Origin: Noviherbaspirillum cavernae
GTDB lineage: Bacteria; Pseudomonadota; Gammaproteobacteria; Burkholderiales; Burkholderiaceae_D
DNA length: 64,000 nucleotides
NCBI RefSeq assembly: GCF_003590875.1
Contig: NZ_QYUN01000002.1
Location: 3,782,001-3,846,000 of the forward strand
Direction of reading: 5' to 3'
Shown: piece after piece, positions 1 through 64,000 of the stretch
Layout: each line of letters starts with the position of its first letter
How positions within the stretch are numbered: position 1 is the stretch's first letter
The notes under the pieces: generated by a model
The model's input: only the letters and a program-made list of their open reading frames with translations
Told to the model about the DNA's origin: nothing
Database searches by the model: none
Program-made: the position numbers and the translations under genes

Positions 1-595
1 CGATGGCGACATAGATACACACCATGTCCTGGCCTTTTTGATTGATGATCGTGTCAACCGCCACGGCAGACTTGCCCGTTTGACGGTCGCCGATGATCAA
101 TTCACGCTGACCGCGGCCGATCGGCACCATCGAGTCAATCGCCTTCAGGCCGGTTTGCATCGGCTGCGACACGGATTGACGCGCGATAACGCCCGGTGCA
201 ATTTTTTCAATCGGGGACGTCAGCTTGGTGTTGACCGGGCCCTTGCCATCGATCGGCTGCCCCAGTGCATTGACCACACGGCCTTTCAGTTCGGGGCCGA
301 TCGGCACTTCCAGAACGCGGCCGGTCGTCTTGACGGTATCTCCTTCGGAAATATGCTCATATTCACCGAGAATAACGGCGCCGACGGAGTCGCGCTCGAG
401 GTTCAGCGCGAGGCCGAAGGTGTTGCCCGGAAATTCCAGCATTTCGCCTTGCATCGCGTCGGAAAGACCGTGAATGCGAACGATGCCGTCGGTCACGGAA
501 ATGACCGTGCCTTGATTGCGAATCTCAGCGGTATCGTCAAGGCCCTGGATCCGGCTCTTGATCAGTTCGCTGATTTCAGACGGGTTGAGTTGCAT
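1..595 (-). CDS. atpA: ATP synthase F1 alpha subunit, 3' end outside window
   Basis: This is the N-terminal 198 residues of the F1 alpha subunit, which forms the alpha3-beta3 catalytic head of the ATP synthase on the cytoplasmic face of the membrane. The start is the ATG at 595-593, preceded by AGGAG at 605-601, and the protein opens [16 protein letters not shown], the usual alpha N terminus. The nucleotide-binding P-loop GDRQTGKSA lies just before the window edge. The remaining ~315 residues are beyond position 1. It follows atpH by 51 bp in the operon order atpI-B-E-F-H-A. The assignment is firm; only the completeness is unknown. Confidence 0.97.
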
Positions 596-646
596 ACTAA
601 CTCCTAAAATTTGTTTCTCTGCTTACGCTAGGGGCTCGGACCTTGA

Positions 647-1180
647 TTACGATGTCAGCGCAATCTGCATTTGTTGCAGTCTGCCGCGCACCGAGGCATC
701 GAGCACTTCGTCACCAACCAACACACGCACACCGCCGATCAGCGAAGGGTCGACCGTCACCGAGGGGTTGATCTTGCGACCGAATTTCCGTTCCAGCGTT
801 GCCACCAGGTCTTTCACTTGTGCGTCGGACATCTCGAAAGCGCTCGTGATTTCCGCATCCGCTGCGCCTTCCTGCGCATTCTTCAACGCATGGAATTGCT
901 CGGCGATTTCCGGCAACAAGGTCAGGCGGTTGTTTTCGACCAGCATCGCGACGAAGTTTTTCGCTTCGGCACCGACATTGGACTTCAACAGCGACAGAAA
1001 CGTTTCGGCAACCAGTTGATCCGACAGCTTCGGATTGCTGGCGAACTCCTTGACCTCGGCGAGGCCTGCGACCTGTGCCATTTCCGACACGAGGCCGGAC
1101 CATGCTGCGAGGTCGCCGGACTTGGCCACGCGGAACAGGGCTTCTGCGTAAGGACGAGCGATCGTTGCGAGTTCAGCCAT
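647..1180 (-). CDS. atpH: ATP synthase F1 delta subunit
   Basis: The 177-residue protein matches the delta (OSCP-type) subunit, which joins the F1 head to the peripheral stalk. It opens [19 protein letters not shown], the family's usual N-terminal signature, and its C-terminal part contains [18 protein letters not shown] and [17 protein letters not shown], also typical. Length is normal for bacteria. The start codon lies 2 bp after the atpF stop, so the two are probably translationally coupled, and atpA follows 51 bp later. Confidence 0.97.
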
Positions 1181-1182
1181 GA

Positions 1183-1653
1183 TTACAGCTCAGTCTTCAG
1201 TTGGTTCAGCAGATCGGCGTGCGCCGCTGCGTTCACCTCACGCTTCAGAATCTGCTCGGCACCCTTGACCGCGATCGTGGCGACCTGGTTGCGCAGTTCT
1301 TCGCGTGCACGAGTCACCTGCTGTTCCGCGTCCGCCTGGGCGGCGGCGATGATGCGAGCCGCTTCTTCAGCAGCGGTTTTCTTGGCATCGTCGATAATCG
1401 ATTGCGCGCGCTTTTCGGCATCGATAATGCGCTTTTGGCCTTCGTCACGAGCCGAAGCCAGTTCAGCCTGCGCGCGCTTTTCGGCGGCAGCCATCTCGGC
1501 TTTGCCCCGGTCGGCGGCAGCCAGACCGTTCGCGATCTTCTCGGCGCGCTCATCGAGCGCTTTCATCAGCGGCGGCCACACGAATTTCATCGTGAACAAC
1601 GCGAGGATGAAGAAGACCACGAACTGTGCAAACAAGGTTGCGTTTAAGTTCAC
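1183..1653 (-). CDS. atpF: ATP synthase Fo b subunit
   Basis: This is the 156-residue b subunit, the peripheral stalk anchored by one N-terminal helix. I chose the GTG start at 1653-1651 because it follows AAGGAA and gives the canonical opening [19 protein letters not shown]; the longer open frame upstream has no family similarity. Residues ~5-25 form the membrane segment, followed by a long alanine- and charge-rich helix ([20 protein letters not shown]) that dimerises. It lies between atpE and atpH in the operon. Confidence 0.96.
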
Positions 1654-1726
1654 GGTGATTTCCTTCTCAGAATAACGAGTGCCGAACGCGAAGGTCCGGC
1701 AGTTGAGAATCGGCCAGGAAGCCGAA

Positions 1727-1993
<267 letters not shown>

Positions 1994-2052
1994 TTAAAGA
2001 CAAATTTAAAAACTAAAAAACAAAACTGCTACAGCTACTATCTTTCGATTCT

Positions 2053-2880
2053 TTAATGGCCTTCATGCGCCTGGCCGATGTACACCAGCGTCAGCATCAT
2101 GAAAATGAACGCCTGCAGGAACACGATCAGGATGTGGAAGATCGCCCACATCGAACCGGCAACCACTTGCCCGAGGAAGCCGAAGGCGGTGGCTGTCGAA
2201 CCCAGCAACGCGATCAGCAGGAACAGCAACTCACCTGCGTACATGTTGCCGAACAACCGCATGCCGAGCGACACGGTTTTCGCCGCATATTCGATGATGT
2301 TCAACAGCAGATTGAACGGCGCGAGCCAGATGCCGAACGGCGCGGCAAACAGTTCATGGATCCAACCGCCGACGCCCTTGATTTTCAGGCTGTAATAAAT
2401 CATCAGCGCCAGCACACCGAGCGCCATGCCGAGCGTGCCATTGAGGTCGGCGGTCGGCACCACGCGGTGATGGATATCGATGCCGATCATGCTGAAAATA
2501 CTGGCAAACAAGTCGACCGGCAGGAAGTCGAGCGAGTTCATCAGGGCCACCCAGACGAACACGGTCAGGGCGAGCGGTGCGATGAAACGGCGGTCGCCGT
2601 GCACAATGGCCTTCGACTGGTCTTCCACCATTTCGACAACCATTTCGACCAAGGCCTGGAAACGGCTCGGCACGCCGGACGTGGCACGGCGCGCGGCCAG
2701 CCACATCAGCAGGCAGCCGAGCACGCCGGCAAACACGGACCAGAAAATGGTATCGACGTTGAGGATCGAAAAATCGACGATCTTGTCTTGATGCCTGGTG
2801 GAGAGATGTCCGAGATGGTGGACGATGTATTCAGACGCGGTTGGCGCGTGTGCTGCCGCTTCAGTCGTTGCAGATGACAT
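2053..2880 (-). CDS. atpB: ATP synthase Fo a subunit
   Basis: The 275-residue, multi-spanning a subunit supplies the two proton half-channels facing the c ring. The essential arginine is visible in [19 protein letters not shown] near residue 200, and the C-terminal helix [18 protein letters not shown] is typical. The N terminus is long ([18 protein letters not shown]), as in other betaproteobacteria. It begins one base after the atpI stop. Confidence 0.97.
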
Positions 2881-2881
2881 G

Positions 2882-3220
2882 TCAGTGCCTAAATAATAAG
2901 ATGATGTAACTTTTCAGCGCCACGATGAAGGCGGCGATCAGCGCCAGCCAGTTCAAATCGCGATACAGCCAAGCGACCGCGAACAACAGCGCGACCGTCA
3001 ATGCAATCTTGATAAATTCGCCGATGAAAAACGTCATCGGGTTGGCGGTGCCGGGCTTTTGCGTGCTGACAAACAAGCGCAATGCTAACAAGCCGTTTGG
3101 CACCACACAGCACAATCCACCGAGAAGCGCCGATACCAGCGCATGCACCCCACCCAATAGACCAGCGATACCGCTAACGATGACCGTTGTAACAAGTTGC
3201 AGCAGGACTAGGCGAAGCAT
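2882..3220 (-). CDS. atpI: ATP synthase assembly protein AtpI
   Basis: A 112-residue protein with four predicted membrane segments, at the promoter-proximal end of the atp operon. AtpI proteins help assemble the c ring but are not part of the finished enzyme. Sequence conservation in this family is low, so the call rests mainly on position, length and topology ([21 protein letters not shown], then a second hairpin ending [14 protein letters not shown]). Confidence 0.88.
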
Positions 3221-3311
3221 AACTGTCCAAGATCGTGCAACCCGTGGGCCTTTGTGGCGCCCGGTACGGGCCGTGGTGAATTCTTTGTGGTACGTTCTGT
3301 GAAGCCACGGG

Positions 3312-3341
3312 ATTATAAGGGTTTTCCACAGATTGGGTCAA
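3312..3341 (-). promoter_or_regulatory. Sigma-70-type promoter of the atp operon
   Basis: Read on the minus strand, TTGACC (3341-3336) and TATAAT (3317-3312) are separated by 18 bp, a near-consensus sigma-70 promoter about 92 bp before atpI. The spacer contains TGTGGAAAA, the complement of the DnaA-box variant TTTTCCACA (3322-3330). Confidence 0.7.
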
Positions 3342-3387
3342 TTATTTGCCCTGGCGCATTACACAGGCGGACAATCACAGGCGCAGG

Positions 3388-3936
3388 TCAGCCGCCTGCC
3401 AACGCCGCCAGCCAGCCGTGTCCCTGCGGCCAGTTGGCGAGACCGCTGTCGGCATTGATGTGGCCGCGCGGCCCGATGTCGTGGAATTGCGCGCGCCACT
3501 GGACCGCCCACGACTGCGCGCGCGGCAAGGCGCACCACGGATCGTTCGAGGAGGCGGCGACGATGGCGGGAAACGGTAATGGATTGCGCGGCATGGGCGC
3601 GAATCCGGTAGCGAAAGAGGGGAAGTTGTCGCGCTCCACATCCGGCGGCGCTGCCAGCAGTGCGCCCTTCACCTTTGCGGCATGCGGCGTGCCGCCTCGC
3701 TCCGCGGCCCACCATGCGGTCAAGGCGCAGCCGAGGCTGTGCGCTGCGAGCAGCACACCCGCCTCCGCTTCCTGAATGGCGGCGTCGAGCGTCGCGACCC
3801 ACTCGCTGCGGTCGGGACTGTCCCAATTGCGCTGCTGCACGCGACGCGCGTTCGGCAGTTGCCGCTCCCACAGCGTCTGCCAATGGCCTTCGCCGGAATT
3901 GAACAGGCCGGGAAGAATCAGGATCGCGGTCGTCAT
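3388..3936 (-). CDS. RBBP9/YdeN-type alpha/beta hydrolase
   Basis: A 182-residue small serine hydrolase. The N terminus MTTAILILPGLFNSGEGHW is typical of the RBBP9/YdeN group. The nucleophile serine sits in LLAAHSLGCAL around residue 66, and the C-terminal GPRGHINADSGLANWPQG supplies the catalytic histidine. An Asp in SSNDPWC probably completes the triad. Substrate is unknown. It starts 34 bp after parB and probably forms the tail of that operon, which does not by itself indicate a role in segregation. Confidence 0.85.
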   Translation of the reverse strand: MTTAILILPGLFNSGEGHWQTLWERQLPNARRVQQRNWDSPDRSEWVATLDAAIQEAEAGVLLAAHSLGCALTAWWAAERGGTPHAAKVKGALLAAPPDVERDNFPSFATGFAPMPRNPLPFPAIVAASSNDPWCALPRAQSWAVQWRAQFHDIGPRGHINADSGLANWPQGHGWLAALAGG

Positions 3937-3970
3937 GCTGCGGGCGCTGTTATCGGGCTCGCGCGGGACA

Positions 3971-4858
3971 TCAGGCGCGCAGCTTCGCGATCACCGCATC
4001 GAGCAGGTCGAGGTTGGCGAAGTCGATGATGAGCTGCCCCTTGTTCTTCGCGCCGAGCTTGATGGCGACCTGGGTCGCGAGAAGGTCGGACAGCTCCTCC
4101 TCCAGCCGCGCGATGTCGCGCGATTTTTCCCGGCCCGCACGCGGTTTGCCGGCGGCGGCCTGTTCGGTGGTTGTGCGCGCCACCAGTTTTTCCGCTTCAC
4201 GCACCGACATGCGCCTGGCGACGATCTGGTTGGCGAGCGTGATTTGCGTCGCGCCGTCGGTTGCCAGCAAGGCGCGTGCGTGGCCCATGTCGATGTCGCC
4301 GGCCATCAGCATGGTCTGCACCGGCTTGGCGAGATTGAGCAACCGCAGCAGGTTGGAGACCGCGCTGCGCGAACGGCCGACCGCGCCGGCGGCTTGTTCG
4401 TGCGTGAAATCGAAATCGCTGATCAGGCGGTGGATGCCTTGCGCCTCTTCCAGCGGATTGAGATCTTCGCGCTGCATGTTTTCGATCAGCGCCATCGCGG
4501 CGGCGGCCTGGTCGTCGACGTCCTTGACCAATACGGGCACTTCGGTGAGGCCGGCGATCTGCGCGGCGCGATAGCGGCGTTCGCCGGCGATGATCTCGTA
4601 CCTGTCGCTGCCGTTGAGCGCGAGCGGACGCACGAGGATCGGCTGCATCAGGCCCTGCGCCTTGATCGAGGCGGCCAGTTCGTTGAGCGCGCCTTCGTCC
4701 ATGCGGGTGCGCGGCTGGTATTTGCCGGCCTGCATCTGCGATACGTGCAATGCAGATGGCGAGCCGGGCACGCTCGGCACCGCTTCGGCGATGTCGGTCG
4801 AGCCGCCGAGCAGCGCATCGAGTCCGCGTCCGAGTCCCTTGGATTTCTTGATAGCCAT
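3971..4858 (-). CDS. parB: Chromosome partitioning protein ParB
   Basis: A 295-residue ParB/Spo0J protein, the CTP-dependent clamp that loads at parS and spreads to organise origin-proximal DNA. It opens MAIKKSKGLGRGLDALLGG, the standard N terminus. The CTP-binding region includes ENMQREDLNPLEEAQG, with GERRYRAAQIAGL just before it. The helix-turn-helix follows (THEQAAGAVGRSRSAVSNLLR), and a C-terminal dimerisation region ends the protein. The start 5 bp after parA's stop is preferred over the long upstream frame, which is a shadow of parA. Two perfect parS targets lie 4-5 kb away at 8982 and 9718. Confidence 0.97.
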   Translation of the reverse strand: MAIKKSKGLGRGLDALLGGSTDIAEAVPSVPGSPSALHVSQMQAGKYQPRTRMDEGALNELAASIKAQGLMQPILVRPLALNGSDRYEIIAGERRYRAAQIAGLTEVPVLVKDVDDQAAAAMALIENMQREDLNPLEEAQGIHRLISDFDFTHEQAAGAVGRSRSAVSNLLRLLNLAKPVQTMLMAGDIDMGHARALLATDGATQITLANQIVARRMSVREAEKLVARTTTEQAAAGKPRAGREKSRDIARLEEELSDLLATQVAIKLGAKNKGQLIIDFANLDLLDAVIAKLRA

Positions 4859-4863
4859 GATGT

Positions 4864-5634
4864 TTACATTGATTGGATTCGTTGAACCATCTCCGCGCCG
4901 AACGCGATGTAGGCTTGCGCGCCCTTGGAAGATGGATCGAAGGTGACGCCCGGCATACCGTAGGACGGCGCTTCGGCCAGCCGCACGTTGCGCGGGATGA
5001 TGGTCTTGAAAACCTTGTCGCCAAAGTGCTGTTCGAGCTGCGCGGAAACCTGCTGCGAGAGCGTCATGCGCGGATCGAACATGACGCGCAACAGGCCGAT
5101 GATCTTGAGGTCGGTGTTGAGCTTGGCATGCACCTTCTTGATCGTGTTGACGAGGTCCGACAGGCCTTCGAGCGCATAGTATTCGCACTGCATCGGAATG
5201 ATCACGCCATGCGCGGCGCACAGGCCGTTGAGCGTCAGCATCGAGAGCGCGGGCGGACAATCGATCAGCACGAAGTCGTATTCCGCATCGACTGCATGGA
5301 GCGCGTCCTTCAGACGCTTTTCGCGGTTCTCGAGTTCCACCATTTCGACTTCCGCACCGGCCAGTTCGCGATTCGCCGGCAGCATGTCGAAGCGGCCGGA
5401 CTCAGAGCGGCGGCGCGCGGCGCTCACATCGGACATGCCAAGCAGCACTTCGTAGACCGACGCTTGCAGCTCGGCCTTGTTGATGCCGGCGCCCATTGTT
5501 GCATTGCCCTGCGGATCCAGATCGACCAGCAGTACGCGCTGATCGAGTTGCGCCAGTCCGGCGGCAAGATTGACGGCAGTGGTTGTTTTGCCGACGCCGC
5601 CTTTCTGGTTGGCGACGCAGAAGATTTTGGCCAT
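4864..5634 (-). CDS. parA: Chromosome partitioning ATPase ParA (Soj)
   Basis: A 256-residue ParA/MinD-family ATPase with no N-terminal DNA-binding extension, so it is the short chromosomal (Soj) type. The deviant Walker A is KGGVGKTTTAVNLA at residues ~11-24, and LLVDLDPQGNAT is the A' motif. DFVLIDCPPALSML is Walker B. It works with ParB to move origins apart. It is followed by parB after 5 bp and preceded by lysE, in the operon mnmG-rsmG-lysE-parA-parB. Confidence 0.97.
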   Translation of the reverse strand: MAKIFCVANQKGGVGKTTTAVNLAAGLAQLDQRVLLVDLDPQGNATMGAGINKAELQASVYEVLLGMSDVSAARRRSESGRFDMLPANRELAGAEVEMVELENREKRLKDALHAVDAEYDFVLIDCPPALSMLTLNGLCAAHGVIIPMQCEYYALEGLSDLVNTIKKVHAKLNTDLKIIGLLRVMFDPRMTLSQQVSAQLEQHFGDKVFKTIIPRNVRLAEAPSYGMPGVTFDPSSKGAQAYIAFGAEMVQRIQSM

Positions 5635-5642
5635 GAATTTTT

Positions 5643-6275
5643 CTAGTTGGTGGTGAGTTTGATGCCGAAGCCGATCAGGAACACGCCCGCCGCCTTCGAT
5701 GCGAAGGAAGCGATGCGGCGATTGCGCGCGAGGCGCTTGGCAGCGCCGTTGCCGACCAATACCAGCAGACTGCCGTAGAACAGCGTGCATGTCGCAATGA
5801 CCGCGCCCATCGAGAGGAAGGTTGCGACCCCGCGATGCATGGCGGGGTCGATGAAGAGCGGGAAGAAGGCCATGTAAAACACGATGGCTTTCGGATTGAT
5901 CATCGTGACCAGCAGACCGCGCCGGAAATCGGCGGCGCTCGAGAAGGGCACGACGGCGCCGCCCTCTTCCGCCTTTGCAGTCAGCAGCCTGAAGCCGAGC
6001 CAGGCGAGATAGGCTGCGCCGAGATACTGCATTCCCTTGAACAACAGCGGGTTGGCCTGCAGCAAGGCCGCAACACCTATCGCCGCGAGGAACATCAGTA
6101 CCGCATCGCCGACCATCAGACCGGCCAGCGATGCGAAGCCGCCGCGCAAGCCGCGCTGGCCGGCGCAAGTCAGCACGCAAAAGGTGCCGGGGCCGGGCAG
6201 CATGAGGAACACCATGGTGGCGGCGACCAGTTGCCAGATATCGGTGATGCCGAGTGTGTGAAACAAGGTCGTCAT
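5643..6275 (-). CDS. LysE/RhtB-family amino-acid exporter
   Basis: A 210-residue inner-membrane protein with about six hydrophobic segments. The family hallmark appears near the N terminus as MLPGPGTFCVLTCAGQRGLR, and the second half includes NPKAIVFYMAFFPLF, the NPK motif of LysE/RhtB exporters. The substrate cannot be read from sequence. It is inserted between rsmG (3-bp gap) and parA (8-bp gap), so it is probably co-transcribed with them. Confidence 0.9.
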   Translation of the reverse strand: MTTLFHTLGITDIWQLVAATMVFLMLPGPGTFCVLTCAGQRGLRGGFASLAGLMVGDAVLMFLAAIGVAALLQANPLLFKGMQYLGAAYLAWLGFRLLTAKAEEGGAVVPFSSAADFRRGLLVTMINPKAIVFYMAFFPLFIDPAMHRGVATFLSMGAVIATCTLFYGSLLVLVGNGAAKRLARNRRIASFASKAAGVFLIGFGIKLTTN

Positions 6276-6278
6276 GTG

Positions 6279-6929
6279 TCACTGCTCCTGCTTGTCGATG
6301 AAGATCAGATGCCGTTCCGCATTCAGCCCCGGCACGGTCAGCGGACGGACCTCGCTCGCGCGCCAGCCAGCCGGCAGCCGCGCGATTTCGTCGTGCGGCG
6401 CAACGCCCTTCATCGCGATGAAGCGGCCACCCTCCTGCAACAAGTGGCCGGACCAGTTCACGAAATCGGCCAGCTCGGCGAAGGCGCGCGAGGTGATGAC
6501 GTCGAATTTCTGCGCGACCTGCAATTGTTCCACACGCGCGGTGTGCACGGTGACATTCGCAAGGCCCAGTTCGGCCTTGGCCTGGGTCAGAAAGGCGGTC
6601 TTCTTGTGCACGGTGTCGATCAGCGACACCCGCATGTCGGGACGCGCGATCGCCAGCACCATGCCGGGCAGACCGCCGCCGGCACCGACGTCGAGCACGT
6701 TGCGGGCAGCGGCGAAGGCCGGCACCACGGCCAGCGAATCCAGCAGATGCTGGGTCACCATCTGCGCCGGATCGCGCACCGCGGTCAGGTTGTAGACCGC
6801 ATTCCATTTCGCCAGCAGCGCAAGGTAATCCATCAGCTGCGCCAGCTGCGCGTCGCTCAAGTCCAGCTGCAGCACGCGCGCGCCATCGGCGAGCGCAGGC
6901 AGCAAGGCGGCACGGTCAAATGCTTTCAT
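6279..6929 (-). CDS. rsmG: 16S rRNA (guanine-527-N7) methyltransferase RsmG
   Basis: A 216-residue SAM-dependent methyltransferase (GidB) that modifies G527 of 16S rRNA. The SAM site is [20 protein letters not shown] around residue 75, preceded by [20 protein letters not shown], which is diagnostic for RsmG. I chose the ATG at 6929 because it gives the usual N terminus and leaves a 13-bp gap to mnmG, with GAGGA upstream. The longer frame would overlap mnmG by 26 bp. Confidence 0.95.
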
Positions 6930-6942
6930 CGGCGGGCGATCC

Positions 6943-8868
6943 TCAGGCAGCCGCAGGAGCAGCGGCAAATTCCTTGAATCCGCCTTTTTTCAGATGCACC
7001 AGCAGCAGCGAAATCGCCGCCGGCGTGACGCCGGAGATGCGTGATGCCTGGCCGAGCGTTTCGGGGCGATGTTTGTTCAGCTTCTGGCGCACCTCGACCG
7101 ACAGGCCGCGCACTTCCATGTAATCGAGATTGGTCGGCAGCTTGAGGCTCTCGTAGTGATCGTGCCGCTCGACCTCCTTCGCCTGGCGGTCGATGTAGCC
7201 GGCGTACTTCACCTGAATTTCGACCTGCTCCCTGACCGCGCCGTCCTGCACGCCCGGGCCGCCCAGCTCCTGGCCGTCGACGCCCTTGAGCGTCATCAGG
7301 CTGTCGTAGCTCACGTTCGGGCGGCGCAGCAGATCGGTGAGTGCGTACTCTCGCTCAATCCCTTTGCCCAGAACGCGCTCCGCCTCTGCCTCGGATACCA
7401 GACGCGGATTGACCCAAGTCGACTTGAGGCGCTCCAGCTCGCGCGCGACGGCTTCGCGTTTTTTCTCGAACACTTCCCATTGCGCGTCGCCCACGCAGCC
7501 GAGTTCGCGCCCGATTTCCGTCAGGCGCAGATCGGCATTGTCTTCACGCAGGCTGAGGCGGTATTCTGCGCGGCTGGTGAACATGCGGTACGGTTCCTGC
7601 ACGCCCTTGGTGATCAGGTCGTCGACCAGCACGCCGAGATAGGCTTCATCGCGGCGTGGCGTCCACGCTTCACGACCCTGTGTCAGCAATGCGGCATTCA
7701 AGCCGGCCAGCATGCCTTGCGCAGCAGCTTCCTCGTAACCGGTGGTGCCGTTGATCTGGCCGGCGAAGAACAGACCCTGGATGGCCCTCGTCTCGAGCGA
7801 TGCCTTCAGGCCGCGCGGATCGAAGTAGTCGTACTCGATCGCGTAGCCGGGCCGCAGGATGTGCGCGTTCTCGAGGCCGCGCATGGAATGCACCAGTTCC
7901 AGCTGCACGTCGAAAGGCAGGCTGGTCGAGATGCCGTTCGGATAGAACTCGTTGGTGGTCAGGCCTTCCGGCTCGAGGAAGATCTGGTGCGCCGACTTGT
8001 CGGCGAAGCGATGAATCTTGTCCTCGATCGACGGGCAGTAACGCGGCCCGACGCCCTCGATCACGCCGGTATACATCGGGCTGCGGTCGAGGCCGTTGCG
8101 GATGATATCGTGCGTGCGCTCGTTGGTATGCGTGATCCAGCACGGCAGTTGGCGCGGATGCAGCGCGACGGAACCCATGACCGAGAAGACCGGAACCGGG
8201 TCGAGATCGCCCGGCTGCTCCTCCATGACCGAGAAGTCGATGCTGCGACCGTCGATACGCGGCGGCGTGCCGGTCTTCAGCCTGCCCTGCGGCAACTTCA
8301 ACTCCTTCAAGCGTGCGGACAACGAGATCGCAGGCGGATCACCGGCACGGCCGGCGGAGTAGTTACTCAAGCCGACATGAATCTTCCCATCGAGAAATGT
8401 TCCTGCCGTCAATACCACCGCCCTGCTCCGGAATCGGATGCCGACTTGCGTGACAGCACCAACGACGCGATCACCTTCGACCATCAGATCATCCACCGCC
8501 TGCTGGAACAACCACAGATTGGGCTGATTCTCAAGACGATCACGGATCGCTTGCTTGTAGAGAATACGATCGGCCTGAGCGCGCGTGGCGCGGACCGCCG
8601 GACCCTTGGATGAATTCAGGATACGGAACTGGATGCCGGCCTCATCGGTGGCGATTGCCATCGCACCGCCCATGGCATCGACTTCCTTGACCAGATGACC
8701 TTTGCCGATGCCGCCAATCGACGGATTGCACGACATCTGCCCGAGGGTCTCGATATTATGGGTGAGCAAGAGCGTCTTCTGCCCCATGCGGGCGGAAGCG
8801 AGCGCGGCTTCGGTGCCGGCATGACCACCACCGACGATGATGACATCGAATTCAACAGGAAAAAGCAT
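6943..8868 (-). CDS. mnmG: tRNA uridine-5-carboxymethylaminomethyl modification protein MnmG
   Basis: A 641-residue FAD protein (GidA) that, with MnmE, modifies the wobble uridine of several tRNAs. The Rossmann motif [20 protein letters not shown] is at residues ~7-26, [20 protein letters not shown] follows, and [16 protein letters not shown] is present further on. The C-terminal domain ends [20 protein letters not shown], typical for binding MnmE. The start MLFPVEF is used because the preceding 13 codons have no family match. It heads the mnmG-rsmG-lysE-parA-parB operon. Confidence 0.97.
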
Positions 8869-8927
8869 ATTTCGCCTCGAAGAGACGTGAAAATTGGAGA
8901 GCGGCACAACGACGCGCCGGAGGCGAA

Positions 8928-8933
8928 ATTATA
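8928..8933 (-). promoter_or_regulatory. Probable -10 element of the mnmG operon
   Basis: TATAAT on the minus strand, about 60 bp before the mnmG ATG and between that gene and the first parS site. No convincing -35 hexamer is seen 16-18 bp upstream, so this is tentative. Confidence 0.4.
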
Positions 8934-8981
8934 AGGTGTTTTTCGTTCTTGCCGCGCCCATTACCTCAAAGCGAGCGGATT

Positions 8982-8997
8982 TGTTTCACGTGAAACA
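8982..8997. promoter_or_regulatory. parS: parS site 1
   Basis: TGTTTCACGTGAAACA, a perfect match to the 16-bp palindromic ParB-binding consensus. It lies 2 bp beyond the stop codon of the gene at 9000-9701 and 113 bp upstream of mnmG. Confidence 0.95.
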
Positions 8998-8999
8998 GA

Positions 9000-9701
9000 T
9001 CAACTGATCATTTTCGCGAACAAGGGACTCCCGATCAGACAGAGGCCGATGGCAATCGCCCAATAACCCCAATGCAATTGCCGTATCAGAGCAAGTGAGT
9101 TGGTCAGGCTCAATCTTTCGCGGATCGGCATCGAATATGCGCCATGCAGCGCGGACTCCCAATCCATTGCGCCCGACATTCCATCACCGCAAGTCGTATT
9201 ACCCCGCACGGCTTCACTACCTTGCCCCGCCTCAAGAGCGGGACTTGCCGCAATTGCCGACACCAACAACGGCGCAACCCCGCCGAAACCGGGCGACTCC
9301 TGCGGCAATGCGACATGCACGCCCCTTGGCATCGGCTGCGCCACCCCATCAGAAAAGTGACCGAAATCCTCCTCCGGATCATAGCTGATGATCGTAACCG
9401 GATCGAGCGGATCCTGCTGCAGGAATCTGTCGACCACCTGCTCATCCAATTGTTCGAGGATCAGGCTATCCAGCGGCAGCAACACCTCAAAGACCAGCCC
9501 CTTCTTCAGCAACAGCGATAACGCACGATCGATTCGCCCTTGCGCAAGACCTGACAGTTTGGCGCACAACCCGCGATAGGGAGTACTGCCGTCGACCGTG
9601 ATCAAGATGCGTCTTTCGCTTTGGGTCAGTCCGTGTGCCTTGTGATAAATCTCATCGCGCCCGATCGGGGTTCGCTGGTAAATGGCTTCCATTTCAAACA
9701 T
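9000..9701 (-). CDS. Hypothetical tail-anchored protein between two parS sites
   Basis: A 233-residue protein I cannot assign. Residues ~20-75 are helical and resemble a winged-helix or DNA-binding fold (LTQSERRILITVDGSTPYRG, then a short basic helix pattern). The middle is acidic and then low-complexity. Residues ~212-228 (YWAIAIGLCLIGSPLFA) form a single C-terminal membrane anchor. I chose the ATG at 9701 because it follows AGGGGGAG; the upstream in-frame ATG would translate parS itself (MFHVKH). The gene is bracketed by perfect parS sites 2 bp after its stop and 16 bp before its start, so bound ParB would cover its promoter region. Confidence 0.75.
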   Translation of the reverse strand: MFEMEAIYQRTPIGRDEIYHKAHGLTQSERRILITVDGSTPYRGLCAKLSGLAQGRIDRALSLLLKKGLVFEVLLPLDSLILEQLDEQVVDRFLQQDPLDPVTIISYDPEEDFGHFSDGVAQPMPRGVHVALPQESPGFGGVAPLLVSAIAASPALEAGQGSEAVRGNTTCGDGMSGAMDWESALHGAYSMPIRERLSLTNSLALIRQLHWGYWAIAIGLCLIGSPLFAKMIS

Positions 9702-9717
9702 GCTCTCCCCCTTGCGA

Positions 9718-9733
9718 TGTTTCACGTGAAACA
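9718..9733. promoter_or_regulatory. parS: parS site 2
   Basis: A second perfect TGTTTCACGTGAAACA, 736 bp from site 1 and 16 bp upstream of the chosen start of the gene at 9000-9701. Confidence 0.95.
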
Positions 9734-9967
9734 CAACATTTCAGTGACTATGCCGGATGAGCCGCCACTCGCCTCGGCCAAGCGCTGAATCAGCTCGAAG
9801 TTGCTTCTTGGCTATATTCGTATTTTCATGACAAATCATCGCCAAGGGAAAAATCAATTGTTACGTGGCAACAATCGCTTGCATGAAAATGCCCGCGCAG
9901 CACTTGCAAGACAGGCGCAAGGCCTCATGTCTGCTTGCTACAATAGGCAAAAATTAAAGGAGATAAC

Positions 9968-11140
9968 ATGGCATCGGAAACGTTCAGCGCATTCACCTTC
10001 AGCACCGTCCCTCACATCTTGTCCGAGCCGGGCGCGGCGAAACGGATCGGCACGCATGTCGTTCAGCATTTCCCTAAAGCACGGCACGCACTCATCGTGA
10101 CGGATGCCGGCTTTCTGAAAACCGGTCTGGTCGATGCTCCGATCGCCTGCCTGCGCGATACTGGTTTGACGGTCAGCATTTTTTCCGACGTCCTGGCCGA
10201 TCCGCCGGAAGCCGTGGTCTTGCGGGCCGTGGCGGATGCGCGCAAGCATGAAATCGATCTGGTGATCGGCTTGGGTGGTGGCAGTTCGATGGATGTGGCG
10301 AAACTGATCGCCGTGCTGGCCGGCAGCGAACAGGATTTGAAGAGCATGTACGGCATCGGCAACGTCAAGGGCGGCCGCTTGCCACTGGTGCAAGTACCCA
10401 CTACCGCTGGAACAGGCTCCGAAGTGACGCCGATTTCCATCGTCACAACCGGTGCGACTACCAAGATGGGCGTCGTCTCGCCGCAGTTGTACGCCGACCT
10501 CGCGATTCTCGATGCCGAATTGACTGTCGGCTTGCCGTCCAAGGTCACCGCTGCGACCGGCATCGATGCGATGGTTCACGCGATCGAAGCCTATACCACG
10601 AGACACAAGAAGAATCCCCTGTCAGACATGCTGGCGCGACAGGCGTTGATGTTGTTGGTGAACAATCTTGTCGAAGTTTGCGAAAATGGCAATAATCTTG
10701 CAGCGCGTCAGGCAATGTTGCTGGGTTCGATGCTCGCTGGACAATCCTTTGCGAATGCCCCGTGTGCTGCCGTGCACGCCCTTGCCTATCCGATCGGCGG
10801 CATATTCCACGTGCCACATGGTTTGTCGAATTCACTCGTGTTGCCGCATGTGTTGCGCTTCAACGCACCTGATGCGGCCGACCTGTATGCCGAGCTCGCT
10901 GAAATCGTCGCACCGGACGCGAGCGGCAGCGTCGAAGCACGTACACAAGTGTTGATCGAAAGAATGGAAGGAATGGCGAAACGCGTCGGCATCGAGACGC
11001 AATTGCGGCAGGTCGGCATTGCCGAATCCGATCTCGACCGCATGGCCGACGATGCGATGTTGCAGACGCGACTGCTCATCAACAACCCGCGCGAAGTGAC
11101 GCGGGATGATGCACGGGCAATTTACGCCGCAGCTTGGTAG
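9968..11140 (+). CDS. Iron-containing (group III) alcohol dehydrogenase
   Basis: A 390-residue NAD(P)-dependent dehydrogenase of the iron-activated family. The nucleotide site is GLGGGSSMDVAK at residues ~101-112. The metal ligands are Asp200 and His204 (GIDAMVHAIEAY), His270 and His284 (HALAYPIGGIFHVPHG), all present, so it should be active. The substrate alcohol or aldehyde cannot be inferred. AAAGGAG lies just before the ATG. It stands alone on the plus strand, convergent with livM. Confidence 0.93.
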   Translation: MASETFSAFTFSTVPHILSEPGAAKRIGTHVVQHFPKARHALIVTDAGFLKTGLVDAPIACLRDTGLTVSIFSDVLADPPEAVVLRAVADARKHEIDLVIGLGGGSSMDVAKLIAVLAGSEQDLKSMYGIGNVKGGRLPLVQVPTTAGTGSEVTPISIVTTGATTKMGVVSPQLYADLAILDAELTVGLPSKVTAATGIDAMVHAIEAYTTRHKKNPLSDMLARQALMLLVNNLVEVCENGNNLAARQAMLLGSMLAGQSFANAPCAAVHALAYPIGGIFHVPHGLSNSLVLPHVLRFNAPDAADLYAELAEIVAPDASGSVEARTQVLIERMEGMAKRVGIETQLRQVGIAESDLDRMADDAMLQTRLLINNPREVTRDDARAIYAAAW

Positions 11141-11164
11141 TACTTTGGCAATACTTGGGAATAA

Positions 11165-11193
11165 CGCTGGCCATGCGCAGAGCATGGCCAGCG
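11165..11193. terminator. Hairpin between convergent genes
   Basis: CGCTGGCCATGC and GCATGGCCAGCG form a perfect 12-bp stem with a 5-base loop, 25 bp after the alcohol dehydrogenase stop and 7 bp after the livM stop on the other strand. There is no U tract, so it may act as a bidirectional barrier rather than a classical terminator. Confidence 0.6.
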
Positions 11194-11199
11194 AGCGTG

Positions 11200-12189
11200 C
11201 TAGGACGCGTTTGAGGGGGCAGCTCGACGTTTGAACAGCGCCCCGATCTCGCCGACGATGCCCCTGCGGAAGGCCAGCACGCAGACGATGAAGATGGCGC
11301 CGGTGACGATGGTGACGGATTCGCCGATGGTGCGGAACCATTCGACATTGGTCGTCACCGCCAGCCAGTTGCCGAGGTCGCCCAGCTTGTTCTCCAGCGC
11401 GATGATCACGATCGCGCCGACGATCGGCCCGGTCAGGGTGCCGAGGCCGCCCACCAGCGTCATCAAGACCACCAGCCCCGACATGCTCCAGTGCACGTCG
11501 GTCAGCGTCTCGAAGCCCAGCACCACCGTCTTGGTGGCCCCCGCCAGCCCCGCCAGCGCGGCCGACAGCACGAACGCCAGCAGCTTGAAGCGGTCGACGT
11601 CGTACCCCAGGGAAACGGCGCGCGGCTCGTTCTCCTTGACCGCCTTCAGCACCTGGCCGAACGGCGAATGCACGGTGCGCACGATCAGCGCGAAGCCGGC
11701 CGCCGCGATCGCCAGCACCACGTAGTACAGCGTCAGGTCGTGCCCCAGATCGAGGATCCCCAGCAGCTTGCCGCGTGGCACGCCCTGCAGGCCGTCCTCG
11801 CCGCCGGTGGCCGGCAGCTGCAGGCACACGAAGTACAGCATCTGCGCCAAGGCCAGCGTGATCATGGTGAAGTAGATCCCCTGGCGGCGGATCGCCAGCG
11901 CCCCCATCACGAGGCCGATGGCGGCGGCCGCCGCCGTGCCGGCCAGCAGGCCCAGCTCGAACGGCACACCCCACACCTTCAGCGCATGGCCGGCGACGTA
12001 GCCGGCGCCGCCGAAGAAGGCGGCATGGCCGAACGACAGCAGGCCGGTGAAGCCGATCAGCAGGTTGAAGGCGCACGCGAACAGCGCAAAGCACAGCACC
12101 TTCATCAGGAACACCGGGTACAGGAAGAATGGCGCCGCCACGGCGGCCGCCACTGCGATTGCATATCCGACTCTCTTGTCCATCACCAA
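11200..12189 (-). CDS. livM: Branched-chain amino-acid-type ABC transporter permease LivM
   Basis: A 329-residue inner-membrane permease of the LivM family. The family core LLIGFTGLLSFGHAAFFGGAGY lies at residues ~43-64, and later it shows GGLGTLTGPIVGAIVI, the region that contacts the ATPases. About nine membrane helices are visible. It is the last gene of livG-F-K-H-M, 22 bp after livH. Such transporters also carry aromatic acids, amides and other compounds, so the true substrate is open. Confidence 0.93.
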   Translation of the reverse strand: MVMDKRVGYAIAVAAAVAAPFFLYPVFLMKVLCFALFACAFNLLIGFTGLLSFGHAAFFGGAGYVAGHALKVWGVPFELGLLAGTAAAAAIGLVMGALAIRRQGIYFTMITLALAQMLYFVCLQLPATGGEDGLQGVPRGKLLGILDLGHDLTLYYVVLAIAAAGFALIVRTVHSPFGQVLKAVKENEPRAVSLGYDVDRFKLLAFVLSAALAGLAGATKTVVLGFETLTDVHWSMSGLVVLMTLVGGLGTLTGPIVGAIVIIALENKLGDLGNWLAVTTNVEWFRTIGESVTIVTGAIFIVCVLAFRRGIVGEIGALFKRRAAPSNAS

Positions 12190-12211
12190 CTCCCCTTGTT
12201 TCTCTCTTTGC

Positions 12212-13096
12212 TCATTTCTCTTTGCCGAACAGCCCGGCCGGCCGGATCATCAGCACGATCGCCATGATGATGAACACCACCGTGGCCGACAGTTCCGGGT
12301 AGAACACCCGCGTCAGGCCCTCGATCACGCCCAGTCCGAGCCCGGTCACGATCGAGCCGAGGATCGAGCCCATGCCGCCGATCACCACCACCGCGAACAC
12401 CACGATGATCAGGTTGCTGCCCATCAAGGGCGAGACCTGGATCACGGGCGCCGCCAGCACCCCGGCGAAGGCCGCCAGCGCCACCCCGAAGCCGTAGGTC
12501 AGGGTCACCATCAGCGGCACGTTGATGCCGAACGCCTCCACCAGCCGCGGGTTCTCGGTGCCGGCGCGCAGGTAGGCGCCCAGTTTCGTCTTCTCGATCA
12601 CGAACCAGGTGGCGAGGCACACCGCCAGCGAGGCGACCACCACCCAGGCGCGGTACTTCGGCAGGATCATGAAGCCGAGGTTGAAGGCGCCGGTCAGCGC
12701 TTCCGGCACCGAATACGGCTGGCCGGAGACGCCGTAGAAGGAGCGGAACAGGCCTTCCACCATGAGCGTGATGCCGAACGTCAGCAACAGGCCGTACAGG
12801 TGGTCCAGCTTGTACAGCCAGCGCAGCATGGTCTTCTCGATCACGATGCCGAAGGCCGCCACCACGAGAGGGGCCAGCAGCAGCATCGGCCAGTAGCCGA
12901 TGCCGAGGTAGTTCAGCCCCATCCAGGCGAGGAACGCGCCCATCATGTACAGCGCGCCATGCGCGAAATTGATCACGTTGAGCAGGCCGAAGATCACCGC
13001 CAGCCCCAGCGACAGCATGGCGTAGAACGAGCCGTTGACCAGTCCCAGCAACAGCTGGCTCAACATCGCTTGCAGCGGGATGCCGAAAATTTCCAT
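12212..13096 (-). CDS. livH: Branched-chain amino-acid-type ABC transporter permease LivH
   Basis: A 294-residue permease partner of LivM. The start MEIFGIPLQAMLSQLLLGLV at 13096 matches family length; the 50 codons upstream are GC-rich shadow. It contains GLAVIFGLLNVINFAHGALYM, characteristic of LivH, and GGMGSILGSIVTGLGLGVIE near the C terminus, the coupling region. It is separated from livK by 261 bp, more than elsewhere in the cluster, so a second promoter is possible. Confidence 0.93.
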   Translation of the reverse strand: MEIFGIPLQAMLSQLLLGLVNGSFYAMLSLGLAVIFGLLNVINFAHGALYMMGAFLAWMGLNYLGIGYWPMLLLAPLVVAAFGIVIEKTMLRWLYKLDHLYGLLLTFGITLMVEGLFRSFYGVSGQPYSVPEALTGAFNLGFMILPKYRAWVVVASLAVCLATWFVIEKTKLGAYLRAGTENPRLVEAFGINVPLMVTLTYGFGVALAAFAGVLAAPVIQVSPLMGSNLIIVVFAVVVIGGMGSILGSIVTGLGLGVIEGLTRVFYPELSATVVFIIMAIVLMIRPAGLFGKEK

Positions 13097-13357
13097 AGAT
13101 GATTTGAAAGCGAGTGTAGGTTGGCTCCGTCCCCTTGCAGGGAAATCAGAGCAGGGCTTCGCAAAGCTTGCCTTGCGTCCCCCGAATCCGATCTGCGTGC
13201 AAGCGGATCGGTGGAACGGTCGGGATGGGGATAGCGTTCCGGTCAATCATTAACGATGATCGAACACCCTGCCGCCACCCCGGCCCTCCCCCAGCAAGGG
13301 AGAGGGAACTGCACACGGGTTGTATTACGGATTACGCGATGTCAAACAGCCGAACGC

Positions 13358-14572
13358 CTACTTCCACAACGCGCACTTCGATTCCGCCTTGGTGGTCCAT
13401 GCCTGGCCGGCGGGAATGGTCTGCACCACCTTGTAGTAATCCCACGGATACTTCGACTCCGACTGCTTCTTCACTTCCATCAGGTACATGTCGTGCGCCA
13501 TGCGGCCATCCGGGCGGACTTCGGCATTCGTCGCGAAGAAGTCGTTGACCTTCGTCTTCTTCATCTGCGCCATCACCTTGTCGGCATCGTCGCTGCCGAT
13601 CGCCTTCACCGCATTCAGGTAATGCGCCGTCGCTGAGTAGTCCCCTGCCTGCAGCATCGACGGCATCTTCTTCATCTTCTCGAAGTAGCGCTTCGACCAT
13701 TTGCGGGTCTGGTCATTCATGTCCCAGTACCAGCCGTCTGTCAGGTACATGCCCTGCGTCAGGTTCAGGCCGAGCGCATGGACGTCATTGATGAACATCA
13801 GCAGGCCGGCCAGCTTCATCGACTTGGTGATGCCGAATTCGTTGGCGGCCTTGATCGCATTGATGGTGTCGCCGCCGGCGTTGGCCAGACCGAGAATCTG
13901 CGCCTTCGACGATTGCGCCTGCAGCAGGAAGGACGAGAAGTCCGATGCCGACAGCGGATGCTTGACTGCGCCGAGCACCTTGCCGCCGTTGGCCTTCACC
14001 ACGTCGCCGGTATCCTTTTCCAGCGATGCGCCGAACGCATAGTCGGCAGTCAGGAAATACCAGTCCTTGCCGCCCTGCTTCACGATCGCGCCGCCGGTGC
14101 CGCGTGCCAGCGCAACGGTGTCATAGGCATAGTGCACGGTGTACGGCGAGCACTCCTCGTTGGTCAGGCGCGAGGAGGCGGCACCGACCGAGATGAACGG
14201 TTTCTTCTTTTCCGACGCGACCTTCGCCATGGACAGGTTCGCGCCCGAGTTGGTGCCGCCGATCAGCATGTCGAGGCCCTGCTGGTCGAACCATTCGCGC
14301 GCCTTGGAGGCGGCGATGTCGGCCTTGTTCTGGTGGTCGGCATAGACGAATTCAATCTTCTTGCCATTGACGTTGCCGCCAAAATCGGCGATCGCCATCT
14401 TCACCGCCTCGACGCCGCCCGGGCCGTCGATGTCGGCATAGAGGCCGGACATGTCGGTGAGAAATCCGATGCGGATCACATCGCCGGATACCTGCGCGGA
14501 CGCGGACCCAGCCACACCAAACGCCATGACGGCGGAAACAGCAAGACTCATCGCTTTCAGTTTCATCTTCAT
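13358..14572 (-). CDS. ABC transporter periplasmic substrate-binding protein
   Basis: A 404-residue type I periplasmic binding protein of the LivK/amide-urea group. It has a signal peptide ending AGSASA before QVSGD, and then IRIGFLTDMSGLYADIDGPG. AGGAG precedes the ATG at 14572. The D-x-S-G and NANGGKV-type features are those of aromatic or amino-acid binders, but ligand specificity cannot be read. It sits between the ATPase genes and the permease genes of the same transporter. Confidence 0.9.
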   Translation of the reverse strand: MKMKLKAMSLAVSAVMAFGVAGSASAQVSGDVIRIGFLTDMSGLYADIDGPGGVEAVKMAIADFGGNVNGKKIEFVYADHQNKADIAASKAREWFDQQGLDMLIGGTNSGANLSMAKVASEKKKPFISVGAASSRLTNEECSPYTVHYAYDTVALARGTGGAIVKQGGKDWYFLTADYAFGASLEKDTGDVVKANGGKVLGAVKHPLSASDFSSFLLQAQSSKAQILGLANAGGDTINAIKAANEFGITKSMKLAGLLMFINDVHALGLNLTQGMYLTDGWYWDMNDQTRKWSKRYFEKMKKMPSMLQAGDYSATAHYLNAVKAIGSDDADKVMAQMKKTKVNDFFATNAEVRPDGRMAHDMYLMEVKKQSESKYPWDYYKVVQTIPAGQAWTTKAESKCALWK

Positions 14573-14631
14573 CTCCTGATTGGATAGAACAATGTCAGCC
14601 TTTGAACAGCCAAGGTCCGCACTGTCTGGTT

Positions 14632-15339
14632 TTACACTCCGAGCAGCGAATGCAGCACGGGCATTTTTGTATTCAGTTCCGATGCTGCGAAGGATTCCAC
14701 GATCTGGCCGTGCTCCATCACGAGGAAGCGGTCGGCCAGCGGCGCGGCGAAGCGGAAGTTCTGCTCCACCATCACGATCGTGTAGCCCCTCGCCTTCAGG
14801 GTCGTGATCATGCGCGCCAGCGCCTGCACGATCACCGGCGCCAGTCCTTCCGAGATCTCGTCCAGCAGCAGCAGGCGCGCGCCGGTGCGCAGGATGCGCG
14901 CCACCGCCAGCATCTGCTGCTCGCCGCCCGACAGCCGCGTGCCCTGGCTCATGCGGCGCTCGGCCAGATTCGGGAACATGGCGTAGATTTCCTCGACCGA
15001 CATGCCCTTGTCCGTGCTCGACACCGGCGGCGGCAGCAGCAGGTTTTCCTCCGCCGACAGCGAGGCGAAGATGCCGCGTTCCTCCGGGCAGTAGCCGACG
15101 CCCTGGTGGGCGATCCTGTGTGTCGGACGATCGATGACTTCGGTACCGTTGATCCGAATCGAGCCCTTGCGCGCGCCGGTCAGGCCCATGATGGCGCGCA
15201 GCGTGGTGGTGCGGCCGGCGCCGTTGCGACCCAACAGCGTGACGACCTCGCCCTGATTCACGGAAAAATTGACGTCGTGCAGGATGTGCGATTCGCCGTA
15301 CCAGGCATGCAGCTTGCTGATTTCGAGTGCAGCCGTCAT
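14632..15339 (-). CDS. livF: ABC transporter ATPase LivF, with Arg in Walker A
   Basis: A 235-residue LivF-type ATPase. The signature LSGGEQQMLAVARIL, Walker B LLLLDEISEGLAP and the LivF tail FLVMEHGQIVESFAAS are present. The Walker A reads GRNGAGRTT: the canonical lysine at residue 43 is arginine (codon CGC, 15213-15211). In most ABC ATPases that lysine is needed for ATP hydrolysis. Its start overlaps the livG stop in ATGA. Confidence 0.93.
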   Translation of the reverse strand: MTAALEISKLHAWYGESHILHDVNFSVNQGEVVTLLGRNGAGRTTTLRAIMGLTGARKGSIRINGTEVIDRPTHRIAHQGVGYCPEERGIFASLSAEENLLLPPPVSSTDKGMSVEEIYAMFPNLAERRMSQGTRLSGGEQQMLAVARILRTGARLLLLDEISEGLAPVIVQALARMITTLKARGYTIVMVEQNFRFAAPLADRFLVMEHGQIVESFAASELNTKMPVLHSLLGV

Positions 15340-16109
15340 CAGTGCGCTCCTTCCAACTCACCGCTGGTGGTACCCATGTAGGCTTCCATCACCTGCGGGT
15401 TGCTCGACACCTGTTCATACGTACCTTCGGCCAGCACAGCACCCCGTTGCAGCACCGAAATGCGGTCGCAGATACCCGACACCACGTTCATGTTGTGCTC
15501 GACCATGAGGATGGTGCGGCCTGCGGAAACCTTTTTGATCAGTTCCGTCACGCGGTGCACGTCCTCGTGCCCCATGCCCTGGGTCGGTTCGTCCAGCAGC
15601 ATCAGCTCCGGTTCCATCGCCAATGTGGTGGCGATCTCGAGTGCGCGCTTGCGGCCGTAGGGCAGATCGACCGTCAGCGTGTCGGCGAAGCTTTCCAGGT
15701 CGACTTCGGCCAGCAGCTGCATGGCGCGGCCGTTGAGCTGATCCAGCGTGCGTTCGCTCTTCCAGAAATGGAAGGAGGTACCCAAAGGACGCTGCAGGCC
15801 GATGCGCACATTCTCCAGCACGCTCAGGTGCGGGAACACGGCCGAGATCTGGAATGAGCGGATGATGCCTTCGCGCGCGATCTGCGCAGGCTGGGCGGAC
15901 GTGATGTCACGCCCGTTGAAAAGAATCTGGCCCGAGGTGGGCACCAGGAATTTCGTCAGCAGATTGAAGCAGGTGGTCTTGCCCGCACCATTGGGACCGA
16001 TCAATGCGTGGATGTGTCCACGTTCTATCTGCAAGTTGACATCGTTGACCGCGGTGAAGCCCTTGAACTCCTTGGTCAGGTGCCTTGTCTCCAGTATCAC
16101 ATCTGCCAT
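15339..16109 (-). CDS. livG: ABC transporter ATPase LivG
   Basis: A 256-residue LivG-type ATPase and the first gene of the transporter operon. Walker A is normal (GPNGAGKTTCFNLLTKFL), the signature region reads LPYGRKRALEIATTLA and Walker B LMLLDEPTQGM. It overlaps livF by the ATGA junction, and the two should work as a heterodimer under LivH and LivM. If the LivF site is impaired, this subunit would carry hydrolysis. Confidence 0.94.
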   Translation of the reverse strand: MADVILETRHLTKEFKGFTAVNDVNLQIERGHIHALIGPNGAGKTTCFNLLTKFLVPTSGQILFNGRDITSAQPAQIAREGIIRSFQISAVFPHLSVLENVRIGLQRPLGTSFHFWKSERTLDQLNGRAMQLLAEVDLESFADTLTVDLPYGRKRALEIATTLAMEPELMLLDEPTQGMGHEDVHRVTELIKKVSAGRTILMVEHNMNVVSGICDRISVLQRGAVLAEGTYEQVSSNPQVMEAYMGTTSGELEGAH

Positions 16110-16282
16110 AGTTTCTCCCTTGCAAAGATTCTAACCTCAATCCTTTCAAGCGTGAGCAACTTTTTGGACGAGGTGAATCTGCAGGCGAATGACGCGCCAG
16201 AGGTGCATTATCCGTGATCGGATGCAAGCATTCATGCGTTCACCGGCCGATGCGGATTGACCCGCATCAAGCACGATGCGCA

Positions 16283-17950
16283 TCACACCACACACTCGGC
16301 CGCGCGCTGTGTTTGTATCGGCTGCAGGCGCTCGCCGCGGATCCACTGCGCCGCCTTTTCCGCAATCATGATGGTGGGCGAATTCGTGTTGCCCGATGTA
16401 ATAGACGGCATCACCGATGCATCAACCACGCGCAGGCCGGCCACGCCTTTTACACGCAAACGACTGTCGACCACGGCGAGCGGATCGTCGCCGCGTCCCA
16501 TCCTGCAGGTGCCGACCGGATGAAAAATCGTGGTGCCGATTTCACCGGCGGCGCGCGCCAGCTCTTCCTCGCTGCGATAGTGCGCGCCGGGCTTGAATTC
16601 CTCCGGCGCGTATTTCTGCAAGGCCGGTGCCGCCACGATATTGCGCGTGATGCGCAAGGCATCGACGGCGACCTTGCGGTCTTCCGGCGTGCTCAGATAA
16701 TTCGGCGTGATCCTGGGCGCGGCGAACGGATCGCCCGAGGCAATGCGGATATGGCCACGTGCAGTCGGCCGCAGGTTGCACACGCTGGCGGTGAACGCAG
16801 GGAAGGCATGCAGCGCTTCACCGAAGCGTTCCAGCGACAGCGGCTGCACGTGGTATTCGAGATTGGCGCTCGTCTGCGACGAATCGGATTTGGTGAATGC
16901 GCCGAGCTGCGACGGTGCCATCGACATCGGCCCGCTGCGCGAGAACGCGTACTCCATGCCGATCATCATCTTGCCGAACCAGTTGCTCGCCATCGTGTTC
17001 AGGGTTTTCGCACCCTTGATCTTGAACGCCATGCGCAGCTGCAAATGGTCCTGCAGATTCTCGCCCACGCCCGGTGCATCGACGATCACCGGCACGCCAT
17101 GCGATTGCAGCAGCGACGCCGGGCCGATGCCGGACAGCTGCAACAGTTGCGGCGAACCGACTGCGCCCGCCGTCGAGATCGTCTCGCGCGTCGATTCGGC
17201 AAACCACTCCGTGCCGCCGCCGGTAAACTCCACGCCGGTGCACTGCGGGCCATTGTCGGTCTGCCTGATGCGCAGGCGCTTGACGTGGCAGCCGGTCATG
17301 ATGTCGAGCTGGCCCTTGCGACCGTTCGGCGTTTTCAGGAAAGCCTGCGCCGTATTCCAGCGCAAGCCCTTCTTCTGGTTCACCTCGAAATAACCGCAGC
17401 CTTCGTTGTCGCCGCGATTGAAATCATCGAGCTTCGGAATGCCGCTCTGTGCCGCCGCCTCGCGGAAGGCATCGAGAATCTCCCACGACAGGCGCTGCTT
17501 CTCGACGCGCCATTCGCCGCCCGCGCCGTGAAACTCGTCCCCGCCCTTGTGGTAATCCTCGCTCTTCCGGAACACCGGCAGCACCTCTTTCCAGCGCCAG
17601 CTGTCGTCGCCGGTCAGCTCTGCCCAATGCTCGTAATCGCGCGCCTGGCCGCGCATGTAGATCATGCCGTTGATCGAGGAAGAGCCGCCCATCACCTTGC
17701 CGCGCGGGTAAATCAGGCTGCGACCGTTCAGGCCGGCATCCGCTTCGGTGCGATACAGCCAGTCGGTGCGCGGATTGTCGATGCAGTACAGGTAGCCGAC
17801 CGGGATATGGATCCAGATGTAATCGTCCTTGCGGCCGGCTTCGAGCAGCAGCACAGACACACCGGCGTCCTGCGCGAGGCGGTTGGCCAGCACGCAACCG
17901 GCGGAGCCGGCGCCGATGATGATGTAGTCGTATTTGCCTGCGGATTCCAT
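16283..17950 (-). CDS. GMC-family FAD oxidoreductase (choline dehydrogenase-like)
   Basis: A 555-residue flavoprotein of the glucose-methanol-choline family. The FAD site YDYIIIGAGSAGCVLANRL starts at residue ~7. PRGKVMGGSSSINGMIYMRG is the first GMC signature, and the second includes TAGAVGSPQLLQLSGIGP. The C-terminal active-site histidine is in FHPVGTCRMG. The start at 17950 follows AGGAA; the longer frame covers a palindromic repeat. It lies between livG and mmsA on the same strand, suggesting oxidation of an alcohol taken up by the transporter. The substrate is unknown. Confidence 0.92.
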   Translation of the reverse strand: MESAGKYDYIIIGAGSAGCVLANRLAQDAGVSVLLLEAGRKDDYIWIHIPVGYLYCIDNPRTDWLYRTEADAGLNGRSLIYPRGKVMGGSSSINGMIYMRGQARDYEHWAELTGDDSWRWKEVLPVFRKSEDYHKGGDEFHGAGGEWRVEKQRLSWEILDAFREAAAQSGIPKLDDFNRGDNEGCGYFEVNQKKGLRWNTAQAFLKTPNGRKGQLDIMTGCHVKRLRIRQTDNGPQCTGVEFTGGGTEWFAESTRETISTAGAVGSPQLLQLSGIGPASLLQSHGVPVIVDAPGVGENLQDHLQLRMAFKIKGAKTLNTMASNWFGKMMIGMEYAFSRSGPMSMAPSQLGAFTKSDSSQTSANLEYHVQPLSLERFGEALHAFPAFTASVCNLRPTARGHIRIASGDPFAAPRITPNYLSTPEDRKVAVDALRITRNIVAAPALQKYAPEEFKPGAHYRSEEELARAAGEIGTTIFHPVGTCRMGRGDDPLAVVDSRLRVKGVAGLRVVDASVMPSITSGNTNSPTIMIAEKAAQWIRGERLQPIQTQRAAECVV

Positions 17951-17981
17951 TGGGCTGTTCCTTTTTCGATGCCGCGTTGAA

Positions 17982-18066
17982 CTGTCATTGCGGGCGCAGC
18001 GGGAAATCCCGAACGTCACGCGTGGAGACACGTGACGAGATTACTCGCTTGCGTTCGGAATGACAG
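17982..18066. repeat. Palindromic dispersed repeat
   Basis: CTGTCATT (17982-17989) pairs with AATGACAG (18059-18066). Inside them CGTCACG (18014-18020) pairs with CGTGACG (18031-18037). The general form (GTCATTGCG ... GGAATGACAG) resembles palindromic repeats scattered in many bacterial chromosomes. It fills the gap between mmsA and the GMC gene. Confidence 0.6.
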
Positions 18067-18079
18067 GGATCTGGAGATT

Positions 18080-19600
18080 TTATTTAGCCACCGGCATCGT
18101 GAACTCCGCGCCCTTGCCGATCGAATCCGGCCAGCGCTGCATCACCGACTTGTAGCGCGTGTAGAAACGCACGCCTTCCTCGCCGTACGCATGCGTGTCG
18201 CCGAACAGCGAACGCTTCCAGCCGCCGAACGAATGCCATGCCATCGGCACCGGAATCGGCACATTGACGCCGACCATGCCGACTTCGATGCGACGCGAGA
18301 ATTCGCGCGCGGTGTTGCCGTCCGAGGTGAACAGCGACACGCCGTTGCCGAATTCATGCGCGTTGATGAGTTCCACCGCGGCGGCGAAGTCCGGCACGCG
18401 CACCACGCACAACACCGGGCCGAAGATTTCTTCCTGATAGATCCGCATTTCCGGCGTGACTCGATCGAACAGCGAACCGCCGAGGAAGAAGCCGTTTTCA
18501 TGTCCCGCCACCTGCAAGCCGCGTCCATCCACCAGCAGCTTCGCACCGGCGCGCACGCCGTCCTCGATGTAGCCCTCGATCTTCGCCTTGTGCTGGGCCG
18601 TGACCACCGGTCCCATTTCGGCATCGTCTTCCATGCCATTCTTCACCTTCAAGGCCTTGACACGCGGGATCAAGGCTTCGACCAGCTTGTCGGCCACGCT
18701 GCCGACGGCGACCGCCACCGAAATCGCCATGCAGCGTTCGCCGGCCGAACCATAGGCCGCGCCGATCAGGGCATCGACCGCCTGTTCCAGATTCGCGTCC
18801 GGCATCACCACCAGATGGTTCTTCGCGCCGCCCAGCGCCTGCACCCGCAGCGGATACGGCCCCTTGCGCTTCGCGCCTTCGGTGTAGATGTATTCCGCGA
18901 TCGGGGTCGAGCCGACGAAGGACACCGCCTTCACGTCGGGATGATGCAAGAGCGCATCGACCGCCACCTTGTCGCCCTGCACCACATTGAACACGCCATC
19001 CGGCAAGCCCGCCCGCTTCAACAGGTCGGCCACCATCAGCGACGGCGAGGGATCGCGCTCGGAAGGTTTCAGGATGAAGGTATTGCCGGTCGCAATCGCC
19101 ATCGGCGCCATCCACATCGGCACCATGAACGGGAAGTTGAACGGCGTGATGCCGGCGGTCACGCCGAGCGGCTGGCGCAGTTGCCAGTTGTCGATGCCGC
19201 CGCCGATGTTGTCGGTGAACTGGGTCTTCAGCAATTGCGGAATGCCGGTCGCGAATTCCACCACTTCCAGCCCGCGCGTCACCTCGCCCTTCGCATCCGA
19301 CAACACCTTGCCATGCTCGCGCGTGATCGCCGCGGCCAGATCGTCGTGATGCCGCTCGATCAAGTCCTTGAACTTCGACAGGATGCGGGCACGTTTCAGC
19401 GGCGCGGTATCGGCCCATGCCGGCGCGGCCGCCTTGGCGGAGGCGACCGCCGCATTGACTTCCTCCACGCTGGCCAGCGCGACTTGGCCGCTCACCTCGC
19501 CGGTGGCGGGATTGAAGACATCCTGCCGGCGGCCGCTGCTCGAGGCCACTACGCGACCGTCGATGTAATGTTCGATGGCCTGTGCTGAAAGCTTTGTCAT
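18080..19600 (-). CDS. mmsA: CoA-acylating methylmalonate-semialdehyde dehydrogenase
   Basis: A 506-residue aldehyde dehydrogenase of the MMSDH group, which converts (methyl)malonate semialdehyde to propionyl- or acetyl-CoA in valine, inositol or beta-alanine breakdown. Typical features are [20 protein letters not shown], the [12 protein letters not shown] stretch and the catalytic cysteine in AGERCMAIS. It opens [15 protein letters not shown]. The start at 19600 follows AAGGA. A LysR gene is divergent, 142 bp away, and probably controls mmsA, the GMC gene and perhaps livGFKHM. Confidence 0.93.
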
Positions 19601-19742
19601 AAGGATTCCTTTGGTAACTTGACTGTTTTTACCAGAATATAACCAGCGGATGGCGAAATCCAATGAGTTATTATCAAATGCAATATAAGGGAAACTTATA
19701 ATTCAAGGGAACTCAGCAAGCGAACTCAGCAAGGGAAGCGGC

Positions 19743-20618
19743 ATGGATTTCAATCAATTGCGCGCCTTCGTCACCGTCGCGCGCGAAGGCAATCTGACTC
19801 GCGCCGCCGAGCGCCTGCACCTGACGCAACCGGCGGTCAGCCTGCAGATCAAGTCGCTGCAAAACGAGTTGAATCTGCAGTTGTTCTCGCGCACCGCCGG
19901 CGGCATGGCCCTGAGCGACGACGGTGCCAAGCTGCTGCCCTTCGCCGAGCGCGTGATGGAAAGCCTGGGCGAATTCCGGCAAGGCGCGCAGGCACTGCAC
20001 TCGACCCTGTCCGGCACGCTGGCGATCGGCACCATCCTCGACCCGGAATTCATCCGCCTCGGCGCATTCCTGAAGCGTCTGGTCGAAACCTACCCGCAGC
20101 TCTCCACCCAATTGCAGCAAGGCATGTCCGGCTGGGTGCTGCAGCAAGTCAGGAGCGGCCAGTTCGACGTCGGCTACTACCTCGGCAAGCCCGGCAAGGA
20201 TTTCCATTACCAGACGCTCACCTCCTTCACCTACAACGTGGTCGCGCCGCACGGCTGGAAGACGCGCGTCGCCGGCAAGGACTGGGCCGCGCTGGCGAAA
20301 CTGCCATGGATCTGGACGCCGCCGGAATCCGCGCACAACCGCCTGCTGACCAGGACCTTCGCCCAATGCAAGGTGACGCCCAACAAGGTCGCGCTGGTCG
20401 ATCAGGAACCCTCCATGCTCGATCTCGTGAAATCCGGCGTCGGCCTGTCGCTGGTGCGGGAATCGATCGCCCTGCGCGAAGCCCATGCGCACGGCCTCGT
20501 CATCGCTGACGCGGTCAGCCTGCCGATGGAGCTGTCCTTCATCACGCTGGCAAAACGCAAAAACGAACCGACGATTGCCGCCGTGTTTTCACTTTTACAA
20601 GCCTTGTGGCACAGCTGA
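19743..20618 (+). CDS. LysR-family transcriptional regulator
   Basis: A 291-residue LysR regulator. The N-terminal helix-turn-helix is MDFNQLRAFVTVAREGNLTR and AAERLHLTQPAVSLQIKSL, followed by the effector domain (TLSGTLAIGTILDPEFIRLG). It is divergent from mmsA, with an AAGGGAAG Shine-Dalgarno before the ATG. Control of the adjacent catabolic and transport genes is inferred from arrangement only. The origin-like region starts 11 bp after its stop. Confidence 0.92.
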   Translation: MDFNQLRAFVTVAREGNLTRAAERLHLTQPAVSLQIKSLQNELNLQLFSRTAGGMALSDDGAKLLPFAERVMESLGEFRQGAQALHSTLSGTLAIGTILDPEFIRLGAFLKRLVETYPQLSTQLQQGMSGWVLQQVRSGQFDVGYYLGKPGKDFHYQTLTSFTYNVVAPHGWKTRVAGKDWAALAKLPWIWTPPESAHNRLLTRTFAQCKVTPNKVALVDQEPSMLDLVKSGVGLSLVRESIALREAHAHGLVIADAVSLPMELSFITLAKRKNEPTIAAVFSLLQALWHS

Positions 20619-20628
20619 CGGCGCCGGA

Positions 20629-20852
20629 TGTGGACAAGTCTTTGCATATCCTCTGGATCGCCTGGGGAAAAGGCAGAACAAACGGCCAGACGATTTTTTT
20701 GTCCAGAAACCGTACCCTGCCCATACAGCCATTATTCAGGCCTTATCCCGCAGCCAAGTCCTTGATTACTTTCCCGTTTACCGGCTTTTCCACAGAAAAG
20801 GGCGAACGTTAACTATTACTACTATTTTTATATATTGAATACAGATTTAAAA
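20629..20852 (+). repeat. Origin-like module, copy A
   Basis: From TGTGGACAA to the AT tract after TTTTCCACA. The outer boxes are 157 bp apart start to start. Landmarks shared with copy B are a T run followed by GTCCAGAAAC (20701), CATACAG (20722), TTGATT (20762), GTTTACCG and TTAAC plus ATTACTACTAT (20809-20825). Both DnaA boxes differ from consensus by one base. Confidence 0.65.
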
Positions 20853-20978
20853 CCCCGAAGAGCTTTCCTGCCGCAGATGCCAGCCCTGACGTAACCGTTT
20901 CGGATCACTATTTCAAAAATTCCGTTTCCCTTTTTGCAATGCCTTCTTGTTTCTGAAAAGCAGTACGTCTTTCAACAA

Positions 20979-21202
20979 TGTGGATAACTCTATGGATATC
21001 GGGAGGATGAGTCGGGGATAAGCGACGCGATATTCCCATCTTTTTTTTTGTCCAGAAACTGTACTTCTTTCATACAGGCATTATTCAAGCGCTTATGAAA
21101 TCTGCAAGGCCTTGATTCCTATTGCGTTTACCGACTTATCCACAGAAGAAGGGCTGTGTTAACCATTACTACTATTTATATATATAAACATCTAATTAAA
21201 AA
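20979..21202 (+). repeat. Origin-like module, copy B
   Basis: Same order and 157-bp box spacing as copy A, displaced by 350 bp (349 in the middle because of a one-base indel). Both DnaA boxes are perfect (TGTGGATAA at 20979, TTATCCACA at 21136). The AT tract 21159-21202 contains a longer TATATATATA run. This copy looks the more functional of the two. Confidence 0.68.
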
Positions 21203-21271
21203 CCTCAAACCTCTTGTTCTTGCCACCAGCCGCCGATATTCCTGCTCAGAAATAAAAAATTGATAACGAAA

Positions 21272-22039
21272 ATGATCCCTTCCCCCATTCGACTCGGCAT
21301 CATCAGTGCCATGCATCAGGAACAGGCTGGCCTGATTGACAATCTTCTTGATGCGCACACCATCCGCCGCGGCATGCGCGACTACGTGACAGGCAGTCTG
21401 TGGGATATCGATTGCGTATGCGTGCTGTCGCGCCTTGGCAAGGTGGCTGCTGCCGCTACGGCAGCCACCCTGATCGAGCGTTTCGGCGTGACGCATATCG
21501 TGTTCACCGGCGTGGCCGGCGCGGGAGACCGTGACGTGCGGGTAGGCGATATCGTGATCGCCCGGCAACTGGTGCAGCATGACCTCGACGCCTCGCCCCT
21601 TTTCCCGCGCCATGAAGTGCCGCTGACGGGACAATCACTGTTCGTCCCGGACCAGCGCCTGACCGATCAGCTGCTGCAGGCGGCCGGTGATTTTCTCGAT
21701 CAGGATTTCCCGGCCGTGATCGACATCGCCGACCGCGACGCGTTCCGCTTGCACCGGCCGCGCATCCACCAGGGCCTGATTGCCAGCGGTGACGAATTCA
21801 TCAGTAAGCGAACGCGGTTGGAGGAATTGAAAACGGCATTGCCGGAACTGCAGGCCGTCGAAATGGAAGGTGCGGCGGTCGCCCAGGTCTGCTTCGAATT
21901 CGGCGTGCCCTATGCGGTCATCAGAACGATCTCCGATGCCGCCAATGAAGACGCGCCGGTGGACTTCCTGAAATTCATCGAACGCGTCGCATCGCGCTAC
22001 GCGTTCGGCATCGTCAGGCGGCTGTGCGCCAACGGATGA
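21272..22039 (+). CDS. 5'-methylthioadenosine/S-adenosylhomocysteine nucleosidase-like protein
   Basis: A 255-residue member of the nucleoside phosphorylase/hydrolase superfamily, closest in motifs to MTA/SAH nucleosidase. It has LGIISAMHQEQAGL with the acid/base Glu17, FTGVAGAGDRDVRVGDIVIA, the substrate Glu199 in VEMEGAAVAQV and Asp222 in IRTISDAANEDAP. It would cleave MTA or SAH to adenine and a ribose derivative in the methyl cycle. The ATG at 21272 is used; a TTG four codons earlier is the only longer option. No strong ribosome-binding site is visible. It directly follows origin-like copy B. Confidence 0.88.
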   Translation: MIPSPIRLGIISAMHQEQAGLIDNLLDAHTIRRGMRDYVTGSLWDIDCVCVLSRLGKVAAAATAATLIERFGVTHIVFTGVAGAGDRDVRVGDIVIARQLVQHDLDASPLFPRHEVPLTGQSLFVPDQRLTDQLLQAAGDFLDQDFPAVIDIADRDAFRLHRPRIHQGLIASGDEFISKRTRLEELKTALPELQAVEMEGAAVAQVCFEFGVPYAVIRTISDAANEDAPVDFLKFIERVASRYAFGIVRRLCANG

Positions 22040-22050
22040 GGGGTTGCCGC

Positions 22051-22263
22051 CTACTCCTGCAGCAGGAGCGGCAGGCGCACGCTGTCCTTCTCCACCCGCA
22101 AGCCGTCCGCGGTACGCAGGATCATCGCCCTGCCGTGTTCCCCCTTGATATCGGCCGCCACTTCCGTCTCCATGCTCAACACGGCGACCAGGCGCAAGTA
22201 GCCATGCAGTATCCGAAAACAGTCGCCATCGCGAACCAGCAAGATATCGGAACTCATTTTCAT
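22051..22263 (-). CDS. Small hypothetical protein, paralogue of 44685-44885
   Basis: A 70-residue protein with no family I recognise. It shares a clear pattern with the 66-residue product at 44685-44885: an I/V-x-x-R-D-G motif near the start, then LHGYLRL (LHGHLRL in the other), an acidic central strand, and RLPLL at the C terminus. It looks like a small all-beta fold. An ATG two codons in (22257), with AGGA eight bases upstream, may be the true start. It converges on the nucleosidase gene. Confidence 0.65.
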   Translation of the reverse strand: MKMSSDILLVRDGDCFRILHGYLRLVAVLSMETEVAADIKGEHGRAMILRTADGLRVEKDSVRLPLLLQE

Positions 22264-22420
22264 CCTAAACGTAAGCGATTGAATTCTTGTTGTGTGTGCT
22301 TGTCATGTGCCGGTATTGCGTGTGAATGGAGGTCGAAGTTGACAATACTGTCGATACAATAGGCAGTCGGTATCCTAGGGGGAAATCAGAAAAGAACAAC
22401 TGTTAGTAGTGCTAGGGCGG

Positions 22421-22500
22421 CACGATGCGATGCAGGCATTGAACACCAGTATCAGACATGGATCGACGCAGAACGAACGCTTGGTCGATTCCGGCGCCTT
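22421..22500 (-). pseudogene. Relict fragment of a DUF2235/Tle lipase gene
   Basis: About 80 bp that aligns almost base for base with 24269-24349 inside the intact lipase gene (shared CACGATGCGAT, GATCGACGC, GAACGAACGC and GATTCCGGCGC). The matching protein stretch there encodes SVRRSFRVDPGLIQMFNAYI. No open frame survives here. It marks the left end of the effector island. Confidence 0.7.
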
Positions 22501-22538
22501 CGACTTTAGTGGCATACCGACCAGACACACAGCACAAA

Positions 22539-23381
22539 CTACTTTGAGGTCCACTCAATAGTTGTGTCATCTTCAATCTCCGGCAACAGATCAAAATACT
22601 CGGTGCGGGTGAGCAGGCGTAGATCAGGAAATCTATCGTAAGACCACTTGATTCTTTCCAGGGTATGCCGGAATTTTTCACGCACACGCTGCATGCCTTC
22701 TATGACTTGTTCCCTGGGCAGGTCATAGCGGAAATAGTGGGTTCCCTTCGCGCACGACTGCAAAAAGTTTTCCTTCTTCATGTGCATCCATTGGTCGTTC
22801 GATGCCCGATAACGCGCCAATAGGGTTTGAAAGTCGCTAATGCTGTTCTTTTTTCCAAATTCCCACATCCGGTAAAACACGTTTGTGTCTTGAAACGACG
22901 CAGGATGACAGGCTACCCATGAATACAAAGTCAGATGTACCGACGTATCCAGATTGCTGCCAGTACCTAATGATCTGAGCAAATACTTTGCATTTCCACC
23001 CATCCCGTTCCGAATGGCGGAATCCGACCAACTCAACATATGTTCGTGATTGCCTTCAGTGACGATACTTAGAGCCTGATATGCCGGTGGATAGCCTTGT
23101 TCGGCCGCCCATATGAAGTCGTCGATAGCCTGCTTTCTGTTTGCCGTCTGCTGTGCTTTGCTGCCTTGTTTGTAAAGTAACTCGTACCCGCGTTGGACAA
23201 GCGCAAAAGGCGTTTTCTCGTCCGCCAATTTTTCTACGCACTCACTTTTGTGTTGCTGGTCGTCAAAGCAACGGATGTATCGCTCCACTTGACGCAGGTC
23301 GTCGGAATTTTCGGCGTAGGTAGAGGATGAAACAAAGGCTACACCAGCAAAACAGAGTCGAATCAGAAATTGGATTTTCAT
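22539..23381 (-). CDS. Exported Sel1-like protein, putative T6SS immunity or accessory factor
   Basis: A 280-residue protein with an N-terminal signal peptide (FLIRLCFAGVAFVSSSTYA, cleaved before ENSDD), so periplasmic. Residues ~75-105 (AIDDFIWAAEQGYPPAYQAL) resemble a Sel1/TPR-type helical repeat; the rest is unassigned. Codon use is less GC-rich than the chromosomal neighbours, fitting a transferred island. It lies between a vgrG 3' relict and a lipase relict, the position where a Tle immunity gene is usually found. The immunity role is inferred from location and export only. Confidence 0.6.
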   Translation of the reverse strand: MKIQFLIRLCFAGVAFVSSSTYAENSDDLRQVERYIRCFDDQQHKSECVEKLADEKTPFALVQRGYELLYKQGSKAQQTANRKQAIDDFIWAAEQGYPPAYQALSIVTEGNHEHMLSWSDSAIRNGMGGNAKYLLRSLGTGSNLDTSVHLTLYSWVACHPASFQDTNVFYRMWEFGKKNSISDFQTLLARYRASNDQWMHMKKENFLQSCAKGTHYFRYDLPREQVIEGMQRVREKFRHTLERIKWSYDRFPDLRLLTRTEYFDLLPEIEDDTTIEWTSK

Positions 23382-23423
23382 TTGGATATGAGAGTCAATG
23401 GAATAAGTTCGCTTAAAAGCAAA

Positions 23424-23490
23424 TCACTCTTCGAGGACAGAGAATGGCGAGCTGGTTGCCGCTGCACTGCGCTTGCAACACTTGCAAACG
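23424..23490 (-). pseudogene. Relict 3' end of a second vgrG
   Basis: About 67 bp matching the last codons of the intact vgrG (28291-28357). In frame it reads CKCCKRSAAATSSPFSVLEE and stop, against CKRCKRSAAATGSPFSVLEE in VgrG. It sits just after the lipase stop, so a vgrG once ended here, or recombination used the shared tail. Confidence 0.75.
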
Positions 23491-23518
23491 GTATTTTTCT
23501 ATCCGGAGGACATCGGAC

Positions 23519-25624
23519 TCACACAGTTTCAGATACGGCACTCTTCGTTTCCCTTGCGCCGTTTGCCGCCAGCCGTCGGCCGCCAATTCCTTCGACAGGA
23601 CGCAAACCTGCATATACCGCGCCGGAGGGCTTGTACCTGTCCGATCCCATGTAAATCTTGCGGTAACGCAGAAATCCGCCGCCGAGAAGCTCTCCCTCGC
23701 GTCCGCGCGACTCGAAATCGATTCCATCCATGGCGTTCGATTGACCCCGGTAGGGCAGATACTTCGCGACGCGCCTTTCTTCCGCATTCGATAGTGGCGG
23801 CGGTTCCTTCCCCACGGGGTTTTTCTTCCATTCGATCCGCGCTTCCTTGCGCGTCGCCAGTTCCTCCATCTGGAACAGCACCTCGGAGGCATCCTTGCCA
23901 AAGGGTTTGAACCACGCGCGCGAATCGTGCACGTATTGGTCGAACAGATCGGTCACCGATGCCGGCGGCGCGGGGGCATCCCAAAATGCGGCCACGCTTT
24001 CCCATTCCGACCATGAATATGGCTGCGATCCGCTATCCTGGTAGGGATTGCGATCGCGCCATGCATCGAATCGCGCGACTTCATCGACCAGTTCGCGGTC
24101 GGCGGCGGTGATGTCCTCGCGATCGGGCCCGTCGCTGTCCTGAACACTTTTGAGCGAGGCCATCCTGCCCAGCATCTTCTTGCGCCACTGGATGTAAAGC
24201 CTGTGCTGCTGCGCCATCAGCACGTGCAAAGGCATCGATACCGGTGCATCCTTTTCCGTCACGGGAGTGCACGATGCGATATAGGCATTGAACATTTGAA
24301 TCAATCCCGGATCGACGCGGAACGAACGCCTGACCGATTCCGGCGCTTCTTCCAGCTTCAGCTGCACGCCGGCCAGGCGCGCGGCGCGATACATCGTCGC
24401 CAGTGTGATTCGCGACAGCATGTCCGCGCCTTCCTCGTCCTTGCCGCGCCCCTGCTCTCTCGGCTTGTAGCCGCCGCCGACGTCGGAATGCACACCAGGG
24501 AAGACGATCTCCGTGCAGTTGGGCTGCAGCGTCCCCTCGTACATCACCGAGTCCAGCGGAAACGAGCGCCGCACCTCGTGCGCCGACACCAGATGCAGGC
24601 ACTGCGCGGGAGCGGGGTCGCAGATCTTGAGGGAATATTCGCTGTCGGCCCAGCCGTAGTGACCGTGCGAACCAGGCACAGGCGCCGAGCTGGCCAGTCC
24701 GACCGACGCCACGGTGTCGAACAGTCCCATGAAATCGAAGGTGACAGGAATCGTCCCCAGCGACAGGCCGGCCCGGCCGCTGATCTCCGCATCCAGCTTG
24801 CACAGCCACGTCAACCAGTTCGCGAACGCCCGTGCCTCTGCCGCGCCGCGCGAGAAGCCGAATACCGACAGGAAGATGTTGATGACCTTGCCGTGGTCCT
24901 TGCTCTTTCCGGCCTCGTCGACCGGCACATACATCTGCAGGGCCATGTGCAGATCCTTCAGGACCGCCGTGAAGAGAGCTGTCATCCGCTGGCAGGGGGT
25001 GGCCTGTTCATTCCATTCGTTGAAGGAAGGCGCGAAGCGGTGTGTCTCGCCGAAATCGGGCAGGGTCAGCTTGTTGAAAGAGGCCTTGAATTTGTCGGTG
25101 TCGATCAGCTTTTGCTTGCGGTAGTACCGATGCACGTTGTTGATCATCTCGACCAGGGCCCAAATGATGCGGTTCTCGCCCATGTAGGCAAAGGCCAGGC
25201 CCTGGGTGCGCATCGAGCCTTCCCCCGTGTCGCCGACTTCATCGAATGGGGTGCCGACACCGGGAACGTAGGTGCGGTAGAAGTTGTAGTACTTGCCGGG
25301 ATTACTCCATGCGGTCTTTTTGGAAAGGCCGTCCGTACCATTATCAGGAAATGCGTTATGCAACCGCGCGACATTGCTGTGCACATGGTCCTTTTCATCA
25401 CGTTCCAGATTGTTGTTGGTGCCGTCGAAGAAGACTCCGAAAAAAAGGTTGACGTCGCAGCTGGGCGGGAAGACGGTGTGGTCGGTGCATTCGCGAGCAC
25501 GGATAAATTCTTTAATTCGGTCTCGCTCTTCTTCGGAGAAAAGAGAAATAGGGGTTAACGCACTGGTTGCTGCGGACGGATCCGTAGCTAGAGAAGGGAA
25601 TATGCTTGCAAGTAAAGCGCTCAT
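23519..25624 (-). CDS. Type VI secretion lipase effector, DUF2235 (Tle1-like)
   Basis: A 701-residue alpha/beta hydrolase of the DUF2235/Tle1 group, phospholipases delivered on VgrG spikes into the periplasm of rival cells. The family start FFGVFFDGTNNN is at residues ~61-72. The nucleophile elbow is GFSRGA with Ser258, Asp303 lies in FMGLFDTVASVG, and FPGVHSDVGGGY (His378) supplies the histidine. There is no signal peptide, as expected. It overlaps the upstream DUF3304 gene by ATGA, so the lipoprotein and effector are coupled. The C terminus ends close to a vgrG relict and may have been reshaped there. Confidence 0.9.
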   Translation of the reverse strand: MSALLASIFPSLATDPSAATSALTPISLFSEEERDRIKEFIRARECTDHTVFPPSCDVNLFFGVFFDGTNNNLERDEKDHVHSNVARLHNAFPDNGTDGLSKKTAWSNPGKYYNFYRTYVPGVGTPFDEVGDTGEGSMRTQGLAFAYMGENRIIWALVEMINNVHRYYRKQKLIDTDKFKASFNKLTLPDFGETHRFAPSFNEWNEQATPCQRMTALFTAVLKDLHMALQMYVPVDEAGKSKDHGKVINIFLSVFGFSRGAAEARAFANWLTWLCKLDAEISGRAGLSLGTIPVTFDFMGLFDTVASVGLASSAPVPGSHGHYGWADSEYSLKICDPAPAQCLHLVSAHEVRRSFPLDSVMYEGTLQPNCTEIVFPGVHSDVGGGYKPREQGRGKDEEGADMLSRITLATMYRAARLAGVQLKLEEAPESVRRSFRVDPGLIQMFNAYIASCTPVTEKDAPVSMPLHVLMAQQHRLYIQWRKKMLGRMASLKSVQDSDGPDREDITAADRELVDEVARFDAWRDRNPYQDSGSQPYSWSEWESVAAFWDAPAPPASVTDLFDQYVHDSRAWFKPFGKDASEVLFQMEELATRKEARIEWKKNPVGKEPPPLSNAEERRVAKYLPYRGQSNAMDGIDFESRGREGELLGGGFLRYRKIYMGSDRYKPSGAVYAGLRPVEGIGGRRLAANGARETKSAVSETV

Positions 25625-26280
25625 GGTTTGTTTTTCAGCAGATAGTCGAGTTCGGCTTTTGAGTATTCAAGATTTTTCCGTAATCTCTCTTTTGCTTCTT
25701 TGGTATAGGACTCAAAGGTGAGGCTATTCATTCTTTGTGTACCTTCGGTGATATATGCCCTATGTTCATCTACTTTCCGTCTCCACACCTTCAACCGATA
25801 TTCCCTCGAAGGCTCTGGCCAATTTTTCATTTTTCCCGGCCAGTCCGGATGGCCGGGTTCCGTGTCCGAGATAACCGCTTCCGCTTCGCCGCCTTCATGC
25901 ACCATGATCCAGATGTCGTCAGGTTTGCTGTAACGCGGCACATTGACCAGTATCCGATGGGTTTCCTTCTCCGGGTACACCCGGAACTTGACAATGACTT
26001 GCAAGTCGGGACGCCATTTGGATGGAATGCCGAAGCAGCACATGGTCGTTCTCCCACCGCCATATGGATTCAATGCCGCACCGCCACCCGCGTTGTTCGG
26101 ATTTTGAGGGTCTTCCACCGCGAGGTAACTGAGTTCTTGCCCCGAATAGTTAAGTGGATGCACGCCCACGCCGGAGCGCACCTCCTTCTGCGGCCCGATG
26201 ACCGAGCATGCCGCCAGCATGGTGCTCAGACTGATGACGAGCAGGACTTGGCGTGCCAAACGAATGCTTGTTTTCTTCAT
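25621..26280 (-). CDS. DUF3304 lipoprotein, probable lipase immunity protein (copy a)
   Basis: A 219-residue lipoprotein with signal peptide and lipobox (LSTMLAACS). The mature part contains VGVHPLNYSGQELSYLAVED, a glycine-rich stretch NAGGGAALNPYGGG with CC following, and PDDIWIMVHEGGEAEAVI, all DUF3304 features. Such proteins commonly neighbour Tle effectors and probably shield the periplasm from the toxin. The start MKKTSIRL is preferred to an ATG five codons earlier. The stop overlaps the lipase start, giving immunity-before-toxin order. The last ~60 residues differ sharply from copy b. Confidence 0.82.
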   Translation of the reverse strand: MKKTSIRLARQVLLVISLSTMLAACSVIGPQKEVRSGVGVHPLNYSGQELSYLAVEDPQNPNNAGGGAALNPYGGGRTTMCCFGIPSKWRPDLQVIVKFRVYPEKETHRILVNVPRYSKPDDIWIMVHEGGEAEAVISDTEPGHPDWPGKMKNWPEPSREYRLKVWRRKVDEHRAYITEGTQRMNSLTFESYTKEAKERLRKNLEYSKAELDYLLKNKP

Positions 26281-26285
26281 GACTC

Positions 26286-26699
26286 TCAATTGCAAAGGTG
26301 TTTGAAAGGGTTTGGGTTGCGTGTGCGATCACAGGGTTTGCGTTCCAGCTCTGGAACGTAGGTGCGGTAGAAGTTGTAGTACTTGCCTGGATCGCTCCAT
26401 CCGTCTCCGCGTGGCTCATCGTTATTGCCATTGTTGGGAAATGCTCGGAACAGGCGCGCGACATTGCTGTGCACATGCTCCTTTTCATCGCGTTTCAAAT
26501 TGTTGTTGGTGCCGTCGAAGAAGACGCCGAAAAACAGGTTGACGTCGCAGCTGGGCGGGAAGGCGGTGTGGTCGGAGCATTCGCGAGCATGGATAAATTC
26601 ATTAATTGTCGGGATTTCTTTTTTCTCTTCAAAGAACTGTTCTTTATTGGCTGGGTCTATCGCCTTTGAAGGATATGAAGCTGCGAGGTATGCCGTCAT
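26286..26699 (-). pseudogene. Truncated DUF2235 lipase N terminus fused to a DUF4123 3' relict
   Basis: The first ~115 residues follow the intact lipase closely (RECSDHTAFPPSCDVNLFFG, then VFFDGTNNNLKRDEKEHVHS and PGKYYNFYRTYVP). After that the frame switches to ELERKP and then to sequence matching the end of the DUF4123 gene and the leader of DUF3304. It lacks the catalytic serine, aspartate and histidine. It remains open for 137 codons and is still coupled to DUF3304 copy b by ATGA, so a peptide may be made. Confidence 0.85.
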
Positions 26700-27352
26700 G
26701 GTTTGACCCCTTCTAATCGTTTGATCTCGTTCTTGGAATATCCAATCGCTCGCTTTAGTCGTTCAAGCTCCCTTGGCGATAGGTCACTAACATCTCCTTG
26801 CAGTGCCTTCTCCATCGCGGTCAGTTCCGCCTTTTCTCGCCGTAATTTCTCTCCCCACACCTTCAACCGATATTCCCTCGAAGGCACCGGCCAATCTTTC
26901 ATTCTTCCCGGCCAGTCCGGATGGCCGGGTTCCGTACTGGTGATCACCGCCTCCGCTTCGCCGCCTTCATGCACCATGATCCAGATGTCGTCGGGCTTGC
27001 GGTATTGCGGCACATTGACCAGTACCCGGCGGGTCTCTTTTTCCGGATACACCCGGAACTCGACAATGACTTGCAAGTCGGGATGCCATTTGTCCGGAAT
27101 GCTGAAGCAGCATATGGTGGATCGCCCGCCACCGTATGGGTTCAGGGCGTCACCACCACCGCCGTTGTTCGGGTTTTTGGGATCTTCCACTGCCACATAA
27201 CTAAGCTCCTTCCCTGAGTAGTTAATCGAGTGCACCCCCACGCCGGAGCGCGCCTCCTTCTGCGGCCCGATGGCCGAACATGCCGCCAGCACGGTGCTCA
27301 GACTGATGACGCGCAAGACTTGGGTTGCCAAACGAATGCTTGTTTTCTTCAT
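26696..27352 (-). CDS. DUF3304 lipoprotein, probable immunity protein (copy b)
   Basis: A 218-residue lipoprotein with lipobox LSTVLAACS and the same DUF3304 core as copy a (roughly 80% identical by eye over the first ~160 residues). The C-terminal segment is unlike copy a: lysine/glutamate-rich and helical (ELTAMEKALQGDVSDLSPRE). The divergent tail could determine which lipase it neutralises. It overlaps the truncated lipase by ATGA, so its own toxin partner has been lost while the immunity gene survives. Confidence 0.82.
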   Translation of the reverse strand: MKKTSIRLATQVLRVISLSTVLAACSAIGPQKEARSGVGVHSINYSGKELSYVAVEDPKNPNNGGGGDALNPYGGGRSTICCFSIPDKWHPDLQVIVEFRVYPEKETRRVLVNVPQYRKPDDIWIMVHEGGEAEAVITSTEPGHPDWPGRMKDWPVPSREYRLKVWGEKLRREKAELTAMEKALQGDVSDLSPRELERLKRAIGYSKNEIKRLEGVKP

Positions 27353-27399
27353 GGTTCTCAATTGCAAAGTGTTCGAAAGGGTTTGGGTTGCGTGTGCGA

Positions 27400-28269
27400 T
27401 CACGAGGTTTGCATCCATTTCATGCGCATTGTTTCAACGGTCATTGCCACGCTCGGCATGGCCAGCCATTCTGCAACACGCGGATTGCGTTCCAGCTCTG
27501 GATGAGTGAAACCGAGTTCGCACAAGCGCATGCGTTCCGAAGCCGCTTCAATCCTTGCGTGATCCGCACAGGCCAGCCAGCGAGACACGATTTCGTGCGC
27601 GCGTGCCGGCGTGTGGCAATCGACCAGATTCGCCGAATGCGCGCGCAACTGATACAGCACACCATCTGCTTCCGCCGCATCGATCAATTGCGTGCATTGC
27701 CCTTCGCTCAGAATGATTTCGTCGGCAGGTGGCAATCCTGTCTCCGGCAACGACAAGGTTTCCCATTCCGCCGTGCGCGAGACATATTGCCAGCAGTTGG
27801 CCGGACCGCATAACTGCGCTTTTTGTTGCGGAGTCACCGCCGCAAAAAGCACGGGCAGGATGCGCGTGTCGGCAAACGATAATGCGAGGTGATGTCCGCC
27901 TGCATCGACGATGCACCATGGCGTGAGTCTCGTCGCCAGCTGTGTGATTGATTCGGATGTCACGATGAGACTCAATGCCGGCACACCGCTGGTCTTCTTG
28001 AGCAGCGTGTTCCATGTGTCATGTTCATTCGCCCTGTACTCGACCAGAAGCGGCGAGATCGACAGCGTTTCTTCATCTGCGGAAGCCGTGTTGGCATAGA
28101 GCGCAACGAATGGCAATCGTGTTGATCGCTTCAGGAATGAATGGCATGAATCAGCCAGGACGCCCTCGATCAAGGCATGGATGTGTGCATCGGGGAATTG
28201 CCGCTCAATCTCCGCAAGGCGCATGGTCAATGTGCCGTACCAATCGGAGGGATATCGATTAATTGCCAT
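27400..28269 (-). CDS. DUF4123 effector adaptor/chaperone
   Basis: A 289-residue protein matching the DUF4123 (Tap/TEC) adaptor family, which loads effectors onto a cognate VgrG tip. The N-terminal part (HIHALIEGVLADSCHSFLKR) followed by P-L-L-V-E-Y is characteristic. The C-terminal half has the usual helical lobe (HTPARAHEIVSRWLACADHA). It lies 21 bp after vgrG and before the immunity/lipase genes. Part of its 3' end is duplicated at 26281-26352. Confidence 0.83.
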   Translation of the reverse strand: MAINRYPSDWYGTLTMRLAEIERQFPDAHIHALIEGVLADSCHSFLKRSTRLPFVALYANTASADEETLSISPLLVEYRANEHDTWNTLLKKTSGVPALSLIVTSESITQLATRLTPWCIVDAGGHHLALSFADTRILPVLFAAVTPQQKAQLCGPANCWQYVSRTAEWETLSLPETGLPPADEIILSEGQCTQLIDAAEADGVLYQLRAHSANLVDCHTPARAHEIVSRWLACADHARIEAASERMRLCELGFTHPELERNPRVAEWLAMPSVAMTVETMRMKWMQTS

Positions 28270-28290
28270 GGATATGAAGGTAAAAGCGGA

Positions 28291-31191
28291 TCACTCTTCG
28301 AGCACTGAAAACGGCGAACCGGTTGCCGCTGCACTGCGCTTGCAACGCTTGCAGATCGACCTGGGGAATTTCGGCAAAACGTAGTTCTGCTTCACCGGCC
28401 CGACGAATTTCTTGCTCCCTGCCCTGATCGAGATCGTCCCCGGGCAGGCGAACGTGATGTTGCCGTCCGCAATGGTCATGCTGGCGCCGCCCTCGGTGGC
28501 GAGCGTGATGCTCTTTGCCGCCGCCAGGTCGATGTGGCTGTTGGCCGACAGAAGCTGCAGCAGGTCCTTCGCGGCAAGCGTCATCGCATCGCTCTGCGCC
28601 TGCAGGTCGATGTCGCCCTGGCCCGCAATCAGCGCGATGCCGGCGTCGTTCTCGCCCGGCCCGACCGCGCCGGCCAAGAGGCCGAGCGCCTGGCCGCTGT
28701 GGATGCTCAGCGCATCGCCGGTGGCGAGATGGAGGTCGCGGCCGGCGGCCAGATGCGCGACTTCGCCGGCGGCGACGTGGAGGCCGTCGGCGGCCGCCAC
28801 GCCGATGCCGGCCTGCGCGGCGACCACCACCAGCGGCGCGTGCATGTGCGCAATCCTCTCGCCGTGTCCATCAACGCCGCCGTCCTGCGCATCGACCAGG
28901 CCCGAGATCGCCTTGACCATCGCGGCGATCGGCGCGGCCTCGTCGTCGAGGCGGCTCTGGCGCTTGCCGCCGTTCAGCGCGCCGCCCTTGACGAGAATGA
29001 ACTGCACGGTCTGATGCGTGGCGGCGGCGCGGTTGAAGGTGTCGGCGAAGCCCTGCGCCTGTTTCAGCAGCGCAATGCCGGGGCTGTTCTCGCCGGCCGG
29101 CTCCGGGCCGCCGCCGGGCGCGCTGCCGTGATAGGTCGAGATGAGCACCCCCTTGCCGGCGCGGAGCGCGCCGCGGGCATCGGTGCGCAGTTCCCAGCCG
29201 GTGCCGCGGAAGCTGCCGCGGTGGTTGTCGGCCTGGTGGATCAGGTGGCCCAGATTCAATTGTGTGGCGGCGCTGTCGCTGGCGAGCATGGTACGCAGGC
29301 GGCCGCTGGTGTCGTCGAACACGAGCTGGTTGCTCTGGCGTGCATGGCCATCGGCACCCAGCGCGACCGACTTGAAGCCGGACAGGTAGCCGGCATGGCG
29401 GTGGGCAGCGGCCGCGCCGTGCCAGGCGGGCGAGGCGCCGCCGGCCAGATTCTCTTGCGCGGCCGGGGCGTGGTCGCTTGCCTGGGCATAGGCGTCGGCG
29501 TCGTGCCGGCCGCGGCCGTTGTACAGCACGCCGGTGACGACCGGGCGGTCGATGTCGTTGTCGAGGAAGCGGACCACGACTTCCTGGCCGATGCGGGGGA
29601 TGAATTGCGCGCCGTAGCCGGGGCCGGCATACAGCTGCGCCACCCGCACCCAGCAGCCGTTCTGCTCCGTGATCTGCCACGGGTAGCGGATGCGAACGCG
29701 GCCGAGGTGGTCGGTGTGCACGGTGCCGGCGGCGGCCGTGCCGCCGTCCGCGCCGACCACGATCGCGCTCTGGCTGCCCAGGGCGGTGGGTCTGGGATTC
29801 TGCAGCAGGCCGGTGCCGTCCGACAAGGCCGGCCGCCACGGGATGTCGGCGCGGATCGCGGTGAAGCGGTTGGCGTAGCCACTGCCGTCGGCTTCGCGCA
29901 GCAGTACCTCCCACGCGGCATGGTCGAGCCAGCGCTCGGCGTCGTCGAGATCCTGCGTGTGCCGATCCAGACCGGGGTGGAAGTCGTCCGCGGCCGGCGG
30001 CAGGCCGGCATCGTCATCGGCGTGCGGCACGGGAGCCGCGCCCAGTGATTGCCGCACCTCCTGTCGCAGGGCGGCCGGCAGGTTGTTGACGCCGGCATGC
30101 AGCACGCCCAGGAGCGCCAGCCGCTTCGCTTGCGCCGGGGCGTCGCGCTGCTCGAGCGGCGCGCCGATGACCTCGAACGCGGTGCCGGGACGGAAGGTGC
30201 GCACGCCCCCCGCGCCGAACCAGTCCTTGAAGCGGGCGTCGGCGCCGTCACGCGCGATGCGCGCGTAGTGCAGCGCCTCGTCCTGGGTGGCGAAGGCGTA
30301 CACGCCGGCCCAGTCGCCGCTTTCGACGTGCGGCGCGTTCGGGCCGCCGAATTGATGCGCGGTCGGCAGCGACACGGCGGTGACGCGTTTCGCCTTGTAG
30401 TCCCACGAGGCGCGCGTGGTGACGGCCGCCTGCAGCGTGCGCCGCGCATGCAGTGTCTGGATGGTGTCGGCGGTTTCGACGGCGGCGGCGCGGTGGAAGC
30501 GGATGCCGCCATCGCGGGCGGCGCTGGCGTCCTCGGCGAACCGGGCCGAATCGGCGAACAGCACCAGCTGCTGACGCGACACACCCGGCCCGTCCGCGCC
30601 GGTTTCCTCGAAATGGAAGCCGATGCCTTCCTCGGCCAAGAGACGCGTGACGAAGGCGTAGTCGCTCTCGCGGTACTGGCAGCAGTAGCTGCGAGGACGC
30701 ACCCGCGCCAGGAATTCGCGCGCCTCGGCGCTGACGCGCCAGTTGGCGCGCGCGGCGTCGGCGGCGAACACCTGTTCGACGATCTCGAGCACGTCCCGGT
30801 CCTGGAACACGCGCGAGCGGCGGCGCTGGGTGGCGAACCACAGCCACGGCACGAGCGTCAGCCGGTAGCGGGCGAGGTTACCGTGCGCACCGTCGGCGCC
30901 GAGCTGGAAGGCGGCGCGCACGTAGCCCGAGCGCGTGCCGATGCTGCCGTCGGCCAGCCGCGTGTGCAGAGCGAGCTGCTGCCCGAGCAGCGCCTGCAGC
31001 GGCAGCGTCGCCGTGGTCGACAGGCAGGTGAGGTGGTATTCGGACAGCGCCGACAGCGCTTCCCGGCCGACCCAGCTTTCCACCAGCAGCGGCGCGTGTC
31101 CGGTCGGCATCTCCAGCTCGTACAGGCGGGTGTCGGCGGTGAAGACGGCGCTGGCGCGCGCGAAGTCGAGGCCTTGGGACAGATCGGACAT
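28291..31191 (-). CDS. vgrG: Type VI secretion spike protein VgrG with DUF2345 extension
   Basis: A 966-residue VgrG. The N-terminal gp27-like part opens FTADTRLYELEMPTGHAPLL. The gp5-like OB fold shows HTDHLGRVRIRYPWQ and GYGAQFIPRIGQEVVVRFLD near residues 485-540. The C-terminal ~350 residues are a DUF2345/beta-helix extension ending CKRCKRSAAATGSPFSVLEE. It forms the puncturing tip and carries cargo through the downstream DUF4123 adaptor. No core T6SS genes are in the window, so this is an orphan vgrG island. The start MSDLSQG is chosen over an upstream ATG with a leucine-rich non-family leader. Confidence 0.93.
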   Translation of the reverse strand: MSDLSQGLDFARASAVFTADTRLYELEMPTGHAPLLVESWVGREALSALSEYHLTCLSTTATLPLQALLGQQLALHTRLADGSIGTRSGYVRAAFQLGADGAHGNLARYRLTLVPWLWFATQRRRSRVFQDRDVLEIVEQVFAADAARANWRVSAEAREFLARVRPRSYCCQYRESDYAFVTRLLAEEGIGFHFEETGADGPGVSRQQLVLFADSARFAEDASAARDGGIRFHRAAAVETADTIQTLHARRTLQAAVTTRASWDYKAKRVTAVSLPTAHQFGGPNAPHVESGDWAGVYAFATQDEALHYARIARDGADARFKDWFGAGGVRTFRPGTAFEVIGAPLEQRDAPAQAKRLALLGVLHAGVNNLPAALRQEVRQSLGAAPVPHADDDAGLPPAADDFHPGLDRHTQDLDDAERWLDHAAWEVLLREADGSGYANRFTAIRADIPWRPALSDGTGLLQNPRPTALGSQSAIVVGADGGTAAAGTVHTDHLGRVRIRYPWQITEQNGCWVRVAQLYAGPGYGAQFIPRIGQEVVVRFLDNDIDRPVVTGVLYNGRGRHDADAYAQASDHAPAAQENLAGGASPAWHGAAAAHRHAGYLSGFKSVALGADGHARQSNQLVFDDTSGRLRTMLASDSAATQLNLGHLIHQADNHRGSFRGTGWELRTDARGALRAGKGVLISTYHGSAPGGGPEPAGENSPGIALLKQAQGFADTFNRAAATHQTVQFILVKGGALNGGKRQSRLDDEAAPIAAMVKAISGLVDAQDGGVDGHGERIAHMHAPLVVVAAQAGIGVAAADGLHVAAGEVAHLAAGRDLHLATGDALSIHSGQALGLLAGAVGPGENDAGIALIAGQGDIDLQAQSDAMTLAAKDLLQLLSANSHIDLAAAKSITLATEGGASMTIADGNITFACPGTISIRAGSKKFVGPVKQNYVLPKFPRSICKRCKRSAAATGSPFSVLEE

Positions 31192-31323
31192 GGGAGCGGC
31201 TCCGTATTTGGATTGTTGCTGTTCTAACAACAGCAGCCGCATTGCATCACATTGTTATTGTTTTTACAATAATTTTTGCCGCAGAGAAGCGGCAATCCGC
31301 CTCGGGATGCCGCCGCAAAGGCG

Positions 31324-31355
31324 GCGGACAAGCCTGTTACTGCGGGCTTGTCCGC
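31324..31355 (-). terminator. Hairpin after putA
   Basis: GCGGACAAGCC and GGCTTGTCCGC form a perfect 11-bp stem with a 10-base loop, 10 bp beyond the putA stop. No U tract follows. The neighbouring AT-rich stretch 31250-31280 probably holds the vgrG promoter. Confidence 0.5.
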
Positions 31356-31365
31356 AAGTCCGTCC

Positions 31366-34300
31366 TCACCCCTGCAATGTCATCAGGCTCGCATTGCCGC
31401 CGGCGGCGGTGGTGTTGGTGCACACTGCGCGCTCGGCGACCAGCCGCCACAAGGGGATCGCCTCTTCCTCGCAGGTCTGGATCACGGCCACCAGCGCACC
31501 GTCGCGCGCTGCCAGCTGCGGCAGCGCTTGCGGCATCAGTGGCGCATCCAGCAGCGCGGCGTGGATATCCGCCTGCGCATGGCCGTCGATTCGCACGATC
31601 GCGTCGCGCACCGTGCGCGGCAGGCCGGCCGGCAACAGTTTCGCCGTCGTGCCCGTCAGCACCGGACGATTGCCGGTGGCGAGTACGGCGGCGAGCTGGT
31701 TGAGCAGGGTCGGCACGTCGCTCGCCGCACACAGCACCGCGCCGCGCGGCGCGAACGACAGCGTGTTGCGCTCGCCGGTCGGGCCCGGCAGCACCAGCGC
31801 GGTGTTGAGCAGGCTCGCGTGCGCATAGCGTTCGCCCAGCGCGGCGATCCGCGCATGGCCGTGGGTCTGCGCCCATGCCAGCAGCTCGGCGAAGGCCGTC
31901 GGCGGCGATGCCTGCGGCGCATGAATCGTGTGCGGGCCGGACGCGAGCACGGGATTGCGCTGCAGCCGCTTCACGTACAGCGGGCCGCCGGCCTTCGGTC
32001 CGGTGCCGGACTTGCCTTCGCCGCCGAAGGGTTGCACGCCGACCACCGCGCCGACGATGTTGCGGTTGACGTAGATGTTGCCGACATGCGCGTTGGACGT
32101 GATGAAGTCGATGGTTTCGTCGATGCGCGAATGGATGCCGAGCGTGAGGCCGTAGCCGCTCGCGTTGATCGCCTCGACCAGCGCCGGCAATTGCTCGCGC
32201 CGATAGCGCAGCACGTGCAGCACCGGGCCGAACACTTCGCGCGTCAGTTCCGACAGCGAGCCGATCTCGATCACGGTCGGCGCGACGAAGGTGCCGTGCG
32301 CGCAATCATCGGCCAGCGGCAACTGGTAGACCGGCCTGCCCTGCGCCTTCATGCGCTCGATGTGGCGCAGCAGATTCTGGCGTGCCTCCTCGTCGATCAC
32401 CGGGCCGATGTCGGTGGTGAGGCGATCCGGATTGCCGATGCGCAGCTCCTGCATCGCTCCCTTCAGCATCGTCAGCGTCCTGTCGGCGATATCCTCCTGC
32501 AGGCACAGCACGCGCAGCGCCGAGCAGCGCTGGCCGGCGCTGTCGAAGGCGGAGGCGAGTGCATCCTGCACCACCTGTTCGGGCAGCGCGCTGGAATCGA
32601 CGATCATCGCGTTCTGGCCGCCGGTTTCCGCCACCAGTGCGGTTTCGTGCGATTCGCTCACTGCGCGTTTTGCCAGGGTGCGGTTGATCAGTTGCGCGAC
32701 CTCGGTCGAGCCGGTGAAGATCACACCGCGCACGCGCGGATCAGCCGTCAGCTTCGCGCCGACTGTCTCGCCGCGACCCGGCAGGAATTGCAGCGCGCTT
32801 CTCGGAATGCCCGCTTCGTGCAGCAACTGCACCGCGCGGTGCGCGATCAGCGGCGTCTGTTCGGCCGGCTTCGCCAGCACCACATTGCCGGCCGCCAGCG
32901 AGGCGCTCACCTCGCCGATGAAGATCGCCAGCGGAAAGTTCCACGGGCTGATGCACACCACCGGGCCAAGCGCCAGCGCATTCGTTTCGCCGCGCACTTG
33001 CATCGCGTAGTAGCGCAGAAAATCGACCGCTTCGCGCACTTCCGCAATCGCATTCAGCAGCGACTTGCCCGCTTCGCGGATCGCCAGCGCCATCAACTCG
33101 GGCGCGTGCTGTTCCAGCAGATCGGCACCGCGCATGAGCATGCTTGCGCGTTCGGAGGGCGGCGTGGTCTGCCAGTCGAGTGCACAGGCCTGGGCCGCGT
33201 CCAGCGCGCTCGCCACATGCTGTTCATCGGCCTCGATCACATGGCCGACGATGTCGCGCCGATCGGCCGGATTCGTGATCGGCTGCGGCTGGCCGCCCTC
33301 TGCGAGTGATGCGGCCAGCAGAGGCGCGGCCTGCCATTGCGTCGCGCCGAATTGCGTAAATGCGGCATCGATGTCGCGCAATACGCTTTCATTGCTCAAG
33401 TCGAAGCCGGCCGAATTCCTCCGTTCCGCGCCGTACAGATCAAGCGGCAGCGGAATGTTCGAATGCGGCTCGCCGCCCTGCTGTTTCGTCACGTCGAACG
33501 GGTCCGCGACCAGTGCATCGATCGACACGCTGTCATCGACGATCTGGTTGACGAAGGACGAGTTCGCGCCGTTCTCCAGCAGGCGACGCACGAGATACGC
33601 CAGCAGCGTTTCATGCGAACCGACCGGCGCGTAGATGCGGCACGGCTTGTTCAGCTTGTCCTTGCCCACCACCTGGTCGTAGAGCGTCTCGCCCATGCCG
33701 TGCAGGCACTGGAATTCGTAATCCGTGATGCCGCGCTCTTGCGCCCAGCTGTAGATCATCGACAGCGTCATCGCGTTGTGCGTGGCGAATTGCGGATAGA
33801 TCACGTCGTTCGCCGCCAGCAGCTTCTGCGCGCACACCAGATAGGACACATCGGTATGCACCTTGCGCGTGTAGACCGGATAACCCGGCATGCCGTCGAC
33901 TTGCGCGCGCTTGATCTCGGCGTCCCAGTACGCGCCCTTCACCAGCCGCACCATGAACTTGCGGCCGCTGCGGCGCGCGAGATCGGCGAGGTAGTCGATC
34001 ACGAACGGGCAGCGCTTCTGGTAGCCCTGCACCACGAAGCCGATGCCGTCGAATCCCTCCAGCTCCGGATCGAAGGCCAGTGCTTCCATCAGATCGAGCG
34101 ACAGCTCCAGCCGGTCGGCTTCTTCCGCGTCGATGTTCAGGCCGATGTCGTACTGCTTCGCCAGCAGCAGCAACTGTTTCAGGCGCGGCAGCAGTTCCTG
34201 CATGGAGCGCGCGTGCTGCGCGCGCGAGTAGCGCGGATGCAGCGCCGACAGCTTGACCGAAATGCCGGGGCCGTCCTTGATGCCGCGCCCGTTCGAGGCG

Positions 34301-35052
34301 CGGCCGATGGCGTGGATCGCGTCCTCGTAGGCGGCGTAATACTTCTGCGCATCCTCCTCGGTCAGCGCCGCCTCGCCCAGCATGTCGTAGGAATAGCGAT
34401 AGCCGCGCGCTTCCTGGTCGCGGCTGTTGTCGATCGCCTCGGCGATGGTCTGGCCGGTGACGAACTGGTTGCCCAGCATGCGCATCGCCAGATCGACGCC
34501 CTTGCGGATCAGCGGCTCGCCGCCCTTCGCGATCAGCTTCGTCAAGGCGGAACCGAGGCCCTGCTCGCTGCTGGTGCCCACCAGCTTGCCTGTGATCAAC
34601 AAACCCCATGTCGCCGCATTCACGAACAGCGAGGGCGACTCGCCGAGATGCCGGCTCCAGTCGCCCTTGCTGATCTTGTCGGCGATCAGGCGGTCGGCGG
34701 TCTGGTGATCGGGAATGCGCAGCAGCGCTTCGGCCAGACACATCAAGGCCACGCCCTCTTCCGACGACAGGGAGAATTCATGCATCAAGGCATCGACGCC
34801 GGAGGCGCGCGTGCGTTTTTCGCGCACGGCCGTCACCAGCTGGCGTGCCATCTTCTGCGCCGCTTCCTGCGAACGCGCATCGAGTTGCGCCTGGGTCAGC
34901 AGCCATTGCACCGCCTCGCGCTCGTCGCGCCGGTACGCTGCTGTTACTGCGGCACGCAAGGGCGACGGCGCGGGCAGCATTTCGTCATGCATGGCCGCGA
35001 ATGGCACATACGCGCCGCTGGTTTCGGGAAGGTTGGCTTGGGGAATCGACAT
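31366..35052 (-). CDS. putA: Bifunctional proline dehydrogenase / P5C dehydrogenase PutA
   Basis: A 1228-residue enzyme that oxidises proline to glutamate. The FAD-dependent proline dehydrogenase domain covers roughly residues 170-480 (KDGPGISVKLSALHPRYSRA, RRSGRKFMVRLVKGAYWDAE). The aldehyde dehydrogenase domain follows (SPWNFPLAIFIGEVSASLAA, catalytic cysteine in SAGQRCSALRVL near residue 840). A further ~200 residues extend the C terminus. There is no N-terminal ribbon-helix-helix domain, so it should not repress its own gene, consistent with a divergent Lrp-type regulator 144 bp away. Confidence 0.96.
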   Translation of the reverse strand: MSIPQANLPETSGAYVPFAAMHDEMLPAPSPLRAAVTAAYRRDEREAVQWLLTQAQLDARSQEAAQKMARQLVTAVREKRTRASGVDALMHEFSLSSEEGVALMCLAEALLRIPDHQTADRLIADKISKGDWSRHLGESPSLFVNAATWGLLITGKLVGTSSEQGLGSALTKLIAKGGEPLIRKGVDLAMRMLGNQFVTGQTIAEAIDNSRDQEARGYRYSYDMLGEAALTEEDAQKYYAAYEDAIHAIGRASNGRGIKDGPGISVKLSALHPRYSRAQHARSMQELLPRLKQLLLLAKQYDIGLNIDAEEADRLELSLDLMEALAFDPELEGFDGIGFVVQGYQKRCPFVIDYLADLARRSGRKFMVRLVKGAYWDAEIKRAQVDGMPGYPVYTRKVHTDVSYLVCAQKLLAANDVIYPQFATHNAMTLSMIYSWAQERGITDYEFQCLHGMGETLYDQVVGKDKLNKPCRIYAPVGSHETLLAYLVRRLLENGANSSFVNQIVDDSVSIDALVADPFDVTKQQGGEPHSNIPLPLDLYGAERRNSAGFDLSNESVLRDIDAAFTQFGATQWQAAPLLAASLAEGGQPQPITNPADRRDIVGHVIEADEQHVASALDAAQACALDWQTTPPSERASMLMRGADLLEQHAPELMALAIREAGKSLLNAIAEVREAVDFLRYYAMQVRGETNALALGPVVCISPWNFPLAIFIGEVSASLAAGNVVLAKPAEQTPLIAHRAVQLLHEAGIPRSALQFLPGRGETVGAKLTADPRVRGVIFTGSTEVAQLINRTLAKRAVSESHETALVAETGGQNAMIVDSSALPEQVVQDALASAFDSAGQRCSALRVLCLQEDIADRTLTMLKGAMQELRIGNPDRLTTDIGPVIDEEARQNLLRHIERMKAQGRPVYQLPLADDCAHGTFVAPTVIEIGSLSELTREVFGPVLHVLRYRREQLPALVEAINASGYGLTLGIHSRIDETIDFITSNAHVGNIYVNRNIVGAVVGVQPFGGEGKSGTGPKAGGPLYVKRLQRNPVLASGPHTIHAPQASPPTAFAELLAWAQTHGHARIAALGERYAHASLLNTALVLPGPTGERNTLSFAPRGAVLCAASDVPTLLNQLAAVLATGNRPVLTGTTAKLLPAGLPRTVRDAIVRIDGHAQADIHAALLDAPLMPQALPQLAARDGALVAVIQTCEEEAIPLWRLVAERAVCTNTTAAGGNASLMTLQG

Positions 35053-35196
35053 GATGTACACCGCAATCGGAAATGAATGAATGATTTGATTGTAGTGAGC
35101 TTCCACATGGATTTATTCTGGTATTGAAGGTGACTATCGAAATTTAATGTTTCGTGCAAGAATTTCGCCAAACAAAATTTTCCAAGTGAAACCATC

Positions 35197-35655
35197 ATGC
35201 TCGACAAGATCAGCAAGAAAATCCTCGCCGAACTGCAGAACGACGGCCGCATCAGCAACGTCGAACTGGCGACGCGCGTCAACCTCTCGCCCGCCGCCTG
35301 CCTCGAGCGCGTGCGCAAGCTGCAGGAAGCCGGCTACATCCTGCGCTACACCGCGCAGCTCAATCCGGAAATGCTCGACGTCTCGCTGCTGGTGTTCATC
35401 GAAGTTGTGCTCGACCGCACCACGCCGGACGTGTTCGACGAATTCAAGCGCGGCGTGCAGATGATCCCGGAAGTGCTGGAATGCCACATGGTGGCCGGCG
35501 GCTTCGACTACCTCGTGAAGGCGCGCGTGAAGGACATGAATGCCTACCGCGAATTCCTCGGCAAGTCGCTGCTGCAGTTGAAGGGCGTGCGCGAGACGCA
35601 CACCTATGCGGTGATGGAGGAAGTGAAGAATTCGACGAAGCTGCCGATCCGCTGA
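35197..35655 (+). CDS. Lrp/AsnC-family regulator, probable activator of putA
   Basis: A 152-residue Lrp-type regulator. The N-terminal helix-turn-helix is LDKISKKILAELQNDGRISN followed by VELATRVNLSPAACLERVRKL. The RAM effector-binding domain follows (VLECHMVAGGFDYLVKARVK). Divergent placement next to putA matches the PutR/Lrp arrangement seen in proteobacteria whose PutA lacks a DNA-binding domain. Proline as the inducer is inferred. Confidence 0.92.
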   Translation: MLDKISKKILAELQNDGRISNVELATRVNLSPAACLERVRKLQEAGYILRYTAQLNPEMLDVSLLVFIEVVLDRTTPDVFDEFKRGVQMIPEVLECHMVAGGFDYLVKARVKDMNAYREFLGKSLLQLKGVRETHTYAVMEEVKNSTKLPIR

Positions 35656-35678
35656 AAAGGAAATCCGGCCAGATCAAT

Positions 35679-35703
35679 TGAGCGCAGTCAGCAGTCGCGC
35701 TCA
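35679..35703. terminator. Weak hairpin between convergent genes
   Basis: TGAGCGC (35679-35685) pairs with GCGCTCA (35697-35703), overlapping the stop codon of the gene on the minus strand. It could end the lrp transcript. No U tract. Confidence 0.35.
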
Positions 35704-37698
35704 GTAGTAATACCGCCAGTCGAACACAATCTTCAGTCCGAGCGACCATACGGTACGCAGATCGGGCGTCGGCGCGCCTGGCGGGTAGCTGGTCGAAGCG
35801 CCGCGCGGCACATCGGCGGCAGCGAACAATTGGAAGACGACCGATGAGCTCTGGTTGTTCGAGAAGGCCCGGTACGGGCGGAACTCCAGGATCGGAAGAT
35901 CGAACGACGTCGACTTGAAGCGGACAAGGCGCCCCAGGCCGCCGGGCTGATCGCTTGGCGCGATCAACTGATCATCCCCGGCGCGGCCATAGAAGGTCAC
36001 GCCGAGTTCGCGGCCGAGCACGAACTGGAAGCGGCCGATGGAAGTGGCCCACCCGGATTGCAAGCCAAGCAAGCCTCCATTGCCCGCAACCACGGCCATG
36101 TCCTTGTATGCCTTCGGCTTGAACAGAAACAGCGGCGAGGTCAGCAGCAGGTCGCCCGGGATCAGGTAGTACGGCATGCGAAAACGGAGCGCAATTCCCG
36201 AGCGGGCAGGAATGGCGGCGGTCAGGTTGCCACTGGACGTGCCCTGAAAGACATCGTTGAAGCGGTTGCTCGACGGCAGATCCGAGCGCAGGCCAAGGGA
36301 TGCATAGACCAGGCCATCGCCTGCGTCGCCCATCACCCCGTCGATACCGACACCGGCGCGCACCGACAGGTCGAGTCCGCCGACAGTGCCGTTCGCACTC
36401 TGCGACGCGACGAAGCCGCGGTTGACGGCGCGTCCATCGATCGTGCCGGCGAGTCCGACAAACGGCCCGACCTCGCTGCGAAAGCGCGGCATCGACCCCA
36501 GCCCCGGACCGAGGCCGGGCACCGGTGTTTCGCCCAGCGTCGTGACGAACAAGGGGAAGTGTTCCTGCTGCGCACGCAAGGCGGGTTCGCGCCTTGGCAT
36601 CGTGGTGTTGCCGCAGACGTCGAAGCCGTCAGGTTCGGCCGGTGCCATTGGCGCGGGCGGCACGTCACGGCTCCCCGCGCGGCCGGATACCGTGTCGAGT
36701 ACCTGCTGCAGGCTTTCGCGCACTGCCGATGCCGCGACCATGGCGTCTTCCGAGCGCATGTGGGCGTCGCCCATCAGCACCACCGACCTGTTGCCGCCCC
36801 TCCATGTGAATGCCTCGAGGCCGTTCTGGTTGTAGAAGTCGTGCGTGCCTTTCCGCTGCGAGGTATCGCCCCAGGTGCCGGCAATATGGCCGGAGGCATA
36901 GACGTCTTGCAGGAAGTGCAGCGCGAAGGCTTCATCGGCCAATGCAGAGCGCGCCAGTGCCTTGCGCTGCGCATCGGTCAGCTGCTCATGCCGGAGACGG
37001 CTCGCCTTCTGCAGCGCGCTCAGGTGGAAGAATGCATAGACGCCGATCGCATTGAGTTCCGAGTCGGGCAGCAGCGTCAGCTGTGCGTACTCCAGCGGAC
37101 TGATGTCGGTTCTCGGACGGGCCAGCAGGAAGTGCGCGTTGTTCGACCCGGCGCGGGTGGCATAGGCAGGATCTGCGCGCTGCAAGCGGATGTCTGCGGT
37201 GCGCAGCGCATTGATGCGCCTGGCGCGCACCGCCTGGCTCTCGAGGTTGCGCTGCGCATCCGTCACGAGGTTTTTGCTGCCTTCGCTTGCCTCCGGCGGC
37301 GCGGTCACCGGCAGGCTGGACAGATCCAGCTTGAGCTGCGCGGCGACATCGGCCACATTCAGGATCCAGTTCGATGCGCGTGCCGTCTCGAACATCTCGC
37401 GGCTGGAGCAGGAGTGGTCGCCTGCAATGGCTGTCAGCGCGGCCCAATCGATGCATGCCGGCGTCAGTCCTTGCTCGCTGTCCGCCCCCAGCGCGCACAG
37501 GCGTGCCTCATCGCCCGTTCGCGCGTCCTGCCAGAGTCGGTCGAATACCTGCCTGTGATCGTTGTCCAGCCCCTGCACGGCCGATAGCGCCAGTTCGCGA
37601 TGCTCCGGATAGACCCAGGCCAGCGACGCGCTGCTCATGCTTGCGAGAAGCATGGTGACAATCACGTGACTCAGCGTGCAAGCGGAAATTCGCGACAT
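35701..37698 (-). CDS. Exported S1/P1-nuclease/zinc-phospholipase-C-like domain joined to a putative outer-membrane barrel
   Basis: A 665-residue exported protein. The signal peptide ends SSASLA before Trp28. The mature protein starts W-V-Y-P-E-H, the Trp1/His6 spacing of P1 nuclease and related trinuclear-zinc phospholipases C. Other ligands fit the same plan: Asp94-His95 (AGDHS), His189 (NNAHFLL), and His261-x3-Asp265-x5-His271 (HFLQDVYASGH). His286 is followed four residues later by Asn where Asp or Glu is usual. From ~residue 400 the sequence alternates like beta strands and ends DWRYYY, an aromatic terminus typical of outer-membrane barrels. GGAGG lies before the ATG. It could be a surface phospholipase or nuclease. 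Confidence 0.72.
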   Translation of the reverse strand: MSRISACTLSHVIVTMLLASMSSASLAWVYPEHRELALSAVQGLDNDHRQVFDRLWQDARTGDEARLCALGADSEQGLTPACIDWAALTAIAGDHSCSSREMFETARASNWILNVADVAAQLKLDLSSLPVTAPPEASEGSKNLVTDAQRNLESQAVRARRINALRTADIRLQRADPAYATRAGSNNAHFLLARPRTDISPLEYAQLTLLPDSELNAIGVYAFFHLSALQKASRLRHEQLTDAQRKALARSALADEAFALHFLQDVYASGHIAGTWGDTSQRKGTHDFYNQNGLEAFTWRGGNRSVVLMGDAHMRSEDAMVAASAVRESLQQVLDTVSGRAGSRDVPPAPMAPAEPDGFDVCGNTTMPRREPALRAQQEHFPLFVTTLGETPVPGLGPGLGSMPRFRSEVGPFVGLAGTIDGRAVNRGFVASQSANGTVGGLDLSVRAGVGIDGVMGDAGDGLVYASLGLRSDLPSSNRFNDVFQGTSSGNLTAAIPARSGIALRFRMPYYLIPGDLLLTSPLFLFKPKAYKDMAVVAGNGGLLGLQSGWATSIGRFQFVLGRELGVTFYGRAGDDQLIAPSDQPGGLGRLVRFKSTSFDLPILEFRPYRAFSNNQSSSVVFQLFAAADVPRGASTSYPPGAPTPDLRTVWSLGLKIVFDWRYYY

Positions 37699-37876
37699 GA
37701 AGCGTGCCTCCCTTTGGTTGACGCGGCCAGGCTCCGGCGATCGCGACAAATGCGGGAACGAGGTTTGCGAACGATGCCTTGGCAGGCACATTGGCTAGTG
37801 TCCTGCATCGTGGAGGCGTTTTTACTTGCAGAACTTGATTCTTGTTACAGCCCGGGTGTGCGGTACTTGATCTTGT

Positions 37877-38818
37877 TCAAGATCGTTTCGTCCGAGCTGG
37901 AGCGTCGGTCGCCCGCTTGCGCGTCCCCTTGGAAAACAGCTCCGCCATGGTCCGCCGCAGCCAGACATTGCCCGGATCGGCATGGAAGCGGTCGTGCCAA
38001 TGCTGCTTGACCGCAAACGAAGGCAAGGCGATCGGCGGATCGAGCAGCTTGATGGCTTCCTGCGACGCCAGCGTTTCGCCCAGCAATCGGGGCACGATCA
38101 CCAGCAGTTCGGTCTGCGCGACGATGCGCCCCACGCCGAGAAAACTGGGCAGGCGCAGCACCACGTCGCGCGCGATGCCGTGCTGCGCCATCATCTTGTC
38201 GACGATCGAGTGCCCGGTGCCCGAGGTGGTGACGACGATATGCCCCTCGTTGAGGAAGGCCGCCTTGCCGATTCGTTCGCCGATGCGCGGATGCGACTTC
38301 GCCGCCAGGCAGACGAAATTCTGGGTGAACAGGGTCTGCTGATAGAAGCCGGCTTCGAGATGCGGCATGAAGCCGACCGCCAGATCGACCTCGCCGGTCT
38401 CCAGCCGGCGCGGGCTGTCGAGGGAAATCTTTTCCGTCTCGATATGCACCTTCGGCGCGACGCGGCGCAGGTGGTTGAGCAAGGTCGGCAGCAGGACGAT
38501 TTCACTGATGTCGGTGATCGAGATGAGAAAGTCGCGCGCGGTCGAGGCCGGCTCGAACACGTTCTGCACGCCGCGCGCCTTTTCCAGCAGCGCCATCACC
38601 TCGCGCAGCTCCGGATAGATCTTCTGCGCATGCGGCGTCGGCTCCATGCCTTTCGAGGTACGGCTGAACAGCTTGTCGCCGAAGTGCAGCCGCAGCTTGC
38701 TCAGCGCGATGCTGGCCGTGGCCTGCGCCAGACCCAGCCGTTCGGCCGCGCGCGACACGCTGCCGGTCTTGTAGATCTCGTCGAACACGGTCAGCCATTC
38801 GAGGTCGAGTTTTGCCAT
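37877..38818 (-). CDS. LysR-family regulator of the gentisate genes
   Basis: A 313-residue LysR regulator with N-terminal helix-turn-helix (DLEWLTVFDEIYKTGSVSRA, AERLGLAQATASIALSKLRL) and an effector domain beginning about residue 90. The start MAKLDLEWL is chosen because the upstream frame runs into the shared promoter region. It is divergent from the gentisate dioxygenase gene by 160 bp, with a palindromic operator candidate between them. Effector likely 3-hydroxybenzoate, gentisate or a related compound (inference). Confidence 0.9.
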   Translation of the reverse strand: MAKLDLEWLTVFDEIYKTGSVSRAAERLGLAQATASIALSKLRLHFGDKLFSRTSKGMEPTPHAQKIYPELREVMALLEKARGVQNVFEPASTARDFLISITDISEIVLLPTLLNHLRRVAPKVHIETEKISLDSPRRLETGEVDLAVGFMPHLEAGFYQQTLFTQNFVCLAAKSHPRIGERIGKAAFLNEGHIVVTTSGTGHSIVDKMMAQHGIARDVVLRLPSFLGVGRIVAQTELLVIVPRLLGETLASQEAIKLLDPPIALPSFAVKQHWHDRFHADPGNVWLRRTMAELFSKGTRKRATDAPARTKRS

Positions 38819-38899
38819 TTGGAAAGCGCCTTCTGCTATGCGGGAGAACCCGGGTCCGCGCATCCTACCATTATTGAAAAACGCAATGCGATGTATTGA

Positions 38900-38918
38900 T
38901 TTAGTCGGATTGACTAAA
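38900..38918. promoter_or_regulatory. Palindromic LysR-box candidate
   Basis: TTTAGTC-5-GACTAAA, a perfect 7-bp inverted repeat with T and A at the ends as in LysR boxes, 61 bp before the gentisate dioxygenase start and 82 bp before the LysR start. Confidence 0.6.
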
Positions 38919-38978
38919 TAATGGGTGGAATCGACACTGCAGGACATCCACCGAGTACTGGGACACAAGGAAGCCAGC

Positions 38979-40028
38979 ATGGAGACGCAGAAGCACCCGG
39001 AGCGCGAACGGTTTTACAGCCGGATCGGCGCATTGAACATGACGCCCCTGTGGGAATCCCTGCACACGCTGGTCCCGCGCGAGCCGGAGACGCCCTGCGT
39101 GCCTGCCCTCTGGCGCTACCAGGATGTGCGTCCCTGGCTCAAACAATCCGGGGAGCTGATCAGCGCCGAAGAAGCGGTGCGGCGTGTGCTGGTGCTGGAG
39201 AATCCGGCATTGCGCGGCCAGTCTGCCATCACCCAGTCGCTGTACGCCGGCCTGCAGCTGATCCTGCCGGGAGAAATCGCGCCGTCGCACCGGCATGTCC
39301 AGTCCGCCCTGCGCTTCATCGTCGACGGCAAGGGCGCGTACACCACGGTGGACGGCGAACGCACCACCATGCATCCGGGCGACTTCATCATCACGCCGTC
39401 GTGGACCTGGCATGACCACGGCAATGAAGGCATCGCAGGCGTGTCCGAGCCGGTCGTGTGGCTCGATGGCCTCGACATCCCGATGCTGCGTTTCTTCGAC
39501 GCCGGCTTTGCCGAAAACGACAGCAGCCATGCGCAACAGGTGAGGCGACCCGAGGGCAACAGTTTTGCCCGCTTCGGCTACAACATGGCGCCGGTGCGGC
39601 ACGCCCACAGCTCGGCGACCTCGCCGATCTTCAGCTATCCCTATGCGCGCAGCCGCGAGGCGCTCGATACGCTGCAACGTCAGGAAGCAGCGGATGCATG
39701 GCACGGCTTCAAGATGCGCTACATCAATCCGCTGACCGGCGGCTATCCGATGCCGACCATCGCCACCTATCTGCAGCTGCTGCCGAAGGGCTTCCGCGGC
39801 AAGACGCATCGCGCCACCGACGGCGCGGTGTACTGCGTGGTGGAAGGCCGCGGCACGGCGCACATCGGCGGGCAACAGTTCACCTTCGAACCGCAGGATA
39901 TTTTCGTCGTGCCTTCGTGGGCACCGTTGCGCCTCGACGCGGATGACGATGCCGTGCTGTTCAGCTATTCCGACCGGCCCGTGCACGACGCGCTGGGCAT
40001 TCTGCGCGAAGCATTTCTCGAAGATTGA
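38979..40028 (+). CDS. Gentisate 1,2-dioxygenase
   Basis: A 349-residue double-cupin ring-cleavage enzyme that opens gentisate to maleylpyruvate with Fe(II). The first cupin holds the metal histidines in [17 protein letters not shown] and TWHDHGNEG. The second cupin ([20 protein letters not shown]) is the structural repeat. I chose the ATG at 38979, preceded by AAGGAAG, over an upstream GTG. It is the first gene of the catabolic run that ends with the FAD hydroxylase. Confidence 0.93.
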
Positions 40029-40080
40029 ACAGATTTACAGACAAGCCACGAACTTGGGCAACAGGGTGGTGTCTGCGTTC

Positions 40081-40172
40081 CCTCCCCTTCAAGGGGAGGG
40101 TTAGGGTGGGGATGGGTTAATTTCGCAGCGTAAAACCCATCCCCATCCCGACCTTCCCCTTGAAGGGGAAGG
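40081..40172. repeat. REP-like nested palindrome
   Basis: Two long arms (40081-40118 and 40134-40172) are near-perfect inverted copies. Each also contains its own palindrome (CCCCTTCAAGGGG and CCCCTTGAAGGGG). GGGTGGGGATGGG and its complement form the inner stems. A fragment of the same motif (CTTGAAGGGGGG) recurs near 45185. It separates the first two genes of the gentisate cluster. Confidence 0.75.
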
Positions 40173-40232
40173 AGTTGAAGCAATGCAGCCGTTGTCCAAA
40201 TTTTCGACTACTGAATAACCTGAAAGAACCTC

Positions 40233-40937
40233 ATGTCCTACATCCTTCCTCCTCCTTCCATCGTCGGCCTGTCCGTCACCGGCTCCGACGCGCTGTTCCC
40301 GGTGCGGCGCGTGTATTGCGTGGGGCGCAACTACGCCGCGCATGCGCGCGAAATGGGATTCGATCCCGACCGCGAACCGCCGTTTTTCTTCTGCAAGCCG
40401 AATGACGACGCCTCCATCGTTCCCGTCGCGAAGGATGCCGTGGCCGAGATTCCCTATCCGTCATTGACCGGCAATTACCATCACGAGATCGAGCTGGTGG
40501 TGGCGATCGGCAAGGGCGGCAAGGACATCGCCGTCGAGGATGCATATGCGCACGTGTTCGGTTATGCGGTCGGCCTCGACATGACACGCCGCGACCTGCA
40601 GATGCGCATGCGCGAACAGGGACGACCCTGGGAAATCGGCAAGTCCTTCGATTATTCGGCGCCGATCGGCCCGATCCATCCGGCAAGTGCGATCGGCCAT
40701 CCGACGCGCGGCGCGATCAGCGTTGAAGTGGATGGTGTGGTCAAGCAATCCAGCGATGTGAGCCATCTGATCTGGTCGGTGCCGGAAACTATCGCGAACC
40801 TGTCGACGCTGTTCGAACTTCAACCAGGCGATCTGATCTTCACCGGCACGCCGGAAGGCGTTGGTGCCGTGCAGCGCGGGCAGACGATGGCGGGACGCAT
40901 CGACGGGCTGGAGACGATCCACGTCAAGGTCGTTTGA
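40233..40937 (+). CDS. Fumarylpyruvate hydrolase (FAH family)
   Basis: A 234-residue fumarylacetoacetate-hydrolase-family enzyme. It contains RRVYCVGRNYAAHAREMG near residue 30, the metal-binding glutamates in NYHHEIELVVAIG and the aspartate in VGLDMTRRDLQ. In this setting it cleaves fumarylpyruvate to fumarate and pyruvate, the last step of the gentisate route. It is separated from the dioxygenase by a REP-like palindrome and from the isomerase by 22 bp. Confidence 0.92.
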   Translation: MSYILPPPSIVGLSVTGSDALFPVRRVYCVGRNYAAHAREMGFDPDREPPFFFCKPNDDASIVPVAKDAVAEIPYPSLTGNYHHEIELVVAIGKGGKDIAVEDAYAHVFGYAVGLDMTRRDLQMRMREQGRPWEIGKSFDYSAPIGPIHPASAIGHPTRGAISVEVDGVVKQSSDVSHLIWSVPETIANLSTLFELQPGDLIFTGTPEGVGAVQRGQTMAGRIDGLETIHVKVV

Positions 40938-40959
40938 GGCGATTGCGAAAGAGACGCTC

Positions 40960-41607
40960 ATGAAGCTTTACACGTTTCACCGCAGTTCGGCATCCTTCCG
41001 TGTGCGGATCGCCCTCAATCTCAAGGGCTTGCCGTATGAATCCCTGCCGGTTCACTTGTCCAGGAATGGCGGCGAGCAGAATCTTCCTGCGTTCAAGAGC
41101 GTCAATCCGCAGGGTCTGGTTCCTGTGCTGATCGATGACGAGGGACACAGCATGAACCAGTCTCTCGCGATTCTCGAATACCTTGAAGAAACCTGTCCGC
41201 AAGCTGCGCTGTTGCCGTCAAATCCTGTTGATCGCGCCCGGGTGCGCAGCCTTGCATTGATGATTGCATGCGAGATCCACCCATTGAACAACCTGCGGGT
41301 TCTGCACTATGTCACCGGAGAATTGGGCGTGACCGAAGAGCAGAAAAACACCTGGTACAAGCACTGGGTAGAGCTCGGGCTGACGCAGCTCGAACAGCGC
41401 CTGTCGCAGGAGCCGCAGACGGGGCGCTTCTGTCATGGCGATACACCGACGTTCGCCGATTGCTGCCTGGTGCCGCAGATCTTCAACGCCAAACGATTCG
41501 AGTGTGACCTGTCGAATGTGCCGACGGTCATGCGCATCTTCGATCATTGCATGGAACATGAAGCATTCATTGCGGCGCGTCCGGAAAGACAGATCGATGC
41601 AAGCTGA
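40960..41607 (+). CDS. Maleylpyruvate isomerase (zeta-class GST)
   Basis: A 215-residue glutathione-S-transferase-fold enzyme of the maleylacetoacetate/maleylpyruvate isomerase type. The zeta-class signature is YTFHRSSASFRVRIALNLKG at residues ~4-23, and the C-terminal helical domain has GDTPTFADCCLVPQIFNAKR. It turns maleylpyruvate into fumarylpyruvate using glutathione. Context between the FAH hydrolase and the binding protein supports the maleylpyruvate assignment. Confidence 0.92.
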   Translation: MKLYTFHRSSASFRVRIALNLKGLPYESLPVHLSRNGGEQNLPAFKSVNPQGLVPVLIDDEGHSMNQSLAILEYLEETCPQAALLPSNPVDRARVRSLALMIACEIHPLNNLRVLHYVTGELGVTEEQKNTWYKHWVELGLTQLEQRLSQEPQTGRFCHGDTPTFADCCLVPQIFNAKRFECDLSNVPTVMRIFDHCMEHEAFIAARPERQIDAS

Positions 41608-41673
41608 AAACGATTAACAAGCGATTAACAAGCACGTCGGCATCACATCAAAAACCTACCACAAGGAGACAAC

Positions 41674-42843
41674 ATGAAACGCGCTTTGACATCACTGGCC
41701 GTGGCAGCATCCCTCGGTCTCGCGGCATTTTCCGCGCAGGCCCAGCAGACCATCAAGATCGGCATGATCCTGCCGATGAGCGGTCCTTTTGCCGACTACG
41801 GCAACCAGATCAGCCGCGGCGCGAAGCTCTACATGCAGCGTCACGGCGACACGGTTGCGGGGAAGAAGATCGAACTGGTGATCAAGGACGATACCGGCAT
41901 CGCGCCCGAACTGACCAAGCGCCTGGCGCAGGAACTGATCGGCAATGAAAAGGTGGACATCATCGCCGGCTTCGGCCTCAGCCCCGGCGCACTGGCCACC
42001 GCGCCGCTGGCGACGCAGGGCAAGCGGCCGATGGTCGTGATGAATGCGGCCACGTCCTCGATCACGACCAAATCGCCCAACATCGTGCGCGTGTCGCATA
42101 CCCTGCCGCAACTGTCCGAGCCGATGGCGAAGTGGGCCGCGCAGAACGGCATCGACAAGGTCTACATTCTGGTTGCCGATTTTGCGCCGGGCATCGATGC
42201 CGAAACCGCGTTCAAGAAAGCCTATCAGGCAGCGGGCAAGCAGGTGATCGGCGAAGTGCGCGTGCCGGTCAACAACCTCGACTTCGGAGCCTTCGTCCAG
42301 CGCATCAAGGATGCCAAACCGAACGGCGTCTTCCTGTTCCTGCCGCCGGGCGAAGCAACCATCAACTTCATGAAGACATGGACCGAGCGCGGCCTGGACA
42401 AGCAAGGCATCAAGCTGCTGGGCACCGGCGACCTGACCGACGACAGCCTGATCGAGGCGCTCGGCAAACCCGCGATCGGCACTATCACCGCCGCGCACTA
42501 TTCGGCCGCGCACAACTCGCCGCTCAACAAGGAATACGTCAGCGCCTATGCGAAGGAGTTCGGCGACAAGAGCCGTTCCAACTTCATGTCGGTCGCCGGC
42601 TATGACGGCATGGCGCTGATCTATCAGGCGCTGAAGAAGACCAACGGCGATGCCGAAGTCGGCAAGTTCATCGCGGCGGCCAAGGGCGCGAAATGGGAAA
42701 GCCCGCGCGGCATGATCGCGATCGACCCCGATACGCGGGACATCGTCCAGACGGTCTACATCCGCCGCACCGAGCTGCAGAACGGCAAGCTTTACAACGT
42801 CGAGTTCGACAGCTTCGCGGATCAGAAAGACCCGGGCAAATGA
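41674..42843 (+). CDS. Orphan ABC-type substrate-binding protein in the gentisate cluster
   Basis: A 389-residue type I periplasmic binding protein (LivK-like). The signal peptide ends AAFSAQA, and the mature protein starts QQTIKIGMILPMSGPFADYG. It likely captures an aromatic acid for uptake. No permease or ATPase genes accompany it, so it must use another transporter, possibly a shared LivHMGF system. AAGGAG lies upstream. It is not a close copy of the binding protein at 13358-14572. Confidence 0.88.
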   Translation: MKRALTSLAVAASLGLAAFSAQAQQTIKIGMILPMSGPFADYGNQISRGAKLYMQRHGDTVAGKKIELVIKDDTGIAPELTKRLAQELIGNEKVDIIAGFGLSPGALATAPLATQGKRPMVVMNAATSSITTKSPNIVRVSHTLPQLSEPMAKWAAQNGIDKVYILVADFAPGIDAETAFKKAYQAAGKQVIGEVRVPVNNLDFGAFVQRIKDAKPNGVFLFLPPGEATINFMKTWTERGLDKQGIKLLGTGDLTDDSLIEALGKPAIGTITAAHYSAAHNSPLNKEYVSAYAKEFGDKSRSNFMSVAGYDGMALIYQALKKTNGDAEVGKFIAAAKGAKWESPRGMIAIDPDTRDIVQTVYIRRTELQNGKLYNVEFDSFADQKDPGK

Positions 42844-42892
42844 GCAGCGAAGTGGGCGGCGAACACGGCACTTCACACAGCAAGGAATTGAG

Positions 42893-44095
42893 ATGAACAT
42901 GCAAGCTGAAAAGCCGCTTTCGGTCATCGTGGTCGGCGGCGGCATCGGCGGCCTGGCGGCGGCGCTTGCGCTGTCCCGACTCGGCATCCGGATCACGGTG
43001 CTGGAGCAGAGCCCGGAAATCGGCGAGATCGGCGCGGGCATACAGCTCGCTCCGAATGCCTTTGCCGCGCTCGACGCCCTGGGCGTGGGCGAATTCGCGC
43101 GCAGCCGTGCCGTGTTCACAGAGCGGCTGGTGATGATGGATGCGGTGGACGGCGCGGAGGTCGCGACGTTTCCGGTCGATGAAAAATTCCGGCAACGCTT
43201 CGGCAATCCGTATGCCGTCATCCATCGCGCCGATATCCACACCGCGATACTCGACGGCGTGAAGCAGTCGTCGCTGATCACCTTCCATACATCGACCCGC
43301 GTCGAGGAGTTGATCGAGGAGAGGAATCGGGTCACTGTCGTCGATACGCGCGGCAACAAGTACACGGCAGATGCCGTGATCGGCTGCGATGGCGTCAAGT
43401 CGGTGATCCGGCAGAAGCTGATCGGCGACGAGGCGCGCGTCTCGGGCCATGTCGTGTACCGCGCGGTGGTGCCAGTGGAGGACATGCCGGAAGACCTGTG
43501 CTGGAACGCGCCTGCGGTGTGGGCTGGACCGAACTGCCACCTCGTGCATTACCCCTTGCGCGGCGGCAAGCAATACAACCTGGTGGTGACTTTCCACAGT
43601 CGTGAAAAGGAAAGCTGGGGCGTGCGCGAGGGCAGCAAGGAAGAAGTGCTGTCCTACTTCAGCGGCATCTGCGAGCGTCCGCGTCGCCTGCTGGACCGGC
43701 CGACGTCGTGGAAGCGCTGGAGCACGGCCGACCGCGATCCGGTCGAGTCGTGGACGCGCGGACGCACCACGCTGCTGGGCGACGCGGCACATCCGATGCT
43801 GCAGTATCTGGCGCAGGGCGCATGCATGGCGATCGAGGATGCGGTGACGCTGGGCGAGGCGGTCAGGCATTGCGATTTCGATCTCGATGCCGCGTTCAAG
43901 CTCTATCAAAAATCCCGCGTCACGCGCACCGCGCGCGTCGTGCTGTCGGCGCGCGAGATGGGGCGCATCTATCACGCCAAGGGGGCGGAGCGGCTGGTGC
44001 GCAATGCACTGTGGAAGGATCGGCAGCCTGAGCGCTATTACGATGCGCTGGAGTGGCTGTATGGATGGAATGCGGGGAGTTGTTTGGCGGTGTAG
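42893..44095 (+). CDS. FAD-dependent monooxygenase, probable 3-hydroxybenzoate 6-hydroxylase
   Basis: A 400-residue class A flavin monooxygenase of the salicylate/3-hydroxybenzoate hydroxylase group. The FAD site VIVVGGGIGGLAAALALSRL is at residues ~10-29. The second FAD motif is TLLGDAAHPMLQYLAQGA near residue 300. In a gentisate operon it most likely makes gentisate from 3-hydroxybenzoate. Salicylate 1-hydroxylase, which yields catechol, would not fit the neighbours. Last gene of the run. Confidence 0.88.
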   Translation: MNMQAEKPLSVIVVGGGIGGLAAALALSRLGIRITVLEQSPEIGEIGAGIQLAPNAFAALDALGVGEFARSRAVFTERLVMMDAVDGAEVATFPVDEKFRQRFGNPYAVIHRADIHTAILDGVKQSSLITFHTSTRVEELIEERNRVTVVDTRGNKYTADAVIGCDGVKSVIRQKLIGDEARVSGHVVYRAVVPVEDMPEDLCWNAPAVWAGPNCHLVHYPLRGGKQYNLVVTFHSREKESWGVREGSKEEVLSYFSGICERPRRLLDRPTSWKRWSTADRDPVESWTRGRTTLLGDAAHPMLQYLAQGACMAIEDAVTLGEAVRHCDFDLDAAFKLYQKSRVTRTARVVLSAREMGRIYHAKGAERLVRNALWKDRQPERYYDALEWLYGWNAGSCLAV

Positions 44096-44684
44096 GTTGG
44101 GATGGGGGGAGTGTCTGAACAGCAGAAATGCTGATTCGAGCACGCGACCTTCGTGCTGAGGATCGGCATTCCACCACTATCACTATTGCCGCGACCTGCC
44201 TCGACAACAAACGTCATCCTTCGTGGATGCTTTGCCGGGGGCGGCCCGGCAGCCGATCACTTTTCTTGTCTCGCCAAGAAAAGTAATCAAAAGAAGGCGA
44301 CCGCACCTCGCTGTCCCCTTCGGGGATTCCCGAAGAAATGGGGGATGACGCGGGAAGCGTGACAAACTCGCCTTCGGCTCAGACAAGTCACGCTTCTTTT
44401 TCCGCGTCATCCCCCATTTCTTCGGCAGCTCACAGCGGAAAAGGCATGCATAGCGGAGTGTGCCACTCTCGTTGATGCAGCCCGCAATTTTCAAGAAATG
44501 TGGGTAATCCTCCGCTGCAAGGGTGAGGCCCATGCAACGCTGCATAGACCTTCGCTTCCCTCCCCTCCCCGTCATCAAACTTTCACGCGCCTGTCACGTC
44601 CCTGTAACCGCCGCGCCGTAGCATCCCTCCCGTAACGCAAGACCGAACCGGTCGAGGTTCTCATCCCGATTTTCGGAGGCAGCC
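44096..44684. other. Intergenic region with repeat hairpins
   Basis: 589 bp without a convincing gene. It begins with ~100 bp of unremarkable sequence. Then comes a betaproteobacterial-type repeat (ACTTTTCTTGTCTCGCCAAG, its near-inverse, and AGAAGGCGACC; 44255-44312), then the long inverted repeat listed separately. GGAGG at 44675 is the ribosome-binding site of the next gene. Confidence 0.6.
44331..44424. repeat. Long two-tier inverted repeat
   Basis: A perfect 23-bp outer stem (44331-44353 with 44402-44424, containing GAAATGGGGGATGACGC) encloses a perfect 10-bp inner stem GAAGCGTGAC / GTCACGCTTC (44354-44363 with 44387-44396). Only five extra T bases on the right side separate the two stems. 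Confidence 0.8.
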
Positions 44685-44885
44685 ATGAACATGGACATCG
44701 TGATCATTCGCGACGGCGCGGGTTATCGCCTGCTGCACGGCCATCTGCGCCTGTCGAACGTGTTGCAGTCGTGCGGCGAGGCGATTGTCGAGGTGGCTGG
44801 CGAAGGCGAGGTGAGGATTCTCAAGACCCGCGTCGGCTACATCGTCGGCCGTGGCGATCAGCGCCTGCCGCTTCTGAGCAATTGA
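44685..44885 (+). CDS. Small hypothetical protein, paralogue of 22051-22263
   Basis: A 66-residue protein with a good GGAGG ribosome-binding site. Shared with the other copy: IIRDG (LVRDG), LLHGHLRL (ILHGYLRL), an alternating acidic/valine strand and RLPLL near the end. The first in-frame methionines are both M-x-M. No signal peptide or membrane segment. It stands alone among repeats. Function unknown. Confidence 0.75.
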   Translation: MNMDIVIIRDGAGYRLLHGHLRLSNVLQSCGEAIVEVAGEGEVRILKTRVGYIVGRGDQRLPLLSN

Positions 44886-45286
44886 GCCCTCGCCGCACTG
44901 CACCGCTTCAATCCCCGGCCGGCAAGACCCTGTTCGTCAACATCCAGCATCCGGGCGAGGAAACCGCGCCGGACTTCGCCAACCCGGCCTCGTCATTTCG
45001 CGCGGGATGGCGAGGCCGCGACGCGGTATGTGTGCTGCGAGGCAATAGCGCGATGCCGATGAAGGGAACTCCACCGCGCCCAACGGAACGAAGTGGCATA
45101 TGCATCGACGATGCTTGCACAGCAGTCGGAAATGCAGGCGGCAACTGCGTCACCAAGTCACCAAGTCACCAATGCTCCTTCCGCTTGAAGGGGGGATGTG
45201 GCGGATTGAATGCCGTCCGGATTTCGGACTTGTGAGAACTTGTGAGGACTTGAAAGCAAGGCCGCACATCAATCCGGGGGAAGCCA
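44886..45286. other. Intergenic region, no gene supported
   Basis: About 400 bp. It contains a short direct repeat (CACCAAGT, three partial copies, 45151-45172) and a REP-like half motif near 45185. GGGGGAA before 45287 is the ribosome-binding site of the acetyltransferase. The open frames here look like shadows. Confidence 0.5.
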
Positions 45287-45841
45287 ATGGATGCCGCGCG
45301 TACCGAGAAGGAGAAAATGCTGCTGGGGGAGCTGTATCTCGCCAATGACGCCGAGTTGAGCGCCGAGCGGCGCAAGGCCAAGGCCTGGTGCCATCAATAC
45401 AACCAGCACGGCATCGAACGCGATGCGGCGGCGTTGCAGGCGCTGTTCGGCCAGGTGACGGATGCCTATCTGGAACCGCCCTTTCATTGCGACTACGGCT
45501 ACAACATTCAACTCGGCAAGAATGTCTATGCCAATCACAATCTCGTGATTCTGGATTGCGCCCGCGTCGTGATCGGCGATAACGTGTACATCGGCCCCAA
45601 TGTCGTCATCTCCACCGCCGGCCATCCGATCGATCCGCTGGTGCGCACTTCGGGAGTCGAGTTTGCCAAACCCATTGTCATCGGCGACAACGTCTGGCTC
45701 GGCGCGAACGTGGTGCTGCTGCCGGGCGTGGAGATCGCGGCCAACGTGACGGTCGGCGCGGGCAGCGTCGTGACGCGCTCGATCCCGGCCGATTGCGTTG
45801 CCGCCGGCAATCCCTGCCGCATCCTGCGGCGGCTGGCGTGA
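45287..45841 (+). CDS. maa: Maltose O-acetyltransferase-like hexapeptide-repeat acetyltransferase
   Basis: A 184-residue left-handed beta-helix acetyltransferase of the Maa/LacA/NodL group. It opens with the Mac domain (EKEKMLLGELYLANDAELSA). The helix repeats include NVYANHNLVILD and IGDNVYIGPNVVI. The catalytic histidine lies in STAGHPIDPLVR, and IGDNVWLGANVVLLPGVEIA follows. It uses acetyl-CoA to acetylate a sugar hydroxyl. Single gene, converging on a LysR gene. Confidence 0.9.
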   Translation: MDAARTEKEKMLLGELYLANDAELSAERRKAKAWCHQYNQHGIERDAAALQALFGQVTDAYLEPPFHCDYGYNIQLGKNVYANHNLVILDCARVVIGDNVYIGPNVVISTAGHPIDPLVRTSGVEFAKPIVIGDNVWLGANVVLLPGVEIAANVTVGAGSVVTRSIPADCVAAGNPCRILRRLA

Positions 45842-45958
45842 GGCGGATCATCGCGCCGGCGGTGCCGTCCTGACGCGTCGAGCCGCCCGGCAGCATCGCC
45901 TCCTCGCAGGCCTGCTTCAGCTGCGGCCTGATTGCGGTTTCGCGCAATCAGGCACGGA

Positions 45959-46915
45959 TCAGGCCGTTTTCCGCTCCTTGCCGAAGGTTTCGCTGGTCTC
46001 GCCGCTCATGTGCGCGCGCAGCCACTTGTGGCCCGGATTGCGCGTGTCGCGCTCGTGCCACAGCATGTCGATGTGCACGTGCGGCATCGGGAACGGCAAT
46101 TCCTTCGTCACCAGCGCGGCGATGCCGGTCGATGCGATCAGGTGGCGCGGCAGCACCATGATCAGGTCGGAGCTCGACACCACCCGTCCCGCCGTGAAGA
46201 ACTGGTTCACCGTCAGCAGGATGCGGCGTTCGCGGCCGAGTTTCGCCAGCTGCTCGTCCACCAACCCGTGCGCCCGTCCGGAGAAGCTCACGATCAGGTG
46301 TTTCGCCGCGCAGTACGCATCCAGCGTCAGCTCTTCCTTCGCCAGCGGATGGTTCTTGCGCATCACGCACACGTATTGACCCGAATACAGCTGCTCGTGC
46401 CGGATCGGCGACACCGATACCTGCCCGCCCGCCAGTTGCGACACCACGCCCGGGAAAAAGCCGATCGCCAGATCGATGTCGCCGCGCAGGAGCATCGGAC
46501 GCGGCTCGCGCGTGGTCAGCGGCACCATCCGCACATTGATGCCGGGCGCCTCGCGCTCGATCTTGCGCACCAGCGACGGCAGCCACAGCGCCGCCGTGGC
46601 ATCGGCCATCGCCATGCGGAAGGTGTTCTGCGCGCTCGCCGGATCGAAGCTCTGGTCCGGCACCACCGCCTCCTCCAGCGTCGCCAGGGCGCTGCGCACC
46701 GATGGCCACAGCTGTTCGGCGCGCGGCGTCGGCTTCACGCCATGCGCGGTACGGATCAGCAGTTCGTCCCCCAGCGCATCGCGCAGGCGGCGCAGCGCAT
46801 TCGACACCGCCGGTTGCGTCATCGCCAGCCGCTGCGCGGCGCGCGTCAGGTTCTGCTCGATCATCACGGCGTCGAATACGCGCAGCAAATTCAAATCCAG
46901 TGTCAGAAAGCTCAT
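45959..46915 (-). CDS. LysR-family regulator (NodD/NahR-like)
   Basis: A 318-residue LysR regulator opening LDLNLLRVFDAVMIEQNLTR, then AAQRLAMTQPAVSNALRRLR, a pattern typical of the NodD/NahR/LinR branch. The effector domain starts around residue 95. The start at 46915 follows ACGGAGA; two earlier in-frame methionines are possible. A target is not obvious: the divergent small gene at 47083 is the nearest. Confidence 0.88.
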   Translation of the reverse strand: MSFLTLDLNLLRVFDAVMIEQNLTRAAQRLAMTQPAVSNALRRLRDALGDELLIRTAHGVKPTPRAEQLWPSVRSALATLEEAVVPDQSFDPASAQNTFRMAMADATAALWLPSLVRKIEREAPGINVRMVPLTTREPRPMLLRGDIDLAIGFFPGVVSQLAGGQVSVSPIRHEQLYSGQYVCVMRKNHPLAKEELTLDAYCAAKHLIVSFSGRAHGLVDEQLAKLGRERRILLTVNQFFTAGRVVSSSDLIMVLPRHLIASTGIAALVTKELPFPMPHVHIDMLWHERDTRNPGHKWLRAHMSGETSETFGKERKTA

Positions 46916-47082
46916 GGTCTCCGTGAATCCTGTTGTTTTGTTGCCCTGCGGCATTGAAAATCGGCCAATGCTATTCACAAACATTATAAGTGATATGTGG
47001 AAATCAAATTGGCTTTATAACTGGTGTGTATCTATACTGCAATGCAGCATAACAGAGAAAACATATTGAATAGGAGTTAGCC

Positions 47083-47403
47083 ATGTCCCTGCTCGCGATC
47101 GCCGCCATCCCCGTACAAGCCGTTCTGCCCGCCGCCGAAGTGTTCGCCGGCACCGCCGTCAATGTTGCCCGTCCGCTGCTCGGACTGAGCGCCCTCGTCG
47201 CCTTCCTGATGGTTTTCAAGCCGCTCCTGCGCGGCCTCTTGCGCGCCGCCGTGCTGACCGTCGCGCCGCGACTGTCGGTCGAAGAGCGCAATGCCCGCAG
47301 CAAGGTGCGCGGCGCATTGATGCTGAACCGTCTGGCCAACGCCTACGACGAATTCCAACCCGGTCAGGCTGCGGAACTGCGCGCACTGGCAGGGCGGGGC
47401 TGA
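47083..47403 (+). CDS. Small hypothetical membrane-associated protein
   Basis: A 106-residue protein with one or two hydrophobic segments in the first half (LLAIAAIPVQAVLPAAEVFA and LLGLSALVAFLMVFKPLLRG) and a basic, helical second half (RLSVEERNARSKVRGALMLN). No family recognised. Followed 24 bp later by the DUF2798 gene, so probably one transcript ending at the hairpin at 47897. A LysR gene is divergent. Confidence 0.7.
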   Translation: MSLLAIAAIPVQAVLPAAEVFAGTAVNVARPLLGLSALVAFLMVFKPLLRGLLRAAVLTVAPRLSVEERNARSKVRGALMLNRLANAYDEFQPGQAAELRALAGRG

Positions 47404-47426
47404 ACGGAAACAGGTCTCGCCTCGTC

Positions 47427-47855
47427 ATGACCCGCCTGCTGCACACCCATCCGGCCATCCCCGCTGTTGCGGCGCACAACACGCCGGCCGACGCCGCGAA
47501 ATTGTTGTGCCGCTCGCGCAGCCTCGCCGCGATGCTGCCGTGGCTGCTGCTGACCGGCGTCATCACGCTGGTCGTCAGCGCCGTGATGCAAGCGACGCAG
47601 GCCGGTGTCGACGCGCATTTCCTCGGCCGCTGGGTCGAAGCCTGGCTGACCGGCTGGCCCATCGCCTTCCCGATCGCCTACCTGCTCGGCCCCTCGTTGC
47701 TGAAACTCGCGGCCCGCATGTCTGCGCCGGCACCGAGGAAACCCGTGGTCGCCGGTCTGTCCTTCGACGACATCGCCGACGCATCGGCGCGCGTCACCGC
47801 ACGACACGGACTTCCCGTGCGACGCAAGCTGAAGGATGCCCGCACGATCGCGTAG
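47427..47855 (+). CDS. DUF2798-type membrane protein
   Basis: A 142-residue protein with two membrane segments: LPWLLLTGVITLVVSAVMQA and the second helix WLTGWPIAFPIAYLLGPSLL. The W-x-x-x-W-P-I-A-F-P pattern is typical of DUF2798. The C-terminal tail is soluble and basic. Function of the family is unknown. It ends 42 bp before a classic terminator. Confidence 0.75.
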   Translation: MTRLLHTHPAIPAVAAHNTPADAAKLLCRSRSLAAMLPWLLLTGVITLVVSAVMQATQAGVDAHFLGRWVEAWLTGWPIAFPIAYLLGPSLLKLAARMSAPAPRKPVVAGLSFDDIADASARVTARHGLPVRRKLKDARTIA

Positions 47856-47896
47856 TCCCCGCAAAAGTTGTCTCCTCCTCCCTCCCTGGGTGGTTC

Positions 47897-47930
47897 AGCC
47901 CCGCCGGCAATTGCCTGGCGGGGCTTTTTT
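47897..47930 (+). terminator. Rho-independent terminator
   Basis: AGCCCCGCC and GGCGGGGCT form a perfect 9-bp stem, followed by TTTTTT. It ends the transcript of the two small membrane-protein genes. Confidence 0.9.
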
Positions 47931-47992
47931 ATGGTGGCCGTGCCGCCGGCGTTGGCGCTGCGTGCTCCGCGCATCGCGCAAAGCGGACAGCA

Positions 47993-48559
47993 TCAATCGC
48001 AAGACCACGTCGCACGCGATATCCGGTACACCACATGCAAGCGCAACGGATGCCCCTCCGGCAATCGAGGGTGCTCGAAATACTCGTCGCGGCATTGCAT
48101 CCCGATGCGTTCCATCACCGCGCGCGAGCGCGTGTTCCGCAACGCGGTAAACGATACGATCTCCGCCAGTCCGAGCATTTCGAAGCCGACACGCAATGCG
48201 CCGCGCGCCGCTTCGCTCGCATAGCCCTTTCCCCAATGCGCATGCGCGAGGCGCCAGCCGATTTCGACGCAGGGGGCGAGCGGGATATCGTCTGCCGGAA
48301 CCGACAGACCGACGAAGCCGATGAAGGGGCATGCCTGCGGTATCTCCACCGCCCACAAGCCCCAGCCGCGTTGCGCAAGCTGCGTGCCGATGCGTTCGGC
48401 CAGCGCATCACTGGTGTTTCCATCCAATGTGCCCGGGAAGTATTCCATCACGCGTGAATCGGCGTTCAGTGCGGCGAAGGGCGCGCGGTCCGACATCCGC
48501 CATGGCCGCAGGCGCAGCCGTTCGGTGTTGAACTCGATGAGGCGATTCGTCATCGACAT
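47993..48559 (-). CDS. GNAT-family N-acetyltransferase (RimJ/RimL-like)
   Basis: A 188-residue GNAT enzyme. The N terminus FNTERLRLRPWRMSD and the acetyl-CoA site WGKGYASEAARGALRVGFE (R/Q-x-x-G-x-G/A pattern) are typical of the ribosomal-protein-type group. The closing NTRSRAVMERIGMQ is the usual motif B. Substrate unknown. It is 6 bp from the next gene upstream on the same strand, so they form a pair. Confidence 0.88.
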   Translation of the reverse strand: MSMTNRLIEFNTERLRLRPWRMSDRAPFAALNADSRVMEYFPGTLDGNTSDALAERIGTQLAQRGWGLWAVEIPQACPFIGFVGLSVPADDIPLAPCVEIGWRLAHAHWGKGYASEAARGALRVGFEMLGLAEIVSFTALRNTRSRAVMERIGMQCRDEYFEHPRLPEGHPLRLHVVYRISRATWSCD

Positions 48560-48565
48560 GCGTCG

Positions 48566-48997
48566 CTACATGAGTCCGCGCAGCAGCATCTGCGTGTCGA
48601 TCACGCGCAAGGCGCATCGCACCGGCACGCCGTCCTGCACAGACCAGCGCTGCGCGACGAATGGCGCGTGGCCGGTTTCCGTGCGAATGGCGAACTGGAA
48701 GATGGCGTCCCACTCGGCGTCGCGCGGCGTCACCCACACTACCTGCCGGCCGCAGTCGGTCCGAATGCCGGCGTGGCGCAGGTTGTTGCGGATGCGGTCC
48801 GCACGGTACTCGCGATCGTGTCCGTATGCGCCGTCGGCATCGGGCGCGGGCAGGACCAGCGGTACGCGTTTCTGCTGCAGGGAGGTCGCGCCGGTCTTGA
48901 AGCGCGCCCACGGTCCGAGCAGCGTCTGCGCGACGAACTGCAACTCCTCTTCATCGAGTGCATCGTCGATGTAATAGCAGGAAAGAATTGTCTTCAT
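48566..48997 (-). CDS. Hypothetical protein
   Basis: A 143-residue soluble protein I do not recognise. It opens MKTILSCYYIDDALDEEELQ, has no signal peptide or membrane segment, and contains a tryptophan-rich strand (VVWVTPRDAEWDAIFQFAIR). The start at 48997 is preferred; the longer frame upstream is cysteine-rich and looks like shadow. It is followed 6 bp later by the GNAT gene. Confidence 0.6.
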   Translation of the reverse strand: MKTILSCYYIDDALDEEELQFVAQTLLGPWARFKTGATSLQQKRVPLVLPAPDADGAYGHDREYRADRIRNNLRHAGIRTDCGRQVVWVTPRDAEWDAIFQFAIRTETGHAPFVAQRWSVQDGVPVRCALRVIDTQMLLRGLM

Positions 48998-49252
48998 GGA
49001 TCGGCTATCCCTTGCATGTGCATTGCTTGCAATGTCCTCACCGCAATCTGCGCGCACGCATGGTGCGTGCAAATTCATCTTACTGTCGCATCGGCATCGT
49101 GTCCATGCAGACATGCTTGTGACAGCTCAGCTGGAATAACGTCGCATGCAGCGTGCGCGCAGCGTGTTCATGAAGTCGCGCAACACGCTGCGAAAACCAA
49201 AATCATTCGCCTCTGTCCAATCTGACAATCAAAATCGGAAAAGGCGTTGATA

Positions 49253-51763
49253 GTGAAAGAACAGAACCTGCGCGACAGGCAACAGCCGCCGCCCGACAAC
49301 AAGAAGAAACCGCGCCGGACCCTGTGGCGTATTGCCGGCGCGACATTCGCGGTCTTGCTGCTGATCATCGCCGGTGCCGTCGTCGGGGTCCGTGCCTGGA
49401 TCGAGCCGATCGCTGCCAGCACGCCAAACATCGATGATCTGCTCGACGCGCGCATCGCCGAGCCGAGCCTGTTGTATTCGGCGGATGGAACGCTGCTCGC
49501 CACCTACAGCCAGGGACGGCAGGAACGCGTCGCCCTCTCGCAAGTGTCGCCATACGTGCTCCAGGCCTTGATCGCAACCGAGGATCACCGTTTCTACGAG
49601 CATCGCGGCATCGATATCGGGCGCACGGCGGCGGCGATATTGCATACCGTCAACGGCGACGCGCAAGGCGGCTCGACGCTCACGCAGCAACTGGCGCGCA
49701 ACATGTTTCCCGACGAGATAGGCCGCGCGCGCACGATCGACCGCAAGGTGAGGGAGATGATGACCGCGCTCAAGATCGAGGACGTTTACAGCAAGCAGCA
49801 GATTCTCGAAACCTATCTGAACACCGTGCCCTTCCTCTACAACGTGGTCGGCATCGAGATGGCGGCGCGCACGTATTACGACAAATCCGCCGCCGACCTC
49901 AACGTGATGGAAAGCGCGACGCTGATCGGCATGCTCAAGGGCACCAGCTACTACAACCCGGTCATCAATCCGGGCCGCGCCATGAAGCGGCGCAATGTCG
50001 TGCTGCAACAGATGATCAAGCACGGCGTGATCTCGGATGCCGATTACGAGGCGATGCGCGACCAGCCGCTGCAGGTGAAGCTGAACCTGCAGGCCGACCC
50101 GATCGGCATCGCGCCGCACTTTGCCGCGCACTTGCGCAAGTGGCTGGCGGAGTGGAGCGGCAAGCACGGCTACAACCTCCACACCGACGGCCTGATCGTC
50201 CACAGCACCATCGACGACCGCCTGCAACAGGCGGCGACCGAAGCCGTCGCGCGCCAGACCCAGGTGCTGCAGGACATTGCCGATGTCGAATGGGCGCAGA
50301 GCAGTGCGCGCGTCGCGTCGCATTCGCCGGCCGCCTATGCCGCGCTGCGCAAGCGGGTCGAACCGTTCCGTCATTTCTGGAGCGAGCGGCGCGAGCTGCT
50401 CGAGGTGTTCGTGCGCGACACGCCGGAGTTCCGCAAGGCCGTTGCCGCCGGCCAGCGCGAGGCCGATGTGCTGGCGCGCCTGAAATCGAATGCGGCCTTC
50501 ATGGAACGCGTGCGCACCGCCAAGAGCCGCCTCGAAGCCGGCTTCGTCGCGATCGATCCCGGCAGCGGCGAGATCAAGGCATGGGTCGGCAGCCGCGATT
50601 TCGAGCGCGACCAGTTCGATCACGTGGGACAGGCGATGCGCCAGCCCGGCTCCACCTTCAAGCCGATCGTCTACGGCGCCGCGCTCGAGTTCGGCCTCTC
50701 GCCCGAGCGCGCCTACGAGGACGGCCCGGTGCAGATCCGCGCGGGCGACGGCAGCGTCTGGCGGCCGACCGACATGTCGGGCTGGAGCGGACGCATGATG
50801 AGCCTGCGCGAAGGCCTGATCCATTCGCGCAACGGCATCACCGCGCAAGTGATGCGCGACATCGGCGTGCCGAACATCGTCGACTTCGCGCGGGCGGCCG
50901 GCGTGCGGCAAAGCAGGCTCGATCCCGTGCCTTCGCTCGCGCTGGGGACCAGTTCCGTCACGCTGCTGGAAATGGTGTCCGCCTACACCACCATCGCGCG
51001 CGTCGGCGAATACCGCACACCGCTGATGATCAGGCGCATCACCGATCGGCACGGCAGGGTGCTGGCGGAATTCCGTCCGCCGGGCCAGCGCGCGATGTCC
51101 GAACAGACCGCGCTCGAACTGATCGACATGCTGCGCGGCGCGGTCAGCAGCGGCACCGGCCAGGCAATCAGGAACCAGTTCGGCATCAGCGCTGACGTCG
51201 CTGGCAAGACCGGCACCACGCAGAACAACACCGACGGCTGGTTCATCCTGATGCATCCCGGGCTCGTCGCCGGCGCATGGGTCGGCTTCAACGACTCGCG
51301 CGTGACCATGCGCAGCGACTACTGGGGCCAGGGCGGACACAACGCGGTGCTGCTGGTCGGCGACTTCTTCCGCGGCACGCTGAAGGACAAGCTGATCGAC
51401 GCGAAGGCGCGGTTCCCGATGCCGGACCGAACACCCCAGTTCGTGCATGGATCGGACGCGTGGATGGAACAGTTCGCCGTCAATGGCGGACCGCTGCAGG
51501 CGGGCTACGGCGTGATCACCGGACCGGGCGGCGAGACGGTCGTCACCGTCGGCCCGGACGGTGTGGAATCGATCGGCCGGCAGGCAGCGCCGGCCGATAT
51601 CGACGATCTCGGCCGTCTCACCATCACCGGCATCGCGCGCGGTGTGCCGGAGAACTGGCGCGGCGACACCAGCGGTGGCTCGGGCGACGAGTCGCATGAC
51701 GCCGAACCGGAACCGCCCGGGCGCGGGCGGGTGGCGACGCAGGCGGATGTGAATGTGTGGTGA
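49253..51763 (+). CDS. Class A penicillin-binding protein (glycosyltransferase/transpeptidase)
   Basis: An 836-residue bifunctional peptidoglycan synthase. A membrane anchor lies at ~27-47 (IAGATFAVLLLIIAGAVVGV). The GT51 domain has TEDHRFYEHRGIDIG with the catalytic Glu near residue 110, and GGSTLTQQLARN. The transpeptidase domain has SxxK in GSTFKPIVYG (~467), SRNGIT as SxN, and KTGTT (~651). GTG at 49253 is preferred, 9 bases after AAAAGG; a TTG two codons earlier is possible. It is the PBP1 type, but the closest named class is unclear, so no symbol is given. Confidence 0.93.
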   Translation: MKEQNLRDRQQPPPDNKKKPRRTLWRIAGATFAVLLLIIAGAVVGVRAWIEPIAASTPNIDDLLDARIAEPSLLYSADGTLLATYSQGRQERVALSQVSPYVLQALIATEDHRFYEHRGIDIGRTAAAILHTVNGDAQGGSTLTQQLARNMFPDEIGRARTIDRKVREMMTALKIEDVYSKQQILETYLNTVPFLYNVVGIEMAARTYYDKSAADLNVMESATLIGMLKGTSYYNPVINPGRAMKRRNVVLQQMIKHGVISDADYEAMRDQPLQVKLNLQADPIGIAPHFAAHLRKWLAEWSGKHGYNLHTDGLIVHSTIDDRLQQAATEAVARQTQVLQDIADVEWAQSSARVASHSPAAYAALRKRVEPFRHFWSERRELLEVFVRDTPEFRKAVAAGQREADVLARLKSNAAFMERVRTAKSRLEAGFVAIDPGSGEIKAWVGSRDFERDQFDHVGQAMRQPGSTFKPIVYGAALEFGLSPERAYEDGPVQIRAGDGSVWRPTDMSGWSGRMMSLREGLIHSRNGITAQVMRDIGVPNIVDFARAAGVRQSRLDPVPSLALGTSSVTLLEMVSAYTTIARVGEYRTPLMIRRITDRHGRVLAEFRPPGQRAMSEQTALELIDMLRGAVSSGTGQAIRNQFGISADVAGKTGTTQNNTDGWFILMHPGLVAGAWVGFNDSRVTMRSDYWGQGGHNAVLLVGDFFRGTLKDKLIDAKARFPMPDRTPQFVHGSDAWMEQFAVNGGPLQAGYGVITGPGGETVVTVGPDGVESIGRQAAPADIDDLGRLTITGIARGVPENWRGDTSGGSGDESHDAEPEPPGRGRVATQADVNVW

Positions 51764-52065
51764 GGGCGACCGCCAATCGGTGCATCGCGACGCACCCTAC
51801 GATCCCCGCGATGCGGGACCGTAGGGCCGTAGAGCGGGCCTGACGCAGCCGTACCCGCCGACTTCGGGCATCGCGCGCGGAGGTGCGTGATCATCCCGAA
51901 TGGAACCGGCTGCCCTGCATTCCCCACTCATCCGGGCAAGCGGCAGGAATCCTCATGGCGATGCAAGCCGGACGCAGCGAGCATCAGCGAACGCGCGAGT
52001 GTTGTTCCGACTACTGCGCAATTATTGATTTGCGTGGCGGAACGCCGCAGGCAAAGGGGCAGAGC
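51764..52065. other. Intergenic region upstream of the amidoligase-like gene
   Basis: 302 bp. It holds the hairpin at 51795-51826. The next gene's frame is open through the rest but reads as composition-biased sequence without family features. AAAGGGG at 52053 is the likely ribosome-binding site for the ATG at 52066. Confidence 0.5.
51795..51826 (+). terminator. Hairpin after the penicillin-binding protein gene
   Basis: CCCTACGATCCC and GGGACCGTAGGG pair with one mismatch over 12 bp around an 8-base loop, 31 bp after the stop. No U tract. Confidence 0.45.
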
Positions 52066-54123
52066 ATGGAAAGGCGAATTCATTCGTCATCATCCGGATG
52101 GACCTGTGATGGGCGCAATGTTCAAACCGAACCGGAGGCGCCTGTAACTCCAGTGACAGGACAAACCGGAAGCACCGGCAGGAGCTCGCCAGAGCTCGTC
52201 TCGATCGCACGTACTGAAGCGAACCGGAGACGTTCGCGCATCTTGGAAGCGGCTTCCGGAAATGCAGGCACGACCGGCGGATCAGCGAGCGGACAAAAGG
52301 AAAAATCAGGCGAGAGTTGTCCATCCAACGAAACGCTTTTCCCCCATTTCAAGAAAATGGAGTTTCCGGAATGGAACAACCTGCAGAATCTGTATGCACG
52401 CGACCCTAAATGGGTGACGTGCAATGTTTCCAGTCTGGAGAGGATGGGAATGCAGACCGTATACAGGATATGCGAGCATCTTCGGGAGCCGAACACGCGA
52501 TTGGATGATCTGACCGCGGAAGTCCTTCAGACGCTGCTGAATATCCAGAACAGGAGCGGCGACAATCCCGAGATGACCGTCAAGATGCATTTCGCATTGA
52601 AACGCACATGGCTCCCGGAGACGAATCGCGTTGCGAATCCGTTTCTGACCGATCGACTGGTCAAAGAGCCCGCATTGACCCCGGCCGCCGATTTGTCCCT
52701 TGTGGCGGGGATATCGCGGTCGACCATGGATTGCAACCAGCGCATCAGTTCCGAATTGACGCGACGATTCGAAAAGAACCACCTGCTGTTGCCGGACGCG
52801 ACGTTTGGCGTGGAAAACGAAATGTTCGTGCCGGGGCTTCCATTCATCGGTGCAGAAGATGTTCCTGGTTCGAATGAATCGATGCAAAGGGAGTTTGAAT
52901 CCGTACAAGGGATTTTCGAAGGAGGCAGAGAGAATCACTATCTATCCGAAGAGCTTCGCGCAAAGCTGAATGCGGCGCTGGGTTCCCGAGCCGATAGCTA
53001 CGTCCGGGATGGATCGGTGCAAACGGATGAAGCATTGCTCACGCCCGTAGAACAGGTGACTGCCGTTCTCCAGTCGCCGCGGGATATCGAACAACTGCAA
53101 AACGCATTATCGAAACTCAACGATTGGGGTGCCATCACCAACGGCACGAGTGGCGTGCATATCCATACCGGCGTGAAGCAATGGACATCTTCTTCGATCT
53201 TGAAAACTGCCGACGAGGAGGCGTGGGACAAATCCGTCGCGATATCCATGCCGGGCGAACCGGCCGGAAAGACGATCACGCCGCTCCAGCTGTTGTTCAT
53301 GAAGCAGTTCGTCATCAACATGGCTTCGGTGCGTGGCGCCTACTCTCGTGCGGCGGCGAACAACGAGTTTGCGTTGCCCAATATGGAACCGGGAAAGGAA
53401 GACACTTTCAACGAGGAGGTGTCGAAGGCCGGGGGCATGGAAGCGCTGATCAACGTGGTGCAGCCTGGGAATATCCCATGGCGGCGTCGCTATCGCTGCG
53501 TCAACTTGCTTGCCTATCTCCAGCATGGAACGATCGAAGTGCGCGGCTTCACCAAGAAGAACGGCGCATCCATGGAGATCGATCCCAACATCCCCATCCG
53601 CGACATCGTGTTCCTGCAGGAGATGCTGATCAAGACGATCGACACGATGAAGCGGCTGGTGCCGCACACGACGCCGGAAACCGATTTCGAACTTGCTCCC
53701 GACGAAGGCTTGCAGGACATGGTGGACGAGTACGTGCAGGATGTCTTCGTGCTGCAGATCATCCACGCCGTGGGGCAGCGCGACAGCAAGCGGCGCCTGG
53801 AAACGATGACGGCGATTGCGAACGATGCGAAGCAGGGCCACATCAAACTTGAAACGCTGGAGAAGGCGGAAGCGAGCCTTGCCGACGTTTTGAAGGATGA
53901 TCCTCTGGCGCGGGAATTCATCAAGGATGCATCCATCGACGCAGTCTTGGCCAGTCTGCTTGCCGACAGGGGGACGGCTGACCCATTCATCGACCAGGCC
54001 CTGAAGGACAGTTCCTGGATGCCGGATGCCACGGATTCGGTTGAGGTGCGTCGCCGAAAGTCTCTGCGAAGCATGGCTGACGAGCTTTTTAAAACGCCGC
54101 AGCAACGGCAGGAGGCGTCGTGA
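52066..54123 (+). CDS. Amidoligase-like (COOH-NH2 ligase) protein with effector-like N terminus
   Basis: A 685-residue protein, not previously familiar to me as a whole. Four motifs in the right order match the amidoligase (PF12224-type) fold: FGVENEM (247-253), VRDGSVQTDEALLTPVEQV (313-331), NGTSGVHIHTG (359-369) and RYRCVNLLAYLQHGTIEVRG (475-494). These correspond to the G-V-E-x-E, D-G-S, G-x-H-x-H and N...T-I-E-x-R positions that bind ATP/Mg and the carboxylate substrate. The first ~90 residues are Ser/Thr/Pro/Gly-rich, resembling secreted-effector leaders, and the last ~190 are helical. The family forms amide or isopeptide bonds; the substrate here is unknown. The ATG at 52066 follows AAAGGGG. 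GC content looks lower than in neighbouring genes. Confidence 0.72.
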   Translation: MERRIHSSSSGWTCDGRNVQTEPEAPVTPVTGQTGSTGRSSPELVSIARTEANRRRSRILEAASGNAGTTGGSASGQKEKSGESCPSNETLFPHFKKMEFPEWNNLQNLYARDPKWVTCNVSSLERMGMQTVYRICEHLREPNTRLDDLTAEVLQTLLNIQNRSGDNPEMTVKMHFALKRTWLPETNRVANPFLTDRLVKEPALTPAADLSLVAGISRSTMDCNQRISSELTRRFEKNHLLLPDATFGVENEMFVPGLPFIGAEDVPGSNESMQREFESVQGIFEGGRENHYLSEELRAKLNAALGSRADSYVRDGSVQTDEALLTPVEQVTAVLQSPRDIEQLQNALSKLNDWGAITNGTSGVHIHTGVKQWTSSSILKTADEEAWDKSVAISMPGEPAGKTITPLQLLFMKQFVINMASVRGAYSRAAANNEFALPNMEPGKEDTFNEEVSKAGGMEALINVVQPGNIPWRRRYRCVNLLAYLQHGTIEVRGFTKKNGASMEIDPNIPIRDIVFLQEMLIKTIDTMKRLVPHTTPETDFELAPDEGLQDMVDEYVQDVFVLQIIHAVGQRDSKRRLETMTAIANDAKQGHIKLETLEKAEASLADVLKDDPLAREFIKDASIDAVLASLLADRGTADPFIDQALKDSSWMPDATDSVEVRRRKSLRSMADELFKTPQQRQEAS

Positions 54124-54255
54124 CGCCTCTTGCATCCTGAAACCGGTGATCGGCGTGCTGCGGATGGGGTAGGGGCACTGTGCGCACCGATTGCCTGTAT
54201 GCGCAGGCGAACGGCATTGCAGGCGCGGCGGCATGTCCGGTGCGCATGGAGCACC

Positions 54256-55266
54256 CTACCGCGTCTTCACTCCCGCCTCGCGCACCAGCCGGAAACCCAC
54301 CAGCGTATAGCGCGTGTCCGGCGCATTCCAGTTGCGGTACGAAGAGCGCGCATAGAACGCCCACGTGTGCCACGAGCCGCCGCGTCGCACGCGCACGGTG
54401 CCGGTTGACGGGCCCTGCGGATCGTCGCGCGGCGACTGCGCGTAGTACGCATCGTCGTGCCAGTCGGCGCACCACTCCCACGCATTGCCGTGCATGTCGT
54501 GCAAGCCGAAGGCGTTCGGCGCGAAGCTGCCGACCGGCGCGGTGAAGGCGAAGCCGTCGCGGCTGGCCAGCGCGAATTTGCTCCAGCGCACCCAGTCGGC
54601 TTGCGCGTCGGCGTCGAACACGTTCGCCGCCATCGACAGCGACTGCGGATCGTCGCCGCTGTGATAGCGCGTGCGACTGCCGGCGCGTGCCGCGTACTCC
54701 CATTCGGCCTCGGTCGGCAGACGATAGGTGACGCCCTCCTTTTCGCTCAGCCATTTCGCCATCGCCACCGCGTCGTTCCAGCTCACGTTCACCACAGGAT
54801 GATCGTCGCCCTGCGGGAAGCCGGGATTGCGCCACGAATATCTGGGATGGCGGCCCTCGAACGCATCGCCGCGCGCGGAGCTTGCGGGATCGTAGTCGCG
54901 GTTGTAGCCGTAGCCGCCGGTGCCGTCGGCCTCCGATTCCGGCCGGTGGCCGGAGGCGTCGAGGAAGCGCCGGAACTGCCCCACCGTGACCTCGTGCTGC
55001 CCGAGATGGAAGGCGTGCGTGATGCGCACCCGGTGCACTGGCGCTTCGTCGCCGAGGTCGAGGAAGCGCTTGCGTTCGTACTGCGGATAGGCGGTGGCGA
55101 GCGCCTCGGGCGACTCGTCGCTGCCCATCATGAACTCGCCGGGAGGGATCGGCACGAACTTCATGCCGAGCAGATTTTCAAATGCCGCCGGAGTGTCCGA
55201 TGCCGTCGCAAGCACGGGCAGCGTCATCAACGAAGCGAGGAGCAGAACCGTCGTGCGTGCAGGCAT
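54256..55266 (-). CDS. Exported SUMF1/FGE-fold protein without catalytic cysteines
   Basis: A 336-residue protein with a signal peptide (TTVLLLASLMTLPVLATA). The formylglycine-generating-enzyme fold is clear: FVPIPPGEFMMGSDE near residue 35, HPVVNVSWNDAVAMAKWLSE, YRLPTEAEWEYAARAGSRTR, DMHGNAWEWCADWHDDAY, and VRRGGSWHTWAFYARSSYRN. In true FGE the last segment carries the two active-site cysteines, and none are present. It is therefore a pseudo-enzyme or binding protein of the fold. The start at 55266 is the first giving a signal peptide. Confidence 0.88.
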   Translation of the reverse strand: MPARTTVLLLASLMTLPVLATASDTPAAFENLLGMKFVPIPPGEFMMGSDESPEALATAYPQYERKRFLDLGDEAPVHRVRITHAFHLGQHEVTVGQFRRFLDASGHRPESEADGTGGYGYNRDYDPASSARGDAFEGRHPRYSWRNPGFPQGDDHPVVNVSWNDAVAMAKWLSEKEGVTYRLPTEAEWEYAARAGSRTRYHSGDDPQSLSMAANVFDADAQADWVRWSKFALASRDGFAFTAPVGSFAPNAFGLHDMHGNAWEWCADWHDDAYYAQSPRDDPQGPSTGTVRVRRGGSWHTWAFYARSSYRNWNAPDTRYTLVGFRLVREAGVKTR

Positions 55267-55514
55267 GGCAGACCCGGGAAGTGGACGATAACGATCAGGG
55301 TATGCCGATGCTGTCGCGGCGGTCAAGCGCGCAGCCGATGTCCCGGCGGCCCGTGGCCGTGCCTGCGCGCCCCGCTCGGCCCGTGCGGATTACAATGGCG
55401 ATCCTGTTCAGTCGCATCGGCATGGCGACACGAATCGCGGCCGATCCTTGCATGAACGCGGCGGTCCGGCGGCTGGATGAAACCGATCACTATCGTTCCA
55501 ATGAGGGAGAGAAT

Positions 55515-56222
55515 ATGAAAAACAGTCTGAGCGTAGTGGCGTCCGCCTTGGTGTTGGCGGGATGCCTGACCACCGAGGTGGCGAAGAAGAGCGAAGCGGA
55601 ACCCGTCGCATCGACGGCATCGGGCACGCCGGCTGCGGCCGCCGGCACGAGCACGCCAGCGGCTGCGCCGGCCGCATCGACTGCTGCTGCAGCCCCCTGC
55701 GCGCCGGGCACGCCGGCCAAGGGCAAGACGGCGGCATCCAAGCGCAAGCTGGCCGCCAAGGGCAAGCAGCCTGCGGCGAAGGACAAGGCGGAAGCCGCGC
55801 CGTGCGCAAACGTCGCGGCCGCGCCGGCTGCGGAGGCGAAACCCGCGCCGGCCGATACGGCAGCAGATGCCAAGGGCAAGACGGCCGATGCCTCAGCGGG
55901 GGGCAAGCGTGAAGTCAAGGGCCTCAACGACTGGACCGGTTATATCCAGGGCATGCCGGCATCGGGAAGCAAGTTCGGCAAGCTCAAGATCGGCATGGGC
56001 GCGAAGGAAGTCACCGACCTCGTCGGCGCGCCGACCGACCAGCAGTCCCACGTCACCGGCAAGGCATGGATCCCGTTCTATGCCGGCTCCGGGCAGTATG
56101 AAACGCTCTACTACTACAAGGGAATCGGGCGGCTCCTGTTCGCCGGCAATGGCGGCTTCAGCACCGGCACCGGTCTGATCGGGATCGAGCACGATGCGAG
56201 CGAGCGCGGCTACGCGCGATAG
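55515..56222 (+). CDS. Lipoprotein with Ala/Pro/Lys linker and BamE/SmpA-like domain
   Basis: A 235-residue lipoprotein. The lipobox LVLAGC puts the lipidated cysteine at 17. Residues ~28-135 are a low-complexity Ala/Pro/Lys/Thr linker that could span the periplasm. The C-terminal ~100 residues begin with FGKLKIGMGAKEVTDLVGAP, the pattern of SmpA/OmlA (BamE-like) domains. GAGGGAGAG lies before the ATG. Role unknown, perhaps an envelope or cell-wall tether. Confidence 0.75.
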   Translation: MKNSLSVVASALVLAGCLTTEVAKKSEAEPVASTASGTPAAAAGTSTPAAAPAASTAAAAPCAPGTPAKGKTAASKRKLAAKGKQPAAKDKAEAAPCANVAAAPAAEAKPAPADTAADAKGKTADASAGGKREVKGLNDWTGYIQGMPASGSKFGKLKIGMGAKEVTDLVGAPTDQQSHVTGKAWIPFYAGSGQYETLYYYKGIGRLLFAGNGGFSTGTGLIGIEHDASERGYAR

Positions 56223-56580
56223 CAGTCAGGCGGGCATTGCGTGCCCGCCGTGCTTCGCCATTCGCGCCACAAGCGGCGCGAATGCAAACCCTTCTTTTCG
56301 GCCCCTTCTTCTCGGTCATTCCCGATCGTCGGCGTCACCATCGCTGATGCAACGCATGGCGGACGGCCCTTGGTCCGTACTTCCATGATCGCTGCTGGCT
56401 GGTCGGCGCAAGGCGACATGTCTGCGACCGGCCTGCCCTTTCTGCCATGTCCATGGGATGGCGCAGCGGCCGTCACCGGCGCTACCATCTCGTGCGGGAT
56501 TTGCGCCACGACAGCGAATTGCCGACGCCGCGTTTCACGCGGCAGTCCGACGAATGCAGCAAACATTGAGGAGAACTCTG
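56223..56580. other. Intergenic region, no gene supported
   Basis: 358 bp between the lipoprotein and the small membrane protein. Open frames exist but look like GC-rich shadows. Only the GAGGAG ribosome-binding site at 56569 is clear. Confidence 0.45.
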
Positions 56581-56862
56581 ATGGAACTGGAAGTGACCTG
56601 GAGACGGACGATGCGGGTGTGGTGGTCCTACTTGTGGCGCAGTGCGCTGGCGATCATTGCCGCCGCGCTGATAGGCGCGATACTCGGCGCCGTGGCCGGC
56701 CTGCTATTGGGTCGGTTCGGCGTTGCCGTCGCGACGATCAAGACGGTCGGCTCGCTGCTCGGGGCGCTGGTCGGTCTGGTCGTTTCGGTGTTTCCCATCA
56801 AAATGATTCTCGGGAAAGACTTCGGGAAGTTTCGACTCGTCCTCGTGGCGAACGATAAATAA
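56581..56862 (+). CDS. Small two-helix membrane protein
   Basis: A 93-residue protein with a cytoplasmic basic start (MELEVTWRRTMRVWWSYLWR) and two long hydrophobic segments (ALAIIAAALIGAILGAVAGL, then TVGSLLGALVGLVVSVFPIK) rich in glycine zipper spacing. GAGGAG lies just upstream. No family recognised. Confidence 0.65.
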   Translation: MELEVTWRRTMRVWWSYLWRSALAIIAAALIGAILGAVAGLLLGRFGVAVATIKTVGSLLGALVGLVVSVFPIKMILGKDFGKFRLVLVANDK

Positions 56863-57010
56863 GCGTGATCGCGGCGGGTGCATCGTGCGCCTGCCACTCC
56901 ACCAGGGATTGGCAGGCGGACCATGCCCTGCATGAAACAGAACACAGTCCGCCCTTGCTGATCTTCTGCATGCGCAAGGCGCATGCCGCGTCACACCACT
57001 CCTGCCACTC

Positions 57011-58906
57011 CTATTTCTGCGGCAAGCTGATCACGGTCCCTTCGCGCCGCTGATCCGCGCCGCCGTATTGCTTGCCCGTTTTCAGATCGATCACCACCCC
57101 CTGCACCGAGCCGATGGTGGAGCTGCAGGTCGGCACGCCGTTGACCAGCGGCACCAGGTGGCCGAGCGCCTGCAGTCCGAGCAGGCTGGTCGCCGGGATC
57201 GCGGGCGTCATGCCCGGTTCGCACGAGATCGCGCCGGCGGCGCTGGTGACGGACAGGCGCGGTGCATCGATGGCCTGCTGGATCGACATGCCGTGATCGA
57301 CGAGGTTGAGCGTGATGTTCAAGACGGAGTTGATGATGGTCGCGCCGCCGGGCGAGCCGTAGGCGGCGAATGGTTCACCGTGCTTGAACAGCATGGTGGG
57401 CGACATCGAGGAACGCGGCCGCTTGAAGGGCGCGACGTCGTTCGCGCCCGGGTTGCCGGTGGCGGCATTGAACTGCGGCGTGAAGTTGAAGTCGGTCAGT
57501 TCGTTGTTGAGCAAGAAGCCGTAACCAGGGACGATGATGCCGGTGCCCCAGGTGTTCTCTATCGTGGTGGTATAGGCCACCACGTTGCCCTGCTTGTCGA
57601 CGACCGAGAAGTGCGTGGTATGCACGCCTTTTTCCTCCTCCAGCGGCGCCAGCGCGAGTTTGGTCTTCGGCTTCAGGTAGGCCGTGTCGCAGGGCAAGGG
57701 ATTGCCCGGCAGCGCGCTGGCCATGCGTGCGTTCGGATTGATCAGCACCTTGCGCGTATCGACGTAGCAGTTCGAGATCAGGCCTCGCTTCGGTACCGGC
57801 ACGAAATCCTCGTCGCCCATCCACACCGCGCGGTCGGCAAAGCCCAGGCGCATCGCCTCCGTCATCACGTGCAGGGTCTTGGTCGCGCCGAAGCCGAAAC
57901 CACTCTTCTCATTGCCGATGGGGAATTGCTCCAGCATCTTCAGCATCTGGATCACGGTCAGGCCGCCGGAGGACGGCGGCGACATCGACTTGACCGTCAC
58001 GCCGCGATACGTGCCTGTCACCGGCTGGCGGATCTTCACATCGTAGGCGGCGAGGTCGGACAGGATCATGCGGCCGACGCCGGCGCTGCCCATCGTGCTG
58101 CGCTTCTGCGCCTCGACAATGGCCTGCGCGATCTCGCCGGTGTAGAACACTTCGGGGCCGCGCCCTGCGATCAGCTTGAAGGTCTTGGCGAGGTCGGGCT
58201 GCTTGAGCAGATATCCTTCCGGCAGCGGACTGCCGTCAGGCAGGCGGAACACGGCCTTTGTTTCCGGCTGCAGTGCGGTGCGCGGATCGTTGATGTTGGC
58301 GGCGAGGAAACGGTTGATCCGGAAACCTTTCTCGGCCAGCATGATAGCCGGTTCCAGCGTCTCGGCCAGGTTCATCCTGCCCCAGCGCTTCAACGCGGTG
58401 GCGACGCCCAGCACTGTGCCGGGCACGCCGACCGAATGGCCGCTGGTGGAGGCTGCGGCAAAGGTTTGTCCGAGGAACATGTCGGGGGTCGCGGCTGCCG
58501 GCGCTTTCTCGCGCGAATCGATGATGAAGGTTTGATTCGTCTTGGCAAGGTAGATCATCATGAAGCCGCCGCCACCGATGCCGGAGAATTGCGGTTCCAC
58601 CACGTTCAGCGCGAACTGGATCGCGGCCGCCGCGTCGATCGCATTGCCGCCAGCCTCGAGCATCTGCGCGCCGGCCTGCGCCGCGAGCGGATGCGACACC
58701 GCGACCACGCCCTTGTGCGTCGCCTTGTCGTTCCCATGGTGCTGATGATGGTCCTTCCTTGCATGATGCGGCGCATACCGCTCCGAATCGTGCTCACGGA
58801 AGCTCTCTTCCGAACGGTCCGCCCATGCCGGCGGCGCGATGAAACCGAATGCCAGCACGGCCGGCACAATGAATGCAGATGCGTACGACTTGATTCTTCT
58901 TGTCAT
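57011..58906 (-). CDS. ggt: Gamma-glutamyltransferase (Ntn hydrolase)
   Basis: A 631-residue periplasmic enzyme that cleaves glutathione and transfers the gamma-glutamyl group. The signal peptide ends APPAWA before DRSEE. A histidine-rich stretch (HHARKDHHQHHGNDK) follows, which is unusual. The autoprocessing threonine is in VHTTHFSVVDKQGNVVAY near residue 430, and the oxyanion segment PRSSMSPTM lies in the small subunit. FMMIYLAKTNQTFIIDSREK and GGGG-type motifs are normal. Single gene. Confidence 0.95.
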   Translation of the reverse strand: MTRRIKSYASAFIVPAVLAFGFIAPPAWADRSEESFREHDSERYAPHHARKDHHQHHGNDKATHKGVVAVSHPLAAQAGAQMLEAGGNAIDAAAAIQFALNVVEPQFSGIGGGGFMMIYLAKTNQTFIIDSREKAPAAATPDMFLGQTFAAASTSGHSVGVPGTVLGVATALKRWGRMNLAETLEPAIMLAEKGFRINRFLAANINDPRTALQPETKAVFRLPDGSPLPEGYLLKQPDLAKTFKLIAGRGPEVFYTGEIAQAIVEAQKRSTMGSAGVGRMILSDLAAYDVKIRQPVTGTYRGVTVKSMSPPSSGGLTVIQMLKMLEQFPIGNEKSGFGFGATKTLHVMTEAMRLGFADRAVWMGDEDFVPVPKRGLISNCYVDTRKVLINPNARMASALPGNPLPCDTAYLKPKTKLALAPLEEEKGVHTTHFSVVDKQGNVVAYTTTIENTWGTGIIVPGYGFLLNNELTDFNFTPQFNAATGNPGANDVAPFKRPRSSMSPTMLFKHGEPFAAYGSPGGATIINSVLNITLNLVDHGMSIQQAIDAPRLSVTSAAGAISCEPGMTPAIPATSLLGLQALGHLVPLVNGVPTCSSTIGSVQGVVIDLKTGKQYGGADQRREGTVISLPQK

Positions 58907-59002
58907 GTCAAGGCTCCTCGGTGGGGACGAATTGGACGCGCCGCATCGGCAATCTCGGTTGCGGGCGAGAGCTATCTTTGTGCCGATCGTTAAAGGAATG
59001 CA

Positions 59003-59191
59003 ATGACAAGAATCAATGAAACCATCGATTTGTTAACGCGTCGTAATGGCGACGGGTGGCAGCAATGGCGCGATGATGGCGGCACGATGATGTGCCGCAT
59101 GACATCGCTGTTGAAGTGGGTTGCCGGCGAACCTCGGATGCGCTTGCGGATCGTAACGTACACTGCCAATGCGGCATTGATTCAACCGTGA
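59003..59191 (+). CDS. Possible small protein upstream of dps
   Basis: A 62-residue open frame with AAAGGA eight bases before its ATG. It has no recognisable motif and no signal peptide. It ends 38 bp before dps, so it might be a leader of that transcript. Weakly supported. Confidence 0.3.
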   Translation: MTRINETIDLLTRRNGDGWQQWRDDGGTMMCRMTSLLKWVAGEPRMRLRIVTYTANAALIQP

Positions 59192-59229
59192 CTTATCCGT
59201 GACTTGACGACTTGAAAGGAGGCAGCACG

Positions 59230-59700
59230 ATGGAAGTGAATATCGGAATCCCCGAACAGGATAGAAAAAACATCGTCGAGGGCTTGTCGCGCCTGCTGGC
59301 GGACACCTACACCTTGTATCTGAAGACGCACAATTTTCACTGGAATGTGACCGGGCCGATGTTCCAGACCCTGCATCTGATGTTCGAGACGCAATACACC
59401 GAGCTGGCCGCCGCGGTCGATCTGATCGCCGAACGCATACGCGCGCTGGGCAGCCCTGCGCCTGGCACCTACGCGGAGTTTGCGCGCCTGAGTTCGATCA
59501 AGGAACCGAGCGGCGTGCCGCCGGCGAAGGAAATGATCCAGCAGTTGGTGCAGGATCAGGAAGCGGTCGTGCGCACGGCGCGCTCGATGTTCAAGGCGGT
59601 CGATGCTGCCAGCGACGAGCCGACCGCGGATTTGCTGACGCAGCGCATGCAGGTGCACGAGAAGACGGCGTGGATGCTGCGCTCGCTGCTGGAAACCTGA
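59230..59700 (+). CDS. dps: Dps-family DNA-protecting ferritin-like protein
   Basis: A 156-residue Dps dodecamer subunit that oxidises Fe(II) and shields DNA. The intersubunit ferroxidase site is visible as [20 protein letters not shown] and then [28 protein letters not shown] gives a strong ribosome-binding site for the ATG at 59230; the upstream in-frame ATG would start inside it. Normally stress-induced. Confidence 0.94.
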
Positions 59701-59717
59701 GCGGCGCACGGCGCTCG

Positions 59718-59741
59718 TCCGGTGCGCGGGCCGGCACCGGA
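59718..59741 (+). terminator. Hairpin after dps
   Basis: TCCGGTGC and GCACCGGA form a perfect 8-bp stem, 17 bp after the dps stop. No U tract. Confidence 0.4.
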
Positions 59742-59867
59742 CATGCCTGACGCCGGATCAAGCCGCCTGCTTGTTCTTGCTTTGGCGCGCGTCGATGCGC
59801 CGGCGTATCTTTCAAAGGAAATGCATGGCGGATGGCTATTGTTCTCCGAAGGCAATTACCAGGCCTC

Positions 59868-60104
59868 TCAACGCCGCCGTTTCTTCCACGCATAATCGGG
59901 CCCCGCCTCGGCCACGCCGGGATGGCCGACCGCGTGCGGGTTTTCCGACGCCATGGTGATGAAGCACACGCTCTCGCCGGTGCGCTGCCGGGCCCTGAGT
60001 GTTTCCATGAATGCCATCGCACCGCTCATGTCGGCGGAATCGAATTCGCGCGCGTGCGGCGTTTTCGCATCGCCCTCGGCCATCGTCCAGTACACCATGT
60101 ACAT
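59868..60104 (-). CDS. Small hypothetical protein downstream of the LLM enzyme
   Basis: A 78-residue soluble protein opening MYMVYWTMAEGDAKTPHARE and ending in basic residues (DYAWKKRRR). GGAGAG precedes the ATG, and it starts 14 bp after the LLM oxidoreductase stop, so it is probably co-translated. No family recognised, though the composition fits a small ferredoxin-like alpha/beta barrel (speculative). Confidence 0.6.
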   Translation of the reverse strand: MYMVYWTMAEGDAKTPHAREFDSADMSGAMAFMETLRARQRTGESVCFITMASENPHAVGHPGVAEAGPDYAWKKRRR

Positions 60105-60118
60105 CGTGCTCTCCGCGC

Positions 60119-61120
60119 TCAATCGTTGCGCGCGTGCGCCACGATCTCGTACGAGCGCAGGCGCGCGGCGTGGTCGTGGATCATCGAATTGATGATCAGC
60201 TCGTCGGCCTGGGTCGCGGCGACGAAGGCCTTCAAGCCTTCCTGCACTATTTCCGGACTGCCGATGATGGACGCGCTCAGAGTCGCTTCGACCGAGGCCT
60301 GTTCGTGCGGCAGCCACAGGCCATCCATGCTTGCCACCGGCGGCGGCATCCGTCCCGGCACGCCGCGCACCAGGTTCACGTGCATCTGCTTGTGCGAGGT
60401 CGACAGGTAGTGCGCCTCGTGCTCGGTGTCGGCGGCGAACACGTTGACGCCGACCATCGCATACGGCTTGTCCAGCACGTCCGAGGGTTGGAAGCGCATG
60501 CGGTACAGCTCCAGCGCGCTCTGCATCCAGGCCGGCGAGAACTGCCCGGCGAACGCGAACGGCAGGCCCAGCACGCCGGCCAGTTGCGCGCTGAAGGTGC
60601 TGGAGCCGAGCAGCCAGATCGGGATGTTCAAGCCTTCGCCCGGGACGGCATGCACCGCAGCGCTCTCGGACTGCGGCTGCAGGAAGGCGCGCAGTTCGGC
60701 CAGTTGCTGCGGGAATTCTTCGCCATCGGACTCCAGCCGCCGGCGCAGCGCGCGCATGGTGGCATGGTTGGAACCCGGCGCGCGCCCCAGGCCGAGATCG
60801 ATGCGTCCCGGATACAGCGACTCCAGCGTGCCGAACTGTTCCGCGATCACCAGCGGCGCATGGTTCGACAGCATGATGCCGCCGGAGCCGACGCGGATGC
60901 GCGAGGTGCCGCCCGCCACGTAGCCGATCACGACGGCGGTCGCTGCGCTGGCGATGCCCGGCATGCCGTGATGCTCGGCCAGCCAGAAGCGATTGAAGCC
61001 CCAGCGCTCGGCATGCTGTGCGAGGTCCAGCGAGCGGTGCAGCGCGTCGGCAGCCGTGCCGTTCGCCTGGATGGGAGCGAGATCGAGGATGGACAGCGGA
61101 ATGTCTTTGAGGTGTTTCAT
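60119..61120 (-). CDS. LLM-class flavin-dependent oxidoreductase
   Basis: A 333-residue bacterial-luciferase-fold monooxygenase. The N terminus [20 protein letters not shown] and [20 protein letters not shown] are the YhbW/LimB-type signature, and [20 protein letters not shown] and [16 protein letters not shown] follow. It would use reduced FMN. Substrate unknown. Its leader, 61121-61282, contains a tandem repeat. Confidence 0.92.
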
Positions 61121-61172
61121 CGGATAGGTGCGTGCAAGGGATGCTTACAGCATAGCCGGAATCCGCGAAGCG

Positions 61173-61283
61173 GATCGGAGCCCCGATCGAAGCCCCGGAT
61201 GGAAGCCCCGATCGAAGCCCCGAATTGAAGCCCCGATCGAAGCCCCGATCGAAGCCCCGAATTGAAGCCCCGAATTGAAGCCC
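61173..61283. repeat. 12/13-bp tandem repeat
   Basis: Nine units of GATCGAAGCCCC (12 bp) or GAATTGAAGCCCC (13 bp), with slight changes, run back to back. The array abuts the stop codon of the gene at 61283-61768 and ends 52 bp before the LLM start. Confidence 0.9.
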
Positions 61284-61768
61284 TATCTGCAGGCCGCCTG
61301 CAGTTGCTGCGCGAACACCGGCGCGAACATGGTCTTGTTCCTGGAGCGCGTCAGTTGCGCGGCAGGCGGCAGCAGGAAATCGCCCGTCGGGTCGTCCAGC
61401 CGTTTCCACTGCATGCGATTGTTGACGATCTTCAACTCGACGCGCACCTGCACCGGCGGCGTCCCGCGCCCGCTGATCACGGTGATCGTCGCCACGCCGT
61501 CGGCGACATTGCCGGTGATCGAAGGCGTGCCGCCCTCGTCCATCTGCGTCGCGCCGGCGGTGGCGAACACGTGCGAGCCGCACACTTTGTCTTCCTTCTG
61601 GAACAGTTCGAGCACGAAATTGGCACACTTGCCCGAATCGGTCTTGATGCCGGCCGGACACATCGCCGCGACCCACGCGCCGTTGAAATCGCCGTCGCCA
61701 TCCGCCGCCGGCGAGGAAGAGCAAAACGCGGTCAATGCGAACAGCGCGAGCAGTGCCGGAAGGCGCAT
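61283..61768 (-). CDS. Hypothetical exported protein
   Basis: A 161-residue protein with a signal peptide (LPALLALFALTAFCSSSPAA) and a small beta-rich domain (DFNGAWVAAMCPAGIKTDSG, KVCGSHVFATAG, GVATITVISGRG). Three cysteines remain after cleavage. The pattern of an N-terminal F-x-G-x-W is seen in lipocalin-like and DUF2147-like exported proteins, but I would not assign a family. Its 3' end directly abuts the tandem repeat. Confidence 0.65.
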   Translation of the reverse strand: MRLPALLALFALTAFCSSSPAADGDGDFNGAWVAAMCPAGIKTDSGKCANFVLELFQKEDKVCGSHVFATAGATQMDEGGTPSITGNVADGVATITVISGRGTPPVQVRVELKIVNNRMQWKRLDDPTGDFLLPPAAQLTRSRNKTMFAPVFAQQLQAACR

Positions 61769-62092
61769 GATTTTTCCCTGATTGTCGGTGATGGATGAAC
61801 AGTCGAAAAATACTTTGCCATCAAAATCCGGCCGATATGCTGTCCCTTGTCATGTTTTTGCGGCTTGCATCAGCACGGTATCGCGCAGCAGGCAGTCAAG
61901 CGCGGAGAAGTCCTGAAGTTCTTCCTTTGGCATACCGACTGAATCCAGTCGCTCAAGATGGAATTCAATGAACCGATTGATGACGGCATGGCTGCGTCAT
62001 GCTTCCACTCCAGCACACGCTGCCGGCAATCAGGTGAATTTTTCCGGCAGCGCATGGTCATATTTTTACTTTGGTAATCAAGGAGATCCAAA
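61769..62092. other. Intergenic region upstream of csbD
   Basis: 324 bp without a convincing gene. It ends with an AT-rich stretch (62040-62080) and AAGGAG before the csbD ATG, so the csbD promoter is probably here. Confidence 0.5.
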
Positions 62093-62305
62093 ATGAACTG
62101 GGACATCATCGAAGGGAATTGGAAGCAATTCAAGGGCAAGGTGAAAGAGCAGTGGGGCCAACTCACCGATGATCACCTGGACACGATCGCAGGGAAGCGG
62201 GACCAGCTTTCCGGAAAAATCCAGGAAGCCTATGGAGTCAACAAGGACGAGGCGGAAAAGCAAATCAAGGAATTTGAAGACCGCAATAAGGATTATCGCC
62301 CCTGA
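62093..62305 (+). CDS. CsbD-family stress protein
   Basis: A 70-residue CsbD-like protein. It opens MNWDIIEGNWKQFKGKVKEQ, then WGQLTDDHLDTIAGKRDQLS, and ends in a charged helix, the complete family pattern. Usually induced by general stress; the biochemical role is unknown. AAGGAG precedes the ATG. Confidence 0.93.
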   Translation: MNWDIIEGNWKQFKGKVKEQWGQLTDDHLDTIAGKRDQLSGKIQEAYGVNKDEAEKQIKEFEDRNKDYRP

Positions 62306-62331
62306 GTGACTTCGGGGAAATTCAGTCGGGT

Positions 62332-62511
62332 GTGATAAATCAGCGAGCAGCGAAGAGGGGAATCTTGCCTTTTTCCTCCCTCGCCTCAATCGAGGCAAAC
62401 AGAGACGAACTCGTTGATTCAATCCATGTATTGCAAGCTCATCCAAGTGGCGAATACAGAGTCAGGGCAATGGCTTTTGTGATGCTGGAAACCTTGAATG
62501 CCGATGTGTGA
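62332..62511 (+). CDS. Possible small protein or gene fragment
   Basis: A 59-codon open frame with a GTG start whose second half is protein-like (LVDSIHVLQAHPSGEYRVRA then MAFVMLETLNADV). The ribosome-binding site is weak. It may be a small gene or the tail of a lost one. Not assigned. Confidence 0.3.
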   Translation: MINQRAAKRGILPFSSLASIEANRDELVDSIHVLQAHPSGEYRVRAMAFVMLETLNADV

Positions 62512-62946
62512 TCACCGGCAAAAACAAACCGCTTCGACTTGTTTCATTCGTCGGCATTCGCCCGCGTCGATGACTCGCCGAACACCCAAGCAATCGCCAC
62601 ATCTGCTGACATCGCCAGCGTGAACTGCAAGCCGGGGTAGCCGCCGGGCGCGGTGGAAATGCTGCAATCCAGGGCCAGGGTCGAAATCGTGCACGTCACC
62701 CTGCAAGGGCCAGGCTCCTGCCTTGAATGACATTCTCGGGGCCACGTCGATCTCGTGTTCGCCAACATTCCCGAGTTGCTGCGAGATGGGAACCCCGTTG
62801 TTTCTGTTGGAGATTGACGTATCGCCGAAGTGTGAGTTGCAGCAAGCGCGGCCGGATCCGACAGTCGTCCGATCCGGCCGCAGCGGTGGCGGAGATGCAC
62901 TGCGCCGGATGTGCGCGCCGCGTCTCTGCCCTCGCCTTTGCAGCGA
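62512..62946. other. Intergenic region between small ORF and gdhA
   Basis: About 435 bp. A minus-strand open frame (62544-62900) has a stretch reading CTISTLALDCSISTAPGGYP, but no start signal, ribosome-binding site or family match. No gene is called. Confidence 0.4.
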
Positions 62947-64000
62947 TCAGATCACGCCTTGCGCCAGCATGGCGTCGGCCACCTTGACGAAGCCGGCGAT
63001 GTTGGCACCGTCGATATAGCTGACGCTGCCGTCCGCGCGCGTGCCGTACTTGAGGCAGGCGTGGTGGATGTTGTGCATGATCTCGCGCAGGCGCTGATCG
63101 ACTTCGTCGCGGTTCCACGACAGGCGCATCGCGTTCTGCGTCATCTCCAGGCCGGAGGTGGCGACGCCGCCGGCGTTGCTGGCCTTGCCCGGGGCGTACA
63201 GCACGCCGTTCTTTTCAAAGAACGCCGCTGCCTCTGCGGTGCTCGGCATGTTCGCGCCTTCGGCCACGCAGATCACGCCGTTCTTCACCAGGGTCTTGGC
63301 ATCGTCGAGGTCCAGCTCGTTCTGCGTTGCGCAAGGCAGCGCCACGTCCACCGGCACATGCCACGGCCGCACACCCGCTTCGAAGCGCGCGCCGACCTTT
63401 TCCGCATAGTCCTTCACGCGGCCGTAGTGGTGGTTCTTCACTTCCATCAGCAGCGCCAGTTTCTCCGGCGTGAAGCCGGCCTCGTCGATCACCGTGCCGC
63501 TCGAATCCGATACCGTCACGACTTTCGCGCCGAGCGCCATCGCCTTTTCCACCGCGTACTGCGCGACGTTGCCGGAGCCCGACACCGATACGCGCATGCC
63601 TTGCAGATCACGACCGGTGCGCTTGAGCATCTCTTCAACGAAATACACGGTGCCGTAGCCGGTCGCCTCCGGCCGGATCAGCGAGCCGCCGAAGCTCAGG
63701 CCCTTGCCGGTGAAGACGCAATCGGCGCGGTTCGACAGCTTCTTCATCATGCCGGCCATGTAACCGACCTCGCGCCCGCCGACGCCGATATCGCCGGCCG
63801 GCACATCGGTGTCGGAGCCGACGTGGCGGAACAGTTCGCTCACAAAGGCCTGGCAGAAACGCATCACTTCGCCCGGGCTCTTGCCTTTCGGATCGAAGTC
63901 GGAGCCGCCCTTGCCGCCGCCCATCGGCAGCGTGGTGAGCGCATTCTTGAAGGTCTGCTCGAACGCCAGGAACTTCAGGATCGACAGGTTGACCGACGGA
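62947..64000 (-). CDS. gdhA: NADP-type glutamate dehydrogenase, 5' end outside window
   Basis: The C-terminal ~350 residues of hexameric glutamate dehydrogenase, which forms glutamate from 2-oxoglutarate and ammonia. The substrate loop LPMGGGKGGSDFDPKGKS lies near the window edge, and GVGGREVGYMAGMMKKLSNR, the Rossmann VSVSGSGNVAQYAVEKAMAL and CVAEGANMPSTAEAA follow. The sequence continues upstream past 64000 (SVNLSILKFLAFEQTFKNAL), so the start is not seen. The KGGSD-type length fits the NADP enzyme. Confidence 0.95.
   Translation of the reverse strand, partial: PSVNLSILKFLAFEQTFKNALTTLPMGGGKGGSDFDPKGKSPGEVMRFCQAFVSELFRHVGSDTDVPAGDIGVGGREVGYMAGMMKKLSNRADCVFTGKGLSFGGSLIRPEATGYGTVYFVEEMLKRTGRDLQGMRVSVSGSGNVAQYAVEKAMALGAKVVTVSDSSGTVIDEAGFTPEKLALLMEVKNHHYGRVKDYAEKVGARFEAGVRPWHVPVDVALPCATQNELDLDDAKTLVKNGVICVAEGANMPSTAEAAAFFEKNGVLYAPGKASNAGGVATSGLEMTQNAMRLSWNRDEVDQRLREIMHNIHHACLKYGTRADGSVSYIDGANIAGFVKVADAMLAQGVI

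Follow-up and report, generated by a model that had tools for sequence, protein, structure and literature searches.

Where does replication of this chromosome begin, and why does one of its intergenic regions carry the signals for initiation twice? The region lies in a window of 64,000 nucleotides (the whole stretch of DNA that was analysed), C2:3782001-3846000 of a 4.66 Mb assembly in four contigs, of which contig C2 has 3,922,994 bases. Models of initiation, with DnaA titration, firing once per cycle and a single bubble that loads two helicases, take it that a chromosome has one oriC. Two copies of one module are found here, at 20626-20837 and 20977-21189, between a LysR-family regulator gene and mtnN. 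A first-pass annotation had proposed either an active chromosomal origin away from dnaA or a duplicated origin with one decaying copy. The locus is probably where the chromosome starts to replicate, an origin that consists of two complete oriC units arranged in tandem.

Each module presents the same elements in the same order: an outer inverted DnaA box, an IHF site, an inner DnaA box, GTTAAC, the trio-like TTACTACTA and TATATA. The IHF sites were matched to YAANNNNTTGATW, which we take to be the consensus. Module scores come from profile R1, built from the alignment A1, which holds 87 of 101 modules under 80% identity (14 were dropped by hand for length). Units A and B are among these 87, so that their scores are partly given by construction.

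20626-20837, plus strand: proposed oriC unit A, complete module; profile R1, 131.1 bits, model positions 4-216 of 219
20629-20637, minus strand: unit A outer DnaA box (R4-like), TTGTCCACA, one mismatch; reads TGTGGACAA in the window
20755-20767, plus strand: unit A IHF-consensus site, CAAGTCCTTGATT, perfect; starts 31 bp before the inner box
20786-20794, plus strand: unit A inner DnaA box (R1-like), TTTTCCACA, one mismatch
20808-20835, plus strand: unit A GTTAAC, DnaA-trio-like CTATTACTACTATTT and TATATA tract, the putative unwinding element; conserved in alignment A1
20977-21189, plus strand: proposed oriC unit B, complete module; profile R1, 140.2 bits
20979-20987, minus strand: unit B outer DnaA box (R4-like), perfect
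21105-21117, plus strand: unit B IHF-consensus site, CAAGGCCTTGATT, perfect; starts 31 bp before the inner box
21136-21144, plus strand: unit B inner DnaA box (R1-like), perfect
21158-21186, plus strand: unit B GTTAAC, trio-like TTACTACTATTT and TATATATATA tract, the putative unwinding element; alignment A1

In both units the boxes are 157 bp apart from start to start (148 bp between boxes), and 20 nt separate the inner box from ATTACTACTAT. The box-to-trio spacer is 18 nt in unit A and 21 nt in unit B. Boxes and trio stand in a register of exactly 350 bp from A to B, with one block between them at 349 bp. The first-pass description of one module in two copies, with this spacing, gap and register, is borne out, and the box scan agrees with it that copy B has two perfect boxes and copy A two boxes with one mismatch each. 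The perfect IHF consensus in both copies is an addition to that description. Direct repeats between the copies cover 105 nt at 75% identity and 48 nt at 81%; overall, the units are 67% identical. No gene lies between them, and each has its own trio and AT tract. The module boxes are the only DnaA boxes with at most one mismatch within 17 kb, the next being at 3322 and 43233, and over 1.73 Mb sampled elsewhere in this genome the profile scores at most 14.1 bits. Among the places listed for 392 family genomes, unit B ranks 1st and unit A 31st. A known RNA element was considered as the identity of the region and dropped, Rfam giving 0 matches in the window; a search of the window for tRNA or tmRNA also found none.

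The genes and sites around the modules are as follows.

3971-5260, minus strand: open frame holding parB (Pfam ParB_N, HTH_ParB, ParB_C)
4864-6807, minus strand: long open frame; a ParA-type ATPase makes up its C-terminal part (residues ~392-642), with scores below family cut-offs
6943-8907, minus strand: mnmG (gidA), TIGR00136, 909 bits
8982-8997, no strand assigned: parS site, perfect 16-mer
9718-9733, no strand assigned: parS site, perfect 16-mer
19743-20618, plus strand: LysR-family regulator gene, left neighbour of the modules; below the cut-offs of named subfamilies
21272-22039, plus strand: mtnN, 5'-methylthioadenosine/S-adenosylhomocysteine nucleosidase, right neighbour; NF004079, 279 bits against a cut-off of 169; ATG at 21272
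23519-25624, minus strand: Tle1-like phospholipase effector, type VI secretion cluster
25621-26295 and 26696-27418, minus strand: two Tli1a-like genes, below family cut-off
27400-28269, minus strand: Tla1-like chaperone, type VI secretion cluster
28291-31242, minus strand: VgrG, type VI secretion cluster

The parS pair, parAB and mnmG all lie 11-17 kb from the modules. The two parS sites, 10.9-11.6 kb to the left, are the perfect sites that the first-pass annotation had placed at 11-12 kb; the 16-mer used at both is what we take to be the parS consensus. A relative of the LysR gene is present in 34 of 46 mapped loci, and at least one of the window's neighbour genes adjoins the units in 44 of the 46 (both counted by eye). 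To the right of the modules, the type VI secretion cluster occupies 23519-31242 on the minus strand.

The position of the origin was approached through GC skew. Contig C2 was sampled in 20-kb pieces every 60 kb, more densely around the window, and a change-point model was fitted. The skew follows a single cycle that peaks near 1.84 Mb, with a fitted origin at 3.81 Mb and a terminus at 1.82-1.86 Mb; the modules lie at 3.803 Mb. In a 281-kb stretch made by joining the end of C2 to its start, the cumulative minimum falls at 3,806,968, which is 3.8 kb to the right of unit B. Skew is almost flat between 3.54 Mb and the end of the contig, and the 95% bootstrap interval of the fitted origin is accordingly broad, 3.55-3.83 Mb. 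The dnaA gene is at C2:17307-18668, about 137 kb from the modules if C2 is circular, a distance similar to the roughly 150 kb seen in a one-contig relative (G115). Perfect DnaA boxes flank the gene, one 0.2 kb upstream and one just behind it (L035 17095 and 18696), but no profile match was found there, and dnaA was rejected as the site of the origin. An origin away from dnaA, one of the two first-pass proposals, is supported by the skew fit with its broad bootstrap, by the absence of the module at dnaA and by conservation in the family. Together with the anatomy of E. coli type, these make it probable that the module pair is the oriC of this chromosome.

Other skew observations can be added. 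In a genome of a second genus (G001), skew over 20 stretches of 5 kb was noisy and its best single breakpoint lay away from the modules; local skew there changes sign across the modules, from -0.060 on the left to +0.107 on the right (4.9 kb each). Contig C3, the large second contig (727,115 bases), gave no coherent skew cycle in 13 samples; it may be a chromid, a plasmid or a piece of the chromosome. A search for a dif site with a gamma-type pattern returned 0 matches at up to 3 mismatches. A weak partial profile match of 14 bits, probably a chance one, lies 28 kb to the left of the modules at C2 ~3774422-3774533 (L037 12422-12533).

One of the closest paradigms is the continuous origin of E. 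coli. E. coli oriC sits apart from dnaA, its two strong boxes are named R1 and R4, and its unwinding element consists of 13-mers. For DnaA-trios, the rule is 3'-[G/A]A[T/A]-5'. The E. coli order of unwinding tract, R1, IHF, weaker sites and R4, with opposed boxes, is also the order of the window units; mnmG, which adjoins oriC in E. coli, lies 11.7 kb away here. In E. coli, an IHF match, CAGGTTGTTGATC, with 2 mismatches to the consensus, begins at exactly 31 bp from the R1 box on its upstream side, the same offset as in both window units; read on the opposite strand, it is the E. coli IHF site given in PMC4285127. Profile R1, whose training modules all come from this family, recovers E. coli oriC (23 bits, E 1.1e-7 over 2.7 kb, with filters off). 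Opposed strong boxes, a fixed place for the IHF consensus and an AT-rich tract beside the inner box are all present in the window sequence; each module, as judged from these elements, has the full core of an E. coli-type oriC, together with a putative unwinding tract of trio type. The differences are that E. coli has one unit where two are found here, that the distance to the outer box is 180 bp there and 157 bp here, and that trio-type repeats take the place of the 13-mer element.

The trio repeats recall instead the basal unwinding system (BUS) of B. subtilis and others, in which a DnaA box stands next to trio repeats that run into an AT-rich tract. The central adenine of the DnaA-trio is described in PMC8287927, whose survey rule allows a spacer of up to 16 nt, or a longer one if a second weak box lies inside. 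The spacers of 18 and 21 nt found here, with their conserved GTTAAC, exceed that limit, and there are two or three such elements per origin. The survey's screen left one candidate per genome for more than 99% of genomes (PMC8287927), so double units would be invisible in it. DoriC, too, displayed only the most probable origin (PMC4403523). The multi-unit loci of this family suggest that origin surveys with one candidate per genome hide such cases.

Origins with more than one part are known. Bipartite origins, as in B. subtilis and Helicobacter pylori, resemble the present locus in having two DnaA-box clusters near one another. Their unwinding element lies in one sub-region, and the spacer gene is usually dnaA (PMC4285127); here, in contrast, a putative unwinding tract is present in each unit, there is no spacer gene and dnaA is far away. 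The bipartite model was rejected on the first of these differences. PMC4403523 lists putative double origins for four chromosomes, among them that of Ralstonia pickettii 12D, of the same order as the source genome, with one candidate near hemE and one near dnaA. Mycobacterium bovis BCG Pasteur has two oriC copies (PMC4403523), which come from a large duplication, ~30 kb for DU1 (PMC2448323). These listed double origins are far apart, around dnaA or derived from large duplications, whereas the units described here are compact and recur across a family. On chromosome 1 of Cupriavidus metallidurans CH34, again of the same order, the skew switch is ~90 kb from dnaA and adjoins 3 perfect DnaA boxes in 213 nt; the available text of PMC2864759 makes no mention of a duplicated unit. 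An oriC apart from dnaA is ordinary, since both E. coli and this chromosome show it. A search of the literature that left aside most subscription papers and all preprints found no earlier report of a multi-unit oriC for this family. Doubled complete oriC units appear to be frequent in the family and undescribed in the literature searched.

How widely is the module conserved? The first search pattern contained only a box and TACTACTA, with the reversed pattern as control. It was present in 121 of 195 family genomes and 28 of 44 genera, against 9 of 195 genomes for the reversed control (controls counted by eye). Outside the family but within the order, pattern and control were found in 6 and 7 of 290 genomes, respectively (by eye). 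The genomes with a box-trio match (121/195) supplied 73 family loci, a non-random sample that excludes the short loci L005-L034 and the named loci L134-L136 and L138. A free scan of the 73, which used boxes and TACTA only and allowed 100-200 bp between boxes, returned 143 modules. In 139 of these, 156-160 bp separate the boxes, and 103 of the 139 have the top-scoring IHF match of the intervening stretch at -31. The same scan found no full module in 1.58 Mb of the source genome away from the origin. Across loci, the 3' part of the module reads GTTAAC or GTTTAC, then trio repeats, then TATATA; alignment A1 also shows conserved box-like blocks between the two strong boxes.

Profile R1 identified 151 modules in the 73 loci. 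Elements were checked in these with the box pair sought at 154-162 bp only, so that the free scan gives the fair count of spacing. An IHF consensus with at most one mismatch occupies -31 in 129 of the 151, compared with 0.055% of 16,359 other offsets. Trio runs of 3 or more are present in 141, and runs of 4 or more in 104, the latter compared with 1.4% of shuffled tails. These counts suggest that this betaproteobacterial family shares the R1-IHF geometry of E. coli. Beyond the family, 213 of 290 genomes in the order show some profile match (222 of 300, minus nine that belong to the family); these matches are weaker, the best reaching 91 bits and the rest of those listed at most 69. The profile is not specific to the family, but the score is. 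Weak matches across the order are as expected of a general oriC type.

The number of units varies. By profile, one unit is present in 8 of the 73 loci, two in 52 and three in 13. Two or three full units are therefore found in 65 loci, and such loci occur in 21 of the 25 genera examined. Two-unit examples are Massilia soli, Herbaspirillum robiniae and Oxalicibacterium flavum, all Oxalobacteraceae, as well as Herbaspirillum sp. LeCh32-8 and an uncultured Oxalicibacterium. Recurrence of the units through the family goes beyond the first-pass annotation, and the alignment across relatives that it had called for shows that the geometry is kept. Its view that a double unwinding element would be unusual holds against the textbook oriC and fails for this family, in which such elements are common. 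Multi-unit loci are arranged as 37 tandem pairs, 13 tandem triples, 10 convergent pairs and 5 divergent pairs; tandem spacing is 0.3-3.6 kb, and convergent and divergent pairs are 0.6-2.8 kb apart. All 15 genomes searched in the source genus (nine loci and six genomes) have at least two full-length units, tandem in 7 (0.34-0.76 kb between unit starts) and divergent in 8 (2.7-2.8 kb). In three mapped divergent loci of this genus (G100, G115, G162), MMSDH and LysR genes lie between the units. Profile searches of 392 family genomes gave a match in 377 and none in 15, with exactly one in 45 (by eye). At least two matches in 332 of the 392 is an upper bound, as partial matches count: in 9 of 18 genomes rechecked the second match was partial (17-25 bits), including 7 of the 8 one-unit genomes. 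The eighth of these, G024, had one match.

In the strongest copy of the 73 loci, both boxes (at most one mismatch) are kept in 72, the IHF site in 61, a trio run of at least 3 in 70 and all elements in 58. The corresponding numbers for the weakest copy of the 65 multi-unit loci are 59, 58, 59 and 49. Weaker copies are thus slightly looser, without being ruined. Pairs within a genome mostly share 50-70% identity (72 of 91), and the nearest relative of a unit (n=151) belongs to another genome of the genus in 101 cases, to the same genome in 30 and to another genus in 20. Because of these identities, and of nearest relatives that lie mainly in other genomes, the units are judged to be mostly old copies, probably with some homogenisation. 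The convergent pairs of g23, the genus of Oxalicibacterium flavum, differ in this respect: four of six are 96-99% identical within the genome (G127, G140, G161 and G183; L179, L184, L181 and L049), the others 86 and 70%. Spacer letters of the near-identical pairs differ between genomes. The pattern suggests gene conversion or repeated duplication of the inverted copies in this genus. In the small genomes of another genus, g7 (G073, G110, G049), a single, much diverged full-length match of 38-51 bits was found in each, which suggests loss of units or fast change in a small-genome lineage.

The proposed mechanism, which we infer for each unit by analogy with E. coli and B. subtilis, would comprise four steps. 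(i) DnaA would occupy the inner (R1-like) and outer (R4-like) boxes and the weaker sites between them. (ii) IHF would bend the DNA at its fixed site beside the inner box. (iii) A DnaA oligomer would start at the inner box, grow across GTTAAC and reach the trio-like repeats. (iv) The oligomer would open the TATATA tract, leading to helicase loading. We think that each unit is an autonomous copy of one device and not half of a single structure, because the spacing and orientation of units vary freely, even inside one genus. Selection would keep at least two units in most of the family, implying that the extra unit is useful; it might provide redundancy, or enlarge the DnaA-binding capacity by which initiation is timed. 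The one-unit loci (8 of 73) indicate that two units are not needed in every lineage. For the Oxalobacteraceae as a whole, an origin of two or three complete units, at least 0.3 kb apart and in any orientation, all of them functional and under selection, is put forward tentatively, at somewhat short of an even chance.

Would both units fire? The most serious competing view is that only one does, probably B, and that the other, derived from a copy of the origin, serves nearby for DnaA titration or timing in the manner of datA or a DnaA-box cluster. This view is compatible with the two-unit origin, in that both copies could be retained with one of them doing most of the work. The single mismatch in each unit A box speaks for it, as do the lineages in which one unit suffices, and at 0.35 kb the firing of one unit would copy the other almost at once. 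Titration, however, needs boxes and has no need of a trio run or TATATA tract, and the weakest copies mostly retain the trio run as well as the IHF site; on balance we consider this view serious but less likely than not. A different coupling is conceivable, in which the two units form a compound orisome: tract A would lie between two DnaA arrays, and the two sides would load two helicases on opposite strands. The tandem form does place DnaA arrays on both sides of tract A, and no arrangement is as common as this one, seen in 50 of 65 multi-unit loci. Yet tandem spacing ranges over more than 3 kb, other pairs converge or diverge at up to 2.8 kb, and tandem and divergent layouts coexist in the source genus, with which a fixed joint structure is hardly compatible, so that this explanation is unlikely.

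A recent tandem duplication with unit A in decay, the other first-pass proposal, could account for the off-by-one boxes of that unit and for the slightly lower retention of all elements in the weakest copies. It was rejected as highly improbable: unit A, at 131 bits, has an uninterrupted trio run and an IHF site without mismatch, other genomes of the genus and family retain two or three full units, the weakest copies keep both boxes in most loci, and 67% identity between A and B does not point to a recent event. Equally improbable is a non-origin role, be it as a LysR or mtnN regulatory region or as a DARS-like DnaA site, with the real origin elsewhere. The two flanking genes do recur beside the region in relatives, but units also lie between other genes (GMC oxidoreductase and MMSDH in G100, G115 and G162), several loci have neither LysR nor mtnN in view, and the skew fit, the parS sites and the similarity to E. 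coli oriC all point to an origin. Two complete oriC units in tandem thus stay the preferred reading of the locus.

If two or three units are usual in the family, its natural single, double and triple origins, in three arrangements, amount to a ready-made experiment on the effect of a second origin. Such variants would then bear on the timing and robustness of initiation and on re-initiation. Should all units be functional and selected, they would be a natural exception to the rule of one oriC per bacterial chromosome. Similar structures may exist beyond the family. Among the matches listed for the order, same-strand pairs of weak matches ~240-330 bp apart occur in f27 (G220, G266, G308, G346, G381, G411, G440, G469) and also in f51 (G362, G394, G452), and doubled origin units may be present in these other families.
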